From positions 1,967,001 through 2,031,000 of the forward strand of contig NZ_CP059066.1 of assembly GCF_017301615.1 (NCBI RefSeq): a stretch of 64,000 bases of DNA, written 5' to 3'. Numbering within the stretch: position 1 is the stretch's first letter; each line of letters begins with the position of its first letter. Positions 1 through 64,000 of the stretch are shown here, in pieces. Below the pieces are notes generated by a model. That model was not told the origin of the DNA. It did no database searches and saw nothing but the letters and a program-made list of their open reading frames with translations. A program made the translations under genes and the position numbers. The stretch is from Koleobacter methoxysyntrophicus. GTDB lineage: Bacteria > Bacillota > Thermosediminibacteria > Koleobacterales > Koleobacteraceae.

Positions 1-1
1 A

Positions 2-205
2 GACACTACGGATGACGGGTTGTTTTCACTTGATGTTATAAGGTGTCTTGGTGCCTGTGGATTGGGGCCCGTTATCACTATTAATGATGAAACCTATGCC
101 CGCTTGAAGCCTGATAACATACCTGAGATAATTGCAAGGTATAAAGACATCGGGAGTAAGGATTTTACCGTTCAGCCCGAAAAAGAAGTGGCTAAAAGCC
201 GCTAA
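2..205 (+). CDS. NuoE/HndA-like [2Fe-2S] subunit, C-terminal part
   Basis: The reading frame is open from the first bases of the window, so the true start lies upstream and only about 67 residues are seen. The visible part contains RCLGACGLGP, the second half of the cysteine signature of thioredoxin-like [2Fe-2S] ferredoxins (NuoE, HndA, HydC), followed by the usual C-terminal stretch. In this family the subunit passes electrons between the flavin subunit and other iron-sulfur clusters of soluble NAD-linked hydrogenases. It is the first visible gene of a hydrogenase operon, 38 bp before the likely start of the next subunit. The assignment rests on the cysteine motif and on the neighbours; the first cysteine pair is not in the window. 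Confidence 0.85.
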   Translation, partial: DTTDDGLFSLDVIRCLGACGLGPVITINDETYARLKPDNIPEIIARYKDIGSKDFTVQPEKEVAKSR

Positions 206-243
206 GAACCCTTTTAAGGGGTTAAGAGAGGGAGGTGGAGAAG

Positions 244-588
244 GTGATATCCTTAGCTGACCTAAATGAAATAAAAAGGTCATATCGAGAACCTGAAGGA
301 GTGCAGATTGTTGTCAGACTGGGCATTTGTGGAGCTTCAGTGGGAGCCAAAGAAGTTTTTGAAACATTTAAAAATGTAGTTAAGGAGAAAGGAATAACAG
401 GTGTTCGCATATATACTACCGGCTGTATAGGTTTGTGTTCACAGGAACCGGTTGTGGATGTTGTTGTGCCCGGAATGCCCAGAGTTACCTATACATTTGT
501 CACACCCGAAAAGGCAAGGGGAATAATCTTCCATCATATTGAGAGGAAACAAATCATCAAGGAATGGGTTATTCCGAATCTGGGATAA
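244..588 (+). CDS. HndB-like (2Fe-2S) ferredoxin subunit
   Basis: Small thioredoxin-fold ferredoxin of about 114 residues, matching HndB-type subunits of NADP/NAD-linked [FeFe]-hydrogenases. An early cysteine (GICGASVGAKE) and a later pair (TTGCIGLC) are seen; the first half of the cluster motif has only one cysteine, as I recall for HndB proteins, so whether a cluster binds is open. I prefer the GTG at 244 because the Shine-Dalgarno run at 231-238 then sits at a normal distance; a GTG at 235 in the same frame would lie inside that run. It sits between the NuoE-like and NuoF-like genes, so it is probably a subunit of the same complex. Confidence 0.85.
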   Translation: MISLADLNEIKRSYREPEGVQIVVRLGICGASVGAKEVFETFKNVVKEKGITGVRIYTTGCIGLCSQEPVVDVVVPGMPRVTYTFVTPEKARGIIFHHIERKQIIKEWVIPNLG

Positions 589-619
589 TAATCATAATTA
601 TCTAAAAGGAGGGACGGAT

Positions 620-3600
620 ATGCGATTGTATCGTTCCCACGTTCTTGTATGTGGGGGGGCAGGCTGTATTTCTTCCGGTTGCAAAAAAGTGCAGGAAGCC
701 TTAATTGAAGAGATAAAGAAACTTAACCTTGAAAAGGAAATAAAAGTGATAACTACAGGTTGTATGGGGCCCTGTGACCTTGGACCCGTTATGATAATCT
801 ATCCTGAAGGGGTTTTCTATAAAAAGGTCCAGGTTGGAGACGTAGAGGAAATAGCAAGGCGCCATCTCCTTGAGGGTGAAATTGTAGAAAGACTCCTGTA
901 TAAGTCCCCCAAAACGGGAGAGGCTGTTTCCAATTTCAACGATATATCCTTTTTCAACAGACAGGTTAAGATAGCATTGAGGAACACCGGTTTAATTGAC
1001 CCTATGGTTATCGAAGAATATATAGCTCAGGATGGATACGCTGCCCTGGCAAAGGTGTTGAGCCAAATGACTCCAGATGAAGTAATAGAAGAGGTCAAAA
1101 AATCCGGTCTTAGAGGAAGGGGCGGCGGCGGTTTCCCCACAGGTCTGAAATGGAAATTTACAGCGAAGGCTAAAGGGTCGCCGAAATATGTGGTTTGTAA
1201 TGCCGATGAGGGGGATCCGGGAGCCTTTATGGACAGGAGTATATTAGAAGGAGACCCCTTCAGCGTAATTGAAGCAATGACTATTGCCGGATATGCGGTA
1301 GGGGCAAATCAGGGTTTCGTCTACGTTAGGGCAGAATACCCACTGGCAGTTTCCCGCCTGACCCATGCCATTGAAAAGGCAAGGGAATACGGTCTTTTAG
1401 GTGAAAATATAATGGGAACGGGCTTCAGTTTTGACCTCGATATAAGGGTCGGTGCGGGGGCATTCGTTTGCGGTGAAGAAACAGCACTGCTGGCCTCTAT
1501 AGAAGGCAAAAGGGGAGAACCCAGACCGAGACCCCCCTTCCCGGCAAATGAGGGATTGTGGGGTAAACCGACCCTTATCAATAATGTTGAAACATATGCA
1601 AATATACCCGTTATAATACTGAAGGGCGGGGAATGGTTCAGTAAGCTGGGTACCGAAAACAGCAAAGGAACTAAAGTCTTCGCTTTAGCCGGCAAAATAA
1701 ACAATACCGGGCTGGTTGAAATACCTATGGGCACCTCGCTGGGTGAGATAATATATGATATAGGGGGAGGTATTCCCAACAGGAAGAAATTCAAGGCAGC
1801 CCAGACGGGAGGGCCATCAGGCGGATGTATTCCGAAGGAATACCTGAATACACCTATTGATTATGATTCCCTGAAAGAATTGGGAACCATAATGGGGTCC
1901 GGAGGTCTAATAGTCGTTGATGAGGATACGTGTATGGTAGATTTTGCCAGGTTCTTTCTGGAATTTGTTCAGGATGAGTCCTGCGGAAAGTGTGCTCCGT
2001 GCAGGATGGGTACCAAAAGGATGCTTGAAATCCTCGATAGGATTACCAAAGGCCAGGGGAAAGAGGGGGATATTGAGCTCCTGGAGGAACTAGGGCATAT
2101 CATAAAAGAAACAGCTTTGTGCGGTTTAGGGCAGACAGCTCCCAACCCTGTTCTGAGCACCATCCGGTATTTCAGGGATGAATATGAAGCACATATAAAA
2201 TATAAAAAGTGCCCGGCATCGGTTTGCGCGACCATGTTCATTTCTCCCTGCCAGAATTCATGCCCCGCAGGAGTTGATGTCCCCAGATATATTGCCGCTA
2301 TAAGGGATGAAAGATTTGCCGAATCGGTGGCAATTATAAAGGAAAACAATCCTTTACCGGCAGTTTGCGGCAGGGTATGTCACCATCCGTGTGAATCCAA
2401 ATGTAAGAGATCGCAAATTGATGACCCTATAGCCATCAGGATGTTGAAACGCTTTGCCGCTGATTACGAGCTTAAACACCCCGAAGAGACAAAAATCAGC
2501 AAAAAAACTGATAACGGCCATAAGGTTGCAATAATAGGGGCGGGGCCTGCAGGTTTGACGGCATCCTATTATTTAGCTCTTGAAGGTTATGATGTAACAA
2601 TATATGAGTCATTACCTGTAGCAGGTGGAATGCTGGCCGTAGGGATCCCTGAATACAGGCTGCCCCAAAAGCTTTTAGAGGCAGAAATAAATTCAATAAC
2701 AAAATTGGGCGTTAAAATAAAGACGGGTATAACTGTCGGTAAAGATATATCTCTGGATGAGCTCAGAGAACAAAATGATGCCGTCTTTATAGCAATTGGT
2801 GCCCACAAGGAAAACAGGATAAATATACCCGGTGAGGATATGAAAGGGGTATATCGGGGAACGGAGTTTCTTAGAAAGGTAAATTTAGATGAAAAGATTG
2901 AAGTCGGGAAAAAGGTAGCGGTAATAGGCGGCGGGAATGTAGCGGTCGATGCTGCAAGAACTGCTGCAAGATTGGGCGGCGGTGAAGTGCACATCTTTTA
3001 TCGGAGGACCAGGGAAGATATGACGGCCAATTTCAGTGAAATAGAAGAAGCAGAAAAAGAAGGGATAAAAATCCATTTCCTTACAGCACCTACGGCAATT
3101 CTTGGAGATAACGGTATGGTTGAAAAACTTGAGTGTATTAAAATGAACCTGGGCGAATTCGATTCCAGCGGTAGGAGGAAACCCGTTCCTGACCCAGAGT
3201 CTAAGTTTTTAGTTGATATAGATACGGTAATTATCGCTGTAGGCCAATCCCCGGATTTAGATGCACTAAATACCGAACCTGATACAATAGAGACCGGCAG
3301 AGGAGGTACTATAATTGTAGATAATGATACACTGATGACTAAAATTCCGGGGGTGTTTGCAGGAGGAGACTGTACACTCGGCCCTTCAATGGTTATTGAT
3401 GCAATAGCCCTTGGAAGGAAAGGGGCATTTGCCATTGACAGATATTTAGGCGGGGATGCAGAACAGCGCTGGAACCAAGAAAAGGAGAGAAAACAGACTC
3501 ATCCTATACATGAAGAGCCTATGCCCCGCTGCAGGATAGATACGCTTGACCCGTATCAGAGGGAAGGCAACTTTATTGAAGTTGAGCTAGGTTTAACCAA

Positions 3601-3655
3601 GGAGGCAGCCTTGTATGAAGCCAGCCGCTGCCTGAGATGCGATATTAAGGATTAA
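620..3655 (+). CDS. NuoF-GltD fusion: FMN/NADH subunit joined to FAD NAD(P)H oxidoreductase
   Basis: A protein of about 1011 residues that fuses two redox modules. Residues 1-110 are a thioredoxin-like [2Fe-2S] domain (VCGGAGC, TTGCMGPC). Residues 130-530 are the NuoF/HydB core: FMN/NADH loop GLRGRGGGGFPTG near 162, CNADEGDPGAF, and a [4Fe-4S] site SCGKCAPCR (454-460) with a fourth cysteine near 501. From about 540 a GltD-like half follows: SPCQNSCPAGVDVP and CGRVCHHPCESKC for extra clusters, a first Rossmann motif VAIIGAGPAGL (~633), a second VAVIGGGNVAVDAA (~763), GDCTLGPSMVIDAI, and a C-terminal RCLRC. The ATG at 620 follows AAAAGGAGGG; the frame is open further upstream but without a ribosome site. 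The architecture recalls Bfu-type electron-bifurcating flavoproteins. Next gene: HydA, 12 bp on. Confidence 0.9.
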   Translation: MRLYRSHVLVCGGAGCISSGCKKVQEALIEEIKKLNLEKEIKVITTGCMGPCDLGPVMIIYPEGVFYKKVQVGDVEEIARRHLLEGEIVERLLYKSPKTGEAVSNFNDISFFNRQVKIALRNTGLIDPMVIEEYIAQDGYAALAKVLSQMTPDEVIEEVKKSGLRGRGGGGFPTGLKWKFTAKAKGSPKYVVCNADEGDPGAFMDRSILEGDPFSVIEAMTIAGYAVGANQGFVYVRAEYPLAVSRLTHAIEKAREYGLLGENIMGTGFSFDLDIRVGAGAFVCGEETALLASIEGKRGEPRPRPPFPANEGLWGKPTLINNVETYANIPVIILKGGEWFSKLGTENSKGTKVFALAGKINNTGLVEIPMGTSLGEIIYDIGGGIPNRKKFKAAQTGGPSGGCIPKEYLNTPIDYDSLKELGTIMGSGGLIVVDEDTCMVDFARFFLEFVQDESCGKCAPCRMGTKRMLEILDRITKGQGKEGDIELLEELGHIIKETALCGLGQTAPNPVLSTIRYFRDEYEAHIKYKKCPASVCATMFISPCQNSCPAGVDVPRYIAAIRDERFAESVAIIKENNPLPAVCGRVCHHPCESKCKRSQIDDPIAIRMLKRFAADYELKHPEETKISKKTDNGHKVAIIGAGPAGLTASYYLALEGYDVTIYESLPVAGGMLAVGIPEYRLPQKLLEAEINSITKLGVKIKTGITVGKDISLDELREQNDAVFIAIGAHKENRINIPGEDMKGVYRGTEFLRKVNLDEKIEVGKKVAVIGGGNVAVDAARTAARLGGGEVHIFYRRTREDMTANFSEIEEAEKEGIKIHFLTAPTAILGDNGMVEKLECIKMNLGEFDSSGRRKPVPDPESKFLVDIDTVIIAVGQSPDLDALNTEPDTIETGRGGTIIVDNDTLMTKIPGVFAGGDCTLGPSMVIDAIALGRKGAFAIDRYLGGDAEQRWNQEKERKQTHPIHEEPMPRCRIDTLDPYQREGNFIEVELGLTKEAALYEASRCLRCDIKD

Positions 3656-3667
3656 AGGAGGGCTATT

Positions 3668-5392
3668 ATGGGGATGATTACATTAACGATAAATGATAAA
3701 AAGGTTCAGGTTGAAGAGGGTTCAACTATCCTTGAGGCAGCACAAAAGGCTGGAATATATATACCGACACTTTGCTATCTGGAAGAAATCAATATAATGG
3801 GGGCATGCAGACTATGCGTCGTGGAGGTGGAAGGGGCAAAGACGTTACAGGCATCGTGTGTTACCCCTGCAGCGGAGGGGATGGTAGTAAGAACTAATAC
3901 CCCTTTCCTGAGAAAGGCCCGAAAGGCTATTTTGGAACTGCTGCTTTCTGACCATCCTTTTGAATGCCTGACATGTATCAGGAGCGGTAATTGTGAGCTC
4001 CAAAAGCTGGCGGAAGAATTCAATATAAGAGAAATACCTTATCACGGAGAAAAATCTGACTTTAAACCGGATACATCTACTCCATCTATAATAAGGGATA
4101 CCAATAAATGTATTCTCTGTCGGCGGTGTATAAGTGCCTGCAGCAATGTTCAGAGAGTGGGGATTCTTTATCCGAATGAAAGGGGTTTCAAAACCTTTAT
4201 AGGCCCTCCCTTTGGAGAGAATCTTAAGGATATGCCCTGTGCCCTTTGCGGGCAATGTGTGCTGGCATGCCCAACAGGTGCTCTCCATGAAAAGGAAGAT
4301 ATAGATGAGGTCTGGAAAGCCCTTGAGGACCCTAATAAACACGTAATAGTTCAGACAGCACCTGCTATCAGGGTTTCGGTCGGTGAAGCAATGGGAATGG
4401 ACCCCGGTTCCATTGTAACGGGGAAGATGGTAGCTGCCCTTAGAAGGCTGGGTTTTGACAGGGTGTTTGATACCGATTTTGCTGCAGATTTAACAATAAT
4501 GGAAGAAGGCCATGAATTCCTGGATAGGCTTAAAAATGGAGGGAAGTTACCCCTTATGACATCGTGCAGCCCGGGATGGGTAAAGTTTTGCGAACATCAC
4601 TATCCCGATTTCCTCGAAAATATTTCAACATGCAAATCACCCCAGCAGATGTTCGGGGCCCTTGCAAAAACCTATTATGCCAACAAGATGCGGATAGATC
4701 CCAAGAATATCTTTGTCGTTTCAATAATGCCGTGTACTGCCAAAAAATTCGAGTGTAAAAGACCGGAGATGACCGATAGCGGTTATCTGGATGTGGATGT
4801 TTCCCTTACGGTAAGGGAAGTTGCGAAGATGTTCAAACAGGCAGGAATTAACTTCGATACCCTTCCTGAGGAGGAATTCGATGCTCCCCTCGGAATATCA
4901 ACGGGTGCAGCTGCTATTTTCGGGGCTACCGGCGGTGTTATGGAAGCCGCTTTAAGGACGGTATATGAAGTGGTAACCGGTGAAACACTGCAAAATCTGG
5001 ATTTCGAAGATGTAAGGGGGCTCAAAGGGGTCAAAGAGGCGAGCGTAAATCTTCCCGGAATAACGGTAAAGGTTGCCGTAGCGCACGGTTTGGCCAATGC
5101 CAGAGACCTTCTTGACCAGCTTAGGAGTGGGGAAAAGGAGTACCATTTTATTGAAATAATGGCCTGTCCCGGAGGCTGTATAGGGGGTGGAGGCCAGCCA
5201 ATACCTACAAATACTGAGACAAGGAAAAGGAGAATAGAGGCTATATACAACGTGGATAAGAACATGGCTATAAGGAAATCCCATGAAAACCCGGCTATAA
5301 AAAAATTATATAAAGAATTTCTTATAAAGCCGCTGGGGCATAAGTCTCATGAACTCCTCCACACAGAGTATTATCAAAGAATAAAATATTAA
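3668..5392 (+). CDS. hydA: NAD(P)-linked [FeFe]-hydrogenase catalytic subunit HydA/HndD
   Basis: 574 residues, cytoplasmic, makes or consumes H2. The N-terminal [2Fe-2S] domain has Cys36, 47, 50 and 64; a His-ligated [4Fe-4S] region follows (HPFECLTCIRSGNCELQ), then two ferredoxin motifs (CILCRRCISAC, CALCGQCVLACP). The H-cluster domain has L1 TSCSPGW (cysteine at 300, serine at 301), L2 IMPCTAKKFE and L3 EIMACPGGCIGGGGQP. The second L1 position is serine where the textbook motif has cysteine. It is the last gene of the operon, 12 bp after the NuoF-GltD fusion, and is followed by a strong terminator. AAAGGAGGG precedes the ATG; an ATG two codons later is also possible. Maturases HydE, F and G are not in the window. 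Confidence 0.96.
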   Translation: MGMITLTINDKKVQVEEGSTILEAAQKAGIYIPTLCYLEEINIMGACRLCVVEVEGAKTLQASCVTPAAEGMVVRTNTPFLRKARKAILELLLSDHPFECLTCIRSGNCELQKLAEEFNIREIPYHGEKSDFKPDTSTPSIIRDTNKCILCRRCISACSNVQRVGILYPNERGFKTFIGPPFGENLKDMPCALCGQCVLACPTGALHEKEDIDEVWKALEDPNKHVIVQTAPAIRVSVGEAMGMDPGSIVTGKMVAALRRLGFDRVFDTDFAADLTIMEEGHEFLDRLKNGGKLPLMTSCSPGWVKFCEHHYPDFLENISTCKSPQQMFGALAKTYYANKMRIDPKNIFVVSIMPCTAKKFECKRPEMTDSGYLDVDVSLTVREVAKMFKQAGINFDTLPEEEFDAPLGISTGAAAIFGATGGVMEAALRTVYEVVTGETLQNLDFEDVRGLKGVKEASVNLPGITVKVAVAHGLANARDLLDQLRSGEKEYHFIEIMACPGGCIGGGGQPIPTNTETRKRRIEAIYNVDKNMAIRKSHENPAIKKLYKEFLIKPLGHKSHELLHTEYYQRIKY

Positions 5393-5415
5393 TTATTAAT
5401 TCCATTCCCCATGAT

Positions 5416-5444
5416 AACGGTGTTTAAAGACACCGTTTTTTTTT
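5416..5444 (+). terminator. Intrinsic terminator of the hydrogenase operon
   Basis: AACGGTGT and ACACCGTT arms around a short AT loop are followed by an unbroken run of T. It lies 24 bp after the hydA stop and also just past the end of the convergent gene at 5447. Confidence 0.9.
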
Positions 5445-5446
5445 AA

Positions 5447-6460
5447 CTATCTTCTTTCTTCAATTTCTAATTTTAATTCCTTCCTTGGACCGCTTTTCAT
5501 GTCCGTTTCCAGTATAATTACCCCTTTACCCGGATTTACAGCATGAAGCTGGATATAAGGCATATCTGTTAAATAAAAACTTTCATAATGCAGGTTATCG
5601 AGTATCCTCCCTGCTAAGGTTATTTTGAGGTGCTGACCAGTATTATATCCTATAAATGTTAAATAATCCCCTCTGTTCAATCTGATGTAATCAGTTGGCA
5701 GGATTAGGTTGCCCTTACTGTCAATCTTATAGGGAACAAGCCGTGTAACTACTGTCTTTCCTTTGGAACGGGGAAATTCATTTTCCTGGGCTGAATAGAT
5801 ACCGGGGACGGTTCTTTCCTCAACTATTATCCCCTCTTCTATGTTCACCTTTCCGTAGGGTACAAAATCCTGTTCCAGGTAGGTAACAAAGGCCCTGCTG
5901 CTGTCATCATACTCTATTAGCCTATAATGCAGGTGCCCCGAATTCTTATTCCCCGACGAGATCAAAAGCAATTTGCTGCTGCTCCCCGGAAAATCCACAA
6001 CGCTCACCGGATGGGGTATATCACAGTTTTCTAGAAGGCTGCTGTATATCATCTTGTAATCACCATCAGGGCTGGAATCCCATATTACAGCAAGTAGACT
6101 GTTTTTACTTCTGTCAGGTTCATCGAGACGGAAAAAGCTTACCCACTTGGTAGTACTGTTATCCCCAAACCTTATAGGCTGCTGTGATATAGGAACCCCA
6201 ATATTAGGTGATTGCTTAAACGGAGAGAAGTTGAAAAGGTTTAAAGCAAGTAAAATTAGCAGCAGGCTTGCTAGAACAACTTTTTTGTTAAAGACTAACC
6301 GCCAGGGGCTGTTAAATGCATCACTATCAGTATAGTTATCAGGATTTTCCAGCCTTCTATATATCATTTTCCTGTAAGGGTTAAATTTCCAGGCAGCAAA
6401 GAATCTATCCGCTTCTTCCTTTGCAGCTTTTAGCTTCTCATTTAATTCCCTATCATTCAT
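5447..6460 (-). CDS. Putative anti-sigma factor, single-pass membrane protein
   Basis: About 337 residues from the ATG at 6460, which overlaps the stop of the ECF sigma gene by 4 bp (ATGA) and has AGGGAGGA upstream. Residues 1-50 are charged and probably cytoplasmic, a hydrophobic helix lies near residues 52-70 (VVLASLLLILLALNLF), and the remaining 260 residues are predicted outside. I recognise no named domain in the outer part. The tight overlap with a sigma factor and this topology fit an anti-sigma or sensor partner; that is inference from context, not homology. It is the last gene on the minus strand before the hydrogenase terminator. Confidence 0.7.
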   Translation of the reverse strand: MNDRELNEKLKAAKEEADRFFAAWKFNPYRKMIYRRLENPDNYTDSDAFNSPWRLVFNKKVVLASLLLILLALNLFNFSPFKQSPNIGVPISQQPIRFGDNSTTKWVSFFRLDEPDRSKNSLLAVIWDSSPDGDYKMIYSSLLENCDIPHPVSVVDFPGSSSKLLLISSGNKNSGHLHYRLIEYDDSSRAFVTYLEQDFVPYGKVNIEEGIIVEERTVPGIYSAQENEFPRSKGKTVVTRLVPYKIDSKGNLILPTDYIRLNRGDYLTFIGYNTGQHLKITLAGRILDNLHYESFYLTDMPYIQLHAVNPGKGVIILETDMKSGPRKELKLEIEERR

Positions 6461-6999
6461 ACATATTCCTCCCTGGACAATAACCCCTTTAACTTCTCCC
6501 TTGCCCTGCACAGTCGGGTACGTACAGTGCTTTCTCTAACGTTTAACGCTTTGGCTATCTCTCGGGTAGACATTTCTTCAAAGTAATACAGGACTATAAC
6601 CATTCGATATTTGGTGGGTAGGTCCATTACCTTTTGAAACAAGGTCCCTTCCTCCAGCTTCCTGAATAAACGGTTTTCTGTATCGCTGGAACGGATAAAA
6701 TTCTTAATATTTTCCCACGGTATCCACCTCTTAAACCAGGCAGAAGATAAGTAGTCCCTGCACAGATTTACAGTTATCCTGTAAATCCATGTATAATAGG
6801 AGCTTTCCTCTTTAAAGCGATCCAGGTTGCGATAGACCCGGCAAAATACCTCCTGTGCAATATCCTCTGCTAGATACCGATCTCTTACATAATAGTATGC
6901 AAGCCTCAGCACCCTGTCCCCAAAACGCCTCATCAGATATTCCAGGAGGTCAGCCTTTTCCCTTTTTACGCTCTCCTGAAGTCCCAAGTTTATATCCAT
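6457..6999 (-). CDS. ECF-type RNA polymerase sigma factor
   Basis: About 180 residues with sigma region 2 (DRYLAEDIAQEVFCRVYRN) in the first half and a region 4 helix-turn-helix (FEEMSTREIAKALNVRE, then STVRTRLCRARE) at the C terminus, typical of group IV sigma factors. It redirects RNA polymerase to a small regulon in response to an envelope signal. The start is either ATG 6999 or TTG 7005; GGAG at 7010-7013 is 10 or 4 bases away. Its stop overlaps the start of the membrane protein that probably controls it, and it lies 66 bp downstream of the ABC permease gene, so it may share that operon. Confidence 0.92.
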   Translation of the reverse strand: MDINLGLQESVKREKADLLEYLMRRFGDRVLRLAYYYVRDRYLAEDIAQEVFCRVYRNLDRFKEESSYYTWIYRITVNLCRDYLSSAWFKRWIPWENIKNFIRSSDTENRLFRKLEEGTLFQKVMDLPTKYRMVIVLYYFEEMSTREIAKALNVRESTVRTRLCRAREKLKGLLSREEYV

Positions 7000-7065
7000 A
7001 AACAATCAACTCCATGTAAATAGTAAGGTTGATAGTCAATGGGAGAAAATTGCTTTTTCGTTATC

Positions 7066-8022
7066 TTAGGTAGCACGTATCTCCTGCCTCATAAAGTATA
7101 CATAGGATATAACAAAACAGGCCATGGTAATTGCGATAAGCGCAACAAGATGGGGCCACACCAGCAGGATGCTTTGCCCCAAGGACATTACGCCGGGTAT
7201 GGCTCCGTGCAGCTGGTCAATGAGTATAGGGCTTACCGTTCTCACACCCGGATTGAGTATGGTAACAGTAACCTCATCATAAAGCTGTGACGGGGATATA
7301 CGGCTTATATATAGCTTTGTCTGCTGGTTTCGCAGAATAGTGTCTATCGTTGCTCGGTCGTTAATAGGGAATAATCCGTCTGCGACAAGTCCTGCCAATA
7401 TTCCAATAAATATTGTCAGGAACAGCCAAAGGGCTATACCTGCCAGGGCAGAAGTTGCAGCCTGCCTAAATAACAGCGAGAACATGAGGGAGATAGCAAA
7501 CCATAAGGACATATAAAGTATTGTATATATAAGATACACCAGTATCCTCATTAGTTCCTCAAAGGTAGGAGGTATCCCAATCATTATTATACCTAATCCT
7601 CCTACTGCAAATCCAAGGGAGGTTATCATTAATGCTATAACGCTCACTCCTGCCAGGAATTTACCATTTATAACCGTATCTCGGTGGATGGGCTGGGCAA
7701 GCAACCTGCTCAGGGTACCTCTAGCCCTTTCAGCATTTATTGCATCAAAGCCAAGAGACAGTCCGACAAGGGGCCCAAGGAAAGACATAAAAGATACAAA
7801 AGAGGGAAGGGAGCCTCCACTGCTTGTGAATAACCGCAGGAATACAAAATCGTTTTCATCCCCTTTAACTGCACTGTATATTCCGTAGCCAGCGCTGTAG
7901 ATACTGGCAATACCGGTTACTGCAACAAGAAACAGTATTATTAGAAACCTCTTGCTCCTGATATGGTCTATTAACTCCTTGCGGTAAAGCACTCTCATAA
8001 CTGAACCTGCTAGCCTTTTCAC
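7066..8022 (-). CDS. ABC-2 type transporter permease
   Basis: 318 residues with six hydrophobic segments: one near residue 28-45, then a large group from about 90 to 215, and a last one near 285-310 (LVALIAITMACFVISYVYF). The motif ERARGTLSRLLAQPI after the second segment is typical of ABC-2 permeases of the NosY/YhaP kind. It starts at a GTG that overlaps the stop of the ATPase gene by 4 bp, so the two are translationally coupled. The substrate is unknown. A cytoplasmic ATPase and a secreted NEW3 protein precede it in the operon. Confidence 0.88.
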   Translation of the reverse strand: MKRLAGSVMRVLYRKELIDHIRSKRFLIILFLVAVTGIASIYSAGYGIYSAVKGDENDFVFLRLFTSSGGSLPSFVSFMSFLGPLVGLSLGFDAINAERARGTLSRLLAQPIHRDTVINGKFLAGVSVIALMITSLGFAVGGLGIIMIGIPPTFEELMRILVYLIYTILYMSLWFAISLMFSLLFRQAATSALAGIALWLFLTIFIGILAGLVADGLFPINDRATIDTILRNQQTKLYISRISPSQLYDEVTVTILNPGVRTVSPILIDQLHGAIPGVMSLGQSILLVWPHLVALIAITMACFVISYVYFMRQEIRAT

Positions 8023-8975
8023 CTTATCACTCCCTTCTTTTCAAAGTATCTGCGGTATATATCATCCAGGTCTCTTCCGCACAGCCTAAGATGCAGCAGA
8101 GTATAATCCCTATCATTCAGCAAACGCAATAGGTCCCTGCGTATATCCTTTTCAGAAATTATTGTTATTATATCACGGTGGCACCTTACCTCCCGTATAC
8201 CATCAAACCCTTCTATAAACTCTACCAGATCACCGTCATTAGGCTCGACCTTTATTTCAAACATGTAGGGCTGGCCTTCGGATATCTGGTCTCCTAGAGT
8301 TTCAATGGGCCCGCAGGCTACCAGGTTACCATCAACAAAAATGCCTACCCTATCGCATATCTGTTGCACCTGGTAAAGAAGGTGGGAAGAGATTAGTACA
8401 GTTCGCCCATCCTCTTTGGCAAGACGGGCAATTAAATCAAGCAGTTCATTTATCCCTTCAGGGTCAAGGCCTATAGTGGGTTCATCAAGTATAACTGCTT
8501 TAGGGTCTTTTATGAGTATATCCGCTATGCCTAGTCTCTGGCGCATCCCCTTGGAATACGTCCCGACCCTGTTGTCAGCTACATTTTTGAGCCCAACCCT
8601 CTCTAAAAGGTATTCAATTCTTTTCTCTGATTCCTTCCGGGGAATGGCATTAAGGTCTGCAGTGAACTGCAGGTTTTCCCTGGCAGTCATGTCATCGTAA
8701 AATCCAACATTATCAGGAAGGTACCCTACTATTCTTTTTACTGCAATAGGGTCCCGAGTAGCATCGTACCCCGCTATTAAAGCCTTTCCCCCGGATGGTT
8801 CAGTTAATCCGAGCAGCATTAATATAGTGGTAGTTTTACCGGCCCCATTAGGACCAAGCAAACCGAATATTTCTCCTTCTGTAATCTTTAGGTTAAGATT
8901 ATTAACTGCAGTAAAATTTCCATACCGCTTTGTCAAATTTTCCGTTACAATAACCGCTTTGCTACCGGGCATCAT
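8019..8975 (-). CDS. ABC transporter ATP-binding protein
   Basis: 318 residues. Walker A GLLGPNGAGKTTT near residue 37, signature YSKGMRQRLG, Walker B KAVILDEPTIGLDP and the switch histidine in ISSHLL are all intact, so it should hydrolyse ATP. The C-terminal 90 residues form the extension common in ABC-2/NatA-type exporter ATPases. It overlaps both neighbours: the stop of the NEW3 gene runs into its ATG, and its stop into the permease GTG. It drives the adjacent permease; export of a lipid, peptide or other envelope molecule is possible but not shown. Confidence 0.93.
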   Translation of the reverse strand: MMPGSKAVIVTENLTKRYGNFTAVNNLNLKITEGEIFGLLGPNGAGKTTTILMLLGLTEPSGGKALIAGYDATRDPIAVKRIVGYLPDNVGFYDDMTARENLQFTADLNAIPRKESEKRIEYLLERVGLKNVADNRVGTYSKGMRQRLGIADILIKDPKAVILDEPTIGLDPEGINELLDLIARLAKEDGRTVLISSHLLYQVQQICDRVGIFVDGNLVACGPIETLGDQISEGQPYMFEIKVEPNDGDLVEFIEGFDGIREVRCHRDIITIISEKDIRRDLLRLLNDRDYTLLHLRLCGRDLDDIYRRYFEKKGVIR

Positions 8976-10165
8976 TATCTCCTCCCGTATTCTTTAAACA
9001 CCCAGTAGACTCCGTATCCGAGGGCAGCAATAATAGCTATTCCAACAAACCCCCATAAAGTAGAGGTTTTAACAGTTACCCTGAATTCCACATCCCTATT
9101 CACTTCCGGAGTGCTAGCAGTTATCCTTACTACATAGTCTCCCGCAATTGCCTTACTGTCCGGTTGGATATATGCCTTAACCTCTTTACTTTGACCCGGC
9201 TCAATTACATCTAATTCCTTTGGTTCAAAATCGACAGACCAGTCCCTGGGTTCCCATGTACTAAAGGTTACCCCTCTCAAGTTTAAGCTACCCGTATTCT
9301 CAACTACTAGGGTGACTTCCTTCTTTTTTCCAGCTGTAGTTTCTACACTTAGAAGCCCCGTTGAAGTAGTCAGATTCATGTCATATGTTCCCTTGATAAT
9401 AACTTTCAACTCAGTAGAAAGAGTTTCATTGGCAGATACTGCAGTAATGGGTATTGTATATTCTCCCGCCTTTACTACTCGGGGAGGCTTAATCTCCACA
9501 TCCAGCCCCTGGGTGCTTTCCGGCTCAACCGTTATGCTCGCAATATGCTTGCTGGAATATGATGGAGAAAAGGTCACTTCCCAACCTCTAGGTGCCTTAG
9601 CCCCAAGGCTGTATGACTGGGCCTTACTTCTGTCGTTTACCAGATCTACCCTGAATGTAAAGCTGGCATTTCCCGTACCCTCAAGTTCAGAATACTGAGT
9701 AACCAGTTTACTGCCGCCTTCTGCTTCCTCTTTAACCTTTAAACTGATATTTAATGTGTCGCTTCCTATGGATGAACTTGCTTTTACTGTAATATTGTAG
9801 TTCCCTTCGGGTGTTTGATCGGGGATTTCTATTTTTAAATCAACTTCTTCGGAAGACCTGCTATCCACAAAGACCTGGTGTATTATATTTCCTTTACCTT
9901 CCAAAGCTGTTTTCCAACCTTCCGGGGCTGACACTACTTTAAGGTTAACTACCTGTGGAGTTACCCCTGTATTCCTTATATTTAGCGGAAAAGTAACCGA
10001 TTGGCCGGTTTTAATGCTTATACCCGGGAAGGGCGTGCTGAGAACTAAACCGGACTGGGCAGAAACTGAACTTGCATTCAATGAGACCACCAGTAATACT
10101 ATTACTAACAGAGAAGCAATAAGGTATTTTTTCAGATAATCTCTACAGCCGTGCATACCTGTCAT
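8975..10165 (-). CDS. Secreted NEW3-domain protein linked to ABC exporter
   Basis: 396 residues with an N-terminal hydrophobic signal or anchor (YLIASLLVIVLLVVSLNAS), three consecutive Ig-like repeats containing motifs such as VTFPLNIRNTGVTPQ, GEYTIPITAV and GDYVVRITAS, and a C-terminal membrane helix (LWGFVGIAIIAALGYGVYW) followed by a short basic tail. This is the pattern of NEW3 (alpha-galactosidase-associated) proteins often found beside ABC-2 transporters. It would sit outside the membrane, anchored at the C terminus. It is the first gene of the three-gene exporter operon; the start is at 10165, with AAAGGGGGAC upstream. The function in the exporter is not known to me. Confidence 0.85.
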   Translation of the reverse strand: MTGMHGCRDYLKKYLIASLLVIVLLVVSLNASSVSAQSGLVLSTPFPGISIKTGQSVTFPLNIRNTGVTPQVVNLKVVSAPEGWKTALEGKGNIIHQVFVDSRSSEEVDLKIEIPDQTPEGNYNITVKASSSIGSDTLNISLKVKEEAEGGSKLVTQYSELEGTGNASFTFRVDLVNDRSKAQSYSLGAKAPRGWEVTFSPSYSSKHIASITVEPESTQGLDVEIKPPRVVKAGEYTIPITAVSANETLSTELKVIIKGTYDMNLTTSTGLLSVETTAGKKKEVTLVVENTGSLNLRGVTFSTWEPRDWSVDFEPKELDVIEPGQSKEVKAYIQPDSKAIAGDYVVRITASTPEVNRDVEFRVTVKTSTLWGFVGIAIIAALGYGVYWVFKEYGRR

Positions 10166-10515
10166 CCTTAGTCCCCCTTTATATAATTTTTAGATAATGT
10201 TATTTCATTATATTTAGACGGGATACAGGCTAAAAATGCTACAATTTAGGCGAAAGTCGGCACTGTGAGTTGAAATATTATCAGTTGTTGAAGTTTGCCG
10301 AAAAACAAAGAAGATAAAAAAAATTCCATGGAACAAGGAGGATTTTCTCTTTTAGTGAAGAATTCATTTATGAACTGATTACTTTCTACTCACTTCATGC
10401 TGTTGATCCCATAAGTTGTCATATGATTGCAGCTTATATAAGATAACGGATGTTTTTATGATTACTTTTTTGCCTGATTTTCCTAATTAAATGGTGAAAG
10501 GTGGCATAAATTTTG
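10166..10515. other. Intergenic stretch without a convincing gene
   Basis: About 350 bases between the divergent NEW3 operon and the CAAT repeat. An AAGGAGG lies near 10335, but the frames that follow it are short: one runs about 30 codons to a TAA near 10446 and has no standard start at a sensible distance. I assign nothing here beyond likely promoters for the NEW3 operon. Confidence 0.5.
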
Positions 10516-10584
<69 letters not shown>

Positions 10585-10726
10585 TTGATTATTATTTTGA
10601 TGTTAATATTGAATATTGAATTGAAAATAAGTCCGAAGCTTTTAGAAGAGTTACATCCAAATAGAGGGGTAACTCTATTTTATTTCAGCATTATGTAAAC
10701 TAATAAAATTTTAAGGAGGGCATATT

Positions 10727-11468
10727 ATGGATAATAATTCCGGTCTAAGTCTATCACGGAAGGATATTTCAGGAAAGCTTAAGATGTCCTTTGAAAGAAA
10801 GATGGGCATAAGTGTTATAATTGCTACATTAATAAGCCTGTTTTTAGGAGCACCTGTTACTGCAGTATTGAAGCAGTATATAATTGAAACGGGGGTTTTA
10901 AATGTATTCGGTGATTTTGTTGTTAATTTAATAAATACATATCTTGCAATTCTGGTAAACTTAATCATTGTAGTATCTATTGTGGTTTTTACAACAAGGC
11001 GTTACATAGTTAAGCCAATCATGGATGTTGTCGAAAATATAAAGGATTTATCTGAAGGGAGTGGGGATTTAACCCAGAGGTTGAAAGCAAAATACAGCGA
11101 TGAAAGCCAGCTGCTTGCATTTTACCTTAACAAATTTATTGATGATATCCATCAAATCGTTAAACTAGTAATGGAATCTGCAAAACAGGTCAGCGAACGG
11201 TCGCAAGAGCTTTCCTTAAACAGTACGGAAGCAGGGAAGGCTTCTGAAGAAATTGCACGTGGAATCCAAGAGATAGCAGAAGGGAGTACCTATCAGGTCG
11301 AAAACATAAACAGGTTGAAACAGGAAATTGATGCATTGTCAAAAAATATAGATACTTTAATCAAGGGTACGGGTGAAGCCGAGAGAAGCAGCAGTTTCTA
11401 CGGCAGCTTCCCATCTTGCGGCCCTTGCCCATAAACTGGAAGAGAGGATTTCTAAATTTACAGTATAG
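10727..11468 (+). pseudogene. Methyl-accepting chemotaxis protein, internal deletion and frameshift
   Basis: The gene starts normally (TTAAGGAGG before ATG 10727). It encodes two membrane helices (residues ~28-45 and ~63-88) with only a short loop between them, a HAMP domain (VKPIMDVVENIKDLSEGSGD) and the first part of the signalling coiled coil, then stops at 11434 after about 222 normal residues. From 11385 another frame encodes ASHLAALAHKLEERISKF and ends with TAG at 11466, which is the usual C-terminal tail of these receptors. The hairpin tip that contacts CheA/CheW and most of the return helix are missing. So a deletion of perhaps 200 codons joined the halves out of frame. The product should not signal. 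Confidence 0.85.
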
Positions 11469-11483
11469 GAGTGTCTATTTCTA

Positions 11484-13976
11484 TTATTTTGCATTCAGGC
11501 GCTGGTAAGAAGGTCTAATATCAACCATTCTCAATAAATTTGCATTTGTAATTACACTTATGGAGCTTATGGCCATTGCAATTTCTGCTATTACCGGGTG
11601 TAAAAGACCCAGCATAGCCAACGGAATAGCAAGGGTATTATAAACAAAAGCCCAGAACAGGTTTTGTTTTATCTTTGAAAAGGTTGCCCGTGACAGCTTT
11701 ATGGCTGTAACAACCCCCGAAAGATCGCCCCTTACCAGGGTAATATCGGAAGATTCTATAGCTATATCTGTCCCAGTACCTATTGCTATTCCTACATCTG
11801 CTTGGGTAAGGGCAGGGGCATCATTAATACCATCACCAACCATAGCTACATTACCAAATTTCTCCTGGAGTTTTTTAATTTCCTCTAACTTTCCATCGGG
11901 GAGCACTTCTGCCAGCACATGGGTAATGCCGACCTTTTTTGCTATAGCCAGAGCAGTTTTTTGATTATCTCCGGTGATTATAGCAGTTTGAAGACCCATT
12001 TCTTTTAGCTCTCCTATGGCCTTTACCGAGTCTTCTTTGAGGGTATCGGAAACAGCTATAATCCCTGCTACCTCATTTTTAACGGCAACCAAAATTACTG
12101 TTTTTGCCTCATCTTCCAGCCTATTTATTATATCGAGGAGTCCATCTGTTTTGATACCATAATCATCTAAAAGCCTGGGATTACCTATGAGGATGCGTTT
12201 ATCTCCTATAGAGGCCTTTACACCTTTCCCCGTTACTACTTCAAATTCACTTATATCATCGAGGGGTATGTTATTTTCCCTGGCCCGTCTCGTTATCGCC
12301 GTTGCAAGGGGATGTTCAGAACCCTTTTCAACACTTGCAGCTATTTTTAAGACCTCCTCTTTATCGAAATTGTTAGCGGGAATTAAATCCGTTACTTCAG
12401 GTTTCCCTTTTGTAATAGTACCCGTTTTATCAAATACGATAACCTTAATTTCCTTTAAAGTTTGAATCGCTTCACCTCTCCTTATCAATATGCCGTTTTC
12501 TGCACCGATGCCTGACCCTACCATCAGGGCAGTGGGTGTGGCAAGACCCAATGCACAAGGACAGGCGATTACCAATACCGCTACTGTTGAGAATATGGTG
12601 AGGGTCCATTTATTTAAAGTAGGGTCAACCCAGGGCAAAACAATGCGGGCTGAGTAACCTATTTCCTTCAATATATCGGGCATAATGATCCATAATATAA
12701 AGGTTATTAATGCTGCAATCAATACAAGGGGAGCAAAAATCCCGGTTACTTTATCGGCAAAATCCTGGATAGGAACCTTTGTCCCCTGGCATTCTTCTAC
12801 CATTTTTATAACCTGTGAAAGAAATGTATCCTTTCCAATACGGGTGGCTTTTACTTTAATATAACCTTTCTGGTTTACAGTAGCCCCTATTACCGTATCC
12901 CCAACCCTTTTTTTGACGGGCATAGATTCCCCTGTTGCCATAGATTCATCCACGGAAGTATTTCCTTCGACAACCCTGCCGTCAGTAGGTATCTTTTCCC
13001 CGGGTTTTACAACCATGATGTCCCCTACCCGGATATCTTCTACGGGCACTTCGATTTCTTTACCGTCTTTTAAAATAATAGCTGTTTTAGCACCCAGTTC
13101 TAAGAGCTTTTTTATCGCCTGGGATGCCCTTCCTTTTGCCTTAGCTTCTATAAATCTCCCCGTAAGGTGAAAGGCCATGATCATAGCGGCAACACCGGCA
13201 TAATTGGCAACCGGGGTAATGAACACAAGGGGGCCCGTCAAAAAAGCGGCTCCCGTCCCCATAGCTATCAGAACATCCATATTAGCTGCACGGTGAACTA
13301 CGGATTTATATGCCGATTTGTAGGTATTCCTCCCTGCCCAAAACAAAACCGGGATTGATAGCAAAATCATCCCCAGATTGAATATGGTTATATTAGGCCA
13401 CGGCATATCCATGAGCATCTCAGGTATCATCCACAATATTATTGGAACTGTAAAAACCCATGCATGTACCATTCGACGTTTTGCTTCATAAAATTTTTCA
13501 AGATCCTCGTCCTTTTTTTCGATTTCTACCCCTTCCCGCGCAGGTACTGTATAACCTGTTTTTTCTACTATTTCTACCAGACCGGTGTATTCTATGAGAT
13601 TTGGGTCATATTCAATGGTTGCCTTTTCCGATGCCAGATTAACATCAGCTTTAAGAACACCTTCAGCTTTATTTAAGGCTTTTTCAATATTCCGGGCACA
13701 TGCGATACAATTCATTCCTCCAATCTTCAGGGTAATTTTTTTGCTTTCTGTTTTTATATCATATCCTGATTTTTTTATAATGTCTATTAGCTTATTTACA
13801 TCGAGTTCTTCCGGATCGAATTCTATATAAGCGAGTTCAGAGGCAAAATTTACCCTGGCTTTATATACACCCCTGGCACTATTTAGCGATTTTTCAATTC
13901 TGGAAGCACATGAAGAGCAGTTCATACCTTTAATTTGCAGAGATACCTTTTTTATTTTGTTTGTTTCTGTTAACAC
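11484..13976 (-). CDS. copA: Copper-exporting P1B-type ATPase CopA
   Basis: 830 residues. Two N-terminal heavy-metal-associated domains carry GMNCSSCA (~18) and GMNCIACA (~87). The membrane part has the CPC motif ([12 protein letters not shown]), then the phosphorylation site DKTGTITKG, the SEHPLA motif of the nucleotide domain, TGDN and the hinge GDGINDAP, followed by two last helices with the family-specific YN and MxxSS-type residues ([17 protein letters not shown]). This is a full-length Cu(I) exporter of the inner membrane. The start is GTG 13976 after AAGGAGAG. A CsoR-like dyad lies 20 bp upstream. It converges with the chemoreceptor pseudogene, with 15 bp between them. Confidence 0.96.
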
Positions 13977-13995
13977 CTTTTATCTCTCCTTATCA

Positions 13996-14012
13996 ATACC
14001 CATAGAGGGTAT
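13996..14012. promoter_or_regulatory. CsoR-like copper operator
   Basis: ATACCC, five bases, GGGTAT: a perfect six-base dyad just upstream of the copA ribosome site. The TACCC...GGGTA half-sites resemble operators bound by CsoR-type copper repressors in Firmicutes. The position fits repression of copA until Cu(I) accumulates. No csoR gene is in the window. Confidence 0.6.
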
Positions 14013-14195
14013 CAGTATTCTGCTTTTAAATTAACAGAAAAAATAAGATAAGTCAAGTCTAAGATTACAATATTTAGTATACCTTTAACCTTTTGAAATA
14101 ATAATGGAATAAAACTTTAACGCAAACATATTACCCCTCCTAAATAGTTGCCTTTTGAAATAACAATAAGAGGAATAACCTACCCCCTGTTTTTA

Positions 14196-14204
14196 TGCTA
14201 TAAT
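14196..14204 (+). promoter_or_regulatory. Extended -10 promoter for the rnf operon
   Basis: TGCTATAAT is a perfect TGn-TATAAT extended -10. No good -35 is visible at 17 bp, which is common for extended -10 promoters. It lies about 90 bp before rnfC. Confidence 0.6.
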
Positions 14205-14296
14205 ATTGACTGACGAATAAAAAAATAGAGGAATTTCCGGTTTCTTGTAGAATACTAGTAAAGTTAATGCATTTTTCTTATAAGGAGTGAGCTGGA

Positions 14297-15619
14297 GTGA
14301 TTAGAAAAACCTTTAAGGGAGGTGTGCACCCTCCTCACTACAAAGAAGCTACAGAACACAGGGAAATAGAAAAAGCCCGTCTACCGCAAAGAGTTATAAT
14401 CCCTCTGCAGCAGCACATTGGGGCTCCTTGTGAACTGATTGTTAAAGTGGGAGATAAGGTTAAGGTCGGTCAGAAGATCGGAGAAGGTAAGGCGTTTGTT
14501 TCTGCACCCGTTCATGCCAGCATTTCAGGGGAGGTCGTTTCAATAGAAACCCTTCCCCATCCGGTAGGAGGAAAGGTCCTTTCCGTTGTTATACAGTCCG
14601 ATGGTCTGGATGAGGTGGATAATAATATTAAACCTTTTGGCAGCATTGAATCCCTTTCCCCTGAGGAACTAAAGAAGATAATCAGGGAGGCAGGGATTGT
14701 AGGTATGGGTGGAGCGGCTTTTCCGACCCAGGTCAAACTGTCGCCTCCTCCTGAAAAAACCATAGATACTGTTATTATTAACGGAGCAGAATGTGAACCT
14801 TATTTAACCGCTGACCACAGGGTTATGCTTGAAAGAACAGAAGATGTAGTTTTCGGCATTAAGGTTGTGATGAGAGCTGTCGGGGTTAGCAGTGTATATA
14901 TAGGGATAGAAGACAATAAGCCTGATGCTATTAAGAAGCTCGAAGAGGCGGTTTCAGGGGAGGAGAATATTAAAGTTATCCCTCTTCGTGCAAAATACCC
15001 CCAGGGAGGGGAGAAACAGCTGATTTATGCTATAACGGGTAGAGAGGTGCCCTCCGGGGGATTGCCTATGGAAGTGGGCGTTATAGTTCAAAATGTGGGT
15101 ACAGTTACTGCTATTGCAAGGGCTGTAAAAACGGGGATGCCCCTTATAGAACGCGTTGTTACCGTAACGGGGTCAGGTGTAAAAAAACCTAGAAATTTAC
15201 TGGCAAGAATCGGAACCCCCTTTAAGGATTTAATAGAAGAGTGTGGAGGCTTTAACGGGACACCGGGTAAGGTTATCATGGGAGGCCCGATGATGGGAAT
15301 TGCCCAAACATCTTTAGAAGTCCCTGTAATAAAAGGGACATCAGGTATCCTGGTTTTAACGAAAGAAGAAGCAAAACAATACGAGCCGGGGCCGTGTATA
15401 AAATGCGCCAGGTGTGTAGATATATGCCCTATTAACCTTCTTCCTACCCGAATATCCCATTTTTCCCAAATGGGTATGTGGGATGAGGCTGAGGAATATA
15501 ATGCACTCGACTGTATTGAATGCGGCTCGTGTTCCTATATATGTCCTTCGAAGATACCGCTGGTCCAGCGGATCAGGATAGCTAAAGGTGAGATTCTGGC
15601 TAGGAAGAGAAAGAAATAA
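14297..15619 (+). CDS. rnfC: Rnf electron transport complex subunit C
   Basis: 440 residues, the short form of RnfC found in clostridia and acetogens. The N-terminal barrel-sandwich part is followed by the NADH/FMN-binding region (GIVGMGGAAFPTQVKL, NGAECEPYLTADHR) and two [4Fe-4S] motifs at the C terminus (CIKCARCVDICP and CIECGSCSYICP). RnfC is the peripheral subunit that exchanges electrons with NAD. The start is GTG 14297 after AAGGAGTGAG. It is the first of six rnf genes on the plus strand, driven from an extended -10 promoter. Confidence 0.97.
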   Translation: MIRKTFKGGVHPPHYKEATEHREIEKARLPQRVIIPLQQHIGAPCELIVKVGDKVKVGQKIGEGKAFVSAPVHASISGEVVSIETLPHPVGGKVLSVVIQSDGLDEVDNNIKPFGSIESLSPEELKKIIREAGIVGMGGAAFPTQVKLSPPPEKTIDTVIINGAECEPYLTADHRVMLERTEDVVFGIKVVMRAVGVSSVYIGIEDNKPDAIKKLEEAVSGEENIKVIPLRAKYPQGGEKQLIYAITGREVPSGGLPMEVGVIVQNVGTVTAIARAVKTGMPLIERVVTVTGSGVKKPRNLLARIGTPFKDLIEECGGFNGTPGKVIMGGPMMGIAQTSLEVPVIKGTSGILVLTKEEAKQYEPGPCIKCARCVDICPINLLPTRISHFSQMGMWDEAEEYNALDCIECGSCSYICPSKIPLVQRIRIAKGEILARKRKK

Positions 15620-15638
15620 CGGTGCTGGAGGGAGAAAC

Positions 15639-16565
15639 ATGGAGAATTTAAAACTACTGGTTACTTCATCACCCCATATCAGGGATGATGATTCTGTTCA
15701 AAAAATAATGTATAGTGTAATTATTGCCCTTATTCCTGCATCTTTAATGGGGGTATATTACTTCGGCTTTCATGCATTTCTGGTTATTGCAGCAAGTATA
15801 TTAGGGGCCATAGTAACAGAAGGTTTATTTCAAAAGCTGAGGAATAAGCCGATTACCGTCAGCGATGGGAGTGCCGTAATAACGGGTCTACTTTTAGCAT
15901 TGAACCTTCCACCCGGATTCCCTTTATGGATGGCGGTTGTAGGGAGTGCCGTTGCCATCGGTTTGGGCAAACAGGTTTTTGGAGGGTTAGGTTATAATCC
16001 ATTTAACCCTGCTTTAATCGGGAGGGCTTTCCTGATTGCATCTTTTCCAGGTGCGATGACAACCTGGATAAGTCCGGTGGATGGTATTACTACTGCGACA
16101 CCTTTAGGGTTATTAAAGCTTCAGGGTATTACTACGGATTATTTCAGCCTTTTTATTGGTAGAGTTGGAGGCTGTATTGGAGAAACATCAGCTGTTGCCA
16201 TTTTGATAGGAGCTGCCTTTCTTCTTTATAAAGGGTATATAGACTGGAGAATACCATTTAGCTATCTGGGAACCGTTGCTGTTTTAATGTATATATTCGG
16301 GAAAGACCCTGTTTTTCACTTACTTTCAGGGGGATTGATGCTCGGAGCCTTTTTTATGGCTACTGACATGGTTACATCCCCTATCACCAAAAAAGGAAGG
16401 TGGATATTCGGGATAGGAGCCGGTATTGTTGTAGTAGTTATAAGGATCTGGGGCGGTTTACCAGAAGGGGTATCATATTCTATACTCCTGATGAACGGAT
16501 TAACTCCTCTCCTGAATAGATATACAAGACCCAGGATATTCGGGAAGGTGAAGGCAAATGGATAG
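15639..16565 (+). CDS. rnfD: Rnf electron transport complex subunit D
   Basis: 308 residues with about nine to ten membrane helices. The motif GITTATPLG carries the threonine to which FMN is covalently attached in RnfD/NqrB proteins, and DMVTSPIT is the usual late motif. The ATG at 15639 follows GGAGGGAGAAAC; a longer frame into rnfC is open but lacks a ribosome site. Its last bases overlap rnfG by 8 bp. RnfD forms part of the membrane ion and electron path. Confidence 0.97.
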   Translation: MENLKLLVTSSPHIRDDDSVQKIMYSVIIALIPASLMGVYYFGFHAFLVIAASILGAIVTEGLFQKLRNKPITVSDGSAVITGLLLALNLPPGFPLWMAVVGSAVAIGLGKQVFGGLGYNPFNPALIGRAFLIASFPGAMTTWISPVDGITTATPLGLLKLQGITTDYFSLFIGRVGGCIGETSAVAILIGAAFLLYKGYIDWRIPFSYLGTVAVLMYIFGKDPVFHLLSGGLMLGAFFMATDMVTSPITKKGRWIFGIGAGIVVVVIRIWGGLPEGVSYSILLMNGLTPLLNRYTRPRIFGKVKANG

Positions 16566-17097
16566 CAAATACTTCAACCTCATAGTAGTTTTGGTCATTA
16601 TTTCCGTGTTTTCCGGGATTGTTTTGGCAGAAACCTATAAGATTACTGACCCGTATATAAGATTAAATGCCGAGAAGAAACAGCAAAAGGCTGTTTTGGA
16701 AGTTATGCCCGGTATAGAAAGGTTTGAAGATATATCCAAGGAAGGCTTAACGGTCTTTCAAGGTTTTGATTCAAAAGGGAATAAAAGGGGAATAGCCTTT
16801 ATAGCAGAAGGAAATGGCTTTGGAGGTACAATCAGGATGATGGTGGGCTTTAATCCTGAATCAAACACTTTGACCGGTATGACGGTTCTTTCTCACCTGG
16901 AAACCCCGGGTCTGGGGGCCAGGATTCAGGAATCATGGTTTCAGGAGCAATTTAAGGGCAAATCAGCAGATGACCCTTTCATTGCTAAACAGGATATTGA
17001 TGCTATTTCGGGAGCGACTATATCTTCAAAAGCTGTAGGAGACATAATAAAGGATACCCTTGATAAAGTAAAAAAAGTATACGGAGGTGAGTTCTAA
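16558..17097 (+). CDS. rnfG: Rnf electron transport complex subunit G
   Basis: 179 residues: one N-terminal membrane helix (LIVVLVIISVFSGIVLAET) and an outer FMN-binding domain. SGATISSKAV carries the threonine for covalent FMN attachment, which in this family needs the flavin transferase ApbE (not in the window). It overlaps rnfD by 8 bp and shares one base with rnfE, so translation is coupled. Confidence 0.97.
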   Translation: MDSKYFNLIVVLVIISVFSGIVLAETYKITDPYIRLNAEKKQQKAVLEVMPGIERFEDISKEGLTVFQGFDSKGNKRGIAFIAEGNGFGGTIRMMVGFNPESNTLTGMTVLSHLETPGLGARIQESWFQEQFKGKSADDPFIAKQDIDAISGATISSKAVGDIIKDTLDKVKKVYGGEF

Positions 17098-17705
17098 TGA
17101 GGCTGTGGAAAGATCTTTTTAGAGGCATATGGGCAGAAAACCCCACCTTCCGTCTGTTAATTGGTATGTGTCCCGTCCTGGCAGTTACCAACTCAGCAAT
17201 AAACGGGATAGCAATGGGCCTTGCCACCAGCTTTGTTTTGATTTCTTCATCTTTTATAATATCCCTGGTAAGGAACTTTATACCTTCAAAAGTCCGGATA
17301 CCGTGCTTTATTGTTATAATAGCTACCTTTGTTACAATTGCTGATTTGGTACTGGCTGCTTTTTTCCCGGATATTCATGCAGTTTTAGGGCTTTTTGTTC
17401 CATTAATTGTTGTTAACTGCCTTATATTAGGCCGTGCAGAGGCCTTTGCATCGAAAAATCCGGTGATAAATTCCATTTTAGATGCTGTAGGAATGGGATT
17501 GGGCTTCACTTGGGCATTAACCCTTCTAAGTATTATAAGGGAGATTATGGGAATGGGTTCTGTATTCGGGATAACTATTTTTGGTAAATGGTTTACGCCT
17601 TTTATAATAATGGTTTTACCGCCCGGGGCATTTTTAACCCTGGGAATCCTGCTGGGGATAATGAATACAATCACTGCGAAGAAAACAACCGACCCCCAGT
17701 GCTGA
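17097..17705 (+). CDS. rnfE: Rnf electron transport complex subunit E
   Basis: 202 residues, six membrane helices, with NPTFRLLIGMCPVLAVT near the start and VVNCLILGRAEAFA in the middle. RnfE and RnfA are related and pack in opposite orientations around a membrane iron-sulfur site; the cysteines in LGMCP/VNC-type positions are present (Cys in GMCP and VNC). It starts on the last base of the rnfG stop. Confidence 0.97.
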   Translation: MRLWKDLFRGIWAENPTFRLLIGMCPVLAVTNSAINGIAMGLATSFVLISSSFIISLVRNFIPSKVRIPCFIVIIATFVTIADLVLAAFFPDIHAVLGLFVPLIVVNCLILGRAEAFASKNPVINSILDAVGMGLGFTWALTLLSIIREIMGMGSVFGITIFGKWFTPFIIMVLPPGAFLTLGILLGIMNTITAKKTTDPQC

Positions 17706-17794
17706 TCAGTATTGATAATCAAATTGCATAAGGAAATATAGATAATTAAGTGTATTATTATAGATATAATGAGAATGAAGGAGGATAAATAATA

Positions 17795-18376
17795 ATGGAG
17801 CTATTCCTCTTATTTGCGGGCTCGATCCTGGTGAATAATTTTGTCTTAACCAGATTTTTAGGAATATGTCCTTTTCTTGGAGTCTCTAAAAAGGTGGAAA
17901 CCTCACTAAGCATGGGTATAGCGGTAATATTTGTTATGACATTGTCATCCGTTGCCTCATGGCTCATTCAGAATTATATTTTGGTCCCCTTCGGTCTGGA
18001 TAAGTTTCTCACGAATGTTGCTTTTATTCTGGTAATCGCTTCTCTAGTCCAGTTAGTTGAAATGGTAATCCAGAAAACCAGCCCTCCGTTATACCAGGCT
18101 TTAGGGATTTTCCTGCCGCTCATAACAACAAACTGTGCCATTCTCGGCCTTGCTCTGCTGATAGCAATTAATAAATACAGCTTAATAAGCAGTCTGGTCT
18201 TCGGTTTAGGTGCAGGTGTAGGGTTTACCCTTGCGATAGTTATGATGGCAGGTATAAGGGAAGAACTCCAATTTGCCGATGTACCAAAACCGCTGCAGGG
18301 CGCTGCAATAACCTTAATAACAGCAGGCTTAATGTCAATGGCATTTATGGGGTTTTCCGGGCTTATTCCCATGTAG
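17795..18376 (+). CDS. rnfA: Rnf electron transport complex subunit A
   Basis: 193 residues with six membrane helices. [20 protein letters not shown] and [12 protein letters not shown] carry the two cysteines conserved in RnfA/NqrE, paralogous to those of RnfE. AAGGAGGATAAAT precedes ATG 17795. The gap of 89 bp after rnfE is the largest in the operon, but I see no terminator in it. Confidence 0.97.
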
Positions 18377-18401
18377 TTGAATGTAGAACGGAGGTGATAT
18401 T

Positions 18402-19400
18402 ATGAATAACATTTTACTGGTATCCCTGCTCAGTATGGGGGGAATCGGTGCTTTTTTTGGTATTATCCTTGCTGTTGCATCGAAGAAATTCGCGGTAGAA
18501 GTGGATCCCCGGTTTGAGGCGATAAATGAAGTGCTACCGGGGGCTAACTGTGGAGCGTGCGGCTATCCCGGGTGTTCCGGTCTTGCTGATGCTATTGTTA
18601 AAGGAAGTGCCCAGATAAACGGCTGCCCGGTAGGGGGAGAGGAAACTGCTTGCAAGATAGCGGAAATAATGGGTGTTGAGGCAGAGCCGGGAACGGAAAG
18701 AAAGGTAGCCAGACTTTTGTGTCGGGGCGGCAGGAACGAGGCCGTTGATATAGCCGAGTATCATGGGGTAATGGACTGTAAGGCGGCCAATGCTGTTAGC
18801 GGGGGGCCGAAGGGATGCAGGTTTGGATGTTTGGGATTCGGGTCATGTGCCGATGTATGCCCGTTCAATGCCATTCAGATGAATGAGAATCGTTTACCTG
18901 TTGTAGATGCAGATAGATGTACGGGATGCGGTAAGTGTGTAGAAGTATGCCCCAGAGGTCTTTTTGAGCTGGTAGGAATATCGAGAGAGGTTCATGTAGG
19001 CTGCAGGTCTATTGAAAAAGGGAAGGATGTTAGGAAGGTATGTACCATCGGCTGTATTGCATGTAAGGCTTGTGAGAGGGCGTGTCCCTTTGATGCAATT
19101 AAGGTTGAAAACAATCTTGCCAGAATAGATTATGAAAAATGCACCAACTGTATGAAATGTGTAGAGGCCTGCCCTACAAAAACGATATATTCTGTCTTCC
19201 CTGAACGGAAAAAAGCTGTTATAACCGAAGACTGTATAGGCTGCAGCCTGTGCAAAAAGGTTTGTCCTGTAGGGGCAATAGAAGGAGATAGGAAACAGAT
19301 CCATATTGTTGATGAAGAAAAGTGTATAGGGTGCAGTTTGTGTTATGAAAAATGCCCTAGGGATGCCATCAAAATGATTAGAAGGATGCAGGAAAAATAA
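18402..19400 (+). CDS. rnfB: Rnf complex ferredoxin-binding subunit B
   Basis: 332 residues. One N-terminal membrane helix, then the four-cysteine domain (CGACGYPGC with later cysteines), then six ferredoxin-type [4Fe-4S] motifs, the first slightly irregular (CRFGCLGFGSCADVCP) and the others regular (CTGCGKCVEVCP, CIACKACERACP, CTNCMKCVEACP, and two starting CIGCSLC). RnfB takes electrons from reduced ferredoxin. Multi-cluster RnfB proteins of this size are usual in acetogens and clostridia. GGAGGTGA precedes ATG 18402. It is the last rnf gene. Confidence 0.97.
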   Translation: MNNILLVSLLSMGGIGAFFGIILAVASKKFAVEVDPRFEAINEVLPGANCGACGYPGCSGLADAIVKGSAQINGCPVGGEETACKIAEIMGVEAEPGTERKVARLLCRGGRNEAVDIAEYHGVMDCKAANAVSGGPKGCRFGCLGFGSCADVCPFNAIQMNENRLPVVDADRCTGCGKCVEVCPRGLFELVGISREVHVGCRSIEKGKDVRKVCTIGCIACKACERACPFDAIKVENNLARIDYEKCTNCMKCVEACPTKTIYSVFPERKKAVITEDCIGCSLCKKVCPVGAIEGDRKQIHIVDEEKCIGCSLCYEKCPRDAIKMIRRMQEK

Positions 19401-19504
19401 AAGCTAAAAGCTCAAATCTGCAAAATACAGAAGATGGAGTATAATATAGGAGAAAGAAAGGCATTATAATATCGAAAAGATATATTAATTGAATTTTAGC
19501 TGAT

Positions 19505-19550
19505 GAGAGGAGAACCTTTAAGTTCTTTTAAGGTCCTTCTCTCCATTTTT
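19505..19550 (+). terminator. Intrinsic terminator of the rnf operon
   Basis: A long, slightly imperfect hairpin (GAGAGGAGAACCTT with AAGGTCCTTCTCTC) is followed by ATTTTT, about 105 bp after rnfB. Confidence 0.85.
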
Positions 19551-19648
19551 TATATATTAACCAATATTACCACTTGTCTTCAATGGAATATAATGCTACA
19601 CTAATACCTGAAGGCTTTTTTAATAATATAGAATCAGGATGATTGATT

Positions 19649-20038
19649 ATGACGTACAAGGGGTTGACTAAGGGAGACAAAATCCTTATAATCACCATTC
19701 TGCTTGTGAGTGTTTTGAGCATTTTTACAGTAAAGACGTTAACTTATGATGTTCCTAAAAAAATTGTGGTTATTGAATCACAGGGCAGAGAAGTAAAACG
19801 TTATGTTCTTGGGCCGGAATTAGAAGGGGAAACTGTCCGGATTAAAGGACAGTTAGGGTATAGCATTATAGAAATCGGGAAAGATAGGGTAAGGATGCTG
19901 GAATCTGCATGTCCCGATAAGCATTGTATTGAAGCCGGTTGGATATCACGACCGGGAGAAATGATAGTCTGTCTCCCAAACCGTGTTATAATAAGGCTGC
20001 TAGGTGTAAAGGAAGATGTTGATGATATAACCTATTGA
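19649..20038 (+). CDS. NusG domain II-containing protein
   Basis: About 129 residues: one N-terminal membrane helix (ILIITILLVSVLSIFTVKT) and an outer beta domain with CPDKHCIEAGWI and MIVCLPNRVIIRL, the signature of small NusG-II proteins found next to rnf or heptaprenyl synthase genes in clostridia. Start is ATG 19649 (nine bases after AGGA) or TTG 19643. The role is not established; it probably acts at the membrane with the gene that follows. Confidence 0.85.
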   Translation: MTYKGLTKGDKILIITILLVSVLSIFTVKTLTYDVPKKIVVIESQGREVKRYVLGPELEGETVRIKGQLGYSIIEIGKDRVRMLESACPDKHCIEAGWISRPGEMIVCLPNRVIIRLLGVKEDVDDITY

Positions 20039-20115
20039 GGAGATAGAAACGCTGAGGGTTAAGTGGACAATGCCGTGAGCCGATGTTGGAGTATTCGATA
20101 GAGGAGATGTAGGCA

Positions 20116-20649
20116 TTGAGGGTCAAAACAACAAAGTTAATATTTTTATCCCTGCTGGTCTCTTTAGGGATAGCCCTCCACATAATAGAGTCTTTTATTC
20201 CTTTTCCGGTTGCTGTCCCCGGGGCTAAGCTGGGTCTTGCTAACATTATTACTTTACTGACATTAATCATTTATGGGTTTAAAGCGGGTTTAACCGTTTC
20301 TATTTTAAGGTGTATAATTACCTCACTGCTAACAGGTTCACCTTCCAGTTTAATATACAGCCTGTCAGGTGCTGTTTTAAGCCTTTTTTTGATGGCTTTT
20401 GCTTATTTTTATACTAAGGGAATCTTCAGCCTTGTAGGTATAAGCATAATTGGGGCTCAAGCCCATAATCTGGCCCAGATATCTGTTGCCAGTATTATCC
20501 TTAAAAATGCAGGTCTGTTTTTGTATCTCCCCTTTTTAATGATAATAGGGTTATTTACAGGGTATTTTGTTGGTCTGGCAGTTATTATGACTCAAAGGAT
20601 TTTAGAAAAAAACCTTAAAATAACTGCGATAAGGGGATTCTACGGTTAA
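20116..20649 (+). CDS. Gx transporter family protein (HepS component I-like)
   Basis: 177 residues, five to six hydrophobic helices, with GAKLGLANIITLL near residue 36 and later ALSGAVLSLFLMA-type glycine-rich helices. The family is annotated as heptaprenyl diphosphate synthase component I or Gx transporter and is probably a membrane permease component. Start is TTG 20116 after GAGGAGATG. It follows the NusG-II gene by 77 bp and is probably cotranscribed. Confidence 0.8.
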   Translation: MRVKTTKLIFLSLLVSLGIALHIIESFIPFPVAVPGAKLGLANIITLLTLIIYGFKAGLTVSILRCIITSLLTGSPSSLIYSLSGAVLSLFLMAFAYFYTKGIFSLVGISIIGAQAHNLAQISVASIILKNAGLFLYLPFLMIIGLFTGYFVGLAVIMTQRILEKNLKITAIRGFYG

Positions 20650-20660
20650 ATAACTTAATG

Positions 20661-20849
20661 GCTATATACTTTACTCAGGAAACGGTAAGTTCGGTTAAAT
20701 AAATGGCAAATCCCGGAGCGACTGTTAATTTGGCTCGGAGCCATGGATGGCGGAGAGCCAAATTCCAGAGTGAGCAGAGCATGGATGCGGAGCGAACGGC
20801 AAGCGGAGGGATGCCATTTATAATCCTCACTGAGCTAAGGGGATAGTCA
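20661..20849. repeat. Dispersed MITE-like repeat, copy A
   Basis: About 190 bp, non-coding, with imperfect inverted ends: GCTATATACTTTACTCAG at 20661 and CTGAGCTAAGGGGATAGTC at 20830. Inside are AATGGCAAATCCCGGAGC (20702), GGCGGAGAGCCA (20749) and GCGAACGGCAAG (20792). The same blocks in the same order occur in reverse orientation at 32104-32310. Confidence 0.75.
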
Positions 20850-20876
20850 TAAATAACTTTAAAGGAGGAATTGCTT

Positions 20877-21128
20877 TTGAGAGGTAGAGGAAATAAAAGC
20901 CCCTGGATCTTAATTATACTTCTTGTAGCAGGGCTGATTATCGGAGGCTTGATTGGAGACCTATTAAAAGGTTATGTCCCGATTCTTGACTATACAAAAT
21001 CGATTGGTTTAAACCCAACTGAATTGAATTTAGGGGTAATTTCAATAACCTTTGGTTTTTTAGTTAAAATGAATCTGGCTGCCTTAATAGGTCTGGTTCT
21101 TGCCATGATAATCTTTAAGGGGGTTTAA
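20877..21128 (+). CDS. DUF4321 family small membrane protein
   Basis: About 83 residues: two membrane helices (WILIILLVAGLIIGGLIG and a C-terminal MNLAALIGLVLAMIIF) flanking a short linker with DYTKSIGLNPTELNLGVI. This pattern matches DUF4321 proteins, which usually sit just upstream of maf and radC in clostridia, as here. Start is TTG 20877, seven bases after AAAGGAGGA; an earlier TTG is too close. Function unknown. Confidence 0.85.
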   Translation: MRGRGNKSPWILIILLVAGLIIGGLIGDLLKGYVPILDYTKSIGLNPTELNLGVISITFGFLVKMNLAALIGLVLAMIIFKGV

Positions 21129-21135
21129 CCCTTCT

Positions 21136-21747
21136 GTGAAAAAGATAATCTTAGCTTCAGCTTCCCCAAGAAGAAAACAACTCCTCGAACAGATGAAACT
21201 CAAATTTGAAGTCATCCCCAGCAATATCTTTGAAGACTACCAAGAGAATCGAGAGCCCGAAGAAGTTGCAAGAGACCTGGCCGAAAGGAAGGCGACGGAT
21301 ATAGCCAGAATTAGTGAAGATTCTTTGGTAATAGGTGCAGATACAGTTGTTTTTTTGGATGAGATTTTGGGGAAACCTAAAGATGAAAGAGAAGCCCTAA
21401 AGATTTTAAAAAAACTATCGGGGAAAACCCATTACGTAATTACTGGAATCGCTGTCATAGATTCCTCTACTAAAAAATTGGTTGTTGACCATGAAAAGAC
21501 TGCTGTAAAAATGAAGAAAATATCTGAGGAGGAAATTAAAGCTTACATTTCAACGGGGGAACCGATGGATAAAGCGGGAGCGTACGGTATACAGGGGCTG
21601 GGAAGCGTTTTTGTTGAAGAAATTCATGGCTGCTATTTTAATGTGGTAGGTCTGCCGATATCGAAATTATATTCAATCCTCAAAGGCTTTGGTGTTGATT
21701 TATTTAAGGAAGAGGTTAGAAAACAAGATGGTAAGGGATTTGAATAA
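21136..21747 (+). CDS. maf: Maf-type nucleotide pyrophosphatase
   Basis: 203 residues. The N-terminal ASASPRRKQLLEQM, the middle VIGADTVV and the later GAYGIQGLGSVFV are the conserved Maf blocks. The family hydrolyses non-canonical or canonical nucleoside triphosphates (dTTP/UTP type) and affects septum formation. Start is GTG 21136, eight bases after the DUF4321 stop. It overlaps radC by 20 bp. Confidence 0.95.
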   Translation: MKKIILASASPRRKQLLEQMKLKFEVIPSNIFEDYQENREPEEVARDLAERKATDIARISEDSLVIGADTVVFLDEILGKPKDEREALKILKKLSGKTHYVITGIAVIDSSTKKLVVDHEKTAVKMKKISEEEIKAYISTGEPMDKAGAYGIQGLGSVFVEEIHGCYFNVVGLPISKLYSILKGFGVDLFKEEVRKQDGKGFE

Positions 21748-22444
21748 CCTTGAATATCGTCTGACTATTAAGGATTTACCGGAAGGTGAAAGGCCGAGAG
21801 AACGATTGCTGAAATATGGTGCCGAAAACCTTACCGATGCGGAACTTTTGGCAATCATAATTAGAACAGGGAGCAGGTCTGAAACCGCTATAAACCTTTC
21901 CCAGAGGTTGTTGCTGGGCGAAAAAGGCGTAAATGGTTTAAGGTTTCTTGTGGAGGCAAGCATAGAAGAACTGAGCAAAATAAAAGGAATTGGCTTGGCT
22001 AAAGCTGCTCAGATTAAGGCTGCCATAGAAATAGGAAAGAGGTTGGCCTCATTAAGCCAAAGTGAACGACCCGTAATTAAATGCCCTGGGGATGTTAGAA
22101 ACCTGCTGATGGAGGAAATGCGTTATCTTGACAAGGAATACTTTAAGATAATCCTGTTAAATATAAAAAACCAGGTAATTCATGTAGAAGACGTTTCGGT
22201 TGGAAGTTTAAATTCTTCAATTGTGCATCCGAGGGAGATATTTAAGATAGCCATACGCCGCAGCAGTGCTGCATTGATATTGGTCCATAACCACCCGAGC
22301 GGTGACCCGACACCCAGCGGGGAAGATGTAGAAATAACACGGCGTTTAGTTGAAAGCGGCAAATTGTTGGGGATAGATGTTTTGGACCATATTATAATCG
22401 GAGATGGGAGATATACGAGTTTAAAGGAAAAGGGTTTAATATAG
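21728..22444 (+). CDS. radC: RadC family JAB-domain protein
   Basis: About 238 residues: a helix-hairpin-helix-like N half (IEELSKIKGIGLAKAAQI) and a C-terminal JAB/MPN metalloprotease-like domain with HNHPSGDPTPS, which supplies the metal-binding histidines and aspartate. The ATG at 21728 lies within the end of maf and fits the usual family start (MVRDLNNLEYRL). The name DNA repair protein RadC is historical; its biochemical role is unsettled. It sits between maf and mreB as in many Firmicutes. Confidence 0.94.
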   Translation: MVRDLNNLEYRLTIKDLPEGERPRERLLKYGAENLTDAELLAIIIRTGSRSETAINLSQRLLLGEKGVNGLRFLVEASIEELSKIKGIGLAKAAQIKAAIEIGKRLASLSQSERPVIKCPGDVRNLLMEEMRYLDKEYFKIILLNIKNQVIHVEDVSVGSLNSSIVHPREIFKIAIRRSSAALILVHNHPSGDPTPSGEDVEITRRLVESGKLLGIDVLDHIIIGDGRYTSLKEKGLI

Positions 22445-22478
22445 GGAACGTATCAAAAAATAAACTAATATCTATTGA

Positions 22479-23543
<1,065 letters not shown>

Positions 23544-23551
23544 AGGGTGTG

Positions 23552-24394
23552 ATGGTTTTGAATACCATCTTGAAAAATAAAAGATTATGGGTAATTGTCA
23601 TTATAATTGCAGCTCTATTTTTGGCAATAACTGTATCGAAAAGCGGCAGAAAGGGCATAACCGGTTTAGAAAATTCTGTTATAACCGTTGTAAAGCCGCT
23701 TCAAAAAGCTGTTTTTTCCGGAACTCGAGGATTGATCGAGTTTGTCGAAACTATAACGCAGATAGGTAATTTGAAAGAAGAAAACCTTGAATTAAAGAAG
23801 AAATTATCTCTGTTAGAGAGCGATATTGTGAGACTAAAGGAATTGGAGCTGGAAAATCAGCGACTTAGAGAGATGCTGAATTTCAAAGAGCAATCTCACC
23901 TTTATGAAATGGAAGGGGCTAAAGTAATCGGCAGGAATCCCGGAAACTGGTTTGAAACTATTTTGATAGATAAGGGGCAGGACAGCGGTATAGCCGTGAA
24001 TATGGCGGTTGTTACCGATAAAGGTCTTGTAGGCAGGGTGATTGATACCGGGAGAAATTGGTCTAAGGTCTTGCTTATTATAGACCAAAGAAGTGCTGTT
24101 AGCGGGATGGTCCAGAGGACCAGAGACAATGGCGTAATTAAAGGACAGATTGATCCCATAGATATGGGGAATTGCAAAATGATTTATCTTCCAGCCGAAT
24201 CAAATATACTGCCGGGGGACCTGGTAATATCTTCGGGTTTGGGCGGAATATTCCCCAAAGGATTGATAATCGGCAAAATAATTGAGATTAAGAAAGAAGA
24301 AAATGAACTGCTGAAATACGCCCTTGTGAGACCTTCTGTTGATTTTCAAAGGTTGGAAGAGGTTTTTGTAATAAAAAAACACGGAGACCAGTAA
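23552..24394 (+). CDS. mreC: Rod shape-determining protein MreC
   Basis: About 280 residues: an N-terminal membrane helix (LWVIVIIIAALFLAITV), a coiled coil around residues 70-110 rich in Glu/Leu/Lys, and two small beta domains ending with VDFQRLEEVFVI. It bridges MreB/MreD to PBP2 on the outer side. The start is uncertain among GTG 23549, ATG 23552 and TTG 23558, all after GAGGG. Only a few bases separate it from mreB. Confidence 0.94.
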   Translation: MVLNTILKNKRLWVIVIIIAALFLAITVSKSGRKGITGLENSVITVVKPLQKAVFSGTRGLIEFVETITQIGNLKEENLELKKKLSLLESDIVRLKELELENQRLREMLNFKEQSHLYEMEGAKVIGRNPGNWFETILIDKGQDSGIAVNMAVVTDKGLVGRVIDTGRNWSKVLLIIDQRSAVSGMVQRTRDNGVIKGQIDPIDMGNCKMIYLPAESNILPGDLVISSGLGGIFPKGLIIGKIIEIKKEENELLKYALVRPSVDFQRLEEVFVIKKHGDQ

Positions 24395-24419
24395 AGTTCC
24401 GGGAGAGGAGAAGTAGTTT

Positions 24420-24905
24420 GTGAAAAGGGTGCTAATTTATGGTGGAATTTTGATCCTAATGATGTTTTTGCAAACCTCCCCCCTAAATTTTTTGAAATTT
24501 TTCGGGGCAAGGCCGGATTTTATATTAGCAGCAGTGATTGCTATAGCCCTTTTTAGAGGAGATTTAGAAGGGGGAATATACGGGCTCGTATTTGGGCTTC
24601 TACAAGACCTTCTTTACGGAGATATACTGGGAATTAATGCATTGGGCAAATTTCTTACCGGGTATTTAGCGGGATATTGTACCCGGATTTTATTTAGAGA
24701 AAATGTATTGATTCCCATTATTATTACTTTTTTAGGGAGTATTTTCCATGAAGTTATAATTCTGGCAGTTTTATATTTTTTAAAATTCGACTACCCACCT
24801 TTTTTATTTCTGGCAAGGATGATTGTTCCCTTTGCACTGATAAACTCTATTATGAGCACTTTCTTGTATAAAGTTTTCCAAAAAACACGGGATGCCTTTT
24901 TGTAA
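24420..24905 (+). CDS. mreD: Rod shape-determining protein MreD
   Basis: 161 residues, almost wholly membrane helices (five or six), with the family segment ARPDFILAAVIAIALFRGDLEG near the first third. It is the integral membrane partner of MreC. Start is GTG 24420 after GGGAGAGGAG. Confidence 0.92.
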   Translation: MKRVLIYGGILILMMFLQTSPLNFLKFFGARPDFILAAVIAIALFRGDLEGGIYGLVFGLLQDLLYGDILGINALGKFLTGYLAGYCTRILFRENVLIPIIITFLGSIFHEVIILAVLYFLKFDYPPFLFLARMIVPFALINSIMSTFLYKVFQKTRDAFL

Positions 24906-24929
24906 CCTTTGTTTAGGGGAGATAAGGTC

Positions 24930-27017
24930 ATGGATAATAAGGCTGTTGAAAAGAGATTTAAAATAATGACAGGTATAGTGTTTTTGATTTTTGCCGTGTT
25001 GCTTATTCAACTGGGAAATCTCCAACTGGTAAATGCAGATTTGTATAAAAGACTTTCCGAGGGAAACAGGATAAGAATTCTGCCTATTAGTGCCCCTAGG
25101 GGGAATCTTATTGATAGATACGGCAGGGTTATTGCGACTAATAGGCCGGGTTTTACTGTATCATATCTGGATATGGGGAATACAGACTCAGAAAATGAGT
25201 ATGTGTTTGAAACACTAAGCAATATATTGGAAATACCCAGGCATACTCCTGTAGAGGAAGAGGAATATACGGTTCCAGCTCAAAGAAATATACGGCTTAA
25301 ACAAAGACCTATAGCAGATATGAACGGGGACGGCAAACTGGATTTAAATGATGTGATAATTAAAACCGAAGAGGGAAATATAATAAAGCCTGTGAAAATA
25401 AATTTTGAGAGAAGTATCGTTTATCTGGACATAGAACCGGGTAAAAAGATATATATCAGCTATCACTATGATACTATAAAAAATAAGATCCAGGAACAGG
25501 GTTACAGAAGATTTGTTCCAGTTAGATTAAAAACTGATGTCAGCTTTGAAACCGTTGCACAAATCGAAGAAAGGCGTTTGCCCGGTGTTATTATTCAAGT
25601 TGAACCTATCAGACATTATGTATATGGCGAAACGGCTTCCCACGTTGTAGGTTATATAGGGGAGATCAATAAAAATGAGCTCGAACAGTATTCTGATTCT
25701 GGCAAAAATTACAGTGCAGGGGACTATATCGGGAAAGAAGGCCTTGAAAGGGTTTTAGAGCTGTACTTAAAAGGTCAGGATGGCGGCAGACAGGTTGAAG
25801 TTACAGCAACGGGAGAATTTATTAGGGTTTTGGGAGAAGAAAACGCTGTTCCGGGGAATTCAGTTTTTCTAACGCTGGACCTGGAAATTCAAAAAACGGC
25901 TGAAACAGCCCTTAAAGAAATGATGAATAAACTGCAGAACGACCCGTACAAACCCTTCCCAAATGCTAAAAAAGGCGCAGTTGTGGTAATGAAAGTAAAA
26001 ACAGGGGAGATTCTGGCTCTGGTTAGTGAACCTGCTTTTAATTCTAATCTCTTTGCTGCAGGAATTTCTCAAAAGGAATGGGAAGAATTATCGACAGACC
26101 CTTTATTACCCCTATTTAATAGAGCTGTCCAGGGGACCTATCCACCCGGGTCGGTATTTAAAATGGTAACGGCTGCTGCAGCCCTGGAAAAAAAGGTTGT
26201 TACACCTACAGAAATTATCGATACAAACGGTGGAATATACTGGACAATTGCCCCTAAGAAATGTTGGGCATGGCAACAAGGAGGGCATGGGAGAATAAAT
26301 ATAATAGAGGGTTTGGCGAAGTCCTGCAACATATTTTTCTATGAAATGGGCAGAAGAGTAGGCATTGATGCTCTTGAAGAATATGCCCGCAAGTTTGGTT
26401 TAGGTGAAAAAACCGGGATAGAACTTCCGAGGGAGCAGACAGGAACCGTTGCGGGCAGGAGTTATAAGGAAAAGATATTCACAAGGGAAGAATATAAACG
26501 CTGGTACCCGGCAGAGACCTTAGACGCTGCCATAGGGCAGGGATTCCACAGTTATACCCCCCTCCAAATAGCGCGGTATGTAAGTGCTATAGCAAATGGA
26601 GGAGACCTGGTTAAGCCGTATCTGGTAAAAAAAATTGTAAATCCACAGGGAGAAGTAATAGAGGAAAAGAAACCTGAAATCCTGGGGCATATTTCTATTT
26701 CCCGGGAAACGATGGACATAATTAAAAAAGGTATGAAGGCTGTTGTAGAGCCAGGAGGGACCGCATGGGGGCCGTTAAAAGGCTTTCCGATCCCTTCTGC
26801 GGGCAAAACGGGGACTGCCCAATGGGACATTAGGTATGATAATCACGGCTGGTTTGCAGGTTTTGCTCCATATGATGACCCTGAAATTGCAGTAGTTGTT
26901 TTTATAGAACAGGCGGGTAGCGGAGGTGCCACCGGTGCCCCTGTTGCAAGGGCCATATATGAAAAATATTTTAAGGTGGATACAAAGGAAGTAAAAGACT
27001 ACCTTATAAAACCCTAA
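24930..27017 (+). CDS. mrdA: Penicillin-binding protein 2 (elongasome transpeptidase)
   Basis: About 695 residues. An N-terminal membrane helix (MTGIVFLIFAVLLIQLGN) leads to the dimerisation/pedestal domain (APRGNLIDRYGRVIATN). The transpeptidase part has the active serine in PPGSVFKM, SCN in AKSCNIFF and KTGT in AGKTGTAQ. It crosslinks lateral-wall peptidoglycan with RodA as partner. An insert in the pedestal at residues 130-141 reads DMNGDGKLDLND, a canonical dockerin/EF-hand calcium loop, which is unusual for this protein. ATG 24930 follows GGGGAGATAAGGTC. It directly follows mreD. Confidence 0.95.
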   Translation: MDNKAVEKRFKIMTGIVFLIFAVLLIQLGNLQLVNADLYKRLSEGNRIRILPISAPRGNLIDRYGRVIATNRPGFTVSYLDMGNTDSENEYVFETLSNILEIPRHTPVEEEEYTVPAQRNIRLKQRPIADMNGDGKLDLNDVIIKTEEGNIIKPVKINFERSIVYLDIEPGKKIYISYHYDTIKNKIQEQGYRRFVPVRLKTDVSFETVAQIEERRLPGVIIQVEPIRHYVYGETASHVVGYIGEINKNELEQYSDSGKNYSAGDYIGKEGLERVLELYLKGQDGGRQVEVTATGEFIRVLGEENAVPGNSVFLTLDLEIQKTAETALKEMMNKLQNDPYKPFPNAKKGAVVVMKVKTGEILALVSEPAFNSNLFAAGISQKEWEELSTDPLLPLFNRAVQGTYPPGSVFKMVTAAAALEKKVVTPTEIIDTNGGIYWTIAPKKCWAWQQGGHGRINIIEGLAKSCNIFFYEMGRRVGIDALEEYARKFGLGEKTGIELPREQTGTVAGRSYKEKIFTREEYKRWYPAETLDAAIGQGFHSYTPLQIARYVSAIANGGDLVKPYLVKKIVNPQGEVIEEKKPEILGHISISRETMDIIKKGMKAVVEPGGTAWGPLKGFPIPSAGKTGTAQWDIRYDNHGWFAGFAPYDDPEIAVVVFIEQAGSGGATGAPVARAIYEKYFKVDTKEVKDYLIKP

Positions 27018-27069
27018 ATGGCTGCTTATGAAACGAAGCGTGGTCAGCTCCCGGGTACCCGGCTTGCGG

Positions 27070-27138
27070 CTGTAATCCTGCAACTATATGGCTGTCAGCA
27101 TCGCTGAACGGCAGGGGATATTACAGCATTTTTTTAAT
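27070..27138 (+). terminator. Possible terminator after PBP2
   Basis: An imperfect hairpin pairs CTGTAATCCTGC with GCAGGGGATATTACAG across a loop of about 30 bases and is followed by CATTTTTTT. It lies between PBP2 and minC. Weak evidence; the loop is long. Confidence 0.4.
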
Positions 27139-27217
27139 TAAAAGAAGGAGATGGGTGATATTTGAAGAATTAAAAAAATATAGCAGGCTTTTTCACCCTT
27201 ATCGGAGGGATTAATAA

Positions 27218-27871
27218 ATGAAATCAGAACCGCTTGTCTTGAAAGGAACCAAGCAGGGATTGATGATAATAGTTAGGGATGTTATTGAAGTTTCAAAATT
27301 CAAAGAAAAACTGAAAGAAAAGTTCCATAGGTCTAAGGGTTTTTTTACGGGGGGTGATGTAATTATTGATTTAGGCAATATGGAGATTTCCGAGGAAGAT
27401 AAACAGAAAATAAGGGATATTCTAAAAAAAGACTATGATATGAACCTTAAGGAGATAAAAAATTATAGGTCCCATCCGAAGGACTTTATAATAAAACCCC
27501 CTAAATCTGTCTGTGATACGTTTATAATAAAAAAGACCCTTCGGTCAGGTCAGAAAATTAATTGTAATGGTAGTTTGATCATACTTGGAGATGTGAATCC
27601 TGGTGCAGAAGTTATTGCTACAGGCGATATACTCGTATTTGGAGTATTGAGGGGAACTGCCCATGCTGGAGCGGCGGGGGATAGCGGGGCACTGGTTGCT
27701 GCTTTTAGATTGCAACCTACACAGCTTCGAATAGCTGATAAATTTTCGCGTGCTCCAGATGGAGAAACGGTTATACCCGATTACCCGGAAGTGGCTGTAA
27801 TAAGAGAAGGGAATATCTATATAGAACCGTATCTGAATCTTGTTGAAAAAAATTTTAAGGAGGGAATATAA
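27218..27871 (+). CDS. minC: Septum site-determining protein MinC
   Basis: 217 residues. The N half is the MinC_N fold; the C half has the beta-helix motif GQKINCNGSLIILGDVNPGAEV and GVLRGTAHAGA that contacts MinD and FtsZ. It inhibits Z-ring assembly away from midcell. The stop shares a base with the minD start. The TAAGG-like site before ATG 27218 is modest (CGGAGGGATTAATAA). Confidence 0.95.
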   Translation: MKSEPLVLKGTKQGLMIIVRDVIEVSKFKEKLKEKFHRSKGFFTGGDVIIDLGNMEISEEDKQKIRDILKKDYDMNLKEIKNYRSHPKDFIIKPPKSVCDTFIIKKTLRSGQKINCNGSLIILGDVNPGAEVIATGDILVFGVLRGTAHAGAAGDSGALVAAFRLQPTQLRIADKFSRAPDGETVIPDYPEVAVIREGNIYIEPYLNLVEKNFKEGI

Positions 27872-28671
27872 TGGGTCAGGTTATAGTTATTACATCAGGA
27901 AAGGGTGGAGTAGGTAAAACCACTACTACAGCAAATATCGGCACCGCACTTGCCCTTCTAAATAAGAAAGTAGTTCTTGTTGATTCCGATATAGGCTTAA
28001 GGAATCTCGATGTTGTAATGGGCCTTGAAAACAGGATAGTATATGACCTGGTTGATGTGGTGGAGGGCATGTGCAGATTAAGACAGGCGTTGATTAAAGA
28101 TAAGCGCTTTGAAGAACTGTATTTACTTCCTGCTGCTCAAACCAAAGACAAAACTGCTGTAAGCCCCGAACAAATGAAGGAATTATGTGAAAAGCTAAGG
28201 CCGGATTATGATTACATACTGATAGACAGCCCTGCCGGTATAGAACAGGGGTTTAAAAATGCTATAGCGGGGGCGGATAAAGCCATAATAGTAACTACCC
28301 CTGAGGTTGCGGCTGTAAGAGATGCTGATAGAATTATTGGACTCCTTGAGGCTGCAGAATTATATAATCCCCAATTAATAATAAACAGGATTAGAGCTGA
28401 TATGGTTAAAAAAGGCGATATGATGGATATAGACGATATGATAGACATACTGGCTATAGACCTACTGGGGGTAGTTCCTGAAGATGAGAAGATAGTTATA
28501 TCTACTAATAAAGGGGAACCTGCCGTGCTGGATTCCGGCTCAATAGCTGGACAGGCTTATAAAAATATATCCAGGAGATTAGAAGGTGAAAATGTTCCCT
28601 TAATGAACCTTGAAGTGGAAGAGAGTTTTATGGAGAAACTTAAGAAGTTTTTCGGTCTCAGGCAAAAATAG
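27871..28671 (+). CDS. minD: Septum site-determining protein MinD
   Basis: 266 residues, a deviant Walker A ATPase (SGKGGVGKTTTTANIG) with VLVDSDIGLRNLDVVMG and DYILIDSPAGIEQGF, and a C-terminal amphipathic helix (FMEKLKKFFGLRQK) that binds the membrane in the ATP form. It recruits MinC and is cycled by MinE. Start overlaps the minC stop. Confidence 0.97.
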   Translation: MGQVIVITSGKGGVGKTTTTANIGTALALLNKKVVLVDSDIGLRNLDVVMGLENRIVYDLVDVVEGMCRLRQALIKDKRFEELYLLPAAQTKDKTAVSPEQMKELCEKLRPDYDYILIDSPAGIEQGFKNAIAGADKAIIVTTPEVAAVRDADRIIGLLEAAELYNPQLIINRIRADMVKKGDMMDIDDMIDILAIDLLGVVPEDEKIVISTNKGEPAVLDSGSIAGQAYKNISRRLEGENVPLMNLEVEESFMEKLKKFFGLRQK

Positions 28672-28689
28672 GGAAGGAAGGTGAATCAT

Positions 28690-28974
28690 TTGGATATTTT
28701 GAAGATATTTGGGAAGGAAGAAGGGCAGAGTAAAGAAGTTGCAAAGGAAAGGCTCCGACTCCTTTTAGTTCACGATAGGGCTAATGTTTCACCTCGCTTT
28801 CTAGAAATGATTAAAGGAGAATTGATTAAAGTTTTTTCCGATTATATGGAAATAGAAGAAGAAGGGATGGAAATTCAACTCACCAGGACCAAAATAGGGG
28901 ATACTGAAAATTTAGTACCGGCTCTTATCGCCAATATCCCAATAAAACGTATGAAGCATATAGCTAAACTATAA
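28690..28974 (+). CDS. minE: Cell division topological specificity factor MinE
   Basis: About 94 residues, including ERLRLLLVHDRANVSP, the MinE segment that releases MinD ATPase, and a C-terminal dimerisation part. I prefer TTG 28690 (MDILKIFGKEE...) because the GGAAGGAAGG site is then well spaced; GTG 28681 lies almost on top of it. With a full minCDE set, division-site choice here should be oscillating rather than DivIVA-static. Confidence 0.94.
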   Translation: MDILKIFGKEEGQSKEVAKERLRLLLVHDRANVSPRFLEMIKGELIKVFSDYMEIEEEGMEIQLTRTKIGDTENLVPALIANIPIKRMKHIAKL

Positions 28975-29015
28975 TATAAAATGACTATACCGTTAGCTCA
29001 GGTAAAATATTTACA

Positions 29016-29054
29016 GGCAGAGCCTGTACAAGCGCCGGCAGAGCCTGTACAAGC
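29016..29054 (+). repeat. Two copies of an 18-bp direct repeat with internal dyad
   Basis: GGCAGAGCCTGTACAAGC occurs at 29016 and again at 29037. The first copy sits in ACAGGC-AGA-GCCTGT, a perfect small hairpin. Just before it, at 28984-29007, is a 24-bp block shared with 53551-53574. Non-coding. Confidence 0.85.
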
Positions 29055-29112
29055 AATGATAATGCATATAGCAGTTTATGGTATTTTCGTCTGAAATTAG
29101 GAGGGTTTTTCT

Positions 29113-30891
29113 ATGGATAAAAACACCCCTGAAGAAGTTTTCGCTTTGGATATAGGGACAAGAAGTGTAGTCGGTATTATATTAGCTAAAGAGGGGAAAA
29201 ACTACCGTATTTTAGACCATGAAATTATTGAACATGAAAACAGGGCAATGTATGACGGGCAAATACATAATGTAAACCAGGTTATCGAGATTGTGTCAAC
29301 AATAAAATCAAATCTTGAAGAAAGAAATAATAAAACCCTTAACCGGGTAGCTGTTGCAGCAGCCGGAAGAGCCCTTTATACTATCAAATCTATTGCTGAA
29401 CGTAATCTATCCCCTTTTCATGAGATAACAGAAGAAGAGGTAAAGGTCATGGAATGGGACGCTGTTCGAAAGGCCCTCCAAAAATTGGATAAAGACTTCA
29501 GGGATATAAATAAGCAGTGGAATTATCACTGTGTAGGGTACAGTGTTGTTAAATATATGTTGGGTGACCAAATTATAGGAAACCTGATAGGTCAGAAGGG
29601 GACAAAAATGAGTGTGGAGGTTCTTGCAACCTTTTTACCCAAAGTTGTTGTCGACAGCCTGCTGACGGTAGTGTACAAATGCGGCTTCGAATTAGACAGC
29701 CTTACACTGGAACCCATTGCTGCCAGTTATGTAGTTATTCCTCCAAATATGAGACAGCTTAATGTGGCATTAGTAGATATAGGAGCCGGGACATCCGATA
29801 TTGCCATTACAAGGGAAGGCAGTATAATAGCTTACGGAATGGTCCCTATAGCAGGTGATGAAATAACAGAAAAATTGTGTGAGGAATTCCTTCTAGATTA
29901 CGATACAGGGGAGAATGTAAAACGCAGGCTTGGATTTGAAGAGACAATTACCTTTACCGATATCTTAGGAACTACTCATATCAAGGAAAGGGATGAGATA
30001 ATACAGGCAATCGACGAAGCCGTAGATATTCTTGCCCTGAATGTTTCAACCAAGATTATAGATATAAACGGCAAACTGCCCCATGCTGTTATTTGCATAG
30101 GTGGAGGAAGCCTAACTCCCCGATTGCCTGAAAAAATAGCTCACCACCTGAATTTGCCAAAGGAAAGGGTTGGTATAAGAGGGAGCGAAATAATCAAGAG
30201 GGTTTCAGGTATAACAGAGGACATGACGGGCCCTTTTGCTGTTACCCCTATAGGCATAGCCGTTAATGCTCTGGAAAAAGGTGGTTTGAACCTCATAAAG
30301 GTTGAAGTAAATGGCACTGAGGTTCAGTTGTTTGAGTTTGGGAACCCGACGGTTTCAGATGCCCTTATACAGCGAGGAATAAGCCCTGCAGATATTTATG
30401 GGGCACCGGGAATGGCTTTGACCTTTGAAATAAATGGTAAGGTTAAAATAATCAAGGGTGAACTGGGTGAGTCTTCAAAAGTGGAAGTCAACGGGAAAGA
30501 AGCAACCTTGAAGACCCCATTACATAATAATGACAAAATTGTGTTTACCCCCGGAAAAAAAGGAGCAGATGCGGCAGCATATATCGGTGATTTTCTTTCT
30601 GAAGAGGTGTTTAAAACTATAATTGTTAATGGAAAAGCAATTAAAGTAGAACCTGATATATTCATGAATGGCAGGAAGGTTTCTTCAGATCAGCCTGTAC
30701 AGGATGGCTGTAAAATTGTGTTTAAAGAAAAAGAAATGATCCTGAGTGATGTCTTCAACTATATTTCTATTGAAGGCAAAAAGGGGTCAGGAAAGCTGAT
30801 AACCAGAATAAATGGAGAAGATGCAGATTTTACAACACCCGTAAAAGACGGAGATAAAATTGACATATATTGGGGTGAGCCTTTACTCTAG
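29113..30891 (+). CDS. FtsA-like actin-fold protein with long C-terminal extension
   Basis: 592 residues. The first ~375 are an FtsA/PilM-type actin fold: FALDIGTRSVVGII at the start, LVDIGAGTSDIAIT and ICIGGGSLTPRLPEKI for the phosphate and adenosine loops. FtsA itself is usually about 420 residues and ends in a membrane-binding helix; here about 210 further residues follow that look like repeated small beta domains (VEVNGTEVQLFEFGNPTV, VEVNGKEATLKTPLHNNDK, NGEDADFTTPVKDGDKIDIY), of a kind resembling ubiquitin/ThiS beta-grasp modules. No amphipathic end is obvious. AGGAGGG precedes the ATG. Between minE and rodA, a role in division or wall growth is likely, but calling it FtsA would be too strong. 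Confidence 0.8.
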   Translation: MDKNTPEEVFALDIGTRSVVGIILAKEGKNYRILDHEIIEHENRAMYDGQIHNVNQVIEIVSTIKSNLEERNNKTLNRVAVAAAGRALYTIKSIAERNLSPFHEITEEEVKVMEWDAVRKALQKLDKDFRDINKQWNYHCVGYSVVKYMLGDQIIGNLIGQKGTKMSVEVLATFLPKVVVDSLLTVVYKCGFELDSLTLEPIAASYVVIPPNMRQLNVALVDIGAGTSDIAITREGSIIAYGMVPIAGDEITEKLCEEFLLDYDTGENVKRRLGFEETITFTDILGTTHIKERDEIIQAIDEAVDILALNVSTKIIDINGKLPHAVICIGGGSLTPRLPEKIAHHLNLPKERVGIRGSEIIKRVSGITEDMTGPFAVTPIGIAVNALEKGGLNLIKVEVNGTEVQLFEFGNPTVSDALIQRGISPADIYGAPGMALTFEINGKVKIIKGELGESSKVEVNGKEATLKTPLHNNDKIVFTPGKKGADAAAYIGDFLSEEVFKTIIVNGKAIKVEPDIFMNGRKVSSDQPVQDGCKIVFKEKEMILSDVFNYISIEGKKGSGKLITRINGEDADFTTPVKDGDKIDIYWGEPLL

Positions 30892-30908
30892 CAATCCACT
30901 GTTTTATG

Positions 30909-30917
30909 TGCTATAAT
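30909..30917 (+). promoter_or_regulatory. Extended -10 promoter before rodA
   Basis: TGCTATAAT, a perfect extended -10, 35 bp before the rodA start and 18 bp after the previous stop. It should give rodA its own transcript. Confidence 0.55.
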
Positions 30918-30951
30918 ACGAATTAGTATCAGGGGGAGGCAATGGTATACA

Positions 30952-32058
30952 ATGATAGATAAAAGGCTGTTTAAACGGCTCGATTATCCCTTTCTTATTC
31001 TGGTTATCCTTATAACGGCACTGGGGATAGTTATCATCAGCAGTGCTACTCATGCAAACCCCTTTACAGGTGGAGATTATCATTTTGTAAAAATGCAGCT
31101 GATTTGGTTTTTACTGGGTCTAGGAGTGATGATAGTAGTTATAAGCATAGATTATAGAACCTTCGGCAGGCTGTCAAATATTATTTATGGAGTTAATATA
31201 ATCCTCTTATTGCTGGTGCTTTTAATCGCTAAACCTACAATGGGAGCCGCAAGGTGGATTTCTGTTGGCCCTTTCAGATTTCAACCGTCCGAATTTGCAA
31301 AAATAGCTGTTATATTGACACTTGCCAGGTATCTTGAGAAAAAAGAAGGAAAGATTAATAATGTTAAAGAACTCCTCCTGCTGCTTATATATGTTGGCAT
31401 TCCAACGGCAATGATTATGAAACAGCCGGACCTGGGCACTTCTCTAGTCCTTATAGCTATTTTTTTTGGTATGATTTTTATTGGAGGAGTAAATTTTAAA
31501 TTAATTCTGGGATTGATTTCATCGGGAATATTTTTGGCACCAATAATGTGGTCTTTTCTGAAGACTTATCAGAAAAAGCGTATTTTGGTGTTCCTAAATC
31601 CCAATATGGACCCTCTAGGGGCAGGATATCATGTTATACAATCAAAAATTGCTGTTGGTTCGGGAGGATTTTTAGGAAAGGGCCTCTATCAGGGAACTCA
31701 AAATCAGTTGAATTTTCTCCCGGAACAGCATACCGATTTCATATTTTCCGTTCTGGGTGAGGAATTGGGATTTGTAGGAGGGGCATTCTTGTTAATCCTT
31801 TATATGCTGTTGATATTAAGGGGATTGCATCTGGCAACTAAATCGCGGGATATGTACGGGATGTTGATAATTATCGGTGTAATAGTGATGTTTACCTTTC
31901 ACATATTTATAAATATAGGGATGACTATTGGAATTATGCCAGTAACGGGCCTGCCCCTTCCATTTATGAGTTATGGCGGCAGTTCTTTTTTGTCAAATAT
32001 GATTGCTGTAGGTCTGGTATTAAACGTAGGGATGAGAAGATACAAAATCCTTTTTTAA
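30952..32058 (+). CDS. rodA: SEDS peptidoglycan polymerase RodA
   Basis: 368 residues with ten membrane helices. Family motifs include RWISVGPFRFQPSEFAKIA, KQPDLGTSLVL, AVGSGGFLGKGLYQGTQ and the late PFMSYGGSSFLSN. It polymerises glycan strands from lipid II with PBP2, encoded 4 kb upstream. ATG 30952 lies 12 bases after GGGGGAGG; an ATG at 30942 is in another frame. It ends at a strong terminator. Confidence 0.96.
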   Translation: MIDKRLFKRLDYPFLILVILITALGIVIISSATHANPFTGGDYHFVKMQLIWFLLGLGVMIVVISIDYRTFGRLSNIIYGVNIILLLLVLLIAKPTMGAARWISVGPFRFQPSEFAKIAVILTLARYLEKKEGKINNVKELLLLLIYVGIPTAMIMKQPDLGTSLVLIAIFFGMIFIGGVNFKLILGLISSGIFLAPIMWSFLKTYQKKRILVFLNPNMDPLGAGYHVIQSKIAVGSGGFLGKGLYQGTQNQLNFLPEQHTDFIFSVLGEELGFVGGAFLLILYMLLILRGLHLATKSRDMYGMLIIIGVIVMFTFHIFINIGMTIGIMPVTGLPLPFMSYGGSSFLSNMIAVGLVLNVGMRRYKILF

Positions 32059-32085
32059 CCGGTGAAGAATATCACCGGTTTTTTT
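32057..32085 (+). terminator. Intrinsic terminator after rodA
   Basis: AACCGGTG and CACCGGTT arms around an AT-rich eight-base loop, then seven T in all. The stem starts within the rodA stop codon. Confidence 0.92.
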
Positions 32086-32103
32086 AATTTGATCATCCCC
32101 CAA

Positions 32104-32310
32104 CTTGCCGTTCGCCCTGCTCTTAGCTCCGGTCACTCCAGAATAGATACAAAAGGTCTTCCGGATTTTTCAGGGTTTGCCCTGCTCTTAGTTCGGCTCA
32201 CTCTTGAATTGGCTCTCCGCCGTCACAGGCTTTAAAGCCTTAAACTAGTGCTCCGGGATTTGCCATTAATTCATTACTACGGCTAAACGTTTCCCGAGTA
32301 AAGTATATAG
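32104..32310. repeat. Dispersed MITE-like repeat, copy B (reverse orientation)
   Basis: Non-coding element that fills most of the 354-bp gap between rodA and the M23 gene. Read on the minus strand it has, in order, the blocks CTATATACTTTACTC (32296-32310), AATGGCAAATCCCGGAGC (32250-32267), GGCGGAGAGCC (32211-32221) and GCGAACGGCAAG (32104-32115), matching copy A at 20661. About 60 bp are inserted between the last two blocks relative to copy A. The inverted end at the 32104 side is not seen. Confidence 0.75.
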
Positions 32311-32412
32311 TCAGTTAATGTAATATTAGACCCTTTAATTTAATATAATTAGTAATATAAAAGAAAAATATAATCCGGTATCTGGTTTCCTAAAAAGGGG
32401 AGGAGATAATCT

Positions 32413-33144
32413 GTGAAATTAAAGATTTTCAATAGAGAAAATAAGGATATGCCCTATTCATATCCGCCGTTAAGAAATAACAAAAAGAAAAAAATAAATT
32501 ATTTAAAAAAAATATTTATATGCCTAGTAATCTTTACGGTTGCTCTTGGTTTACATAAAATCAACCTACCTGTAACACGTAAAGCTGCCGATGGTATTAA
32601 ATATCTCTTGACTTATGACTATGACTTTCATAAAGCCGTTGAAGATTCCCGGATATTGAGTTTTTTAAATGAAAAAATAAAACCTGAGGTCTTAAAGATG
32701 GTTTTTAATCAATCTTCTCCACCCCTTTTAAAGGAAGATGTAGATTTACCTGTACAGGGTGAAATTTCGTCAGGTTTTGGGATTAGAATCCATCCTGTTT
32801 TAAAAGAAAAAAGACAACACAACGGTATAGATATACGAGCATCGGAAGGAGAGCCTATAAGGGTTATCCTGGATGGAAAAGTAAAAAAGGTACGGGAGGA
32901 TAAGGAATTAGGGAATACAGTCCTTATAGACCATGGAGATGGGATAGAAACCCTGTATGCCCATTGTTCCGAAATACTAGTAAATGAAGGTGATAAAGTA
33001 ATAAAAAACCAGGTAATCGCAAGGGTTGGTGATACCGGATTGGCGGACGGCACACACTTGCATTTTGAAGTATGGGTTAATGGTAAACCCGTTGACCCCG
33101 TTTCTACACTTTTTAAAAATTTAAATAAAACCGATCAAAGGTGA
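32413..33144 (+). CDS. M23 metallopeptidase, SpoIVFA-like
   Basis: 243 residues: a basic N terminus, one membrane helix (IFICLVIFTVALGLHKI) and an outer LytM/M23 domain. The zinc ligands are seen as HNGIDI and HLHFEVW, with GSGFGIRIHP-type entry (SSGFGIRIHPVL). Because it is 5 bp upstream of an M50 protease, it corresponds in place to SpoIVFA, the inhibitor of SpoIVFB in Bacillus; unlike many SpoIVFA proteins the catalytic residues look complete, so it may also cut peptidoglycan. Start is GTG 32413 after GGGGAGGAG. Confidence 0.88.
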   Translation: MKLKIFNRENKDMPYSYPPLRNNKKKKINYLKKIFICLVIFTVALGLHKINLPVTRKAADGIKYLLTYDYDFHKAVEDSRILSFLNEKIKPEVLKMVFNQSSPPLLKEDVDLPVQGEISSGFGIRIHPVLKEKRQHNGIDIRASEGEPIRVILDGKVKKVREDKELGNTVLIDHGDGIETLYAHCSEILVNEGDKVIKNQVIARVGDTGLADGTHLHFEVWVNGKPVDPVSTLFKNLNKTDQR

Positions 33145-33149
33145 AATAA

Positions 33150-34019
33150 ATGACTTTTTATTTAAAAGGCTTAGCTGTTAGATTTAACCCTTTTTTCCTC
33201 GCTATTTTATTGGGTTCCCTGTTTCTGGGGATAATAAAAGAGGCTTTAATAATCTTCGGAGCAATTCTTATTCATGAAGGGGCCCATATCTCTGCCGGTA
33301 AGGTAAGAGGTTATAAAATAAGTGAAATTGAACTGATGCCTTTTGGCGGTGTTGTAAAGATTGAAGGATTGATAGGAGCTCATCCCTCAGACGAAGTAAT
33401 AATATCTTTGTCAGGGCCTCTTTTAAATATATTGCTGGGATGTATAGCTATGATTTGTTCTTTGAAAGGTATTCCGGTGGGAGACCTGTTTCTTTTTTTT
33501 ATAAAAGTTAATTTTTCTCTGGCTCTATTTAATCTTCTGCCGGCCCTTCCTCTCGATGGGGGCAGGATAATGAGAGCTTATCTCTCGATTTTCATGGGGT
33601 ATAAAAAGGCTACTGATATTGCTATAATGTGTGGAAGAATCTTAGCTGCATTATTGCTGCTTTTAGGAATTTATGTGGTAATAGGTGGATCTTATAATCT
33701 TATACCCCTTATCATGTCTATATTTATTTTTGTTACGTTAAAGAGAGAACAGGGATTTGTGGCATATGTGTTCCTAAAGAATATTTCAAAAAAAAAAGAA
33801 AAAATAATAAATAGCGGTGTTATTAAAAGGGGAGGATTAATAGTGTCAGATGAAACCCTGATAAAGGACGTGATATGGAGCTTTACACCGGATAAATATT
33901 TTACCATAACTGTGGTAAACAAAGAATGGAAAATAATAGGAGAGTTCACCGAAAGTGAAATAATAAATGGTATAATAAGAAAAGGGATAAAAGCGCGAAT
34001 AAAAGATATAATGGACTAG
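33150..34019 (+). CDS. M50 site-2 protease, SpoIVFB-like
   Basis: 289 residues with about six membrane helices. The HEGAH zinc motif (AILIHEGAHISAG) and the second motif LPALPLDGGRIM are those of the S2P/SpoIVFB family; a C-terminal cytoplasmic part of ~90 residues resembles the CBS-type tail. In Bacillus SpoIVFB cleaves pro-sigma-K during sporulation. The pairing with the M23 gene and the position after mre/min/rod match the Bacillus mreBCD-minCD-spoIVFAB order, so a sporulation role is likely. Confidence 0.9.
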   Translation: MTFYLKGLAVRFNPFFLAILLGSLFLGIIKEALIIFGAILIHEGAHISAGKVRGYKISEIELMPFGGVVKIEGLIGAHPSDEVIISLSGPLLNILLGCIAMICSLKGIPVGDLFLFFIKVNFSLALFNLLPALPLDGGRIMRAYLSIFMGYKKATDIAIMCGRILAALLLLLGIYVVIGGSYNLIPLIMSIFIFVTLKREQGFVAYVFLKNISKKKEKIINSGVIKRGGLIVSDETLIKDVIWSFTPDKYFTITVVNKEWKIIGEFTESEIINGIIRKGIKARIKDIMD

Positions 34020-34117
34020 AAATTTTTACTAATTTTAAAAGGAATTTCACTCTGGAAGTAGAATTTAACCGTTAGGGCTAAATTGATACTAAAAATTGCT
34101 GAAGGAGGACTGTACAA

Positions 34118-35962
34118 TTGTACAAAGATAGGATAGAAAAAATTCTGGAAAATGTTGAAAAGCCTGTCAGATATTTAGGTAATGAATGGAACAGTGTCCA
34201 TAAAGACCTTGATAAGATAGAAGTAAGATTTGTTTTTGCCTTCCCCGATGTTTATGAAATAGGGATGTCACATCTGGGAATTAAGATTTTATACCACCTT
34301 TTAAATGAAAAGGACGATATATTTGCTGAAAGGGTTTTTGCCCCCTGGGTGGATATGGAGAGGGAATTAAGGGAATCCGGGATTCCCCTCTTCAGCCTTG
34401 AAACGAGAGAACCTTTGAAGAATTTCGATTTTATAGGTTTTACCCTTCAGTACGAACTGAGTTACACAAATGTTCTTAATATGCTTGACTTAGCTCAAAT
34501 ACCCTTACTTTCTGCAGAAAGGGATGAAAATCATCCTTTTATAATAGGCGGAGGGCCTTGTGCCTTTAATCCCGAACCCCTGGCAGACTTTTTTGACTTT
34601 TTCGTAATTGGAGAGGGAGAGGAAGTAATTTTAGAGATACTTGATCTGTATAAGACCTGGAAAAAAGGGAAAGGGGATAGAAGGCAATTTCTTAGACAGG
34701 CTGCAGGAATCAGAGGCATATATGTTCCGCACTTATATGAGGTATTGTACAACGAGGATGGAACTGTAAGGCAGGTGAAACCTGTAAGCAGTGATATTCC
34801 ATGGAAGATAGAGAAGAGGATAATAGAAGACCTTGATAAAGTATATTATCCCAAAAAATTAATTGTCCCATTTATGAATATAATCCATGACAGGGCTATG
34901 CTTGAGATATTTCGAGGATGCACAAGGGGATGCAGATTTTGTCAGGCGGGAATGATATACAGGCCTGTAAGGGAAAGATCTGTAGAGGTGTTAAAGAGAT
35001 TAGGTAATGAATTGGTGGACAATACCGGTTATGAAGAGGTTTCCCTGGCTTCATTGAGTACCAGTGATTACCCCTACCTTGAAGAACTAACTCAGGCACT
35101 CCTGGACGATTTTCGTAAACGGGGAGTCAGCCTGTCACTGCCATCCCTGAGGATTGATTCTTTTTCCCTTAAATTGGCCCAACAGGTTCAGGAGGTAAGG
35201 AAAAGCGGTTTAACCTTTGCACCTGAAGCGGGAACTCAGCGGTTAAGGGACGTTATAAATAAGGGTGTTACGGAAAGAGACCTGCTTGAATCTGCTGCGG
35301 ATGCCTTTAAACTGGGGTGGCATAATATAAAACTGTATTTTATGATCGGCCTTCCTACCGAAACCTATGATGACCTGGATGGCATAATCGAAATTGCTTT
35401 TAAACTTATAGACCTTTATAAAGATATTTCCCGGGCTGACCGAAGAAAATTAAGGCTTACGGTAAGTGTCTCATCTTTTGTACCTAAACCCTTTACCCCC
35501 TTTCAGTGGGAACCTCAATTCACAATAGATGAACTTAAAAAAAGGCAGGAATACCTTAAAAAAGGTTTAAAACACAGGGCTGTTTCCTTCAGCTGGCATG
35601 AGAGTGAATTGAGTTTCCTGGAAGCCGTTTTTGCAAGGGGTGATAGAAGACTATCAAAAGTAGTTTACAAAGCGTGGCTTAAGGGATGCAAATTTGATAG
35701 CTGGTCAGAACATTTTAAATTTTTTCATTGGATGGAAGCTTTCAAAGACTGTGGAATCAGGCCTGAATTCTATGCTTACCGAATCAGGGGCTATGATGAG
35801 GTCTTCCCCTGGGATCATATATATCCGGGGATTTCAAAGGAATTTCTGATAAGGGAACACAAGAAAGCGCTAAAGGGCAATCTTACACCGGATTGTAGAA
35901 TCGGTCATTGCACAGGTTGTGGTGTGAATAAACTACAAGGGGGAAAATATTGTGCTGATTAG
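34118..35962 (+). CDS. Radical SAM protein, TIGR03960 family
   Basis: 614 residues. A B12-binding-like N-terminal part (FVFAFPDVYEIGMSHLGIKI, FIIGGGPCAFNPEPLADF) is followed by a radical SAM core with the cluster motif CTRGCRFCQAG and the usual TFAPEAGTQRLRDVINKG. A few cysteines close the C terminus (CRIGHCTGCGVNK). Start is TTG 34118 after GAAGGAGG. It is consistently next to the DUF2344 gene and RNase G in clostridia; the substrate is not known. Confidence 0.92.
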   Translation: MYKDRIEKILENVEKPVRYLGNEWNSVHKDLDKIEVRFVFAFPDVYEIGMSHLGIKILYHLLNEKDDIFAERVFAPWVDMERELRESGIPLFSLETREPLKNFDFIGFTLQYELSYTNVLNMLDLAQIPLLSAERDENHPFIIGGGPCAFNPEPLADFFDFFVIGEGEEVILEILDLYKTWKKGKGDRRQFLRQAAGIRGIYVPHLYEVLYNEDGTVRQVKPVSSDIPWKIEKRIIEDLDKVYYPKKLIVPFMNIIHDRAMLEIFRGCTRGCRFCQAGMIYRPVRERSVEVLKRLGNELVDNTGYEEVSLASLSTSDYPYLEELTQALLDDFRKRGVSLSLPSLRIDSFSLKLAQQVQEVRKSGLTFAPEAGTQRLRDVINKGVTERDLLESAADAFKLGWHNIKLYFMIGLPTETYDDLDGIIEIAFKLIDLYKDISRADRRKLRLTVSVSSFVPKPFTPFQWEPQFTIDELKKRQEYLKKGLKHRAVSFSWHESELSFLEAVFARGDRRLSKVVYKAWLKGCKFDSWSEHFKFFHWMEAFKDCGIRPEFYAYRIRGYDEVFPWDHIYPGISKEFLIREHKKALKGNLTPDCRIGHCTGCGVNKLQGGKYCAD

Positions 35963-36656
35963 AGCTAGATTTATTAAGCAGCCGGCGGTCAGATTTATAT
36001 CACACCTGGATGTTGTGAGGGTCTTTGATAGGTCTTTAAGGAGGGCGAATATACCAGTAGCTTTTTCTAAGGGTTTTAATCCCCATCCCAAAATTACCTT
36101 TGCGCACCCTTTGCCGGTAGGGGTTACCAGTGATTCAGAGTTTTTCGATTTAGAACTGACGGAAGATATGAGTACCGAAGAAATCCAAAAAAGGTTAAAC
36201 AGAAACCTTCCTGAAGGCTTTTGCATCTTAGAAGTAAGGGAAATAAGGGACGGTGCTCAACCTTTAATGTCAGTAATAAATACCGGCATATATAATGTTG
36301 AGATTGATATGGATAAAGAAATCAGGGAAGAAACCATAAAGACCATAATCGACAAATTTCTTGATGCGGAATGTGTTATAGTCAGAAAGGAAAAACATAA
36401 AGGGGGAAAGGTTTTTTTAAAAGACATTAATATCCGACCCCTTATCAGCTCGATAAAGTTTTTGTCATTGAAGGACCGGATTTTGTTAGTTGAAATGGAA
36501 CTGAGTATCGGTAATTCCGGAAATGCAACTCCCAAAATGGTGTTAGAAGGGATGAAAGAATGGAATGAAGATTTGAAAGACTGGAAAATAAACAGCATAC
36601 ACAGGAAAGGGCTTTTTATAAAAAGAAATGGAAAACTCTTTTCCCCCTTTGATTAG
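35952..36656 (+). CDS. DUF2344 family protein (TIGR03936)
   Basis: 234 residues. The N-terminal RARFIKQPAVRFISHLDVVR and FSKGFNPHPKITFAHPLPVG define the family, which is usually fused or adjacent to the TIGR03960 radical SAM protein. It starts at GTG 35952 and overlaps that gene by 11 bp, so the two products probably act together, perhaps on RNA. Function not established. Confidence 0.92.
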   Translation: MLIRARFIKQPAVRFISHLDVVRVFDRSLRRANIPVAFSKGFNPHPKITFAHPLPVGVTSDSEFFDLELTEDMSTEEIQKRLNRNLPEGFCILEVREIRDGAQPLMSVINTGIYNVEIDMDKEIREETIKTIIDKFLDAECVIVRKEKHKGGKVFLKDINIRPLISSIKFLSLKDRILLVEMELSIGNSGNATPKMVLEGMKEWNEDLKDWKINSIHRKGLFIKRNGKLFSPFD

Positions 36657-36683
36657 CCATTAAGAAATGCAAGGAGTTGATTC

Positions 36684-38384
36684 ATGATGTCAAAAGAAAT
36701 CGCCGTAGATGCTGACCGCGAGCAAACAAGGGTAGCTCTCCTTGAGGATGGAAGACTGGCAGAGATTTATATTGAAAAAAACTATAATCAAAGGATTGTC
36801 GGCAACATATATAAGGGCAGGGTAGCAAATGTACTTCCCGGTATGCAAGCTGCTTTTATTGATATTGGCCTTGAAAAGAACGCATTTTTGTATATTGATG
36901 ATATTTTCCCTGATAAAAATACTCTGGAAGAAGAGGAAGAGATAATTGAAAATTTAAAAAAAATATCAATTAAAGATGTATTAAGGGTTGGTCAGGAAAT
37001 AACTGTTCAGATTGTCAAAGAGCCGATAGGGACAAAAGGAGCAAGGGTTTCAACCCATATAACTATTCCGGGGCGTTATTTGGTCCTCATGCCTACTGTG
37101 GATTATATCGGGATTTCGCGGAGGATAGAATCCGAGAGGGAACGTTCCCGTTTGAAAGCCCTGGCTGAGGAGATTAAGCCGCCTAATATGGGATTAATTG
37201 TTAGAACCGTGGCTGAGGGTAAAAATAGGGAAGAAATAATTCATGATATGGATTTTTTATTAAAATTATGGAAAAAAATACAGGTTAAAAAGAAAACAGC
37301 TGCTGCCCCAAGATTAATTCATAAGGATTTAAATCTCCTTTTTAGAATAATTAGGGATTTATTTTCTAAGGAAATAGATAAACTTTATATAAACAACAGA
37401 CATGAATATGAAAAGGTGCTGGAATTACTGGATTTTATATCACCCCAATTAAAAGAAAGGGTAGTATTGTTTCAACATGAAAAAGATATTTTCGATTATT
37501 TTAATATTGAATCAGAGATCGAAAAGGCATTGAATAGAAAGGTCTGGTTAAAATGCGGCGGGTATATAGTTATCGACCAGACGGAGGCTCTTACATCAAT
37601 AGATGTTAATACCGGTAAGTTTGTCGGTAATATAGACTTAGAAGACACGGTATTGAAAACCAATCTAGAAGCTGCCAGGGAGATAGCAAGACAGTTAAGG
37701 CTTAGAGATATAGGTGGTATAATTATTATTGATTTTATAGATATGTCTTCCCAGGAACACCAGAATATGGTAATAGATGCATTAGAAGAAGAATTAAAAA
37801 AAGATAAAACCAAGACCCATCTTCTGGGTTTAACAAAATTAGGATTAGTAGAAATGACCAGGAAAAAGGTGAAGCAGGGTTTGGATGAGGTCCTCCAAAA
37901 AACATGCCCTTATTGTGACGGAAAGGGCAGGATACTATCTGAGGAGACCATGAGCAAAAAGGTTGAAAATGAATTGAAATATGTTATTTCAACCAACAAC
38001 CACATTGAAGCTGTACTGGTTGAAGTACATCCGAATGTTGCTGCTGTTGTCATTGGATCCGGAGGCAATCACCTGAATCAACTGGAAGAAGAATATAATA
38101 AGAGCATATTCATAAAGGGTAATAGTGATTTGCATCCTGAAGAAATAAGAATAAAGGCCATGGGCTCTAGAGAAAAAATACAGAGTCTGGCCCTGCCCGT
38201 TCAGGAGGGCCAGATATTGGAAGTAACTGTTGAGGAAACCCATATTTCAAATTCAAAGGATGGTATTGCACGGATAGAAGGATATGTAGTTAATATCGAG
38301 AATGCCGGGGATATGGTCGGCAGAAGGGTTAAAATACAGATTTATAAAACTTTCAGGACCTACTCAAAGGCGCGAATGATATAA
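36684..38384 (+). CDS. rng: Ribonuclease E/G family endonuclease
   Basis: 566 residues, RNase G-like. An S1 domain with GNIYKGRVANVLPGMQAAF covers residues 35-130, the catalytic Mg site is in SIDVNTGKFVG and IIIIDFIDM, and the zinc-link CPYCDGKGRI follows. It makes single-strand cuts that start mRNA decay and rRNA maturation. AAGGAG precedes ATG 36684; a second ATG follows at once. In relatives rplU-rpmA-obg come next; here the strand switches instead. Confidence 0.95.
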   Translation: MMSKEIAVDADREQTRVALLEDGRLAEIYIEKNYNQRIVGNIYKGRVANVLPGMQAAFIDIGLEKNAFLYIDDIFPDKNTLEEEEEIIENLKKISIKDVLRVGQEITVQIVKEPIGTKGARVSTHITIPGRYLVLMPTVDYIGISRRIESERERSRLKALAEEIKPPNMGLIVRTVAEGKNREEIIHDMDFLLKLWKKIQVKKKTAAAPRLIHKDLNLLFRIIRDLFSKEIDKLYINNRHEYEKVLELLDFISPQLKERVVLFQHEKDIFDYFNIESEIEKALNRKVWLKCGGYIVIDQTEALTSIDVNTGKFVGNIDLEDTVLKTNLEAAREIARQLRLRDIGGIIIIDFIDMSSQEHQNMVIDALEEELKKDKTKTHLLGLTKLGLVEMTRKKVKQGLDEVLQKTCPYCDGKGRILSEETMSKKVENELKYVISTNNHIEAVLVEVHPNVAAVVIGSGGNHLNQLEEEYNKSIFIKGNSDLHPEEIRIKAMGSREKIQSLALPVQEGQILEVTVEETHISNSKDGIARIEGYVVNIENAGDMVGRRVKIQIYKTFRTYSKARMI

Positions 38385-38388
38385 GGAA

Positions 38389-38411
38389 AGCCGCATAGTC
38401 ATAATGCGGCT
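38389..38411. terminator. Hairpin between convergent rng and small-protein genes
   Basis: AGCCGCAT-AGTCATA-ATGCGGCT, a perfect eight-base stem between two convergent genes, overlapping the stop of the minus-strand gene. The T runs on either side are short, so it is probably a weak bidirectional terminator. Confidence 0.65.
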
Positions 38412-38805
38412 ATTTCCCTTTTTGCCCTTCTTCTTGTGCTTTGTCATCCGTTTTTTTATCTTTATTTGAGGGAGGGGGGTTAAGGTGACTGCTAAGCATC
38501 TTTGCCATTGTCATAAGGGTTGCCGGATTTATCTTTTCTCCTCCCTGCCCATCCATGAGAGGGCCTAAAAGCCTGCCTATATCCTGCAAATCTATTCCTG
38601 ATTGTCCCATCTTAGTGGGGGGACCGACATCTTCAAACTTTAAACCTGACCCGGTCTGGCTGTTGAGGAATGCTACGATTCCCAGGAGGTTGCTCAAAGC
38701 CAGAAGGCTGATAAGGGTACCGTTATTAAAACTTTCCCTTTTCTGGTTATGTAAAAAGGAAATAACCAAATCGAGGAGTGAGCCTGTATCAGACATAATT
38801 ATCAT
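38410..38805 (-). CDS. Small protein with hydrophobic LSNLLGIV motif, family not recognised
   Basis: About 131 residues. One hydrophobic helix (LISLLALSNLLGIVAFL, ~residues 29-45) is followed by a glycine-rich region and a lysine/glutamine-rich polar tail. The same motif appears in the protein at 39838 (IISILTLSNLLGIVNYL), so the two are probably related. ATG 38805 is five bases after AAAGGATGTG; other in-frame starts are GTG 38808 and ATG 38796. It lies 6-9 bp downstream of the YbaB gene and is probably cotranscribed. No function assigned. Confidence 0.7.
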   Translation of the reverse strand: MIIMSDTGSLLDLVISFLHNQKRESFNNGTLISLLALSNLLGIVAFLNSQTGSGLKFEDVGPPTKMGQSGIDLQDIGRLLGPLMDGQGGEKINPATLMTMAKMLSSHLNPPPSNKDKKTDDKAQEEGQKGK

Positions 38806-38814
38806 CACATCCTT

Positions 38815-39126
38815 TTAGAGTAAATCATCGAACTGGTCTAAGTCAATATCACCGGCTATACCGCTGATTTCATCCTTAACCATTTTCCTTGATTTCTCGA
38901 TGACCTCATTTATAGCTGATTTTAAAGCTGTTTCAAGTTCCTGCTTTATCCCGCTTTCAAAGGCCTTCGGGTCAATGTTTACTTCTACAATTTCCTGTAA
39001 TCCATTGGCTTTAATCGATACCATACCTTTTTTTTCTATATCAACGGTTTTCATCTTCAGATGCTGCTGAACACTTTTTAGATCGTCTTTGAATTTTTTT
39101 ACTAAGTCGTTGAGATTGTCAAACAC
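38815..39126 (-). CDS. YbaB/EbfC family nucleoid-associated protein
   Basis: 103 residues: an N-terminal amphipathic helix, a central beta sheet with MVSIKANGLQEIVEVNIDP, and a C-terminal helix, as in YbaB/EbfC. These proteins bind DNA as dimers. YbaB normally sits between dnaX and recR; this copy is elsewhere and paired with the LSNLLGIV protein, so it may be a second paralogue. AAAGGGGGTAAT precedes the ATG. The N-terminal helix is diverged from the usual one. Confidence 0.85.
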   Translation of the reverse strand: MFDNLNDLVKKFKDDLKSVQQHLKMKTVDIEKKGMVSIKANGLQEIVEVNIDPKAFESGIKQELETALKSAINEVIEKSRKMVKDEISGIAGDIDLDQFDDLL

Positions 39127-39260
39127 ATTATTACCCCCTTTTTTTATTGGTATATTCCATTTATATTCAAAAATCAGAGCATTTATATCTAAATATCTTG
39201 ATTTTTATTCCAATCGCAAAACCATTATCTGGGCCCTTTTTATCTTTCCCCTTTTGACCA

Positions 39261-39446
39261 GTGCCAAAACCCATTTGCAGCGGCAGTAATTGCCAAGACG
39301 ATACACATTTCTACAAGCTAAATGAACTGGTTAAGCAGTTTACGGAGGAAAAGAACATCAACTAGCGGGAGTTTTTTGAACCGGCTGCTATAGAAGTGAT
39401 GAAAAAGTATTGCTATGAAGCCGAAGTAAAAGGGCTGCTAGGATGA
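39261..39446 (+). pseudogene. Degraded ORF fragment with an internal stop
   Basis: From GTG 39261 a frame reads VPKPICSGSNCQDD, then a helical segment (LNELVKQFTEEKNIN), hits TAG, and continues in the same frame (EFFEPAAIEVMKKYC) to TGA at 39446. Codon use and amphipathic pattern look like former coding sequence, but I do not recognise the family and no ribosome site is clear. An imperfect GC-rich hairpin follows at 39441-39470. It may be the remnant of a gene lost at this synteny break. Confidence 0.4.
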
Positions 39447-39504
39447 AGGGAGGAGCGCTCCTTCCATCCGCCACATCTACCAAGTTGACAAAAACAAAAT
39501 TTAC

Positions 39505-39654
39505 TTATTCGGCCTGGTGGGAGACCAAAAAGATTTTTTTAAAAAATTGTAAAAGATTCTCTTTTTTCTTTTCATCCCATGATAAAATAAGTAAAATTAA
39601 TATTAAAAAAAGCACAAATGGATTAGCTGATGATTTTTTTTTATCATCTTCCAT
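39505..39654 (-). CDS. 49-residue membrane protein
   Basis: Short polar N terminus (MEDDKKKSSANP), one strong membrane helix (FVLFLILILLILSW), then a basic tail. A good Shine-Dalgarno (AAGGGTGG) lies seven bases before the ATG at 39654. The helix resembles those of the two YjcZ-like proteins at 53 kb. An overlapping plus-strand frame (39443-39706) has no such signal and a poor composition, so I favour this strand. Function unknown. Confidence 0.55.
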   Translation of the reverse strand: MEDDKKKSSANPFVLFLILILLILSWDEKKKENLLQFFKKIFLVSHQAE

Positions 39655-39837
39655 AGGAATACCACCCTTTCGTTCTCATCCTTTAATAACAATATATGTT
39701 GTTTAAAAACTTTGGTTACAAAATTAAGCTAGCATGTTCAATAATGATGAACATAATGACAGATACAGAATAATATATTTAATGTAATGGGATGTATAAA
39801 ATATCAAAAGATATATTTTGGTTAAGGAGGAGATGAT

Positions 39838-40272
39838 ATGACGAGAAAATACAACAATATGGTAGAGTTAGTGCTTTCGAGTATTAATAGATACGGAGAA
39901 TTTGATATCTCGATTATAATCAGTATATTGACACTATCGAATTTATTAGGAATAGTTAATTATTTAACCAACCAAAAGCAATCATTGAATATTCCTGTTA
40001 CAGAATATAATACTCCTGGTTTCGAAAATTTACATATTCAAGAAGAAAAAAAGAAAAATCAGAGACGAGAAATAAGCAATAAAAATGAAGAAATTAAGAA
40101 AGATACAACTTCAAAGAAAGGAGATAAAGCAGAAACATGTTCTGAGAACTCGGGGGCTAGCAATAAGCTGATAGACATAGATAAAGTTAAAAAAAGTGCA
40201 GAAAGGAAAAGGGAGGAGAAATTTAAGAGGTATACGGAACCTCCCCTGATATGGAATTTTCCCCCAAAATAA
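39838..40272 (+). CDS. Small protein with LSNLLGIV motif, paralogue of 38410 protein
   Basis: 144 residues: a hydrophobic helix at ~25-43 (IIISILTLSNLLGIVNYL) and a very polar, lysine/glutamate-rich rest ending with PPLIWNFPPK. The motif is shared with the minus-strand protein at 38410 and both have it near residue 30 followed by a charged tail, so I infer a common family. TTAAGGAGGAGATGAT precedes the ATG. Followed by a terminator shared with the tRNA on the other strand. No function assigned. Confidence 0.7.
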   Translation: MTRKYNNMVELVLSSINRYGEFDISIIISILTLSNLLGIVNYLTNQKQSLNIPVTEYNTPGFENLHIQEEKKKNQRREISNKNEEIKKDTTSKKGDKAETCSENSGASNKLIDIDKVKKSAERKREEKFKRYTEPPLIWNFPPK

Positions 40273-40332
40273 GAAATATAACAATCTCACGGATTCAGGA
40301 AGTCCCTTTGAGCTTTAGACTTAATAAAAAAA

Positions 40333-40354
40333 AACGGCTGGATGGTCAGCCGTT
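40333..40354. terminator. Bidirectional terminator, small protein gene and tRNA-Leu
   Basis: AACGGCTG-GATGGT-CAGCCGTT, perfect eight-base stem. The left flank is a run of A, so on the minus strand it ends in a long U tract and should terminate the tRNA transcript; on the plus strand the T tract is weak. Confidence 0.85.
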
Positions 40355-40385
40355 ATTTCTATTGAAGTATAATTTTATACTTTTC

Positions 40386-40472
40386 TGGTGCCCGAGGTGA
40401 GACTCGAACTCACACACCTTTACAGGTATCGGTTTTTGAGACCGACTCGTCTGCCAGTTCCGACACTCGGGC
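40386..40472 (-). tRNA. tRNA-Leu (anticodon CAA)
   Basis: On the minus strand a full cloverleaf of 87 bases including an encoded CCA: acceptor GCCCGAG/CTCGGGC, anticodon stem TCGGT/ACCGA with loop CTCAAAA giving CAA, a long class II variable arm, and GTTCGAGTC in the T arm. It lies between the small-protein gene and the XRE regulator and has its own terminator. Confidence 0.95.
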
Positions 40473-40540
40473 ACGGTTTCCAGTAAATCCTATACCGAGC
40501 TTAGTATTTAGACTGCATTTATAATAATAGCACAAGAAAA

Positions 40541-40930
40541 TTATTTTTTCAAGCTGTTTTCCTTGGATTCAAATTTTAATTTATCAAATTCATCAAGGAT
40601 AGTTCTGATAATATTTAAAATCATTTCCATTTCCTTGTTGCTCCTATTTTTAAACAGGGAAACCAGCTCTTGTTTTAGCAGTTCCCTATCGGATTTAACC
40701 CTGTATTCCTCTTCGGGTTCTAATAAAAAATCAAGACTGGTGTTCAGGGCTTTCGTAATCTTCTTTAAAGTCTTTAATGATGGAACCTTATCTCCCCTTT
40801 CAACTTGCCCGATATAACTGTAGTGGAGGTTTGCCTTTTCCCCTAATTGTTCCTGCGTAAGACCGGATTTAATCCGTAATTGTCGTATTCTGTTTCCTAT
40901 ATAGGTTAACTCATCTTTATTATAATCCAT
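40541..40930 (-). CDS. XRE-family helix-turn-helix regulator
   Basis: 129 residues. Residues 10-66 are a lambda-repressor-like HTH (IRQLRIKSGLTQEQLGEKAN, SYIGQVERGDKVPSLKTLKK), then an acidic linker and a helical C terminus that may dimerise. Similar small XRE proteins in Firmicutes (SinR-like) control sporulation or biofilm genes, but no target is evident. The start ATG 40930 has GGAGTTGATGCT upstream. The divergent neighbour across ~300 bp is an L,D-transpeptidase. Confidence 0.88.
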   Translation of the reverse strand: MDYNKDELTYIGNRIRQLRIKSGLTQEQLGEKANLHYSYIGQVERGDKVPSLKTLKKITKALNTSLDFLLEPEEEYRVKSDRELLKQELVSLFKNRSNKEMEMILNIIRTILDEFDKLKFESKENSLKK

Positions 40931-41101
40931 AGCATCAACTCCTAATAAATATGGTGCATTCTCAAATTCTAAAAGTAAAGAGGATATTGGTATTATTTAT
41001 AGATACAAGAAGCACTGATTTGCTGATTATTATGGATAAATTGAGTATAAATCCATTAATGTTTTATAAGTGGACTTACATAATCGAAATTTCCGTTTCA
41101 T

Positions 41102-41174
41102 AGAAATGTATAGTAATCCTTCGCTAACATCATATTGCCTGGTGAAATACCTTTTTAAAGAAATGTATAGTAAT
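41102..41174 (+). repeat. Pair of 16-bp direct repeats upstream of L,D-transpeptidase
   Basis: AGAAATGTATAGTAAT occurs at 41102-41117 and again at 41159-41174, 57 bp apart (between five and six helical turns), in the region between the XRE regulator and the L,D-transpeptidase. They could be operator half-sites or a duplication. Confidence 0.8.
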
Positions 41175-41227
41175 GGCAATAAGGGATAAAATATTGAAGG
41201 AATCCGCAAAGAAAAGGAGGTGGTGCT

Positions 41228-42697
41228 GTGCCGAGAGGTCGGTTTTTAATTGCTATACTTATAATCATTATAAAAGTCTTTTTATTTTCTCCCGTTGAAT
41301 CTCATGCATCAGAAGAGCCATCTAAGGAAATAATCCTGAACATACCCACGTTGAATCTGATTTTAAAGGAAAATGGCGAGATTGTAAAAGAGTACCCGGT
41401 AGCTGTTGGCAAATCGATAACCCAAACTCCCATCGGGAAGTTTAAGATTATCAACAAGGTGATAAACCCTACATGGTACCCTAAGGGGAATCCGCCTATT
41501 CCTCCGGGTCCTGATAACCCTTTAGGATATCGGTGGTTGGGATTTCATGAAGGTTACGGAATTCACGGCAATAATAACCCTGAATCCATCGGGACTTTTG
41601 TATCCTTAGGTTGTGTTAGATTACATAATAAGGATATCGAAGAGCTGTTTGAAAGGGTTGATATAGGAGTTCCTGTAACCATAAATTACGAGACTATGAT
41701 TGTGAAAGAAACTGTGTATGGAGAAAAATACCTGGAAGTTTATCCGGATATCTACAAATTAGAAGTTAATACGCGAGAAAATATAACTAAAAAACTCATG
41801 GAAGAAAACATTCAAATTACATCTGCTAAATTTGAAAGGATTTTTTCGAAGATTAATAGAGAAAAAGTAGTATTTTCTCCCGGATATTTAGTTGTTGTTA
41901 ATAATAAGGTGGCTAGTTCAAAGGGCTATAGCTCAGGGGAGGATATATTTGTCGATTATAAAATAATTGAGAAACTGATGCAGAAAAAACTTTTGTTAAA
42001 TTTTGATAAGCAGGAAGTCCTGATTGGGGAGAAATGCTCTCTGCCCGCAAAGAACATAGATGAAAAACTATTTGTTTCCCTAAAAAGTTTATCCGATGTT
42101 ATTGGTGGGAGCTTAAATATCGACCATTCGAAAGAGAGGGCTGAGCTGAATATCGTTTTTACTTATTTAAATGGTGTGCTGATTACGGGAGATGTGTTTG
42201 TTTTAGATGAAACCCTCTACTTGCCGTTGCGTTTATTAGCCGATAATCTGGGCTATGAAGTTAACTGGGATAGCGAAAGTCAGGAAGCTGTTATAGGCGA
42301 GCAAAGTATCTCCGGGATTTTAAAGAATGGTAAGACTTATATAAATGTATTTGAGGCAGAAAAGATTTTTCATATAGATGTCAAGTGGGAGGGGAATTCG
42401 AAAATAAATGTGAATTCTATCCGGTGTTTTATAGATGGAAGGATACCTGTAGAAAACGTTATATTTAAAGGTGAAATGCCTTATTTACCTCTGAGGTTTT
42501 TGGCGGAAAGACTAGGTTATAATGTGTTCTGGCAAAATGGCGCAGTATCAGTCAACGGTAAAGAGGTCGAAATATATCTGCAGAAAGGTATAGCATATAT
42601 AAGTGCGGATGACGCTGCGTCAATATTCGATATTTATATCGGATGGAATACTTTTGAAAAGGAATTGAATATAATTACCGGGAAATGGCAGAATTAA
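41228..42697 (+). CDS. Secreted L,D-transpeptidase with copper-amine-oxidase-N-like domains
   Basis: 489 residues. A signal peptide or anchor (FLIAILIIIIKVFLFSP) is followed by a YkuD catalytic domain (residues ~35-160) with GIHGNN and the active cysteine in SLGCVRLHN. The rest holds repeats of the copper amine oxidase N-terminal type (LYLPLRLLADNLGYEVNW, MPYLPLRFLAERLGYNVFW), common wall-associated modules in clostridia. It makes 3-3 crosslinks or attaches proteins to peptidoglycan. Start is GTG 41228 after AAAGGAGGTGGT. It is followed by an ECF sigma operon. Confidence 0.92.
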   Translation: MPRGRFLIAILIIIIKVFLFSPVESHASEEPSKEIILNIPTLNLILKENGEIVKEYPVAVGKSITQTPIGKFKIINKVINPTWYPKGNPPIPPGPDNPLGYRWLGFHEGYGIHGNNNPESIGTFVSLGCVRLHNKDIEELFERVDIGVPVTINYETMIVKETVYGEKYLEVYPDIYKLEVNTRENITKKLMEENIQITSAKFERIFSKINREKVVFSPGYLVVVNNKVASSKGYSSGEDIFVDYKIIEKLMQKKLLLNFDKQEVLIGEKCSLPAKNIDEKLFVSLKSLSDVIGGSLNIDHSKERAELNIVFTYLNGVLITGDVFVLDETLYLPLRLLADNLGYEVNWDSESQEAVIGEQSISGILKNGKTYINVFEAEKIFHIDVKWEGNSKINVNSIRCFIDGRIPVENVIFKGEMPYLPLRFLAERLGYNVFWQNGAVSVNGKEVEIYLQKGIAYISADDAASIFDIYIGWNTFEKELNIITGKWQN

Positions 42698-42703
42698 CCT
42701 GCC

Positions 42704-42733
42704 TTTTTTCTTTTTTAAGAAAAGGTTTTTTTG
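42704..42733 (+). terminator. Probable terminator after L,D-transpeptidase
   Basis: CCTTTTTTC and GAAAAGG arms around a T-rich loop, then seven T. The stem is weak and AT-rich but well placed 7 bp after the stop. Confidence 0.55.
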
Positions 42734-42851
42734 AATTTCTATAGAATTATCTCAATAAGAATATAATAGGGCGTTGTCTATAGATAGCACTTTTTTAATA
42801 TGTAAATGCTTCATTTTTAAAGAATAGAATAAGGGAGGAGGGGATACCCCT

Positions 42852-43448
42852 GTGAGCTATAATGAAAGGGAAATAATTGAAAAATGCAGGTCCGGTGACA
42901 AAAATGCCTTTGAAATCCTGGTAAAACATTATGAAAAAAAGGTTTACAATATGACCTATAGAATGTTGGGCAATAAAGAAGATGCCCTCGATGTATCCCA
43001 GGAAGTTTTCATAAAAATCTATAAATCAATTCGCTCTTTTAAAGGGGAATCCTCTTTTTCAACGTGGCTTTACAGGTTGGTTACAAATACCTGTTTGGAT
43101 GAAATAAGGAAAAGGAAGGGCAAGAAATTATATTCGATAGATAAGCCCGTTGAAACCGAATTCGGAGAGGTAAACAGGGACCTTATCGATGATTCAAATG
43201 GGCCTGAGGAACAGGCGTGTAAGATGGAAATACAGGAAATAGTTCAAAAGGCAATATGTCAGCTTCCTGAAGAACAGAGAATTATTATCATTTTGCGGGA
43301 TATTCAGGGTTTTTCCTATAAGGAGATGGCGGAAATCCTTCAATGCTCTATGGGAACCGTGAAATCCAGGTTGAATCGAGGGAGATTGGCTCTAAAGGGG
43401 ATCCTAGAATCAAGCGGGAACCTTTTACAAATGCTTACGTCTAAATAG
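42852..43448 (+). CDS. ECF sigma factor, SigW-like
   Basis: 198 residues. Region 2 has KEDALDVSQEVFIKIYKSI; region 4 has GFSYKEMAEILQCSMGTVKS, typical of SigW/RpoE-type sigma factors. GTG 42852 follows AAGGGAGGAGG. The next gene begins 18 bp after its stop and carries a zinc-binding anti-sigma domain, so the pair forms a standard signal module, probably for envelope stress. Confidence 0.94.
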   Translation: MSYNEREIIEKCRSGDKNAFEILVKHYEKKVYNMTYRMLGNKEDALDVSQEVFIKIYKSIRSFKGESSFSTWLYRLVTNTCLDEIRKRKGKKLYSIDKPVETEFGEVNRDLIDDSNGPEEQACKMEIQEIVQKAICQLPEEQRIIIILRDIQGFSYKEMAEILQCSMGTVKSRLNRGRLALKGILESSGNLLQMLTSK

Positions 43449-43466
43449 GTGAAAGGAGGGGGAATG

Positions 43467-44720
43467 ATGAACTGTAAAGATTTCGAAGAATTGATTTCAC
43501 CGTATGTTGATAATGAACTGGATGATAAAGAAAGATTATCTTTTGCAGAACATTTAGGAAGATGTAAGGACTGTAGCGATAAATATCAAAAGGTTTTGAA
43601 AACGATATCTCTTTGCAGAAATTTAGAAGATTTGCAACTCCCCGATGATTTCACTCAAAAGCTTATGGGAAGGATTGATTCCATGAGCAGGGATAGTTCG
43701 GAAGCTGAAATTACCGGTACATTGCCTGAAAGGGTTTTAGGGCGATTAAAAGAGCTAAGGGGATTTTACACAAAAAAAGGCTGGAGGGCTATTGCGGGAA
43801 TTGCTGCTTTATTTATCTTTATTCTTTTTATCGGGTATAATCATAATTTTTTTAACCTTGGAATGCCGCAAAAATCCGGAGTTAAAGAAGATTCTTTCAG
43901 ATCTTTTTCGGCTGATGAATCAGAAACAAGAGGGGGAAATATTCAGGAAAGCCAGAAAGAATATGCAGTAAGGGAAAAATCCCTCCTTTTTGAAGGAGAG
44001 TTTTCATCTGATGATAACATCCCACAGTTAGCTACTTCATCAAAACATGTAGAAAGAAAGGTTATAAAAACAGCACATATAGAGATAGAAGTAGAGAATC
44101 TGGATGAAAATTTCAGCGCTGTCGCAGACCTGGCGGAGAAAATGGGGGGATATATAGAGAATTCCCGTGTGTGGACTTCCAGTACAAAAATGTCAAACAT
44201 AGTTTTAAGAGTGCCTGAAGAGAATTTCGGTGAAGTCCTTCGAATTATTGAAGGGATCGGAGAAGTTAAATCACGAAGTCTTTCAGGAGATGATAAAACA
44301 CTGGAATATATAGACCTGCAGGCACGATTAAGAAACCTGGCGCATCAGGAAGAAAGGCTGCTGGAGGTTTTGGAAAAGGCTAAAAACGTTCAGGAAATAT
44401 TGGAGGTTATGAGGGAAATAACCCGTATAAGGGCTGATATAGAATCAATGACAGCCCAGATAAAGAGTTGGGACAATTTAGTTCAGTATTCGACCATTAA
44501 TATAAATATGGTGGAAGTAATCCCATCAAAACAGGAAATAGATGTTAAAGGTTTTAACGGATTGTGGTCGAGAACGGTAAAGGGTTTTATTTCTACCGTA
44601 AATCGGATAATCAGTTTAGCTGCATGGGTAGTGGTTTTTATAGGAACAATTTTTCCTGTTCTTATCCTCTTTGTATTGGGTTTAGCGGTATATAAATTGC
44701 TGTTCCGTAAGGCGAAATAG
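43467..44720 (+). CDS. Zinc-finger anti-sigma factor fused to DUF4349
   Basis: About 417 residues. Residues 1-45 hold a ZAS/zf-HC2 motif (HLGRCKDCSDKYQ with an earlier Cys, MNCKDFEELI), which binds the sigma factor. A membrane helix follows near 110-125 (IAGIAALFIFILFIGY), then an outer DUF4349 domain with a coiled coil (LDLQARLRNLAHQEERLLE) and a last membrane helix (AWVVVFIGTIFPVLILFVLG). ATG 43467 is seven bases after AGGAGG; earlier GTG 43449 and ATG 43464 lie in or too near that site. It probably senses the envelope and holds the upstream sigma factor. Confidence 0.9.
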   Translation: MNCKDFEELISPYVDNELDDKERLSFAEHLGRCKDCSDKYQKVLKTISLCRNLEDLQLPDDFTQKLMGRIDSMSRDSSEAEITGTLPERVLGRLKELRGFYTKKGWRAIAGIAALFIFILFIGYNHNFFNLGMPQKSGVKEDSFRSFSADESETRGGNIQESQKEYAVREKSLLFEGEFSSDDNIPQLATSSKHVERKVIKTAHIEIEVENLDENFSAVADLAEKMGGYIENSRVWTSSTKMSNIVLRVPEENFGEVLRIIEGIGEVKSRSLSGDDKTLEYIDLQARLRNLAHQEERLLEVLEKAKNVQEILEVMREITRIRADIESMTAQIKSWDNLVQYSTININMVEVIPSKQEIDVKGFNGLWSRTVKGFISTVNRIISLAAWVVVFIGTIFPVLILFVLGLAVYKLLFRKAK

Positions 44721-44768
44721 CAAAATAGGGGATTTTGAGATCATCATTAAGAAGGTGACACAGGGGTA

Positions 44769-45530
44769 ATGAATATTAAGAAATATAAAGTAATATTGCT
44801 TTCTTTGATTCTCTTTTCGGTTGTGTTTTTTTTCGGGATTTGTATTGATAAAGATATAGGGGTCAAAGGCAATGATATTATTGTGGAGGCGGCAGAAGAA
44901 GAGCCTCCCGCTGGCTTTATTACTGTTACCGGTGAGGGGATAATAAAGGTTAAACCCGATTTTGCTGTAATTTATGTAAATATATCTACTGATGGGACTA
45001 CGGCGGACGAAGCCCAAAAGGAAAACCACTGGATTTTAAACAAAATGCTGAAGAATATGAACAATATAGGGATTTCCCGGGAAAATATAGAAACGGTGAA
45101 TTATAATATATATCCTGCATTTCCCGAAAAAACTGAAGGGGATTCGACCGGATTATCGGTTTTCGAATTGGAAAATGATTTGAAGATTTATATTCAGGAT
45201 ATAGATAATATTGGAAGTATTATAGATTCTATAATTTCTTCTGGGGTTAATTCCATCTACAGATTAGAATTCGGTATAACGAATTTAGAGGAAGTACGCA
45301 ATGAAGCCGTCGGTAAAGCTGTAAATCATGCAAAAGAGCAGGGAGAAACCATTGCAAAGGCTTTGGGATTAGAACCGTTAAAACCCGTGTCAATAAAAAG
45401 TATAAGCGAAATTGAAACCCCTGAGGGATTTTCCATAAATACTCAGGGGGAAGAGTATATGGCTAACACTGCTATTTTCCCGCCAAATATAGTAATACGG
45501 GGCTTAGTAGAGGTTAAATATAAATATTAA
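44769..45530 (+). CDS. SIMPL (DUF541) domain protein, exported
   Basis: 253 residues: an N-terminal hydrophobic anchor (VILLSLILFSVVFFFGI) and a SIMPL/DUF541 domain with GFITVTGEGIIKVKPDFAVI and a late VNHAKEQGETIAKALG. The family is found on the outside of many bacteria and is linked with stress tolerance; the mechanism is unclear. It follows the sigma/anti-sigma pair by 48 bp and ends in a terminator, so it may be in that regulon. Confidence 0.9.
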   Translation: MNIKKYKVILLSLILFSVVFFFGICIDKDIGVKGNDIIVEAAEEEPPAGFITVTGEGIIKVKPDFAVIYVNISTDGTTADEAQKENHWILNKMLKNMNNIGISRENIETVNYNIYPAFPEKTEGDSTGLSVFELENDLKIYIQDIDNIGSIIDSIISSGVNSIYRLEFGITNLEEVRNEAVGKAVNHAKEQGETIAKALGLEPLKPVSIKSISEIETPEGFSINTQGEEYMANTAIFPPNIVIRGLVEVKYKY

Positions 45531-45546
45531 ATACTTGAAAACAATT

Positions 45547-45571
45547 AGCGGCTTAAAAGTCGCTTTTTTTA
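45547..45571 (+). terminator. Intrinsic terminator after SIMPL gene
   Basis: AGCGGCT-TAA-AAGTCGCT hairpin followed by seven or more T, 17 bp after the stop. Confidence 0.85.
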
Positions 45572-45632
45572 TCATTGAAGAAGGTATTTCGCTTAAAATG
45601 GTGAAATAATAGATACTAAGGAGTGATTAATT

Positions 45633-48293
45633 ATGGAACGCAAGCTGGTCTTAATAGACGCAAATAGCCTCATTCATCGCGCATACCATGCCCTGCCTCT
45701 CTTGAGAACATCTAAAGGGGTATATACCAATGCGGTTTATGGTTTTACTATGATGCTTTTACGGTTACTGGAAGATGAAAAACCGGAGTATATTGTAGCA
45801 GCCTTTGATAAAAAGGGCCCGACCTTTAGACACGGTGAATATGCCGAATATAAAGCCCACAGGGAGAAGATTCCTGAGGAGTTAAGCTCCCAGTTTCCCC
45901 TTTTAAAAAGCCTTCTTTCGGCTTTCAATATTGCTATTTTTGAGGTCGATGGTTATGAAGCTGATGATATTCTGGGTACCATTTCAAAGAAAGCTAATGA
46001 AATAGGAATTGAAACCTTAATAGTAACGGGAGATAAAGATGCTTTACAGCTGGTAACCCCGCACACAAAGGTTTTACTTACCAGAAAGGGCATTTCAGAA
46101 ATGGACCTTTATGACGAGGAAAAGATAAAGGAGAAGTATGGTGTAACCCCTGAAAAATTGGTAGATGTAAAGGGTTTAATGGGGGACCCTTCAGATAATA
46201 TCCCGGGAGTTCCTAATATAGGGGAGAAAACGGCCGTAAAATTAGTTAAAGAATTTGGCAGCATTGAAAACCTTTTAAATAACCTTGAGAACCTTAAAGG
46301 TAAACTTAAAGAGAATTTGGAAAAGAATAAAGAACAGGCCCTTCTCAGCAGGAAACTGGCTGAGATTGTTACTGAGGTTCCGTTAGAATTCGATTTGGAA
46401 AAATTAAGGTATTGCAAAAAAATCAATCAAGACGTTATAAAGGTCTTTAAAGAACTGGAATTTACAAGCCTGTTAAAAAAAGTCGGTTTTCAGAATCCCC
46501 AAAAGGATACTGACAAAAACGCTGATTTTACTACAATTGATGAAATTGAAATCCTTAACGAAAAATTGGAGGAGGTAAAGCAAAAGGGTTTAGTGGCCCT
46601 GAGCATTGAAGTTGACGAAAAAGCGATACAAACGGGCAAAATTAAGGGCATGTCTTTCTGTTTAAATGAAGATGAAATATATTTTATTCATGCAGAGGCC
46701 TTATCGGGTATGTGGGAATTTTTAAAACCCATATTTGAAGATGAAAAAGTAAAAAAGATCTTTCACGACGCAAAAGTAATTTATATTTTATTAAAAAATA
46801 AAGGAATAAAACTCAGGGGATTAGAAATAGATACCAAGATTGGAGCATATCTTATAGATCCAACTAAAACTAATTATGACCTTGAAAACCTTTCGGTTGA
46901 ATTTCTGAACTTTCATTTCAGAGCGTATAATTCTTCAAAAGAAGCCGGAGAGAAAAGTAATACCGATGATTGCTTTGAGGTCTTAAAGGAATATTCCTGC
47001 CAGAAAGCCCGAGCATTAATTAAGTTAAAGGATGTTCTGGTAGAAAAACTAAAACAAAATGAGCTGATGTTTCTCTTTTCTGAAATAGAAATTCCGCTGA
47101 TAGAAGTCCTTGCAGAAATGGAAGTTAACGGGATAAGCGTTGACCTGGAAGAATTAAAAAATTTATCCCGGGAGTTCGGGAACAAGCTTGAATCTTTAAC
47201 CGAGCGAATTTATGATATTGCCGGTGTAGAATTCAATATAAATTCCCCCAAACAATTGGGTGAGGTTCTTTTTGAAAAATTAGGGTTACCTGTGATTAAA
47301 AAAACAAAAACAGGTTATTCAACAGGTGCTGATGTTTTACAGAAATTGAGAAATCAGCATGAAATTATTGACCTAATCCTCGATTATAGAACAATAATGA
47401 AACTAAAATCGACTTATGTAGACGGTTTAATTGGATTAATAGATAAAAAAACGGGTAAAATCCATACCAGTTTCAACCAGACTGTTACTGCTACCGGAAG
47501 GCTCAGCAGCACTGAACCCAATTTACAAAACATACCTGTAAGATTGGAGATAGGCCGAAGAATACGTAAGGTTTTCAAAGCGGAAAAACCGGGAAACGTA
47601 TTATTGGCTGCTGACTATTCTCAGATTGAATTAAGAATTCTCGCTCACCTCTCCGAAGACGAAAACCTTATTAAGGCCTTTATGAATGATGAGGATATAC
47701 ATAGCAAAACAGCCTCAGAGATATTCGGAGTAAAACCGGAAGAGGTAACTCCCCTTATGAGAAGTCGGGCAAAGGCTGTAAACTTTGGAATAGTTTACGG
47801 TATAAGCGATTTTGGGCTGGCAGAGGACCTGGGTATCAGCAGGAAGGAAGCTCAGGAATATATAGACAATTATTTCCGGAAGTACCCTAAAGTAAGGGAT
47901 TATATCAGGGAAATTATAAAAAAAGCACGCCTTCAGGGTTATGTAACTACGATTTTGAACAGAAGGAGGTATCTGCCCGATATTTACAGCAAGAACTTTA
48001 ATATCAGGTCATTTGCAGAGAGGACAGCAATAAATACGCCTATTCAGGGGAGTGCCGCTGATATAATTAAAATGGCTATGATAAGGGTATACAGGCGGTT
48101 AAAAAATAATGGTTTATCTGCAAAAATGATTTTACAGGTGCACGATGAATTGATCTTTGATGTTCCTGATAAAGAGATTGAACCTGCAAAAGCAATAATA
48201 AAAAAAGAAATGGAAGAGGCTTTTCCCTTAAAAGTCCCGCTCAAAGTCGATTTTAAATCGGGTTTGACCTGGTTTGATATGGAAAAAGCTTAG
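45633..48293 (+). CDS. polA: DNA polymerase I
   Basis: 886 residues. The 5'-3' exonuclease (YEADDILGTISKKA, VTGDKDALQLV, KGLMGDPSDNIPGVPNIGEKTA) is intact. The 3'-5' exonuclease domain (~300-470) is degenerate: the DxE pair reads SIEVD and the third motif YSCQKARAL lacks the catalytic aspartate, so there should be no proofreading, as in Bacillus-type Pol I. The polymerase motifs are complete: LLAADYSQIELRILAH, RSRAKAVNFGIVYG and LQVHDELIFD. It serves repair and Okazaki fragment processing. AAGGAG precedes ATG 45633. The coaE gene follows at once. Confidence 0.97.
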   Translation: MERKLVLIDANSLIHRAYHALPLLRTSKGVYTNAVYGFTMMLLRLLEDEKPEYIVAAFDKKGPTFRHGEYAEYKAHREKIPEELSSQFPLLKSLLSAFNIAIFEVDGYEADDILGTISKKANEIGIETLIVTGDKDALQLVTPHTKVLLTRKGISEMDLYDEEKIKEKYGVTPEKLVDVKGLMGDPSDNIPGVPNIGEKTAVKLVKEFGSIENLLNNLENLKGKLKENLEKNKEQALLSRKLAEIVTEVPLEFDLEKLRYCKKINQDVIKVFKELEFTSLLKKVGFQNPQKDTDKNADFTTIDEIEILNEKLEEVKQKGLVALSIEVDEKAIQTGKIKGMSFCLNEDEIYFIHAEALSGMWEFLKPIFEDEKVKKIFHDAKVIYILLKNKGIKLRGLEIDTKIGAYLIDPTKTNYDLENLSVEFLNFHFRAYNSSKEAGEKSNTDDCFEVLKEYSCQKARALIKLKDVLVEKLKQNELMFLFSEIEIPLIEVLAEMEVNGISVDLEELKNLSREFGNKLESLTERIYDIAGVEFNINSPKQLGEVLFEKLGLPVIKKTKTGYSTGADVLQKLRNQHEIIDLILDYRTIMKLKSTYVDGLIGLIDKKTGKIHTSFNQTVTATGRLSSTEPNLQNIPVRLEIGRRIRKVFKAEKPGNVLLAADYSQIELRILAHLSEDENLIKAFMNDEDIHSKTASEIFGVKPEEVTPLMRSRAKAVNFGIVYGISDFGLAEDLGISRKEAQEYIDNYFRKYPKVRDYIREIIKKARLQGYVTTILNRRRYLPDIYSKNFNIRSFAERTAINTPIQGSAADIIKMAMIRVYRRLKNNGLSAKMILQVHDELIFDVPDKEIEPAKAIIKKEMEEAFPLKVPLKVDFKSGLTWFDMEKA

Positions 48294-48304
48294 GGGGTGG
48301 TATT

Positions 48305-48937
48305 ATTTTAAAAACAATAGGTCTTACAGGGGGTATTGCCAGTGGAAAGAGTTCTGTTTCCAGTGTCCTCAGGGATTTAGGGGCAATAGTTATCGATGCG
48401 GATATAATTTCAAGGCAGATAATTGAACCCGGCAAAGAGGCATGGAAAGAAATAATAGATTATTTTGGTAAAGGGGTCATTAAAAATGGGGGAGTCGTAG
48501 ATAGAAAGGTTTTAGGTGATATAGTATTTTCGGATGAAGAAAAGCTCAGGGTCTTAAATAATATCACCCACCCAAAAATAATCAATAAGATTAAGGAACT
48601 GGTTCAACGGGAAAAGGAAAAAAACAGAGAAGGGGTAATTGTAATAGATGCCGCATTATTAATCGAACTGGGAATGCATAAAATGGTTGATGAAGTATGG
48701 GTTGTAGCCGTAAATGAAGAGAGACAACTGGAAAGGCTTTTAAAAAGGGAAAAGGATCTAACAAAAGAACAGGCCATTGAGAGGATATACTCTCAAATGC
48801 CTACAAGAGAAAAATTAAAATATGCACATAGGGTAATAGATAATAGCGGTAGCTTTGAGGATACTAAAAAACAGGTGCTGAAACTATGGACAGAATTACA
48901 AAATGATATAAAGGAATATCGGGAGGATAATAGGTGA
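48305..48937 (+). CDS. coaE: Dephospho-CoA kinase, apparent ATT start
   Basis: About 210 residues; last step of coenzyme A synthesis. The P-loop IGLTGGIASGKSS is at the very start, followed by VIDADIISRQ and later MPTREKLKYAHRVIDNSG. The open frame reaches back only to a TGA at 48275, and between that stop and the P-loop there is no ATG, GTG, TTG or CTG. The only family-like start is ATT at 48305 (giving MLKTIGLTGG), seven bases after AGGGGG at 48292; ATT 48302 is the alternative. The first downstream ATG (48674) would remove the P-loop. It starts 11 bp after polA and overlaps the next gene by 4 bp. Confidence 0.9.
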   Translation: MLKTIGLTGGIASGKSSVSSVLRDLGAIVIDADIISRQIIEPGKEAWKEIIDYFGKGVIKNGGVVDRKVLGDIVFSDEEKLRVLNNITHPKIINKIKELVQREKEKNREGVIVIDAALLIELGMHKMVDEVWVVAVNEERQLERLLKREKDLTKEQAIERIYSQMPTREKLKYAHRVIDNSGSFEDTKKQVLKLWTELQNDIKEYREDNR

Positions 48938-49503
48938 TTTACGTTTTTAATTTAAGGCATTTTAAGTGGTTAATTATGCTGCTTTTACTTATACTAATTT
49001 TGCTGCTCTTTGTTTTATCAGGGCGGTGGTTTATACGTCAGATTTATCCCTTGAAATATTCTGATTATATCTTTAAATATTCAAAAGAGAATCAGGTCGA
49101 TCCTTATCTTACAGCTTCAATCATATTGGTGGAAAGCAAGTATTATCCTAATGCTGTTTCAAAAAAAGGTGCAAGAGGCCTGATGCAGATAATGCCCAGA
49201 ACCGGAGAGTGGGTTGCACAGCAGTTGGACCTGGAAGGTTTTCATCCCGATTATCTTTTTGACCCCGAGATAAATATAAAGATCGGGACCTGGTATCTTT
49301 CTTACCTTATGAAACAGTTCAATGGGGATCTAACACTGGTTTTGGCTGCTTATAACGGAGGGCAGGGTAATGTTAGGGCCTGGTTACAGCAAAGAAATAG
49401 TAATAAAGAAAACGACCTGGAGGATTTTCCCTTTAGAGAAACCCGTCAATATGTGATTAAAATTAACAGGGTTTACAAAGTTTATAAGAGATTATACGGT
49501 TAG
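48934..49503 (+). CDS. Membrane-anchored lytic transglycosylase (SLT family)
   Basis: 189 residues: an N-terminal membrane helix (WLIMLLLLILILLLFVLSG) and an SLT domain with the catalytic glutamate in ILVESKYYPNAVSKKGARG, then GLMQIMP and AAYNGGQGNVRAW. It cleaves glycan strands in the wall to anhydromuropeptides. GTG 48934 overlaps the coaE stop (GTGA). The polA-coaE-slt order is common in clostridia. Confidence 0.93.
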   Translation: MIYVFNLRHFKWLIMLLLLILILLLFVLSGRWFIRQIYPLKYSDYIFKYSKENQVDPYLTASIILVESKYYPNAVSKKGARGLMQIMPRTGEWVAQQLDLEGFHPDYLFDPEINIKIGTWYLSYLMKQFNGDLTLVLAAYNGGQGNVRAWLQQRNSNKENDLEDFPFRETRQYVIKINRVYKVYKRLYG

Positions 49504-49614
49504 TTTTCATCAAATTAAAATAGAGAAAAAGTAATTCAAATAAGGAAAAACAAACAGGCCATAGCATATTAAAAATAAAAGCAATTATTTCGTAATACGG
49601 AAAGGAAGGTAGAT

Positions 49615-50649
49615 ATGAGGGAATTTAAGAAATTGGAGGATGTAAAGGATTTTAAAATAGATAAAGAGAGGAGATTTTTTTCTGCACAGCACGAGGAAAT
49701 AGCTTGTGGTGCAACAACAGATATCTACTTTATTAAAACTTTAGAAATACTTGAACATTTGGGCCTTGCTGAAAAGAAAGTAACTGCAGAAGTATTTCCG
49801 AGGAGGGGCGGGGTTTTGGCAGGTTTGGATGAGGTCCTCAATCTTTTAAAGGATAAGGACCTGGAAATCTGGGGGCTGCCTGAGGGGGAAACCTTTGAGT
49901 CAAAGGAAACCGTATTGAGGATAAGGGGGCCGTATAAGGAATTGGCAGTTTTTGAAACCCCCCTGCTAGGTATACTTGCCAGTTCGTGTGGATGGGCGAC
50001 AGCTGCCAGGGAATGCAGAGAAGCTGCAGGAGATAAAATCTTTATTTGTTTTGGAGCAAGGCACGTGCATCCCGCTGTTGCCTCTGTTATGGAAAGGGCA
50101 GCGGTAATAGGCGGTGCCAGCGGTGCCAGCTGTATATTAGCAGCAAAGCTCTTGAACCTGAACCCTACCGGAACGGTACCCCATGCTGCCTTTTTAATTG
50201 CCGGAGATACCCTTACAATTTCCAGAGCATATGATGAGGTTATGCCGCCGGATTCTCCCAGGATAATCCTTGTAGATACCTTTAAAGATGAAGTAGAAGA
50301 AACACTAAGGGTTGCGGACCTTTTGAAGGATAAGCTGGATGGCATACGGTTAGATACCCCCAGTGAGCGGGGTGGTGTTACGCCCGATCTGGTTAAGGAG
50401 GTACGGGCACTGCTGAATTTAAAGGGGTACGGTCATGTAAAAATTTTTGTATCGGGCGGTCTTACACCGGAAAAAATCAGGGTTTTAAGTGAAGCGGGAG
50501 CGGATGCCTTTGGGGTAGGAAGCTATATATCGAGTGCTTCTCCCATTGATATGACAATGGACGTAAAGGAAGTGGATGATAAACCGGTAGCCAAGAGGGG
50601 CAGATTGCCTGGGATAATTGAAAACCACAAACTAAAAAGGTTTAAATAA
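49615..50649 (+). CDS. pncB: Nicotinate phosphoribosyltransferase
   Basis: 344 residues, the short form of the enzyme that joins nicotinate and PRPP to give nicotinate mononucleotide. Motifs include FFSAQHEEIACGATTDIYF near the start, CFGARHVHPAVASVMERAA in the middle and VSGGLTPEKIRVLSEAGADA at the phosphate-binding end. It provides NAD salvage beside the de novo nadABC genes at 60 kb. AAAGGAAGG precedes ATG 49615. A sigma-A promoter for the next gene begins 2 bp after its stop. Confidence 0.92.
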   Translation: MREFKKLEDVKDFKIDKERRFFSAQHEEIACGATTDIYFIKTLEILEHLGLAEKKVTAEVFPRRGGVLAGLDEVLNLLKDKDLEIWGLPEGETFESKETVLRIRGPYKELAVFETPLLGILASSCGWATAARECREAAGDKIFICFGARHVHPAVASVMERAAVIGGASGASCILAAKLLNLNPTGTVPHAAFLIAGDTLTISRAYDEVMPPDSPRIILVDTFKDEVEETLRVADLLKDKLDGIRLDTPSERGGVTPDLVKEVRALLNLKGYGHVKIFVSGGLTPEKIRVLSEAGADAFGVGSYISSASPIDMTMDVKEVDDKPVAKRGRLPGIIENHKLKRFK

Positions 50650-50650
50650 G

Positions 50651-50679
50651 TTGACATAATAAGTATGACTATATATAAT
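50651..50679 (+). promoter_or_regulatory. Consensus sigma-A promoter
   Basis: TTGACA at 50651, a spacer of 17 bases, TATAAT at 50674. Perfect match to the housekeeping consensus, placed before the peptide-binding lipoprotein gene. Confidence 0.85.
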
Positions 50680-50712
50680 TTCTCTATAGGGTTAATCTAA
50701 GGGGGAAAAATA

Positions 50713-52353
50713 ATGTTAAAATACAGGATAATAACCATTATTTCCATTTTATTTGCTGCATTGATTTTAGTCATCTCAGGATGTAGTGATAATAATGTCA
50801 TTGAAGAACCGGAGGAAAATATAGAAATCAATCCGGTAAATGGCGGTAATCTTGTAATAGGAATCGATGGAAATGTTGAAACCTTAAACCCCATTCTCGC
50901 CACCGGAGAAGGAGAAAGACAGATTTCGGGATTTATATTTAGAGGTCTTGTTAAATCGGGCGAGGATTTGCGTAATATACCCGAGCTTGCCGAAAGCTGG
51001 GAGATTTCCCCCGATGGTCTTGAATGGACCTTTCTCTTAAAGGACAGTGCAAGATGGCATGATGGTACACCTGTCACATCCCAGGATGTCGTTTTTACCT
51101 TTGATAGAATCTTTGACCCCCGATTAAATTCCCCTCTGAGGGAAAATTTTCAGAATATAGCTTCATATAAAGCTGTAGATGACAAAACAGTAATCTTTGA
51201 ACTTTTTCAACCGGATGCCTTTTTTTTGAATGACTTAACGGTGGGTATAATTCCGGCCCATATATTTAAAGAAGAGGATTTTACTGTTGAAGCATATAAA
51301 AACCTGACAATAGGTAATGGGCCTTTCAAGATAAAGAATTGGGATAAAACCTTGAAAACTTTAACCCTTGAGAAAAATCATGACTATTTCGGCAAAGTGC
51401 CGTATTTAGATGAAGTGATATTTAAGACCTTTCCTGACTCCGAAGCCCAAAAGTCTGCATTTAAAGCCGGTGAAATCGATACCGTTGAGATTAGTATAGA
51501 TGATTGGCCTCTCTATCAGCAGATGAAAAATGTTAAAACCTACCAGTTTCCGCGAATGTACTATGAGTTTATTGGATTAAATCTCAAAAAGAACCATTTT
51601 CAGGATTTTAAGATAAGACAGGCACTTATATATGCCATTAACCGGGGAAAAATAGTCGGAGAGGTTCTTTTAAATAAGGGTAGAACGGTTAATTCACCTA
51701 TACCTGACCATTCATGGGCCTTTAACAGCAATTTAGAGAGATATCAGTATAACCCCCAAAAAGCGTTAAATCTATTGAAAGAAGCCGGATGGGAAATATC
51801 CGAAGACCGTATCCTTTATAAAGAAACCGGAACGGGTAAAAGGGAAAAATTCGAATTTACTTTAATAGTTAATGAAGAGAATAAGATGAGGTATCGTGTT
51901 GCTGAACTAATAAAACAAGATTTGGAACAGATAGGTATTCATATGAAAATCCTGGTTAAACCGTGGGATGAAGTGCTAAAACATATTAGAAGGAGAGATT
52001 TTGAGGCAGTGTTTGCGGCATGGGAATTAGATACGGTACCCGATATGCAGTTTGCTTTTCATTCCAACGAGATTTCCGGGGGCTATAATTTCGTTTCTTA
52101 TATAAATCAGGAGTTCGATAAGATCGTTGTGGAACTCAGAAGAACAACAGATACCAAAAAGAGACAGGAGCTCTTACTTAAATCTCAGGAAATTATAAAC
52201 AGGGACCTTCCTTATATATTTTTGTATTCTAAAGACAGGCTTTTAGCCGTAAGATCCAAATTTAAGGGGGTTTTTCCAAACCCGAATGGATTTTACTGGA
52301 ATATAGAAGAATGGTGGGTGCCGGAGGAATTCCAGAAAAAAGGCGATAAATGA
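50713..52353 (+). CDS. Oligopeptide-binding lipoprotein (SBP family 5)
   Basis: 546 residues. Signal peptide with lipobox (AALILVISGCSDN; cysteine near residue 24), then the extracellular solute-binding family 5 fold (GGNLVIGIDGNVETLNPI, ESWEISPDGLEWTF, WHDGTPVTSQDVVFTFDR). It captures peptides or similar solutes for an ABC importer, but no permease or ATPase gene is adjacent, so it may work with a distant transporter. AAGGGGGAA precedes ATG 50713; a perfect sigma-A promoter drives it. Confidence 0.93.
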   Translation: MLKYRIITIISILFAALILVISGCSDNNVIEEPEENIEINPVNGGNLVIGIDGNVETLNPILATGEGERQISGFIFRGLVKSGEDLRNIPELAESWEISPDGLEWTFLLKDSARWHDGTPVTSQDVVFTFDRIFDPRLNSPLRENFQNIASYKAVDDKTVIFELFQPDAFFLNDLTVGIIPAHIFKEEDFTVEAYKNLTIGNGPFKIKNWDKTLKTLTLEKNHDYFGKVPYLDEVIFKTFPDSEAQKSAFKAGEIDTVEISIDDWPLYQQMKNVKTYQFPRMYYEFIGLNLKKNHFQDFKIRQALIYAINRGKIVGEVLLNKGRTVNSPIPDHSWAFNSNLERYQYNPQKALNLLKEAGWEISEDRILYKETGTGKREKFEFTLIVNEENKMRYRVAELIKQDLEQIGIHMKILVKPWDEVLKHIRRRDFEAVFAAWELDTVPDMQFAFHSNEISGGYNFVSYINQEFDKIVVELRRTTDTKKRQELLLKSQEIINRDLPYIFLYSKDRLLAVRSKFKGVFPNPNGFYWNIEEWWVPEEFQKKGDK

Positions 52354-52408
52354 TAAAATAATAGGCAGTGTAAAATTTAAGTAGATAGCAGGAGGGAAAA
52401 AATCCGGG

Positions 52409-52437
52409 TTGACATATAATCTACCCGATTGTATAAT
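52409..52437 (+). promoter_or_regulatory. Consensus sigma-A promoter for tRNA-Leu
   Basis: TTGACA (52409), 17-base spacer, TATAAT (52432). Transcription should start near 52444, so the tRNA half-gene at 52460 and the intact tRNA are in one transcript. Confidence 0.85.
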
Positions 52438-52459
52438 ATATATTGTGAAATTAAAGAAT

Positions 52460-52497
52460 GCCGGGATAGTGAAACTGGCAGACACGCTATCTTGAAG
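52460..52497 (+). pseudogene. tRNA-Leu 5' half (truncated tRNA)
   Basis: GCCGGGATAGTGAAACTGGC and the following bases match the 5' acceptor strand, D arm and start of the anticodon arm of a tRNA-Leu (ACACGCTATCTTGA), then similarity stops. No 3' half or matching acceptor strand (CCCGGC) follows. It lies only 9 bp before an intact tRNA-Leu and after a perfect promoter. Confidence 0.75.
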
Positions 52498-52506
52498 TTA
52501 AATAAT

Positions 52507-52591
52507 GCGGGAGTGCTGGAACAGGCAGACAGGCACGTTTGAGGGGCGTGTGTCAGATGACGTGTGGGTTCAAGTCCCACCTCCCGCACCA
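52507..52591 (+). tRNA. tRNA-Leu (anticodon GAG)
   Basis: 85 bases with encoded CCA: acceptor GCGGGAG/CTCCCGC, anticodon stem CACGT/GCGTG with loop TTGAGGG giving GAG, a class II variable arm, and GTTCAAGTC in the T arm. Sits downstream of a consensus promoter and a tRNA half-gene and is followed by a strong terminator. Confidence 0.94.
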
Positions 52592-52605
52592 TTTAATAAA
52601 AAAAT

Positions 52606-52656
52606 AACCCCCACTTTCCTTCCTAAATAGAGTAGGGTAGGGTAAGGGGGTTTTTT
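52606..52656 (+). terminator. Terminator after tRNA-Leu(GAG)
   Basis: AACCCCC and GGGGGTT arms separated by a partly pairing C/T- and G/A-rich interior, followed by six T. It lies 15 bp after the tRNA. Confidence 0.75.
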
Positions 52657-52778
52657 CTTGTTCTTATGGGTATTTTTAATTTATTATCCATCTTTTTTTA
52701 ATATTTAAGATTAGATTTTACTTGTTCATAAAGTTTCATAGATATTATAGCAAATAGTTTTTAAACATGAGCCTGTCT

Positions 52779-52806
52779 AAAGCCCAGAAGGGCTTTTATT
52801 TTTTTA
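52779..52806 (+). terminator. Terminator-like hairpin with no obvious gene upstream
   Basis: AAGCCC-AGAA-GGGCTT followed by TTATTTTTTTT. A textbook plus-strand terminator about 125 bp after the previous one, with no ORF or tRNA in between, so it may end a short non-coding transcript or catch read-through. Confidence 0.65.
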
Positions 52807-52824
52807 AAATCGCGATAAAAAAGA

Positions 52825-52850
52825 GGTCTGATTAATAATATAATCAGACC
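52825..52850. repeat. Perfect 10-bp inverted repeat
   Basis: GGTCTGATTA-ATAATA-TAATCAGACC. It lies in the non-coding stretch between the tRNA and the YjcZ-like genes, about 20 bp after the terminator-like hairpin. On neither side is there a T run. Possibly an operator or RNA stem. Confidence 0.8.
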
Positions 52851-52980
52851 CGGAGGGTGTTTTGCATTTATGGATACAATTATACAATAATACTAGAAAA
52901 AAATCAAGTTTTTTATTGCAATCTAAAAAATAGAATGATTCCTTGAGTCCTCTATGCAAACATTCCGGATAAATATGAGA

Positions 52981-53006
52981 AAGGTAACGGAAGATTCCGT
53001 TACCTT
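52981..53006 (-). terminator. 12-bp perfect hairpin after YjcZ-like gene
   Basis: AAGGTAACGGAA-GA-TTCCGTTACCTT, starting 10 bp after the minus-strand stop at 53017. The U tract that follows on the minus strand is weak (TCTCATATTT), so it may act as an mRNA-stabilising end rather than a strong terminator. Confidence 0.6.
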
Positions 53007-53016
53007 ATATTTTGAA

Positions 53017-53121
53017 TTACGCTTCTGTTCCGTAGCATCCATAGCCACCTATTACCAGCAGAATCAAAATCAAGAAGATCAAGAACACAATCCCATAGTA
53101 ACCTCCATAAAATCCTGACAT
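53017..53121 (-). CDS. YjcZ-like small sporulation membrane protein (34 aa)
   Basis: Encodes MSGFYGGYYG, then the helix IVFLIFLILILLVIGGYG and a short end CYGTEA: the typical layout of YjcZ-family sporulation proteins (glycine/tyrosine start, one membrane helix). GGAGGGAG lies eight bases before the ATG at 53121. A paralogue is encoded 145 bp upstream on the same strand. Members are made in the mother cell in Bacillus; the exact role is unknown. Its size puts it below common gene-calling limits. Confidence 0.85.
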   Translation of the reverse strand: MSGFYGGYYGIVFLIFLILILLVIGGYGCYGTEA

Positions 53122-53265
53122 CTAACTCCCTCCTTCCTCTTTTCCCAGTTTAATCCCTACTTACGGTTTTTATATCAATCACTGGTGGTAAATAAACAAC
53201 CAGATATGCTATAGGGTTGTTGCCAACAACCGTTTGCAAACTACCTCTCTTTATATGGTTGTAGG

Positions 53266-53373
53266 CTATGCTTCAGCTTCATAAAATCCATAACCGCCTA
53301 ATAGAAGCAGGATTAAGATTAAAAAGATCAGGAATACACCATTGTAGTAATAACCTCCAACGGGACCTGACAT
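53266..53373 (-). CDS. YjcZ-like small sporulation membrane protein (35 aa)
   Basis: Encodes MSGPVGGYYYNG, then the helix VFLIFLILILLLLGGYG and FYEAEA, very similar to the neighbour at 53017. AGGAGGAGGGG lies before the ATG at 53373. A TATAAT lies about 40 bp upstream on the minus strand. Between the two genes, at 53215-53231, is a GGTTGTTG/CAACAACC dyad. The pair probably arose by tandem duplication. Confidence 0.85.
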   Translation of the reverse strand: MSGPVGGYYYNGVFLIFLILILLLLGGYGFYEAEA

Positions 53374-53617
53374 TAAAATCCCCTCCTCCTATTTTTTAAT
53401 ATATATTATACTTTTGTTGTAAGAATCGTTACTACAACTTTTTGTTGCTGGTTTTAAAGTATTAATCATAGTCTAACTGACTTCTTTCAATAATTAGTGT
53501 ATGATACTATACTTTTTAGTGTTACTAAGTTTAGCAGTATTGTTTTTATAACTATACCGTTAGCCCAGGTAAAAAATTAAATAGCGTTCCTCCTTAAAAA
53601 TATTAAAAACGAAAATA

Positions 53618-53626
53618 TGGTATAAT
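53618..53626 (+). promoter_or_regulatory. Extended -10 promoter before CheY-like gene
   Basis: TGGTATAAT, a perfect extended -10, about 42 bp before the start of the response regulator. Confidence 0.55.
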
Positions 53627-53667
53627 AGATAATAAAAGCAATAAAACAGTATCCTCAGGAGGCACAA

Positions 53668-54033
53668 ATGGCAAGGATTTTTTTAGTAGACGATTCAAAA
53701 TTTATGCGCAATATCTTAAAAAATATTCTAAAAGAACGAAACCATACAATTTGTGGTGAGGCGGCAAATGGAAAGGATGCGGTTTTAAATTTTTTTAAAG
53801 CGAGACCCGATTTAGTTATCATTGACATAAACCTGCCAGACTTTGATGGGATTGAGGTCCTTAGAAGGATAAAAACAATAGACCCGAACGTCAAGGCGAT
53901 AATTTGCAGTTCGATGGGACAGCGGGACTACATTATGGAGGCATATCAAGCAGGGGCATATGATTTTATAGTTAAACCCTTTGAGCCAAGCCAGATATTG
54001 GCATCCGTTGAAAAGACTTTAAAAAGGTTTTAA
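53668..54033 (+). CDS. CheY-like single-domain response regulator
   Basis: 121 residues, receiver domain only. Acidic pair in FLVDDSKFMRNILK, phosphoacceptor aspartate in VIIDINLPDFDG, the switch serine in IICSSMGQRD and the lysine in FIVKPFEPSQ. The VDDSKFMR start is typical of CheY. It should signal to a motor or another partner by phosphorylation. No chemotaxis kinase is nearby; the only other chemotaxis gene in the window is a pseudogene at 10.7 kb. AGGAGGCACAA precedes ATG 53668. Confidence 0.93.
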   Translation: MARIFLVDDSKFMRNILKNILKERNHTICGEAANGKDAVLNFFKARPDLVIIDINLPDFDGIEVLRRIKTIDPNVKAIICSSMGQRDYIMEAYQAGAYDFIVKPFEPSQILASVEKTLKRF

Positions 54034-54130
54034 TTACAAATACATATATCTTTACAGCCTTGACATTAAAGGGTTTCAAATGATAAAATCAATTAATAAT
54101 TATTACCAAACTTAAAGGAAGGGATTAAGA

Positions 54131-55303
54131 TTGAGCAAGGAAATATATTTTGATAATAGTGCTACCACCAAAGTTAGAAAAGAAGTTATTGATGTTATAT
54201 TAAGTACTTTCAATGAGAATTACGGCAATCCTTCTTCCCTACATAAGAAAGGTATTCAGGCCGAAAAAGCTGTTGAGATTTCCAGAGAAATCATCGCAAA
54301 TGCTTTAAAATGCAACAGCAGTGAAATTTTTTTTACATCCGGCGGAACGGAGGCAAACAACCTTGCAATAAAAGGAGCAGCTTACCGCTATAAAAGAAGA
54401 GGAAAACATTTGATTACCAGCAACATAGAACATCCTTCAGTGATAAATACCTTTAAGTATCTAGAGAACGAAGGCTTTGATGTATCATATATAGATGTAA
54501 ACAAAGATGGGATAGTGATAATTGATGAGCTTAAAAAGGAAATCACTCCAGAAACCATATTAGTTAGCATAATGATGGTAAACAATGAAATAGGTTCTAT
54601 CCAGCCAGTAGAGGAAATTTCTAGAATTATATCTTCACAAAGCCAGAACAAAATCATCTTCCATGTAGATGCGGTGCAGGGTTTTGGTAAAATCCCAATT
54701 GATGTTGGAAATATGGGCATTGACCTGCTGACCATTAGCGGTCATAAATTCCACGGACCGAAAGGTATAGGGGCATTATATATAAGAAGCGGCATAGAGC
54801 TAATACCCTTAATTGCAGGTGGAGAACAGGAACGGGGCCTGCGTTCCGGGACGGAAAACGTCCCGGGAATTGTCGGATTGGGTAAAGCGGCAGAATTGGC
54901 CGTCACGGGTTTAAAGGAATTTAAAAGCAAGGTGTCCGAATTAAAGGAACATCTGAGCAGAAGAATAATAGAAGAGATCCCCGGTGTACGTATTAATGGC
55001 CCCATATGTGACGACCCCCATAGTGCTCCTCATATAATAAATATATCTTTTAAGGGAATCAAGGGGGAAATCCTTGTGCATGCAATGGAGCAATATGGGA
55101 TTTATCTCTCGACAGGTTCGGCGTGTTCATCCCGAAAGTCCCATTCCAGCCATGTATTAAAAGCAATAGGTTGTGAAGATGAAGAACTTGAAGGAGCTAT
55201 TAGATTCAGTTTTTCTGCTTTTAACACTGTGGATGAGGTAGATTATTGCGTAGAAAAACTGAAAGAGGAAGTAAAAGAACTTAGAAGCATTATTCGGAGG
55301 TAA
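54131..55303 (+). CDS. Cysteine desulfurase (IscS/NifS family)
   Basis: 390 residues, PLP enzyme that removes sulfur from cysteine. The N-terminal YFDNSATTKVRKEV, the PLP lysine in SGHKFHGPKGIG and the active cysteine in STGSACSSRKSHSSH are all present. Start is TTG 54131 after AAAGGAAGG. It lies 5 bp before thiI, so it probably provides persulfide for tRNA 4-thiouridine, rather than being the main Fe-S cluster enzyme; iscU is not adjacent. Confidence 0.95.
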   Translation: MSKEIYFDNSATTKVRKEVIDVILSTFNENYGNPSSLHKKGIQAEKAVEISREIIANALKCNSSEIFFTSGGTEANNLAIKGAAYRYKRRGKHLITSNIEHPSVINTFKYLENEGFDVSYIDVNKDGIVIIDELKKEITPETILVSIMMVNNEIGSIQPVEEISRIISSQSQNKIIFHVDAVQGFGKIPIDVGNMGIDLLTISGHKFHGPKGIGALYIRSGIELIPLIAGGEQERGLRSGTENVPGIVGLGKAAELAVTGLKEFKSKVSELKEHLSRRIIEEIPGVRINGPICDDPHSAPHIINISFKGIKGEILVHAMEQYGIYLSTGSACSSRKSHSSHVLKAIGCEDEELEGAIRFSFSAFNTVDEVDYCVEKLKEEVKELRSIIRR

Positions 55304-55308
55304 CTTTA

Positions 55309-56469
55309 ATGGAAAGGGTATATCTGATAAGTTACAGTGAAATAGGGTTGAAGGGCGAAAACAGGCCATTTTTTGAAAGAACATTGGTTAGTAATATAAG
55401 ACGGGCATTAAAGGATATCCCCGGTCTTGAAATCGAAAGGTTTCATGGACGGATTTATGTTAAGGCAGAAGGGGATTTAAAGGAAATAAGGGATAGGCTT
55501 GTAAAAATCTTTGGGATTGCTTCTATCAGCCCCGCTTTAAGAACACATCCAGACCTTGATGAAATAAAAAGGGGTGCCTTAATACTTTTACAAGAGCACA
55601 AAGAGTACAACGGAAAAACCTTCAAAGTTGAAACAAGAAGACCCAATAAGTCTTTCCCTTTAACCTCTCCTGAGGTAAGTAAAGTTGTTGGGGCTCATAT
55701 ATTAAAGAGCTTAAATGGGCTTAAAGTTGATGTACGAGATCCCGATATTCTGGTAAACATCGAAATAAGAGAAAAGGCTTATATATACTGGGAGAAGATT
55801 CCCGGGTTAAGGGGTTTGCCCGTAGGTGTGAGCGGGAAGGCCTTACTTCTCCTTTCAGGGGGGATAGACAGCCCCGTAGCCGGCTGGATGACTATGAAGA
55901 GGGGAGTGAAGATTCAGGCAATATATTTCCATACTTTCCCTTTTACCAGTGATAGGGCAAAAGAAAAGGTGGTAGACCTTTGCCGGGTCCTTTCGATTTA
56001 TAACAGCCCTATAATATTGCATGTAGTAAATTTTACAGAAGTGCTTAAAGTATTGCAAAAAGAGACTCCGTCCGAATTTTTGACTATTTTAATGAGGCGC
56101 ATGATGTTAAGGATAGCAGAGAGAGTAGCATTAAAGGAAAATGCTTTAGGGCTTGTAACAGGGGAAAGTATCGGTCAAGTAGCAAGTCAAACTATGGAAA
56201 GTTTAGCTGCTACAAACAAGGTGGCAGATATACCTATTATTAGACCGCTTATTGCCTTTGATAAAGATGAAATTATCGAGAAGGCACGCAGGATAGGGAC
56301 ATATGAGATATCTATCAGGCCCTATGAAGATTGCTGTACGGTGTTTGTGCCGCGACATCCCAAAACCAGGCCGAGCTTGAAAGACGTTGAGGCAGCAGAA
56401 AGGGATTTGGATGTTGATAACCTCGTTGAAGAGGGCCTGAAAAGGGTCGATGTTATTATAGTCAGTTAG
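55309..56469 (+). CDS. thiI: tRNA 4-thiouridine synthetase ThiI
   Basis: 386 residues: an N-terminal ferredoxin-like/THUMP part and a PP-loop ATPase (LLLLSGGIDSPVAGWMTMKRG), with ESIGQVASQTMESLAA later. There is no C-terminal rhodanese domain, so sulfur must come from a partner, which fits the cysteine desulfurase gene directly upstream (5 bp). It makes s4U8 in tRNA and in some species contributes to thiamine thiazole synthesis. Confidence 0.96.
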   Translation: MERVYLISYSEIGLKGENRPFFERTLVSNIRRALKDIPGLEIERFHGRIYVKAEGDLKEIRDRLVKIFGIASISPALRTHPDLDEIKRGALILLQEHKEYNGKTFKVETRRPNKSFPLTSPEVSKVVGAHILKSLNGLKVDVRDPDILVNIEIREKAYIYWEKIPGLRGLPVGVSGKALLLLSGGIDSPVAGWMTMKRGVKIQAIYFHTFPFTSDRAKEKVVDLCRVLSIYNSPIILHVVNFTEVLKVLQKETPSEFLTILMRRMMLRIAERVALKENALGLVTGESIGQVASQTMESLAATNKVADIPIIRPLIAFDKDEIIEKARRIGTYEISIRPYEDCCTVFVPRHPKTRPSLKDVEAAERDLDVDNLVEEGLKRVDVIIVS

Positions 56470-56485
56470 ATTTAAAAAGAGGGTT

Positions 56486-57193
56486 TTAATTTAGGCCAAA
56501 TACCTTTGTTAATAAAAATGCTATCAAGAAGCCAAACAAAATGCCGATATTCACTGCCCTATTTCCTATTCGATGGGCCTTTGGAATCATATCCGTCCCT
56601 GTCATAAACAGGACAGCTCCTCCGGAGAAAGCCATAATAATACCTAGCCACATTTCCGGTATATTCCTTAAAAAATAGTACCCCACAAGGGCCCAAAAGG
56701 GAGTAAGGAGACCTAATAATATTGATAACAATAAAGCCTTTTTTCTAGAGAAATTGCTGCTGTCTATCAAATCGCTGGTAGATGATAGCCCTTCAGGTAT
56801 ATTATGAAGAAAAATGGATAAAGCAAGGATTATTCCTAAATTTTCCTTTGATGCAAAGCCTATCCCCATACTGAGGGCTTCAGGGAGGTCATCCATGGCC
56901 GTCCCGAGGGTTATGCCTATGCCTTCTGTGAATTTTTTTTCTAATAATATTTCTAATTCATAGAAAAATAGACCACCTAAAATAAAAGCAATGGATGTGA
57001 TGATAGGGCCGGAATGATTATATGCTTCATGCATCAGAGTAAAGGAAAGCACGGCAAGGATTACTCCTGAACCGAAGGTAAGAATAAAAGCCAATACCTT
57101 ATCAGGAATTTTTTTTGTTCCCAGGAAACCACCGATTATAATAGCTGTTCCTGAAATGAAGCTGTAAATAAAAACTTTAGCGGGGGTGTTCAT
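56486..57193 (-). CDS. ZIP family metal transporter
   Basis: 235 residues with eight predicted membrane helices. Helix motifs ALSIFLHNIPEGLSS (metal-binding His/Asn/Pro/Glu) and TAMDDLPEALSMGIGF carry the conserved ZIP residues, the second with Asp in place of the usual His. It would import Zn(II) or another divalent metal. ATG 57193 has CAGGAGGAATCAGC upstream. It converges with thiI, 16 bp apart. Confidence 0.9.
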   Translation of the reverse strand: MNTPAKVFIYSFISGTAIIIGGFLGTKKIPDKVLAFILTFGSGVILAVLSFTLMHEAYNHSGPIITSIAFILGGLFFYELEILLEKKFTEGIGITLGTAMDDLPEALSMGIGFASKENLGIILALSIFLHNIPEGLSSTSDLIDSSNFSRKKALLLSILLGLLTPFWALVGYYFLRNIPEMWLGIIMAFSGGAVLFMTGTDMIPKAHRIGNRAVNIGILFGFLIAFLLTKVFGLN

Positions 57194-57350
57194 TGCTGAT
57201 TCCTCCTGCCGGTTTTTTATTTTATTACCAAAAATTTATATTTAAAAAAAGGGTTTTTAAAAAATTTATTGAATCTTTATTATTGCATATAATTAATAGC
57301 GAAGCGAAGGGGGAAGGTAGAGTATTACCCAGAATAGGGAGGTAAGACAG

Positions 57351-57512
57351 TTGCCATATACGATATGTCCTTATTGTGGTAGAAGATCTTACTCAGCTGC
57401 AACTTTGAAAGAATGGATTTGCCCTTACTGTGAAGAGAAAGTAACAGAAAAGGAAGAAAGAGAAGAAGAGAAGAAGGGAGATACAGATAAAACCCCTGGT
57501 GAACAGGCTTAG
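57351..57512 (+). CDS. 53-residue zinc-ribbon protein
   Basis: Two CPYC knuckles (ICPYCGRR and ICPYCEEK) about 15 residues apart form a zinc ribbon, followed by an acidic/basic tail (KEEREEEKK) ending in PGEQA. Start is TTG 57351 after GGGAGGTAAGACAG. Its last four bases overlap the stop of the convergent PBP1A gene. It is below usual size limits for gene calls. I infer a structural or regulatory metal-binding role; no family name. Confidence 0.65.
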   Translation: MPYTICPYCGRRSYSAATLKEWICPYCEEKVTEKEEREEEKKGDTDKTPGEQA

Positions 57513-57526
57513 TCCTGTTCACCGGG
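57495..57526. terminator. Bidirectional hairpin encoding both gene ends
   Basis: A 13-bp stem, CCTGGTGAACAGG with CCTGTTCACCGGG (one wobble), with a six-base loop that contains both stop codons of the convergent genes. On the minus strand GGGGTTTTAT follows, giving a terminator for the PBP gene; the plus-strand tail is weak. Confidence 0.75.
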
Positions 57527-59584
57527 TTCAATTAGTTTCTCTACGCCATCAATTAATTCTTCTAATTCTTCAAAAAAGGGCAAACCGTTTTTAGAGCCTT
57601 CCTCCTCTCGTTTTTCAAAATTTTCGCCTAAGTCATTTTCCCCTTCATTATCTTTATCTTCTGATATTAGATGATTTGTATTGCATTTTTTCAGCGGTTC
57701 AGTTCCTTTGATGAATATTTCTGTCTTGGTCGGGCAGGTATCATTGGGGATAAGGGCAGTTTTTGAACAAATCTCTCTGTAAATTACTCCTTCAGGGATA
57801 TTAAAATCTTTAGAGTTAAGCCTTTCAGAACTCTTATTAATAAAATCAGCCCATATTGGGCCTGCTATCCAACCTCCTGTACTCCAGAGGGGGTATTCAG
57901 GATTATCGTTTCCAACATAAACACTTGCAACCAGATCAGGGGTATAACCTACAAACCAGGCATCTTTATTTCCCTGGCTTGTTCCAGTTTTTCCGGCTGC
58001 CGGATATTTGATATCTAAATGGCTTCCGGTTCCGCCGGATTTAAAAACGTCCTTTAAAATATCTGTTATTAAATACCCGATTTTTTCATCCAGTACCTTT
58101 TCTTTTACAGGGCTGTTATTTATAATTATATTCCCCTTAACATCTTCAAGACGAAGAATGGCAAGGGGTTTAACGCGGAAACCGCCATTCGCAAAAGGTG
58201 CATATGCGGCACATATTTCAAGAGGTGTAACTTCGGAAGACCCCAGGGCTAAAGATAGATTTGGAGCGAGAGGGCTCTTTATTCCCATCTTTCTGGCCGA
58301 AGCTATTACAGAACCCGGTCCGACCAGATTCATCCAGCGGACAGACACTACATTATCGGAAATAACCAGGGCTTCTCTTAAAGAGATAGGGCGATAATGG
58401 TAACCGCCGTCATAATCAGTCGGCCTGTATTTTTTTCCCTGTTCCATTGGGAATTCTACAGGTTCACACATCATTTTATCAATGGTTTTAAATCCTTTTT
58501 CTAACAGGGTGAGATATAAAAATGGTTTAAAGGCAGAGCCCGGTTGGCGCCTGGCCAAGGCTCTATTGTACTGGGTATTATTATAATCCCTTCCTCCAAC
58601 CATTGATAAGATATAGCCGTTATGGGGATTGATGGCAACTAAAGCAGCTTGAGGTTGATTTACTCCATTAATATCCGGGAGTTTACGGGTTAATATATTG
58701 GAAATGGATTCTTCAGCATAATTCTGTAAAACCAAATCTAGGGTTGTGTACACATTGTAGCCCCCTTTATATAGATTTTTTGCTATTTCCGGTTGAATTT
58801 TGGCTATTTCATTAATTACAAATTGAACGAAGTAAGGGGCTTTTTTTTTATTGCTGGTTGTTCCTGTAAGGTGGATAGGGGTATTTTTCGCTTCTTCTCC
58901 CTGCTCTTCTGAAATATATCCCATCTTAACCATTAAGTTTATTACCAGCTCCTGCCTTTCTTTTGAAGCCTGAAAATTTTTAAGAGGTGAATAATATTCG
59001 GGGCTTTTCGGCAGCCCTGCCAGAAGAGCACTTTCGGCAATATTCAAATCTCTTACTGGCTTCCCGAAGTATTTTTCCGAAGCGGCTTCTACACCGTATG
59101 CACCGTGACCAAAATATATGTTGTTTAAATACATTTCAAGTATCTTTTTTTTATCATATATCAATTCCAGTTTTAATGTTAGGAGTGCCTCATACAGCTT
59201 CCTCTTAAAAGTACGTTCATGGGATAAATACAGATTTTTTACGAGCTGTTGAGTTATAGTGCTTCCACCTTCAACTATCCGGCCTTTTTGCAGATTTATA
59301 TAGAATGCCCTTAAAATAGCTATCGGATCAATGCCGAAATGTTTATAGAACCTGCTGTCTTCAACGGCAATAAAGGCATTTTGCAGATGAATGGGTATTT
59401 GATTTATTGGAACCGGGACTCGATTTTCAATATAGAGTCTTTCAATTAGCTTTCCATTTACGTCATATATATTGGAGGCAGTAGGTACCTGAGCCTCAGG
59501 GAATTTTACAAAAAAAATTATAAATATAAAAAACAGAATGGTTATCAACAAAGCAGTAGAAATTAGTTTTAATAACGCCCTCAC
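57509..59584 (-). CDS. Class A penicillin-binding protein (PBP1A-like)
   Basis: 691 residues. N-terminal membrane helix (ALLITILFFIFIIFFV), glycosyltransferase 51 domain with AVEDSRFYKHFGID and GGSTITQQLVKNLY, then a transpeptidase with the serine in PGSAFKPFLYL, SDN in LVISDNVVSV, and KTGTSQGNKDAW. The C-terminal ~60 residues are an acidic low-complexity tail (EDKDNEGENDLGEN). It both polymerises and crosslinks peptidoglycan. AGGTAAATACAGGTG-type upstream gives only a moderate ribosome site. Divergent from niaR. Confidence 0.95.
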   Translation of the reverse strand: MRALLKLISTALLITILFFIFIIFFVKFPEAQVPTASNIYDVNGKLIERLYIENRVPVPINQIPIHLQNAFIAVEDSRFYKHFGIDPIAILRAFYINLQKGRIVEGGSTITQQLVKNLYLSHERTFKRKLYEALLTLKLELIYDKKKILEMYLNNIYFGHGAYGVEAASEKYFGKPVRDLNIAESALLAGLPKSPEYYSPLKNFQASKERQELVINLMVKMGYISEEQGEEAKNTPIHLTGTTSNKKKAPYFVQFVINEIAKIQPEIAKNLYKGGYNVYTTLDLVLQNYAEESISNILTRKLPDINGVNQPQAALVAINPHNGYILSMVGGRDYNNTQYNRALARRQPGSAFKPFLYLTLLEKGFKTIDKMMCEPVEFPMEQGKKYRPTDYDGGYHYRPISLREALVISDNVVSVRWMNLVGPGSVIASARKMGIKSPLAPNLSLALGSSEVTPLEICAAYAPFANGGFRVKPLAILRLEDVKGNIIINNSPVKEKVLDEKIGYLITDILKDVFKSGGTGSHLDIKYPAAGKTGTSQGNKDAWFVGYTPDLVASVYVGNDNPEYPLWSTGGWIAGPIWADFINKSSERLNSKDFNIPEGVIYREICSKTALIPNDTCPTKTEIFIKGTEPLKKCNTNHLISEDKDNEGENDLGENFEKREEEGSKNGLPFFEELEELIDGVEKLIEPGEQD

Positions 59585-59675
59585 CTGTATTTACCTCCGC
59601 AAAAGTCTTTATTATAGTATGTCCAAAAAATGTTTTTTTGATATCTAACATCTAATTTAAAAATTAAAAGAAGGA

Positions 59676-59701
59676 TTTTGTTCATACTGTATAGAACAAA
59701 A
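59676..59701. promoter_or_regulatory. Operator-like dyad between PBP1A and niaR
   Basis: TTTTGTTC at 59676 and GAACAAAA ending at 59701 flank a nearly palindromic core (ATACTGTATA). It lies between two divergent genes, 40 bp before niaR. The regulator is unknown; NiaR autoregulation is possible but the sequence is unlike the dyad before nadA. Confidence 0.5.
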
Positions 59702-59741
59702 TATAAATACATCTAGTAAGTCTCCATCTGGAGGGACCTGT

Positions 59742-60260
59742 ATGAATTCCGCAAAAAGAAGATGTGAAATCATGGAATATCTGAAAAAACAGAATACACC
59801 AATTACCGGAAGCGAACTTGCTGAAAAAATGGGTGTAAGCAGACAGGTAATCGTTACTGATATAGCGTTGTTGAGGGCGAAAGGGGAAGAAATACTGGCC
59901 ACACCTCAAGGCTACGTTCTTGTCAGTTCAATAGCAGAGATGGATTATAAAGCTACCATAGTTTGCAAACATACAAAAGATCAAATAAGAGAAGAGTTAA
60001 GCACAATTCTTGAACTGGGAGGGAAGATAATCGATGTAACGGTAGAACACCCGCTATACGGAGAACTAAAGGGAATGCTTATGATTAATTCCTTCAAAGA
60101 CCTCGAAGAGTTTATAACCCGTATGGAGAAAACTAATGCAAAACCTTTATCCGCTTTAACCGAAGGGGTCCACCTTCATACTATCAAAGCGCCTCAAGAA
60201 GATATATTGAAGGAAATAAAACATGCCCTTACCGTTCAGGGATTTCTTATTAAAGAATGA
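59742..60260 (+). CDS. niaR: NAD biosynthesis repressor NiaR
   Basis: 172 residues. An N-terminal helix-turn-helix (KRRCEIMEYLKKQNTPITGS, then SELAEKMGVSRQVIVTDIAL) and a C-terminal 3H domain with the metal/nicotinate-binding histidines (VEHPLYGELKG, GVHLHTIKAP). NiaR represses NAD synthesis and niacin uptake genes when nicotinate is abundant. GGAGGGACCTGT precedes ATG 59742. It lies directly before nadABC. Confidence 0.94.
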   Translation: MNSAKRRCEIMEYLKKQNTPITGSELAEKMGVSRQVIVTDIALLRAKGEEILATPQGYVLVSSIAEMDYKATIVCKHTKDQIREELSTILELGGKIIDVTVEHPLYGELKGMLMINSFKDLEEFITRMEKTNAKPLSALTEGVHLHTIKAPQEDILKEIKHALTVQGFLIKE

Positions 60261-60277
60261 ATAATTTTTTAATTAAG

Positions 60278-60301
60278 ATGACAAGACAGAAGTCTTGACA
60301 T
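60278..60301. promoter_or_regulatory. NiaR-like operator before nadA
   Basis: ATGACAAGAC-AGAA-GTCTTGACAT is a dyad with one mismatch in ten, containing TTGACA, immediately before the nadA ribosome site. Its place between niaR and nadABC fits the NiaR site; the core TCTTGACA resembles sites I recall for this family in Firmicutes. Confidence 0.6.
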
Positions 60302-60316
60302 TATAGGAGGGGAACT

Positions 60317-61225
60317 ATGGAAAGGATATCAGATTTAAAAGAAGAAATAACATTGTTAAAGAAAAAGGCAAATGCTGTAATTCTCGCACATAATTATCAA
60401 ACAGGGGCTATTCAAGATATTGCTGATTTTGTAGGGGATTCTTTAGAATTGAGCCGGATAGCTTCAGGGGTTTCTGCTGATATAATAATTTTCTGCGGTG
60501 TTTATTTTATGGCAGAAACCGCTGCAATTCTCTCCCCGGAAAAAAAGGTGATTCTTCCGGAAATTTCTGCAGGATGCCCTCTGGCTGATATGATTACAGT
60601 AGGAGAACTGAGGTCAAAAAAACAAAAATATCCCGGGGCTAAAGTTGTGTGTTATGTAAATTCTCCGGCTGTAATTAAGGCAGAAAGCGATATATGCTGT
60701 ACATCGGCAAATGCCGTAGAGGTTGTAAATAGTTTAAAAGAAGAAGAAGTAATATTCATACCTGATAGAAATCTGGCTCACTATGTATCAAAACACACCG
60801 ATAAAAAAATAATACCACCGAACGGCTATTGCCCCGTTCATAATGATATATCAAAGGAAGATGTAAAAATTATGAAAGAAAAGCATCCGGATGCCCCTTT
60901 AGTTGTCCATCCGGAATGCCCGGATTATGTAGTAGAATTAGCCGATAAAGTAGCCAGCACAGGTGGTATTATACGGTTTTCAAAAGAAACAAGGGCTAAA
61001 AAGATAATTGTTGGCACTGAAGAGGGGATTATCTACAGGTTGAAAAAGGAAAACCCCGATAAAGATTTCCTTCTTTTATCACGGGAAATGGTATGCAGGG
61101 ATATGAAAAAAATAACCCTTACAAAGGTTTTGAAGGCGTTAAAAGAACTAAAGCCTGTTGTTGCGGTAAATGAAAATATTAGAATCGGGGCTTTAAAAGC
61201 TATCGAAAAAATGTTTGAAATATAA
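60317..61225 (+). CDS. nadA: Quinolinate synthase NadA
   Basis: 302 residues, [4Fe-4S] enzyme that condenses iminoaspartate with dihydroxyacetone phosphate. ILAHNYQTGAIQDIADFVGDS, FCGVYFMAETAAIL, CCTSANAVEVV and PECPDYVVELAD are the family blocks and carry the cluster cysteines, with a last one in REMVCRDMKK. GGAGGGGAACT precedes ATG 60317. First gene of nadABC. Confidence 0.96.
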   Translation: MERISDLKEEITLLKKKANAVILAHNYQTGAIQDIADFVGDSLELSRIASGVSADIIIFCGVYFMAETAAILSPEKKVILPEISAGCPLADMITVGELRSKKQKYPGAKVVCYVNSPAVIKAESDICCTSANAVEVVNSLKEEEVIFIPDRNLAHYVSKHTDKKIIPPNGYCPVHNDISKEDVKIMKEKHPDAPLVVHPECPDYVVELADKVASTGGIIRFSKETRAKKIIVGTEEGIIYRLKKENPDKDFLLLSREMVCRDMKKITLTKVLKALKELKPVVAVNENIRIGALKAIEKMFEI

Positions 61226-61242
61226 TTTTCTGAGGAGGAACA

Positions 61243-62886
61243 ATGTTTACTGATTATGTATTTGATTGCGATTATAACGGCTGTCAGAAAATATTTACTG
61301 ATTTTGTCGTTGTAGGAAGTGGTATAGCAGGGGCTTTTACGGCATTAAAACTGAGCGAAAAAGCCAGAGTAATTATTGTTTCAAAAGGAAGGCTTACAGA
61401 AACAAATTCTACCAAGGCTCAGGGAGGGATTGCATGTGCCTTATCACCGGGTGATTCAGGTGACCTTCATTATAAAGATACCATAGAAGCCGGCGCAGGG
61501 CTCTGCAATACGGAAAGTGTAAGAGCACTGGTAGAAGATTCTTCCCGGAGAATTAAGGAACTTCTTGATTTAGGGGTGAATTTTGATAAGAACTCAAAAG
61601 GTGAACTCGTCCTTGCAAAAGAGGGGGCACACAGCTGTGCAAGGATTCTCAGGTCAGGAGGAGATTCTATCGGAAAGGGAATTTTAAGTGTACTGATCGA
61701 ACGAATTAAATCAAATAAAAATATTGAAATATATGAGAATACGTTCTGCACAGATTTATTACACTACGGGGATAGGGTTTGCGGTGTATTATCTGTTGAT
61801 AAAAAAAGTGGGTGTCCCCTGGCCTTCATTGCTAAGGGTGTAATTCTAGCCACCGGGGGGATTGCGCAGGTCTATAAATATTCTACAAACTGGTCGGGTG
61901 CTACAGGGGATGGGATAGCTATGGCTTTTCGAGCGGGAGCCCCTGTAGTAGATATGGAATTTGTCCAGTTTCATCCTACAGCCTTATTGAAGCGGGATGG
62001 AGAAGTATTTTTGATTTCTGAGGCTGTAAGGGGAGAAGGGGGAATTTTAATCAACAAGACTGGAGAAAGATTCATGCAGTTGTATCACCGCGATGCAGAA
62101 CTTGCACCAAGGGATGTGGTATCAAGGGGAATCTTCAAGGAAATGCTTAAAACAAATTGTGATAAAGTGTTTCTTGATATAACCCATAAAAGCAGAGAAT
62201 TTCTTAAAAGCAGGTTCCCAACTATTTTTACAATGTGTTATAATTCCGGTATAGATATTTCAAAGGAATTCATCCCTGTATCACCTGCCGCCCATTACTC
62301 TATGGGAGGGATAATGACCAATATATACGGAGAAACCGGTATTAAGGGCCTTTTTGCTGTTGGGGAAACTTCTTGCAATGGTGTGCATGGTGCAAATCGG
62401 TTGGCCAGCAATTCCCTTCTTGACTGTATCGTATTTGGTGCCAGGTGTGCAGAAAAAGCCCTTCAATATTATTCCGAAGATTTTATTAATCCAGAAGAAT
62501 CGTATAATTTCCGGCATCCGGATAGAAGTTATTGGAGATGTTTGGGTAAGCGTAAGCATCATTTAACCGGTGAAATCCGAAAAACGCTAAAAGAGATAAT
62601 GACCAAAAATGTCGGGATTATCAGAGATCAGAAGGGGCTGAAAACGGCTTGTGATTTCATTAGATCCCGAATAATTACCTCAAAATTTGATTGCTGGGAA
62701 GATATTGAGACATTGAATATGCTCCTTGTTTCCTACTTCGTAACACTTTCGGCGATAATAAGAAAAGAAAGCAGAGGAGCTCATTATAGGGAAGACTATC
62801 CTGCAATGATGAAAGAGTGGGAAAAACATATAATTTTGCAGAAGAGGGGTGATAGGATTGAAGTTACAACAGCATATAATCGATGA
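61243..62886 (+). CDS. nadB: L-aspartate oxidase NadB
   Basis: 547 residues. FAD-binding FVVVGSGIAGAFTALKL, active-site TKAQGGIACALSPGDS, then FVQFHPTAL and HYSMGGIMTN, and a C-terminal helical region. It oxidises aspartate to iminoaspartate for NadA; in anaerobes fumarate or another acceptor replaces oxygen. GAGGAGG precedes ATG 61243, which is 17 bp after nadA. It overlaps nadC. Confidence 0.96.
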   Translation: MFTDYVFDCDYNGCQKIFTDFVVVGSGIAGAFTALKLSEKARVIIVSKGRLTETNSTKAQGGIACALSPGDSGDLHYKDTIEAGAGLCNTESVRALVEDSSRRIKELLDLGVNFDKNSKGELVLAKEGAHSCARILRSGGDSIGKGILSVLIERIKSNKNIEIYENTFCTDLLHYGDRVCGVLSVDKKSGCPLAFIAKGVILATGGIAQVYKYSTNWSGATGDGIAMAFRAGAPVVDMEFVQFHPTALLKRDGEVFLISEAVRGEGGILINKTGERFMQLYHRDAELAPRDVVSRGIFKEMLKTNCDKVFLDITHKSREFLKSRFPTIFTMCYNSGIDISKEFIPVSPAAHYSMGGIMTNIYGETGIKGLFAVGETSCNGVHGANRLASNSLLDCIVFGARCAEKALQYYSEDFINPEESYNFRHPDRSYWRCLGKRKHHLTGEIRKTLKEIMTKNVGIIRDQKGLKTACDFIRSRIITSKFDCWEDIETLNMLLVSYFVTLSAIIRKESRGAHYREDYPAMMKEWEKHIILQKRGDRIEVTTAYNR

Positions 62887-63700
62887 GATTATAAAAAATG
62901 CTTTAAAGGAAGATTTAGGAACTATAGGGGATATAACTACGGATAATCTTATAAGCGACGACATTATAGTTGAGGGTGAGTTTGTATCAAAAGAAGAAGG
63001 CATATTAGCAGGCATAGAGATTGCCGAACGGGTTTTTAATATTATCGGTAATGAAAAGATATTACTTTCATGGGAAATAAAAGATGGTGAGAAATTCCTT
63101 CCCTATACGGTTATAGGCAAGATAAAAGGCCCTGCCTTATATATTTTAAAAGGAGAAAGGGTTGCCCTTAATTTCCTTCAACGGCTGTCAGGTATTGCTA
63201 CAAAAACCCGTATTTTAAGTAAAATGATCGGGGACTATAGATGCAGAATTACGGATACAAGGAAAACTACCCCCGGTTTAAGGGTTTTAGAAAAGTATGC
63301 GGTTTTTATAGGAGGAGGGGTTAATCATAGGTTCGGTCTATATGATGCCGTATTAATAAAAGATAATCACATTAAGGCCTGTGGTGGAATCTATAAATGC
63401 GTAACTAAGCTGAAGCACACCCTGTCTCACGTAAATAAGATTGAAGTAGAAGCTGAGACTTTGGAAGATGTAGAAGAAGCTTTAAAAGCCGGAGCCGATA
63501 TAATTATGTTAGATAATATGGATATTGAGACTATGAAAAAGGCAGTAGCAATGATAAAAGGGAAGGCAGTAATTGAAGCTTCGGGGAATATAAATGAATA
63601 CAACTTAAAGGAAGTGGCAGCTGTTGGTGTCGATTATATATCAATCGGTGCTTTAACCCATAGTTATAAATCTATAGATATTTCATTGAAATTTAGATAG
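62858..63700 (+). CDS. nadC: Nicotinate-nucleotide pyrophosphorylase NadC
   Basis: About 280 residues. NALKEDLGTIGDITTDNLI, LQRLSGIATKTR, TDTRKTTPGLRVLEKYA (quinolinate and PRPP binding) and VEVEAETLEDVEEAL-type barrel motifs, with IMLDNM near the end. It converts quinolinate and PRPP to nicotinate mononucleotide. I prefer TTG 62858 (MKLQQHIIDE), seven bases after GAGGGGTG; GTG 62849 lies within that site. Overlaps nadB by 29 bp. Confidence 0.95.
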   Translation: MKLQQHIIDEIIKNALKEDLGTIGDITTDNLISDDIIVEGEFVSKEEGILAGIEIAERVFNIIGNEKILLSWEIKDGEKFLPYTVIGKIKGPALYILKGERVALNFLQRLSGIATKTRILSKMIGDYRCRITDTRKTTPGLRVLEKYAVFIGGGVNHRFGLYDAVLIKDNHIKACGGIYKCVTKLKHTLSHVNKIEVEAETLEDVEEALKAGADIIMLDNMDIETMKKAVAMIKGKAVIEASGNINEYNLKEVAAVGVDYISIGALTHSYKSIDISLKFR

Positions 63701-63723
63701 CCGAGAACAGCATGTGAATTTGG

Positions 63724-63751
63724 AAACCTATCCCAAGAACCGGATAGGTTT
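63724..63751 (+). terminator. Hairpin after nadC
   Basis: AAACCTATCC and GGATAGGTTT form a perfect ten-base stem with an eight-base loop, 24 bp after nadC. Only three T follow, so termination may be partial. Confidence 0.65.
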
Positions 63752-63833
63752 GACCACCAACGGCTCCGCAATCCCTGGAAGATACAGCTCCCCAGTAATC
63801 TTCAGAACCCTGTTGAACGGGAATACCCAGCTC

Positions 63834-63844
63834 GGCTCTCCGCC
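63834..63844. repeat. Fragment of the MITE-like repeat family
   Basis: GGCTCTCCGCC, the reverse of the GGCGGAGAGCC core block found at 20749 and (reverse) 32211, is preceded by GAACGGG and AGCTC similar to that family. Only a short match, so tentative. Confidence 0.35.
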
Positions 63845-63850
63845 ATTTTT

Positions 63851-64000
63851 TTAAAAATCATCGATTACCGTATGGGCTATATTTGTAGAGTGATCTCCGA
63901 TCCTTTCCAGGTTGCTGATAATGTCGAGATATATAACCCCAGAACTAGGATAACATAAACCTTTGTTCAACCGTTCAATATGATGCATCCTCAGGCATTC
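63851..64000 (-). CDS. PhoU-domain protein, C-terminal end (Na/Pi cotransporter-like)
   Basis: Fifty codons on the minus strand, open to the window edge and ending at TAA 63851. The residues HIERLNKGLCYPSSG and DIISNLERIGDHSTNIA are the last helix of a PhoU domain, as in PhoU itself or at the end of NptA-type Na/phosphate cotransporters. The spacing with CYPSSGVIYLDI is closer to the cotransporter type. It converges with nadC. Confidence 0.8.
   Translation of the reverse strand, partial: ECLRMHHIERLNKGLCYPSSGVIYLDIISNLERIGDHSTNIAHTVIDDF

What the first reader, a model, noticed from the sequence alone, without database searches (positions are those of the whole stretch)
52460..52591. tRNA-Leu half-gene between a perfect promoter and intact tRNA-Leu(GAG)
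A 38-base 5' half of a different tRNA-Leu (acceptor GCCGGGA) stands 9 bp before the complete tRNA and downstream of a TTGACA-N17-TATAAT promoter. It may be a scar from recombination between tandem tRNA-Leu genes or from element excision. Because it is transcribed, it could also fold with the leader and affect processing of the intact tRNA.
Basis: seen in the sequence. Interest (0 to 1): 0.5.

Follow-up and report, generated by a model that had tools for sequence, protein, structure and literature searches.

The report
Scar of a swapped leucine tRNA gene
The half-gene looks like what is left of the bacterium's former leucine tRNA gene, cut at its anticodon and replaced on the spot by a different leucine tRNA gene that reads the same codons, and a matching swap is seen in a distantly related genus.

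Summary
A 36-nt 5' half (52460-52495) lies between a 12/12 promoter and an intact tRNA-Leu(GAG). It matches the intact tRNA-Leu(GAG) of a same-order relative at 34 of 36 bases, from base 1 to the second anticodon base; no matching 3' half was found in the genome. The intact neighbour has the same anticodon but belongs to another tRNA-Leu(GAG) lineage ("CTG type").

No intact tandem pair turned up (0 of 79 CTG-type loci). A second case did, in a distant genus: seven of nine genomes keep an intact native gene; in two, the native 5' half, cut after the first anticodon base, is followed by 87 bp and a whole CTG-type tRNA-Leu(GAG), which in one of them runs straight into the native 3' flank. Those two are not sisters and their silent sites are nearly saturated (41/123), yet half, insert and tRNA are 94-100% identical.

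Best explanation: in-place replacement of tRNA-Leu(GAG) by recombination that breaks the old gene at its anticodon. The swap is well supported in that genus and inferred for the window. No enzyme or mobile element was identified. Folding interference is not supported.

The parts
52409..52437 (+). Promoter TTGACA-N17-TATAAT, inferred to be that of the displaced native tRNA-Leu(GAG) and now the only 12/12 promoter upstream of the intact gene
   Evidence: 12/12; a 9/12 match also lies at 52479-52506. The same TTGACA-N17-TATAAT is present in 16 of 16 class genomes checked. The stretch TATAATATATATTG is shared with G003 and G004, whose native gene is intact.
52438..52459 (+). Leader of the displaced gene (22 nt, same length as in G003)
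   Evidence: Sequences printed
52460..52495 (+). 5' half (bases 1-36) of the displaced native tRNA-Leu(GAG), ending after the second anticodon base; differs from G003 at bases 9 and 13 (A for G)
   Evidence: 34/36 to G003, 31/36 to class family f4; score 163 against shuffle maximum 83
52496..52506 (+). 11-nt junction between the half and the intact tRNA (AGTTAAATAAT); loosely resembles the sequence before the same tRNA in G001
   Evidence: G001; alignment (weak)
52507..52591 (+). Intact CTG-type tRNA-Leu(GAG) with encoded CCA, the replacement gene; no other GAG gene was seen in the genome
   Evidence: not all 51 tRNAs of the genome were typed
52606..52656 (+). Terminator-like inverted repeat AACCCCC...GGGGGTT followed by T run, after the tRNA
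   Evidence: Read by eye; not reported by the scan, whose loop limit is 8

Best explanation
The half is the remnant of the genome's own ancestral tRNA-Leu(GAG) gene. A recombination event broke that gene within its anticodon and put a complete tRNA-Leu(GAG) of another lineage (CTG type) behind the break. The old promoter, leader and first 36 bases stayed, the old 3' half was lost, and the newcomer is now read from the old promoter. The half is predicted to be transcribed as part of the 5' leader (about 62 nt if transcription starts near 52445), folds into its own hairpin and is presumably removed by RNase P with the leader. Shown: identity of the half, no matching 3' half found, no second GAG gene seen, and the same architecture with empty and occupied sites in another genus. 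Inferred: that the window arose by that same route, that the break at the anticodon is mechanistic (a site-specific recombinase, a homing-type nuclease, or microhomology), transcription, and processing.
For: Half is 34/36 identical to G003's intact tRNA-Leu(GAG), the best match among 171 distinct tRNA genes in hand. No match to the native 3' half in the genome beyond weak tRNA-like ones. Silent sites between the window genome and its family relative G001 are nearly saturated (33% identical against 27% expected, 533 sites), so a 94% conserved half was an intact gene until late, or is still constrained. Second case: in genus g95, 7 of 9 genomes have the intact native gene, and 2 of 9 (G142, G412) have the native promoter, native 5' half (35/35 between them) broken after the first anticodon base, 87 bp, and a whole CTG-type tRNA-Leu(GAG); in G142 this runs directly into the native 3' flank. 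G142's nearest relative by upstream DNA is G377 (95%), with the intact gene; G142 and G412 are 77% there and share 41/123 fourfold sites (0.29 expected), yet half, insert and tRNA are 35/35, 82/87 and 84/86 identical. 21 of 22 genomes tested have exactly one match to the intact-GAG pattern. CTG and non-CTG forms sit behind a homologous upstream gene in families f16 and f39 and behind the same promoter and upstream gene in f5.
Against: No recombinase or mobile element was found at either site, and the 87-bp insert has no relative in phages or plasmids beyond the tRNA itself, nor its promoter stretch in viral contigs. The foreign side of the junction differs (11 bp in the window, 87 bp in G142), which a fixed attachment site would not give without later deletion. 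The window's own 3' boundary cannot be compared with an empty site, and G412's 3' flank is only partly like that of its congeners. A CTG-type tRNA also follows an SBP gene in G018, G059 and G048, so the CTG gene may be the older occupant of this locus and the promoter-half the newcomer. In f16 the two forms differ by so little that in-situ change is possible. Conservation of half and insert in g95 could also mean constraint rather than transfer.
Confidence: 0.6

Rival explanations
1. Tandem decay: two tRNA-Leu(GAG) genes of different lineage stood in tandem behind one promoter, and a later deletion removed the 3' half of the first and the spacer.
For: Different types occur in the same SBP-to-iscS neighbourhood in the class. 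The bases just before the intact tRNA resemble G001's leader (weak). Tandem tRNA-Leu(CAG)-tRNA-Leu(GAG) pairs exist elsewhere (6 of 79 loci within 400 nt).
Against: 0 of 79 distinct CTG-type loci with upstream sequence has an intact GAG gene upstream. In G142 the CTG tRNA ends exactly where the native 3' flank begins, which a tandem insertion does not predict. Two independent breaks lie within one base of each other, at the anticodon.
Confidence: 0.22
2. Remnant of a classical integrative element: an element integrated in the tRNA gene with a tyrosine recombinase, carried a tRNA with it, and was later deleted.
For: tRNA genes are common targets and fragments are a known by-product (PMC9897764, section 12). 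A tRNA-Leu gene serves as attL of Oenococcus phage phiS13 next to its integrase.
Against: No recombinase family among ten window proteins or eight proteins around the G142 site. No element between half and tRNA in 3 of 3 genomes. The displaced 3' half was not found in G000 and not seen in G142.
Confidence: 0.12
3. Functional leader: the transcribed half is kept because its hairpin affects transcription or processing of the downstream tRNA.
For: The half is far better conserved than silent sites in both lineages. It folds better than most shuffles (z -2.3; 6 of 200 shuffles as good).
Against: G001 has the same kind of tRNA and promoter without the half. The intact relative's first 38 bases fold just as well (-11.7 against -11.1). 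Leader and tRNA fold independently. The window's half differs from its parent type at bases 9 and 13.
Confidence: 0.06

Closest known systems
Partial tRNA genes left by integrative elements (PMC9897764: outline, abstract, sections 12 and 15 read; Islander, PMC4383910: start of abstract seen in a search listing)
   Same: A displaced tRNA fragment and a complete gene mark a recombination event at a tRNA gene
   Different: Here the fragment is the 5' half, the complete gene is of another sequence lineage, no element or integrase lies between them, and the native 3' half was not found
tRNA gene set change by tandem duplication (PMC7661048, passages seen)
   Same: Turnover of tRNA genes for one amino acid
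   Different: That is gain of copies by large duplications in the laboratory; this is one-for-one replacement by a divergent gene with the same anticodon
Homing endonucleases and group I introns of tRNA anticodon loops (recalled, not tested)
   Same: The break is at the anticodon
   Different: No intron was seen and no nuclease gene was found among the proteins scanned

Membership tests
Integrative-element tRNA scar | Integrase gene or its remnant next to the fragment | tested here: not met
   Ten window proteins and eight G142 proteins, none a recombinase family; other ORFs were not scanned
Integrative-element tRNA scar | The displaced part of the native gene is found at the other end of an element | tested here: not met
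   Native 3' half not found in the window genome; no such match in G142
Tandem tRNA-Leu pair | Intact tandem pair of the two GAG forms in a relative | tested here: not met
   0 of 79 distinct CTG-type loci with upstream sequence (76 of them with 400 nt or more)
In-place tRNA-Leu(GAG) replacement | Empty site with intact native gene in close relatives and occupied site with native half plus foreign gene | tested here: inconclusive
   Met in genus g95: 7 of 9 intact, 2 of 9 replaced. For the window, only more distant relatives (G003, other family, other locus) show the intact native type.
In-place tRNA-Leu(GAG) replacement | Only one GAG gene left | tested here: met

The most novel reading that the evidence does not exclude
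A mobile replacement cassette exists that is aimed at the anticodon of tRNA-Leu(GAG): it breaks the resident gene there and supplies a complete substitute tRNA-Leu(GAG) of a divergent lineage, spreading between distant bacteria, perhaps because the substitute is resistant to something that attacks the resident gene or tRNA.
Probability: 0.2. Interest if true: 0.8.

Novelty: new variant of a known kind. Interest (0 to 1): 0.5.

Why it matters
A tRNA that appears to be the only one with its anticodon in the cell seems to have been swapped in place for a divergent version at least twice, each time with the old gene cut at the anticodon. In genus g95, native and replaced forms coexist among related species and the replaced segment is far more alike than its flanks, so the origin of replacement tRNAs becomes testable. 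It also warns annotators that half tRNA genes need not mark genomic islands.

Tried and rejected
Chance resemblance: rejected (score 163 against shuffle maximum 83). Half of another leucine isoacceptor: rejected; best CAG match 28/36, TAG 25/36, GAG of G003 34/36. Half duplicated elsewhere in the genome: not found (best other E 0.34). Remnants of either tRNA in the flanks of G001, G002, G003, G004, G012 and G018: none convincing; the lowest shuffle counts were 4 of 200 (G002) and 9 of 200 (G003), both for the native type after the SBP gene; the G003 stretch contains what I recognise by eye as RNase P RNA. Source of the 87-bp insert: weak matches in G108, G409 and G417 lie inside unrelated long reading frames; its 21-codon open tail gave no protein match. 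Viral contigs with a tRNA-Leu-like 5' half and a changed anticodon loop: 32 hits; ARAGORN calls a tRNA at 18 of them, one being a tRNA-Leu(GAG); the other 14, read by eye, show no tRNA-Leu(GAG) half broken at the anticodon. Half plus CTG tRNA in viral contigs: 0 by exact pattern. Phylum survey for anticodon-broken halves: 2 of 398 genomes, G142 and G339; G339 reads TTGAGA and I judge it an intact variant, not examined further. That pattern cannot see the window's own half. Literature: seven full-text searches; nothing in the listings is about replacement of a tRNA gene broken at the anticodon; this is no proof of absence.

Full report
What is there. The promoter at 52409-52437 is a 12/12 match. 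The intact tRNA-Leu(GAG) is at 52507-52591 with its CCA encoded and is the lowest-scoring of the 51 tRNA matches in the genome (44.2 bits). Between them stands GCCGGGATAGTGAAACTGGCAGACACGCTATCTTGA (52460-52495), followed by 11 nt.

Whose half it is. The tRNA-Leu(GAG) of G003, a genome of the same order but another family, matches at 34 of 36 bases, from base 1 to the second anticodon base. Family f4 of the same class matches at 31 of 36. Of 171 distinct tRNA genes in the loci in hand at that point, these come first; the best tRNA-Leu(CAG) has 28 and the window's own intact gene 24. The G003 gene has the same promoter type, the same 22-nt leader length and the same TATAATATATATTG. So the window keeps the promoter, leader and 5' half of a native-type tRNA-Leu(GAG). 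A search of the genome with the whole G003 gene finds no 3' half beyond weak tRNA-like matches; a badly decayed one would be missed.

The intact neighbour is of another lineage. Its D-stem is CTG:CAG ("CTG type", my label); the native kind is GTG:CAC, and GCG:CGC in most of family f5. In the class, the CTG form is in G000, G001 and G018 (of 4 genomes hit among 26, G002's match has two mismatches and is not CTG type). In an even sample of the phylum 48 of 398 genomes match the pattern with up to one mismatch. At least one of those, L085, is not a tRNA, and L086 reads AAG. In family relative G001 the same flanking gene, promoter and CTG tRNA occur without the half.

The locus. In the window the order is polA, coaE, lytic transglycosylase, quinolinate-type phosphoribosyltransferase, solute-binding protein (SBP), tRNA, response regulator, cysteine desulfurase, thiI (Pfam for most; polA named from recall, coaE by its homologue in G142). 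The phosphoribosyltransferase and SBP genes stand upstream of the tRNA in G001 and in 8 of the 9 f5 genomes fetched; the ninth contig starts too late to tell. The desulfurase gene lies downstream in G001 and in the 4 f5 genomes whose fetched stretch reaches or shows it. SBP-like genes also precede the CTG tRNA in G059 and G048. G002 and G003 keep the SBP gene but ARAGORN finds no tRNA after it, and they carry a GTG:CAC-type tRNA-Leu(GAG) elsewhere. In 4 of 4 f4 genomes fetched, the native type lies about 2 to 4 kb from the desulfurase gene.

How late the break is. Fourfold-degenerate sites between G000 and G001 are 33% identical with 27% expected by chance (533 sites). A dead half should have drifted just as far. 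At 34/36 it was intact until well after that split, or is still constrained. Its two differences from G003, A for G at bases 9 and 13, fall at positions that are G in nearly all the tRNA-Leu genes printed.

A search for an intact tandem pair. I read the upstream sequence of CTG-type loci. Recounted without duplicates there are 80 distinct loci, 79 with upstream sequence (78 with 150 nt or more, 76 with 400 nt); 79 of the 80 read GAG and one AAG. None has an intact tRNA-Leu(GAG) within 400 nt upstream; 6 have an intact tRNA-Leu(CAG) and one a tRNA-Arg. Two carry a half directly upstream: the window (alignment score 163) and G142 (155).

The second case. In G142, same phylum but another class, the order is phosphoribosyltransferase gene, native promoter, native 5' half ending TTTG (first anticodon base), 87 bp with a promoter-like TTGACA-N17-TACAAT, and a complete CTG-type tRNA-Leu(GAG). 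Of the nine genomes of this genus, G142 and G412 have this; the other seven have an intact GCG-type gene with a like promoter. In G142 the CTG tRNA's CCA is followed directly by the native 3' flank; G412's flank is only partly like that of its congeners. So in G142 the piece from the anticodon to the 3' end of the native gene was exchanged for 87 bp plus a whole foreign tRNA. By upstream DNA G142 is closest to G377 (95%), which has the native gene, while G412 is 77% (8 genomes compared; G247's contig is too short). Fourfold sites of the upstream gene in G142 and G412 are 41/123 identical with 0.29 expected. Yet the half is 35/35, the insert 82/87 and the CTG tRNA 84/86. Either the segment was shared horizontally, or the whole of it is under strong constraint. 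I favour the first. The G142 CTG tRNA is closer to that of G018, another class (81/86), than to the native gene of its own genus (68/85).

How common. Among 49 genomes chosen as carriers of CTG-type genes (the AAG one included, the false hit left out), only G142 and G412 show an exact GAG-type 5' half; the window's half escapes that pattern. A survey for halves broken at the anticodon found 2 of 398 genomes, G142 and the doubtful G339. In 21 of 22 genomes tested the intact-GAG pattern matches exactly once; G131 has none by that pattern. Within families f16 and f39 CTG and GCG forms lie behind a homologous upstream gene, and G018 shares its promoter with its GCG-type congeners G012 and G009. 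In f16 the rest of the tRNA is so alike that in-situ change is possible.

Mechanism. The left break is after anticodon base 2 in the window and after base 1 in G142/G412. If breaks fell evenly along a tRNA gene of about 85 bases, two within one base of each other would occur by chance in about 3 to 4% of cases (my estimate). This points to a cut at the anticodon, as by a site-specific recombinase or a homing-type nuclease, with repair from DNA carrying a CTG-type gene; microhomology recombination is the plainer alternative. No enzyme gene was found: ten window proteins and eight proteins around the G142 site match no recombinase or nuclease family, and the insert has no match outside the tRNA in phages or plasmids and no exact promoter match in viral contigs. 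In the class of G142 (37 genomes) only G142 and G412 carry it, besides three weak matches inside unrelated genes. An integrase next to a tRNA-Leu attL is annotated in Oenococcus phage phiS13, so tRNA-Leu genes are used as phage sites elsewhere.

What the half does now. It lies inside the predicted leader; no transcript data were available. Half plus leader and the tRNA fold independently (-47.1 against -12.0 and -34.6 kcal/mol), and G003's intact gene has the same hairpin potential in its first 38 bases. I expect RNase P to discard it (recalled biology, not tested).

Literature. PMC9897764 (outline, abstract, sections 12 and 15 read) documents partial tRNA genes from element integration and CRISPR uptake. 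PMC7661048 (passages seen) shows tRNA gene gain by tandem duplication. Nothing that I read in either describes a one-for-one replacement broken at the anticodon.

Name. 

Noticed in passing
L086 (G241:C7:61604-61626): A CTG-type tRNA-Leu with anticodon AAG, unusual for a bacterial leucine tRNA (recalled).
   Followed up: no
L056/L269 (G018) against L062/L063/L268 (G012, G009): Within one genus the tRNA-Leu(GAG) body differs (CTG against GCG type) behind the same promoter, an apparent further in-place swap without a scar.
   Followed up: partly
window 52976-53075: Weak Termite-leu match (22.2 bits, gathering 51) at a perfect 12-bp inverted repeat 52981-53006.
   Followed up: no
window 53017-53121, - strand: A 34-codon hydrophobic ORF rich in Gly and Tyr, like small YjcZ-type spore proteins (recalled); no Pfam match.
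   Followed up: partly
window 52824-52851 and L010 about 1670-1689: An inverted repeat and its downstream sequence (GAGGGTGTTTTG...) alike in the window and G001 although the rest of the spacer differs (by eye).
   Followed up: no
window 40386-40930: tRNA-Leu(CAA) with a Cro/C1-type HTH gene (40541-40930) immediately upstream on the same strand.
   Followed up: no
L278-L303 (viral contigs): Several phage tRNAs with a tRNA-Leu-like 5' half but anticodons GTC (Asp), GTT (Asn) or GAA (Phe) as called by ARAGORN; possibly miscalled or reassigned tRNAs.
   Followed up: no
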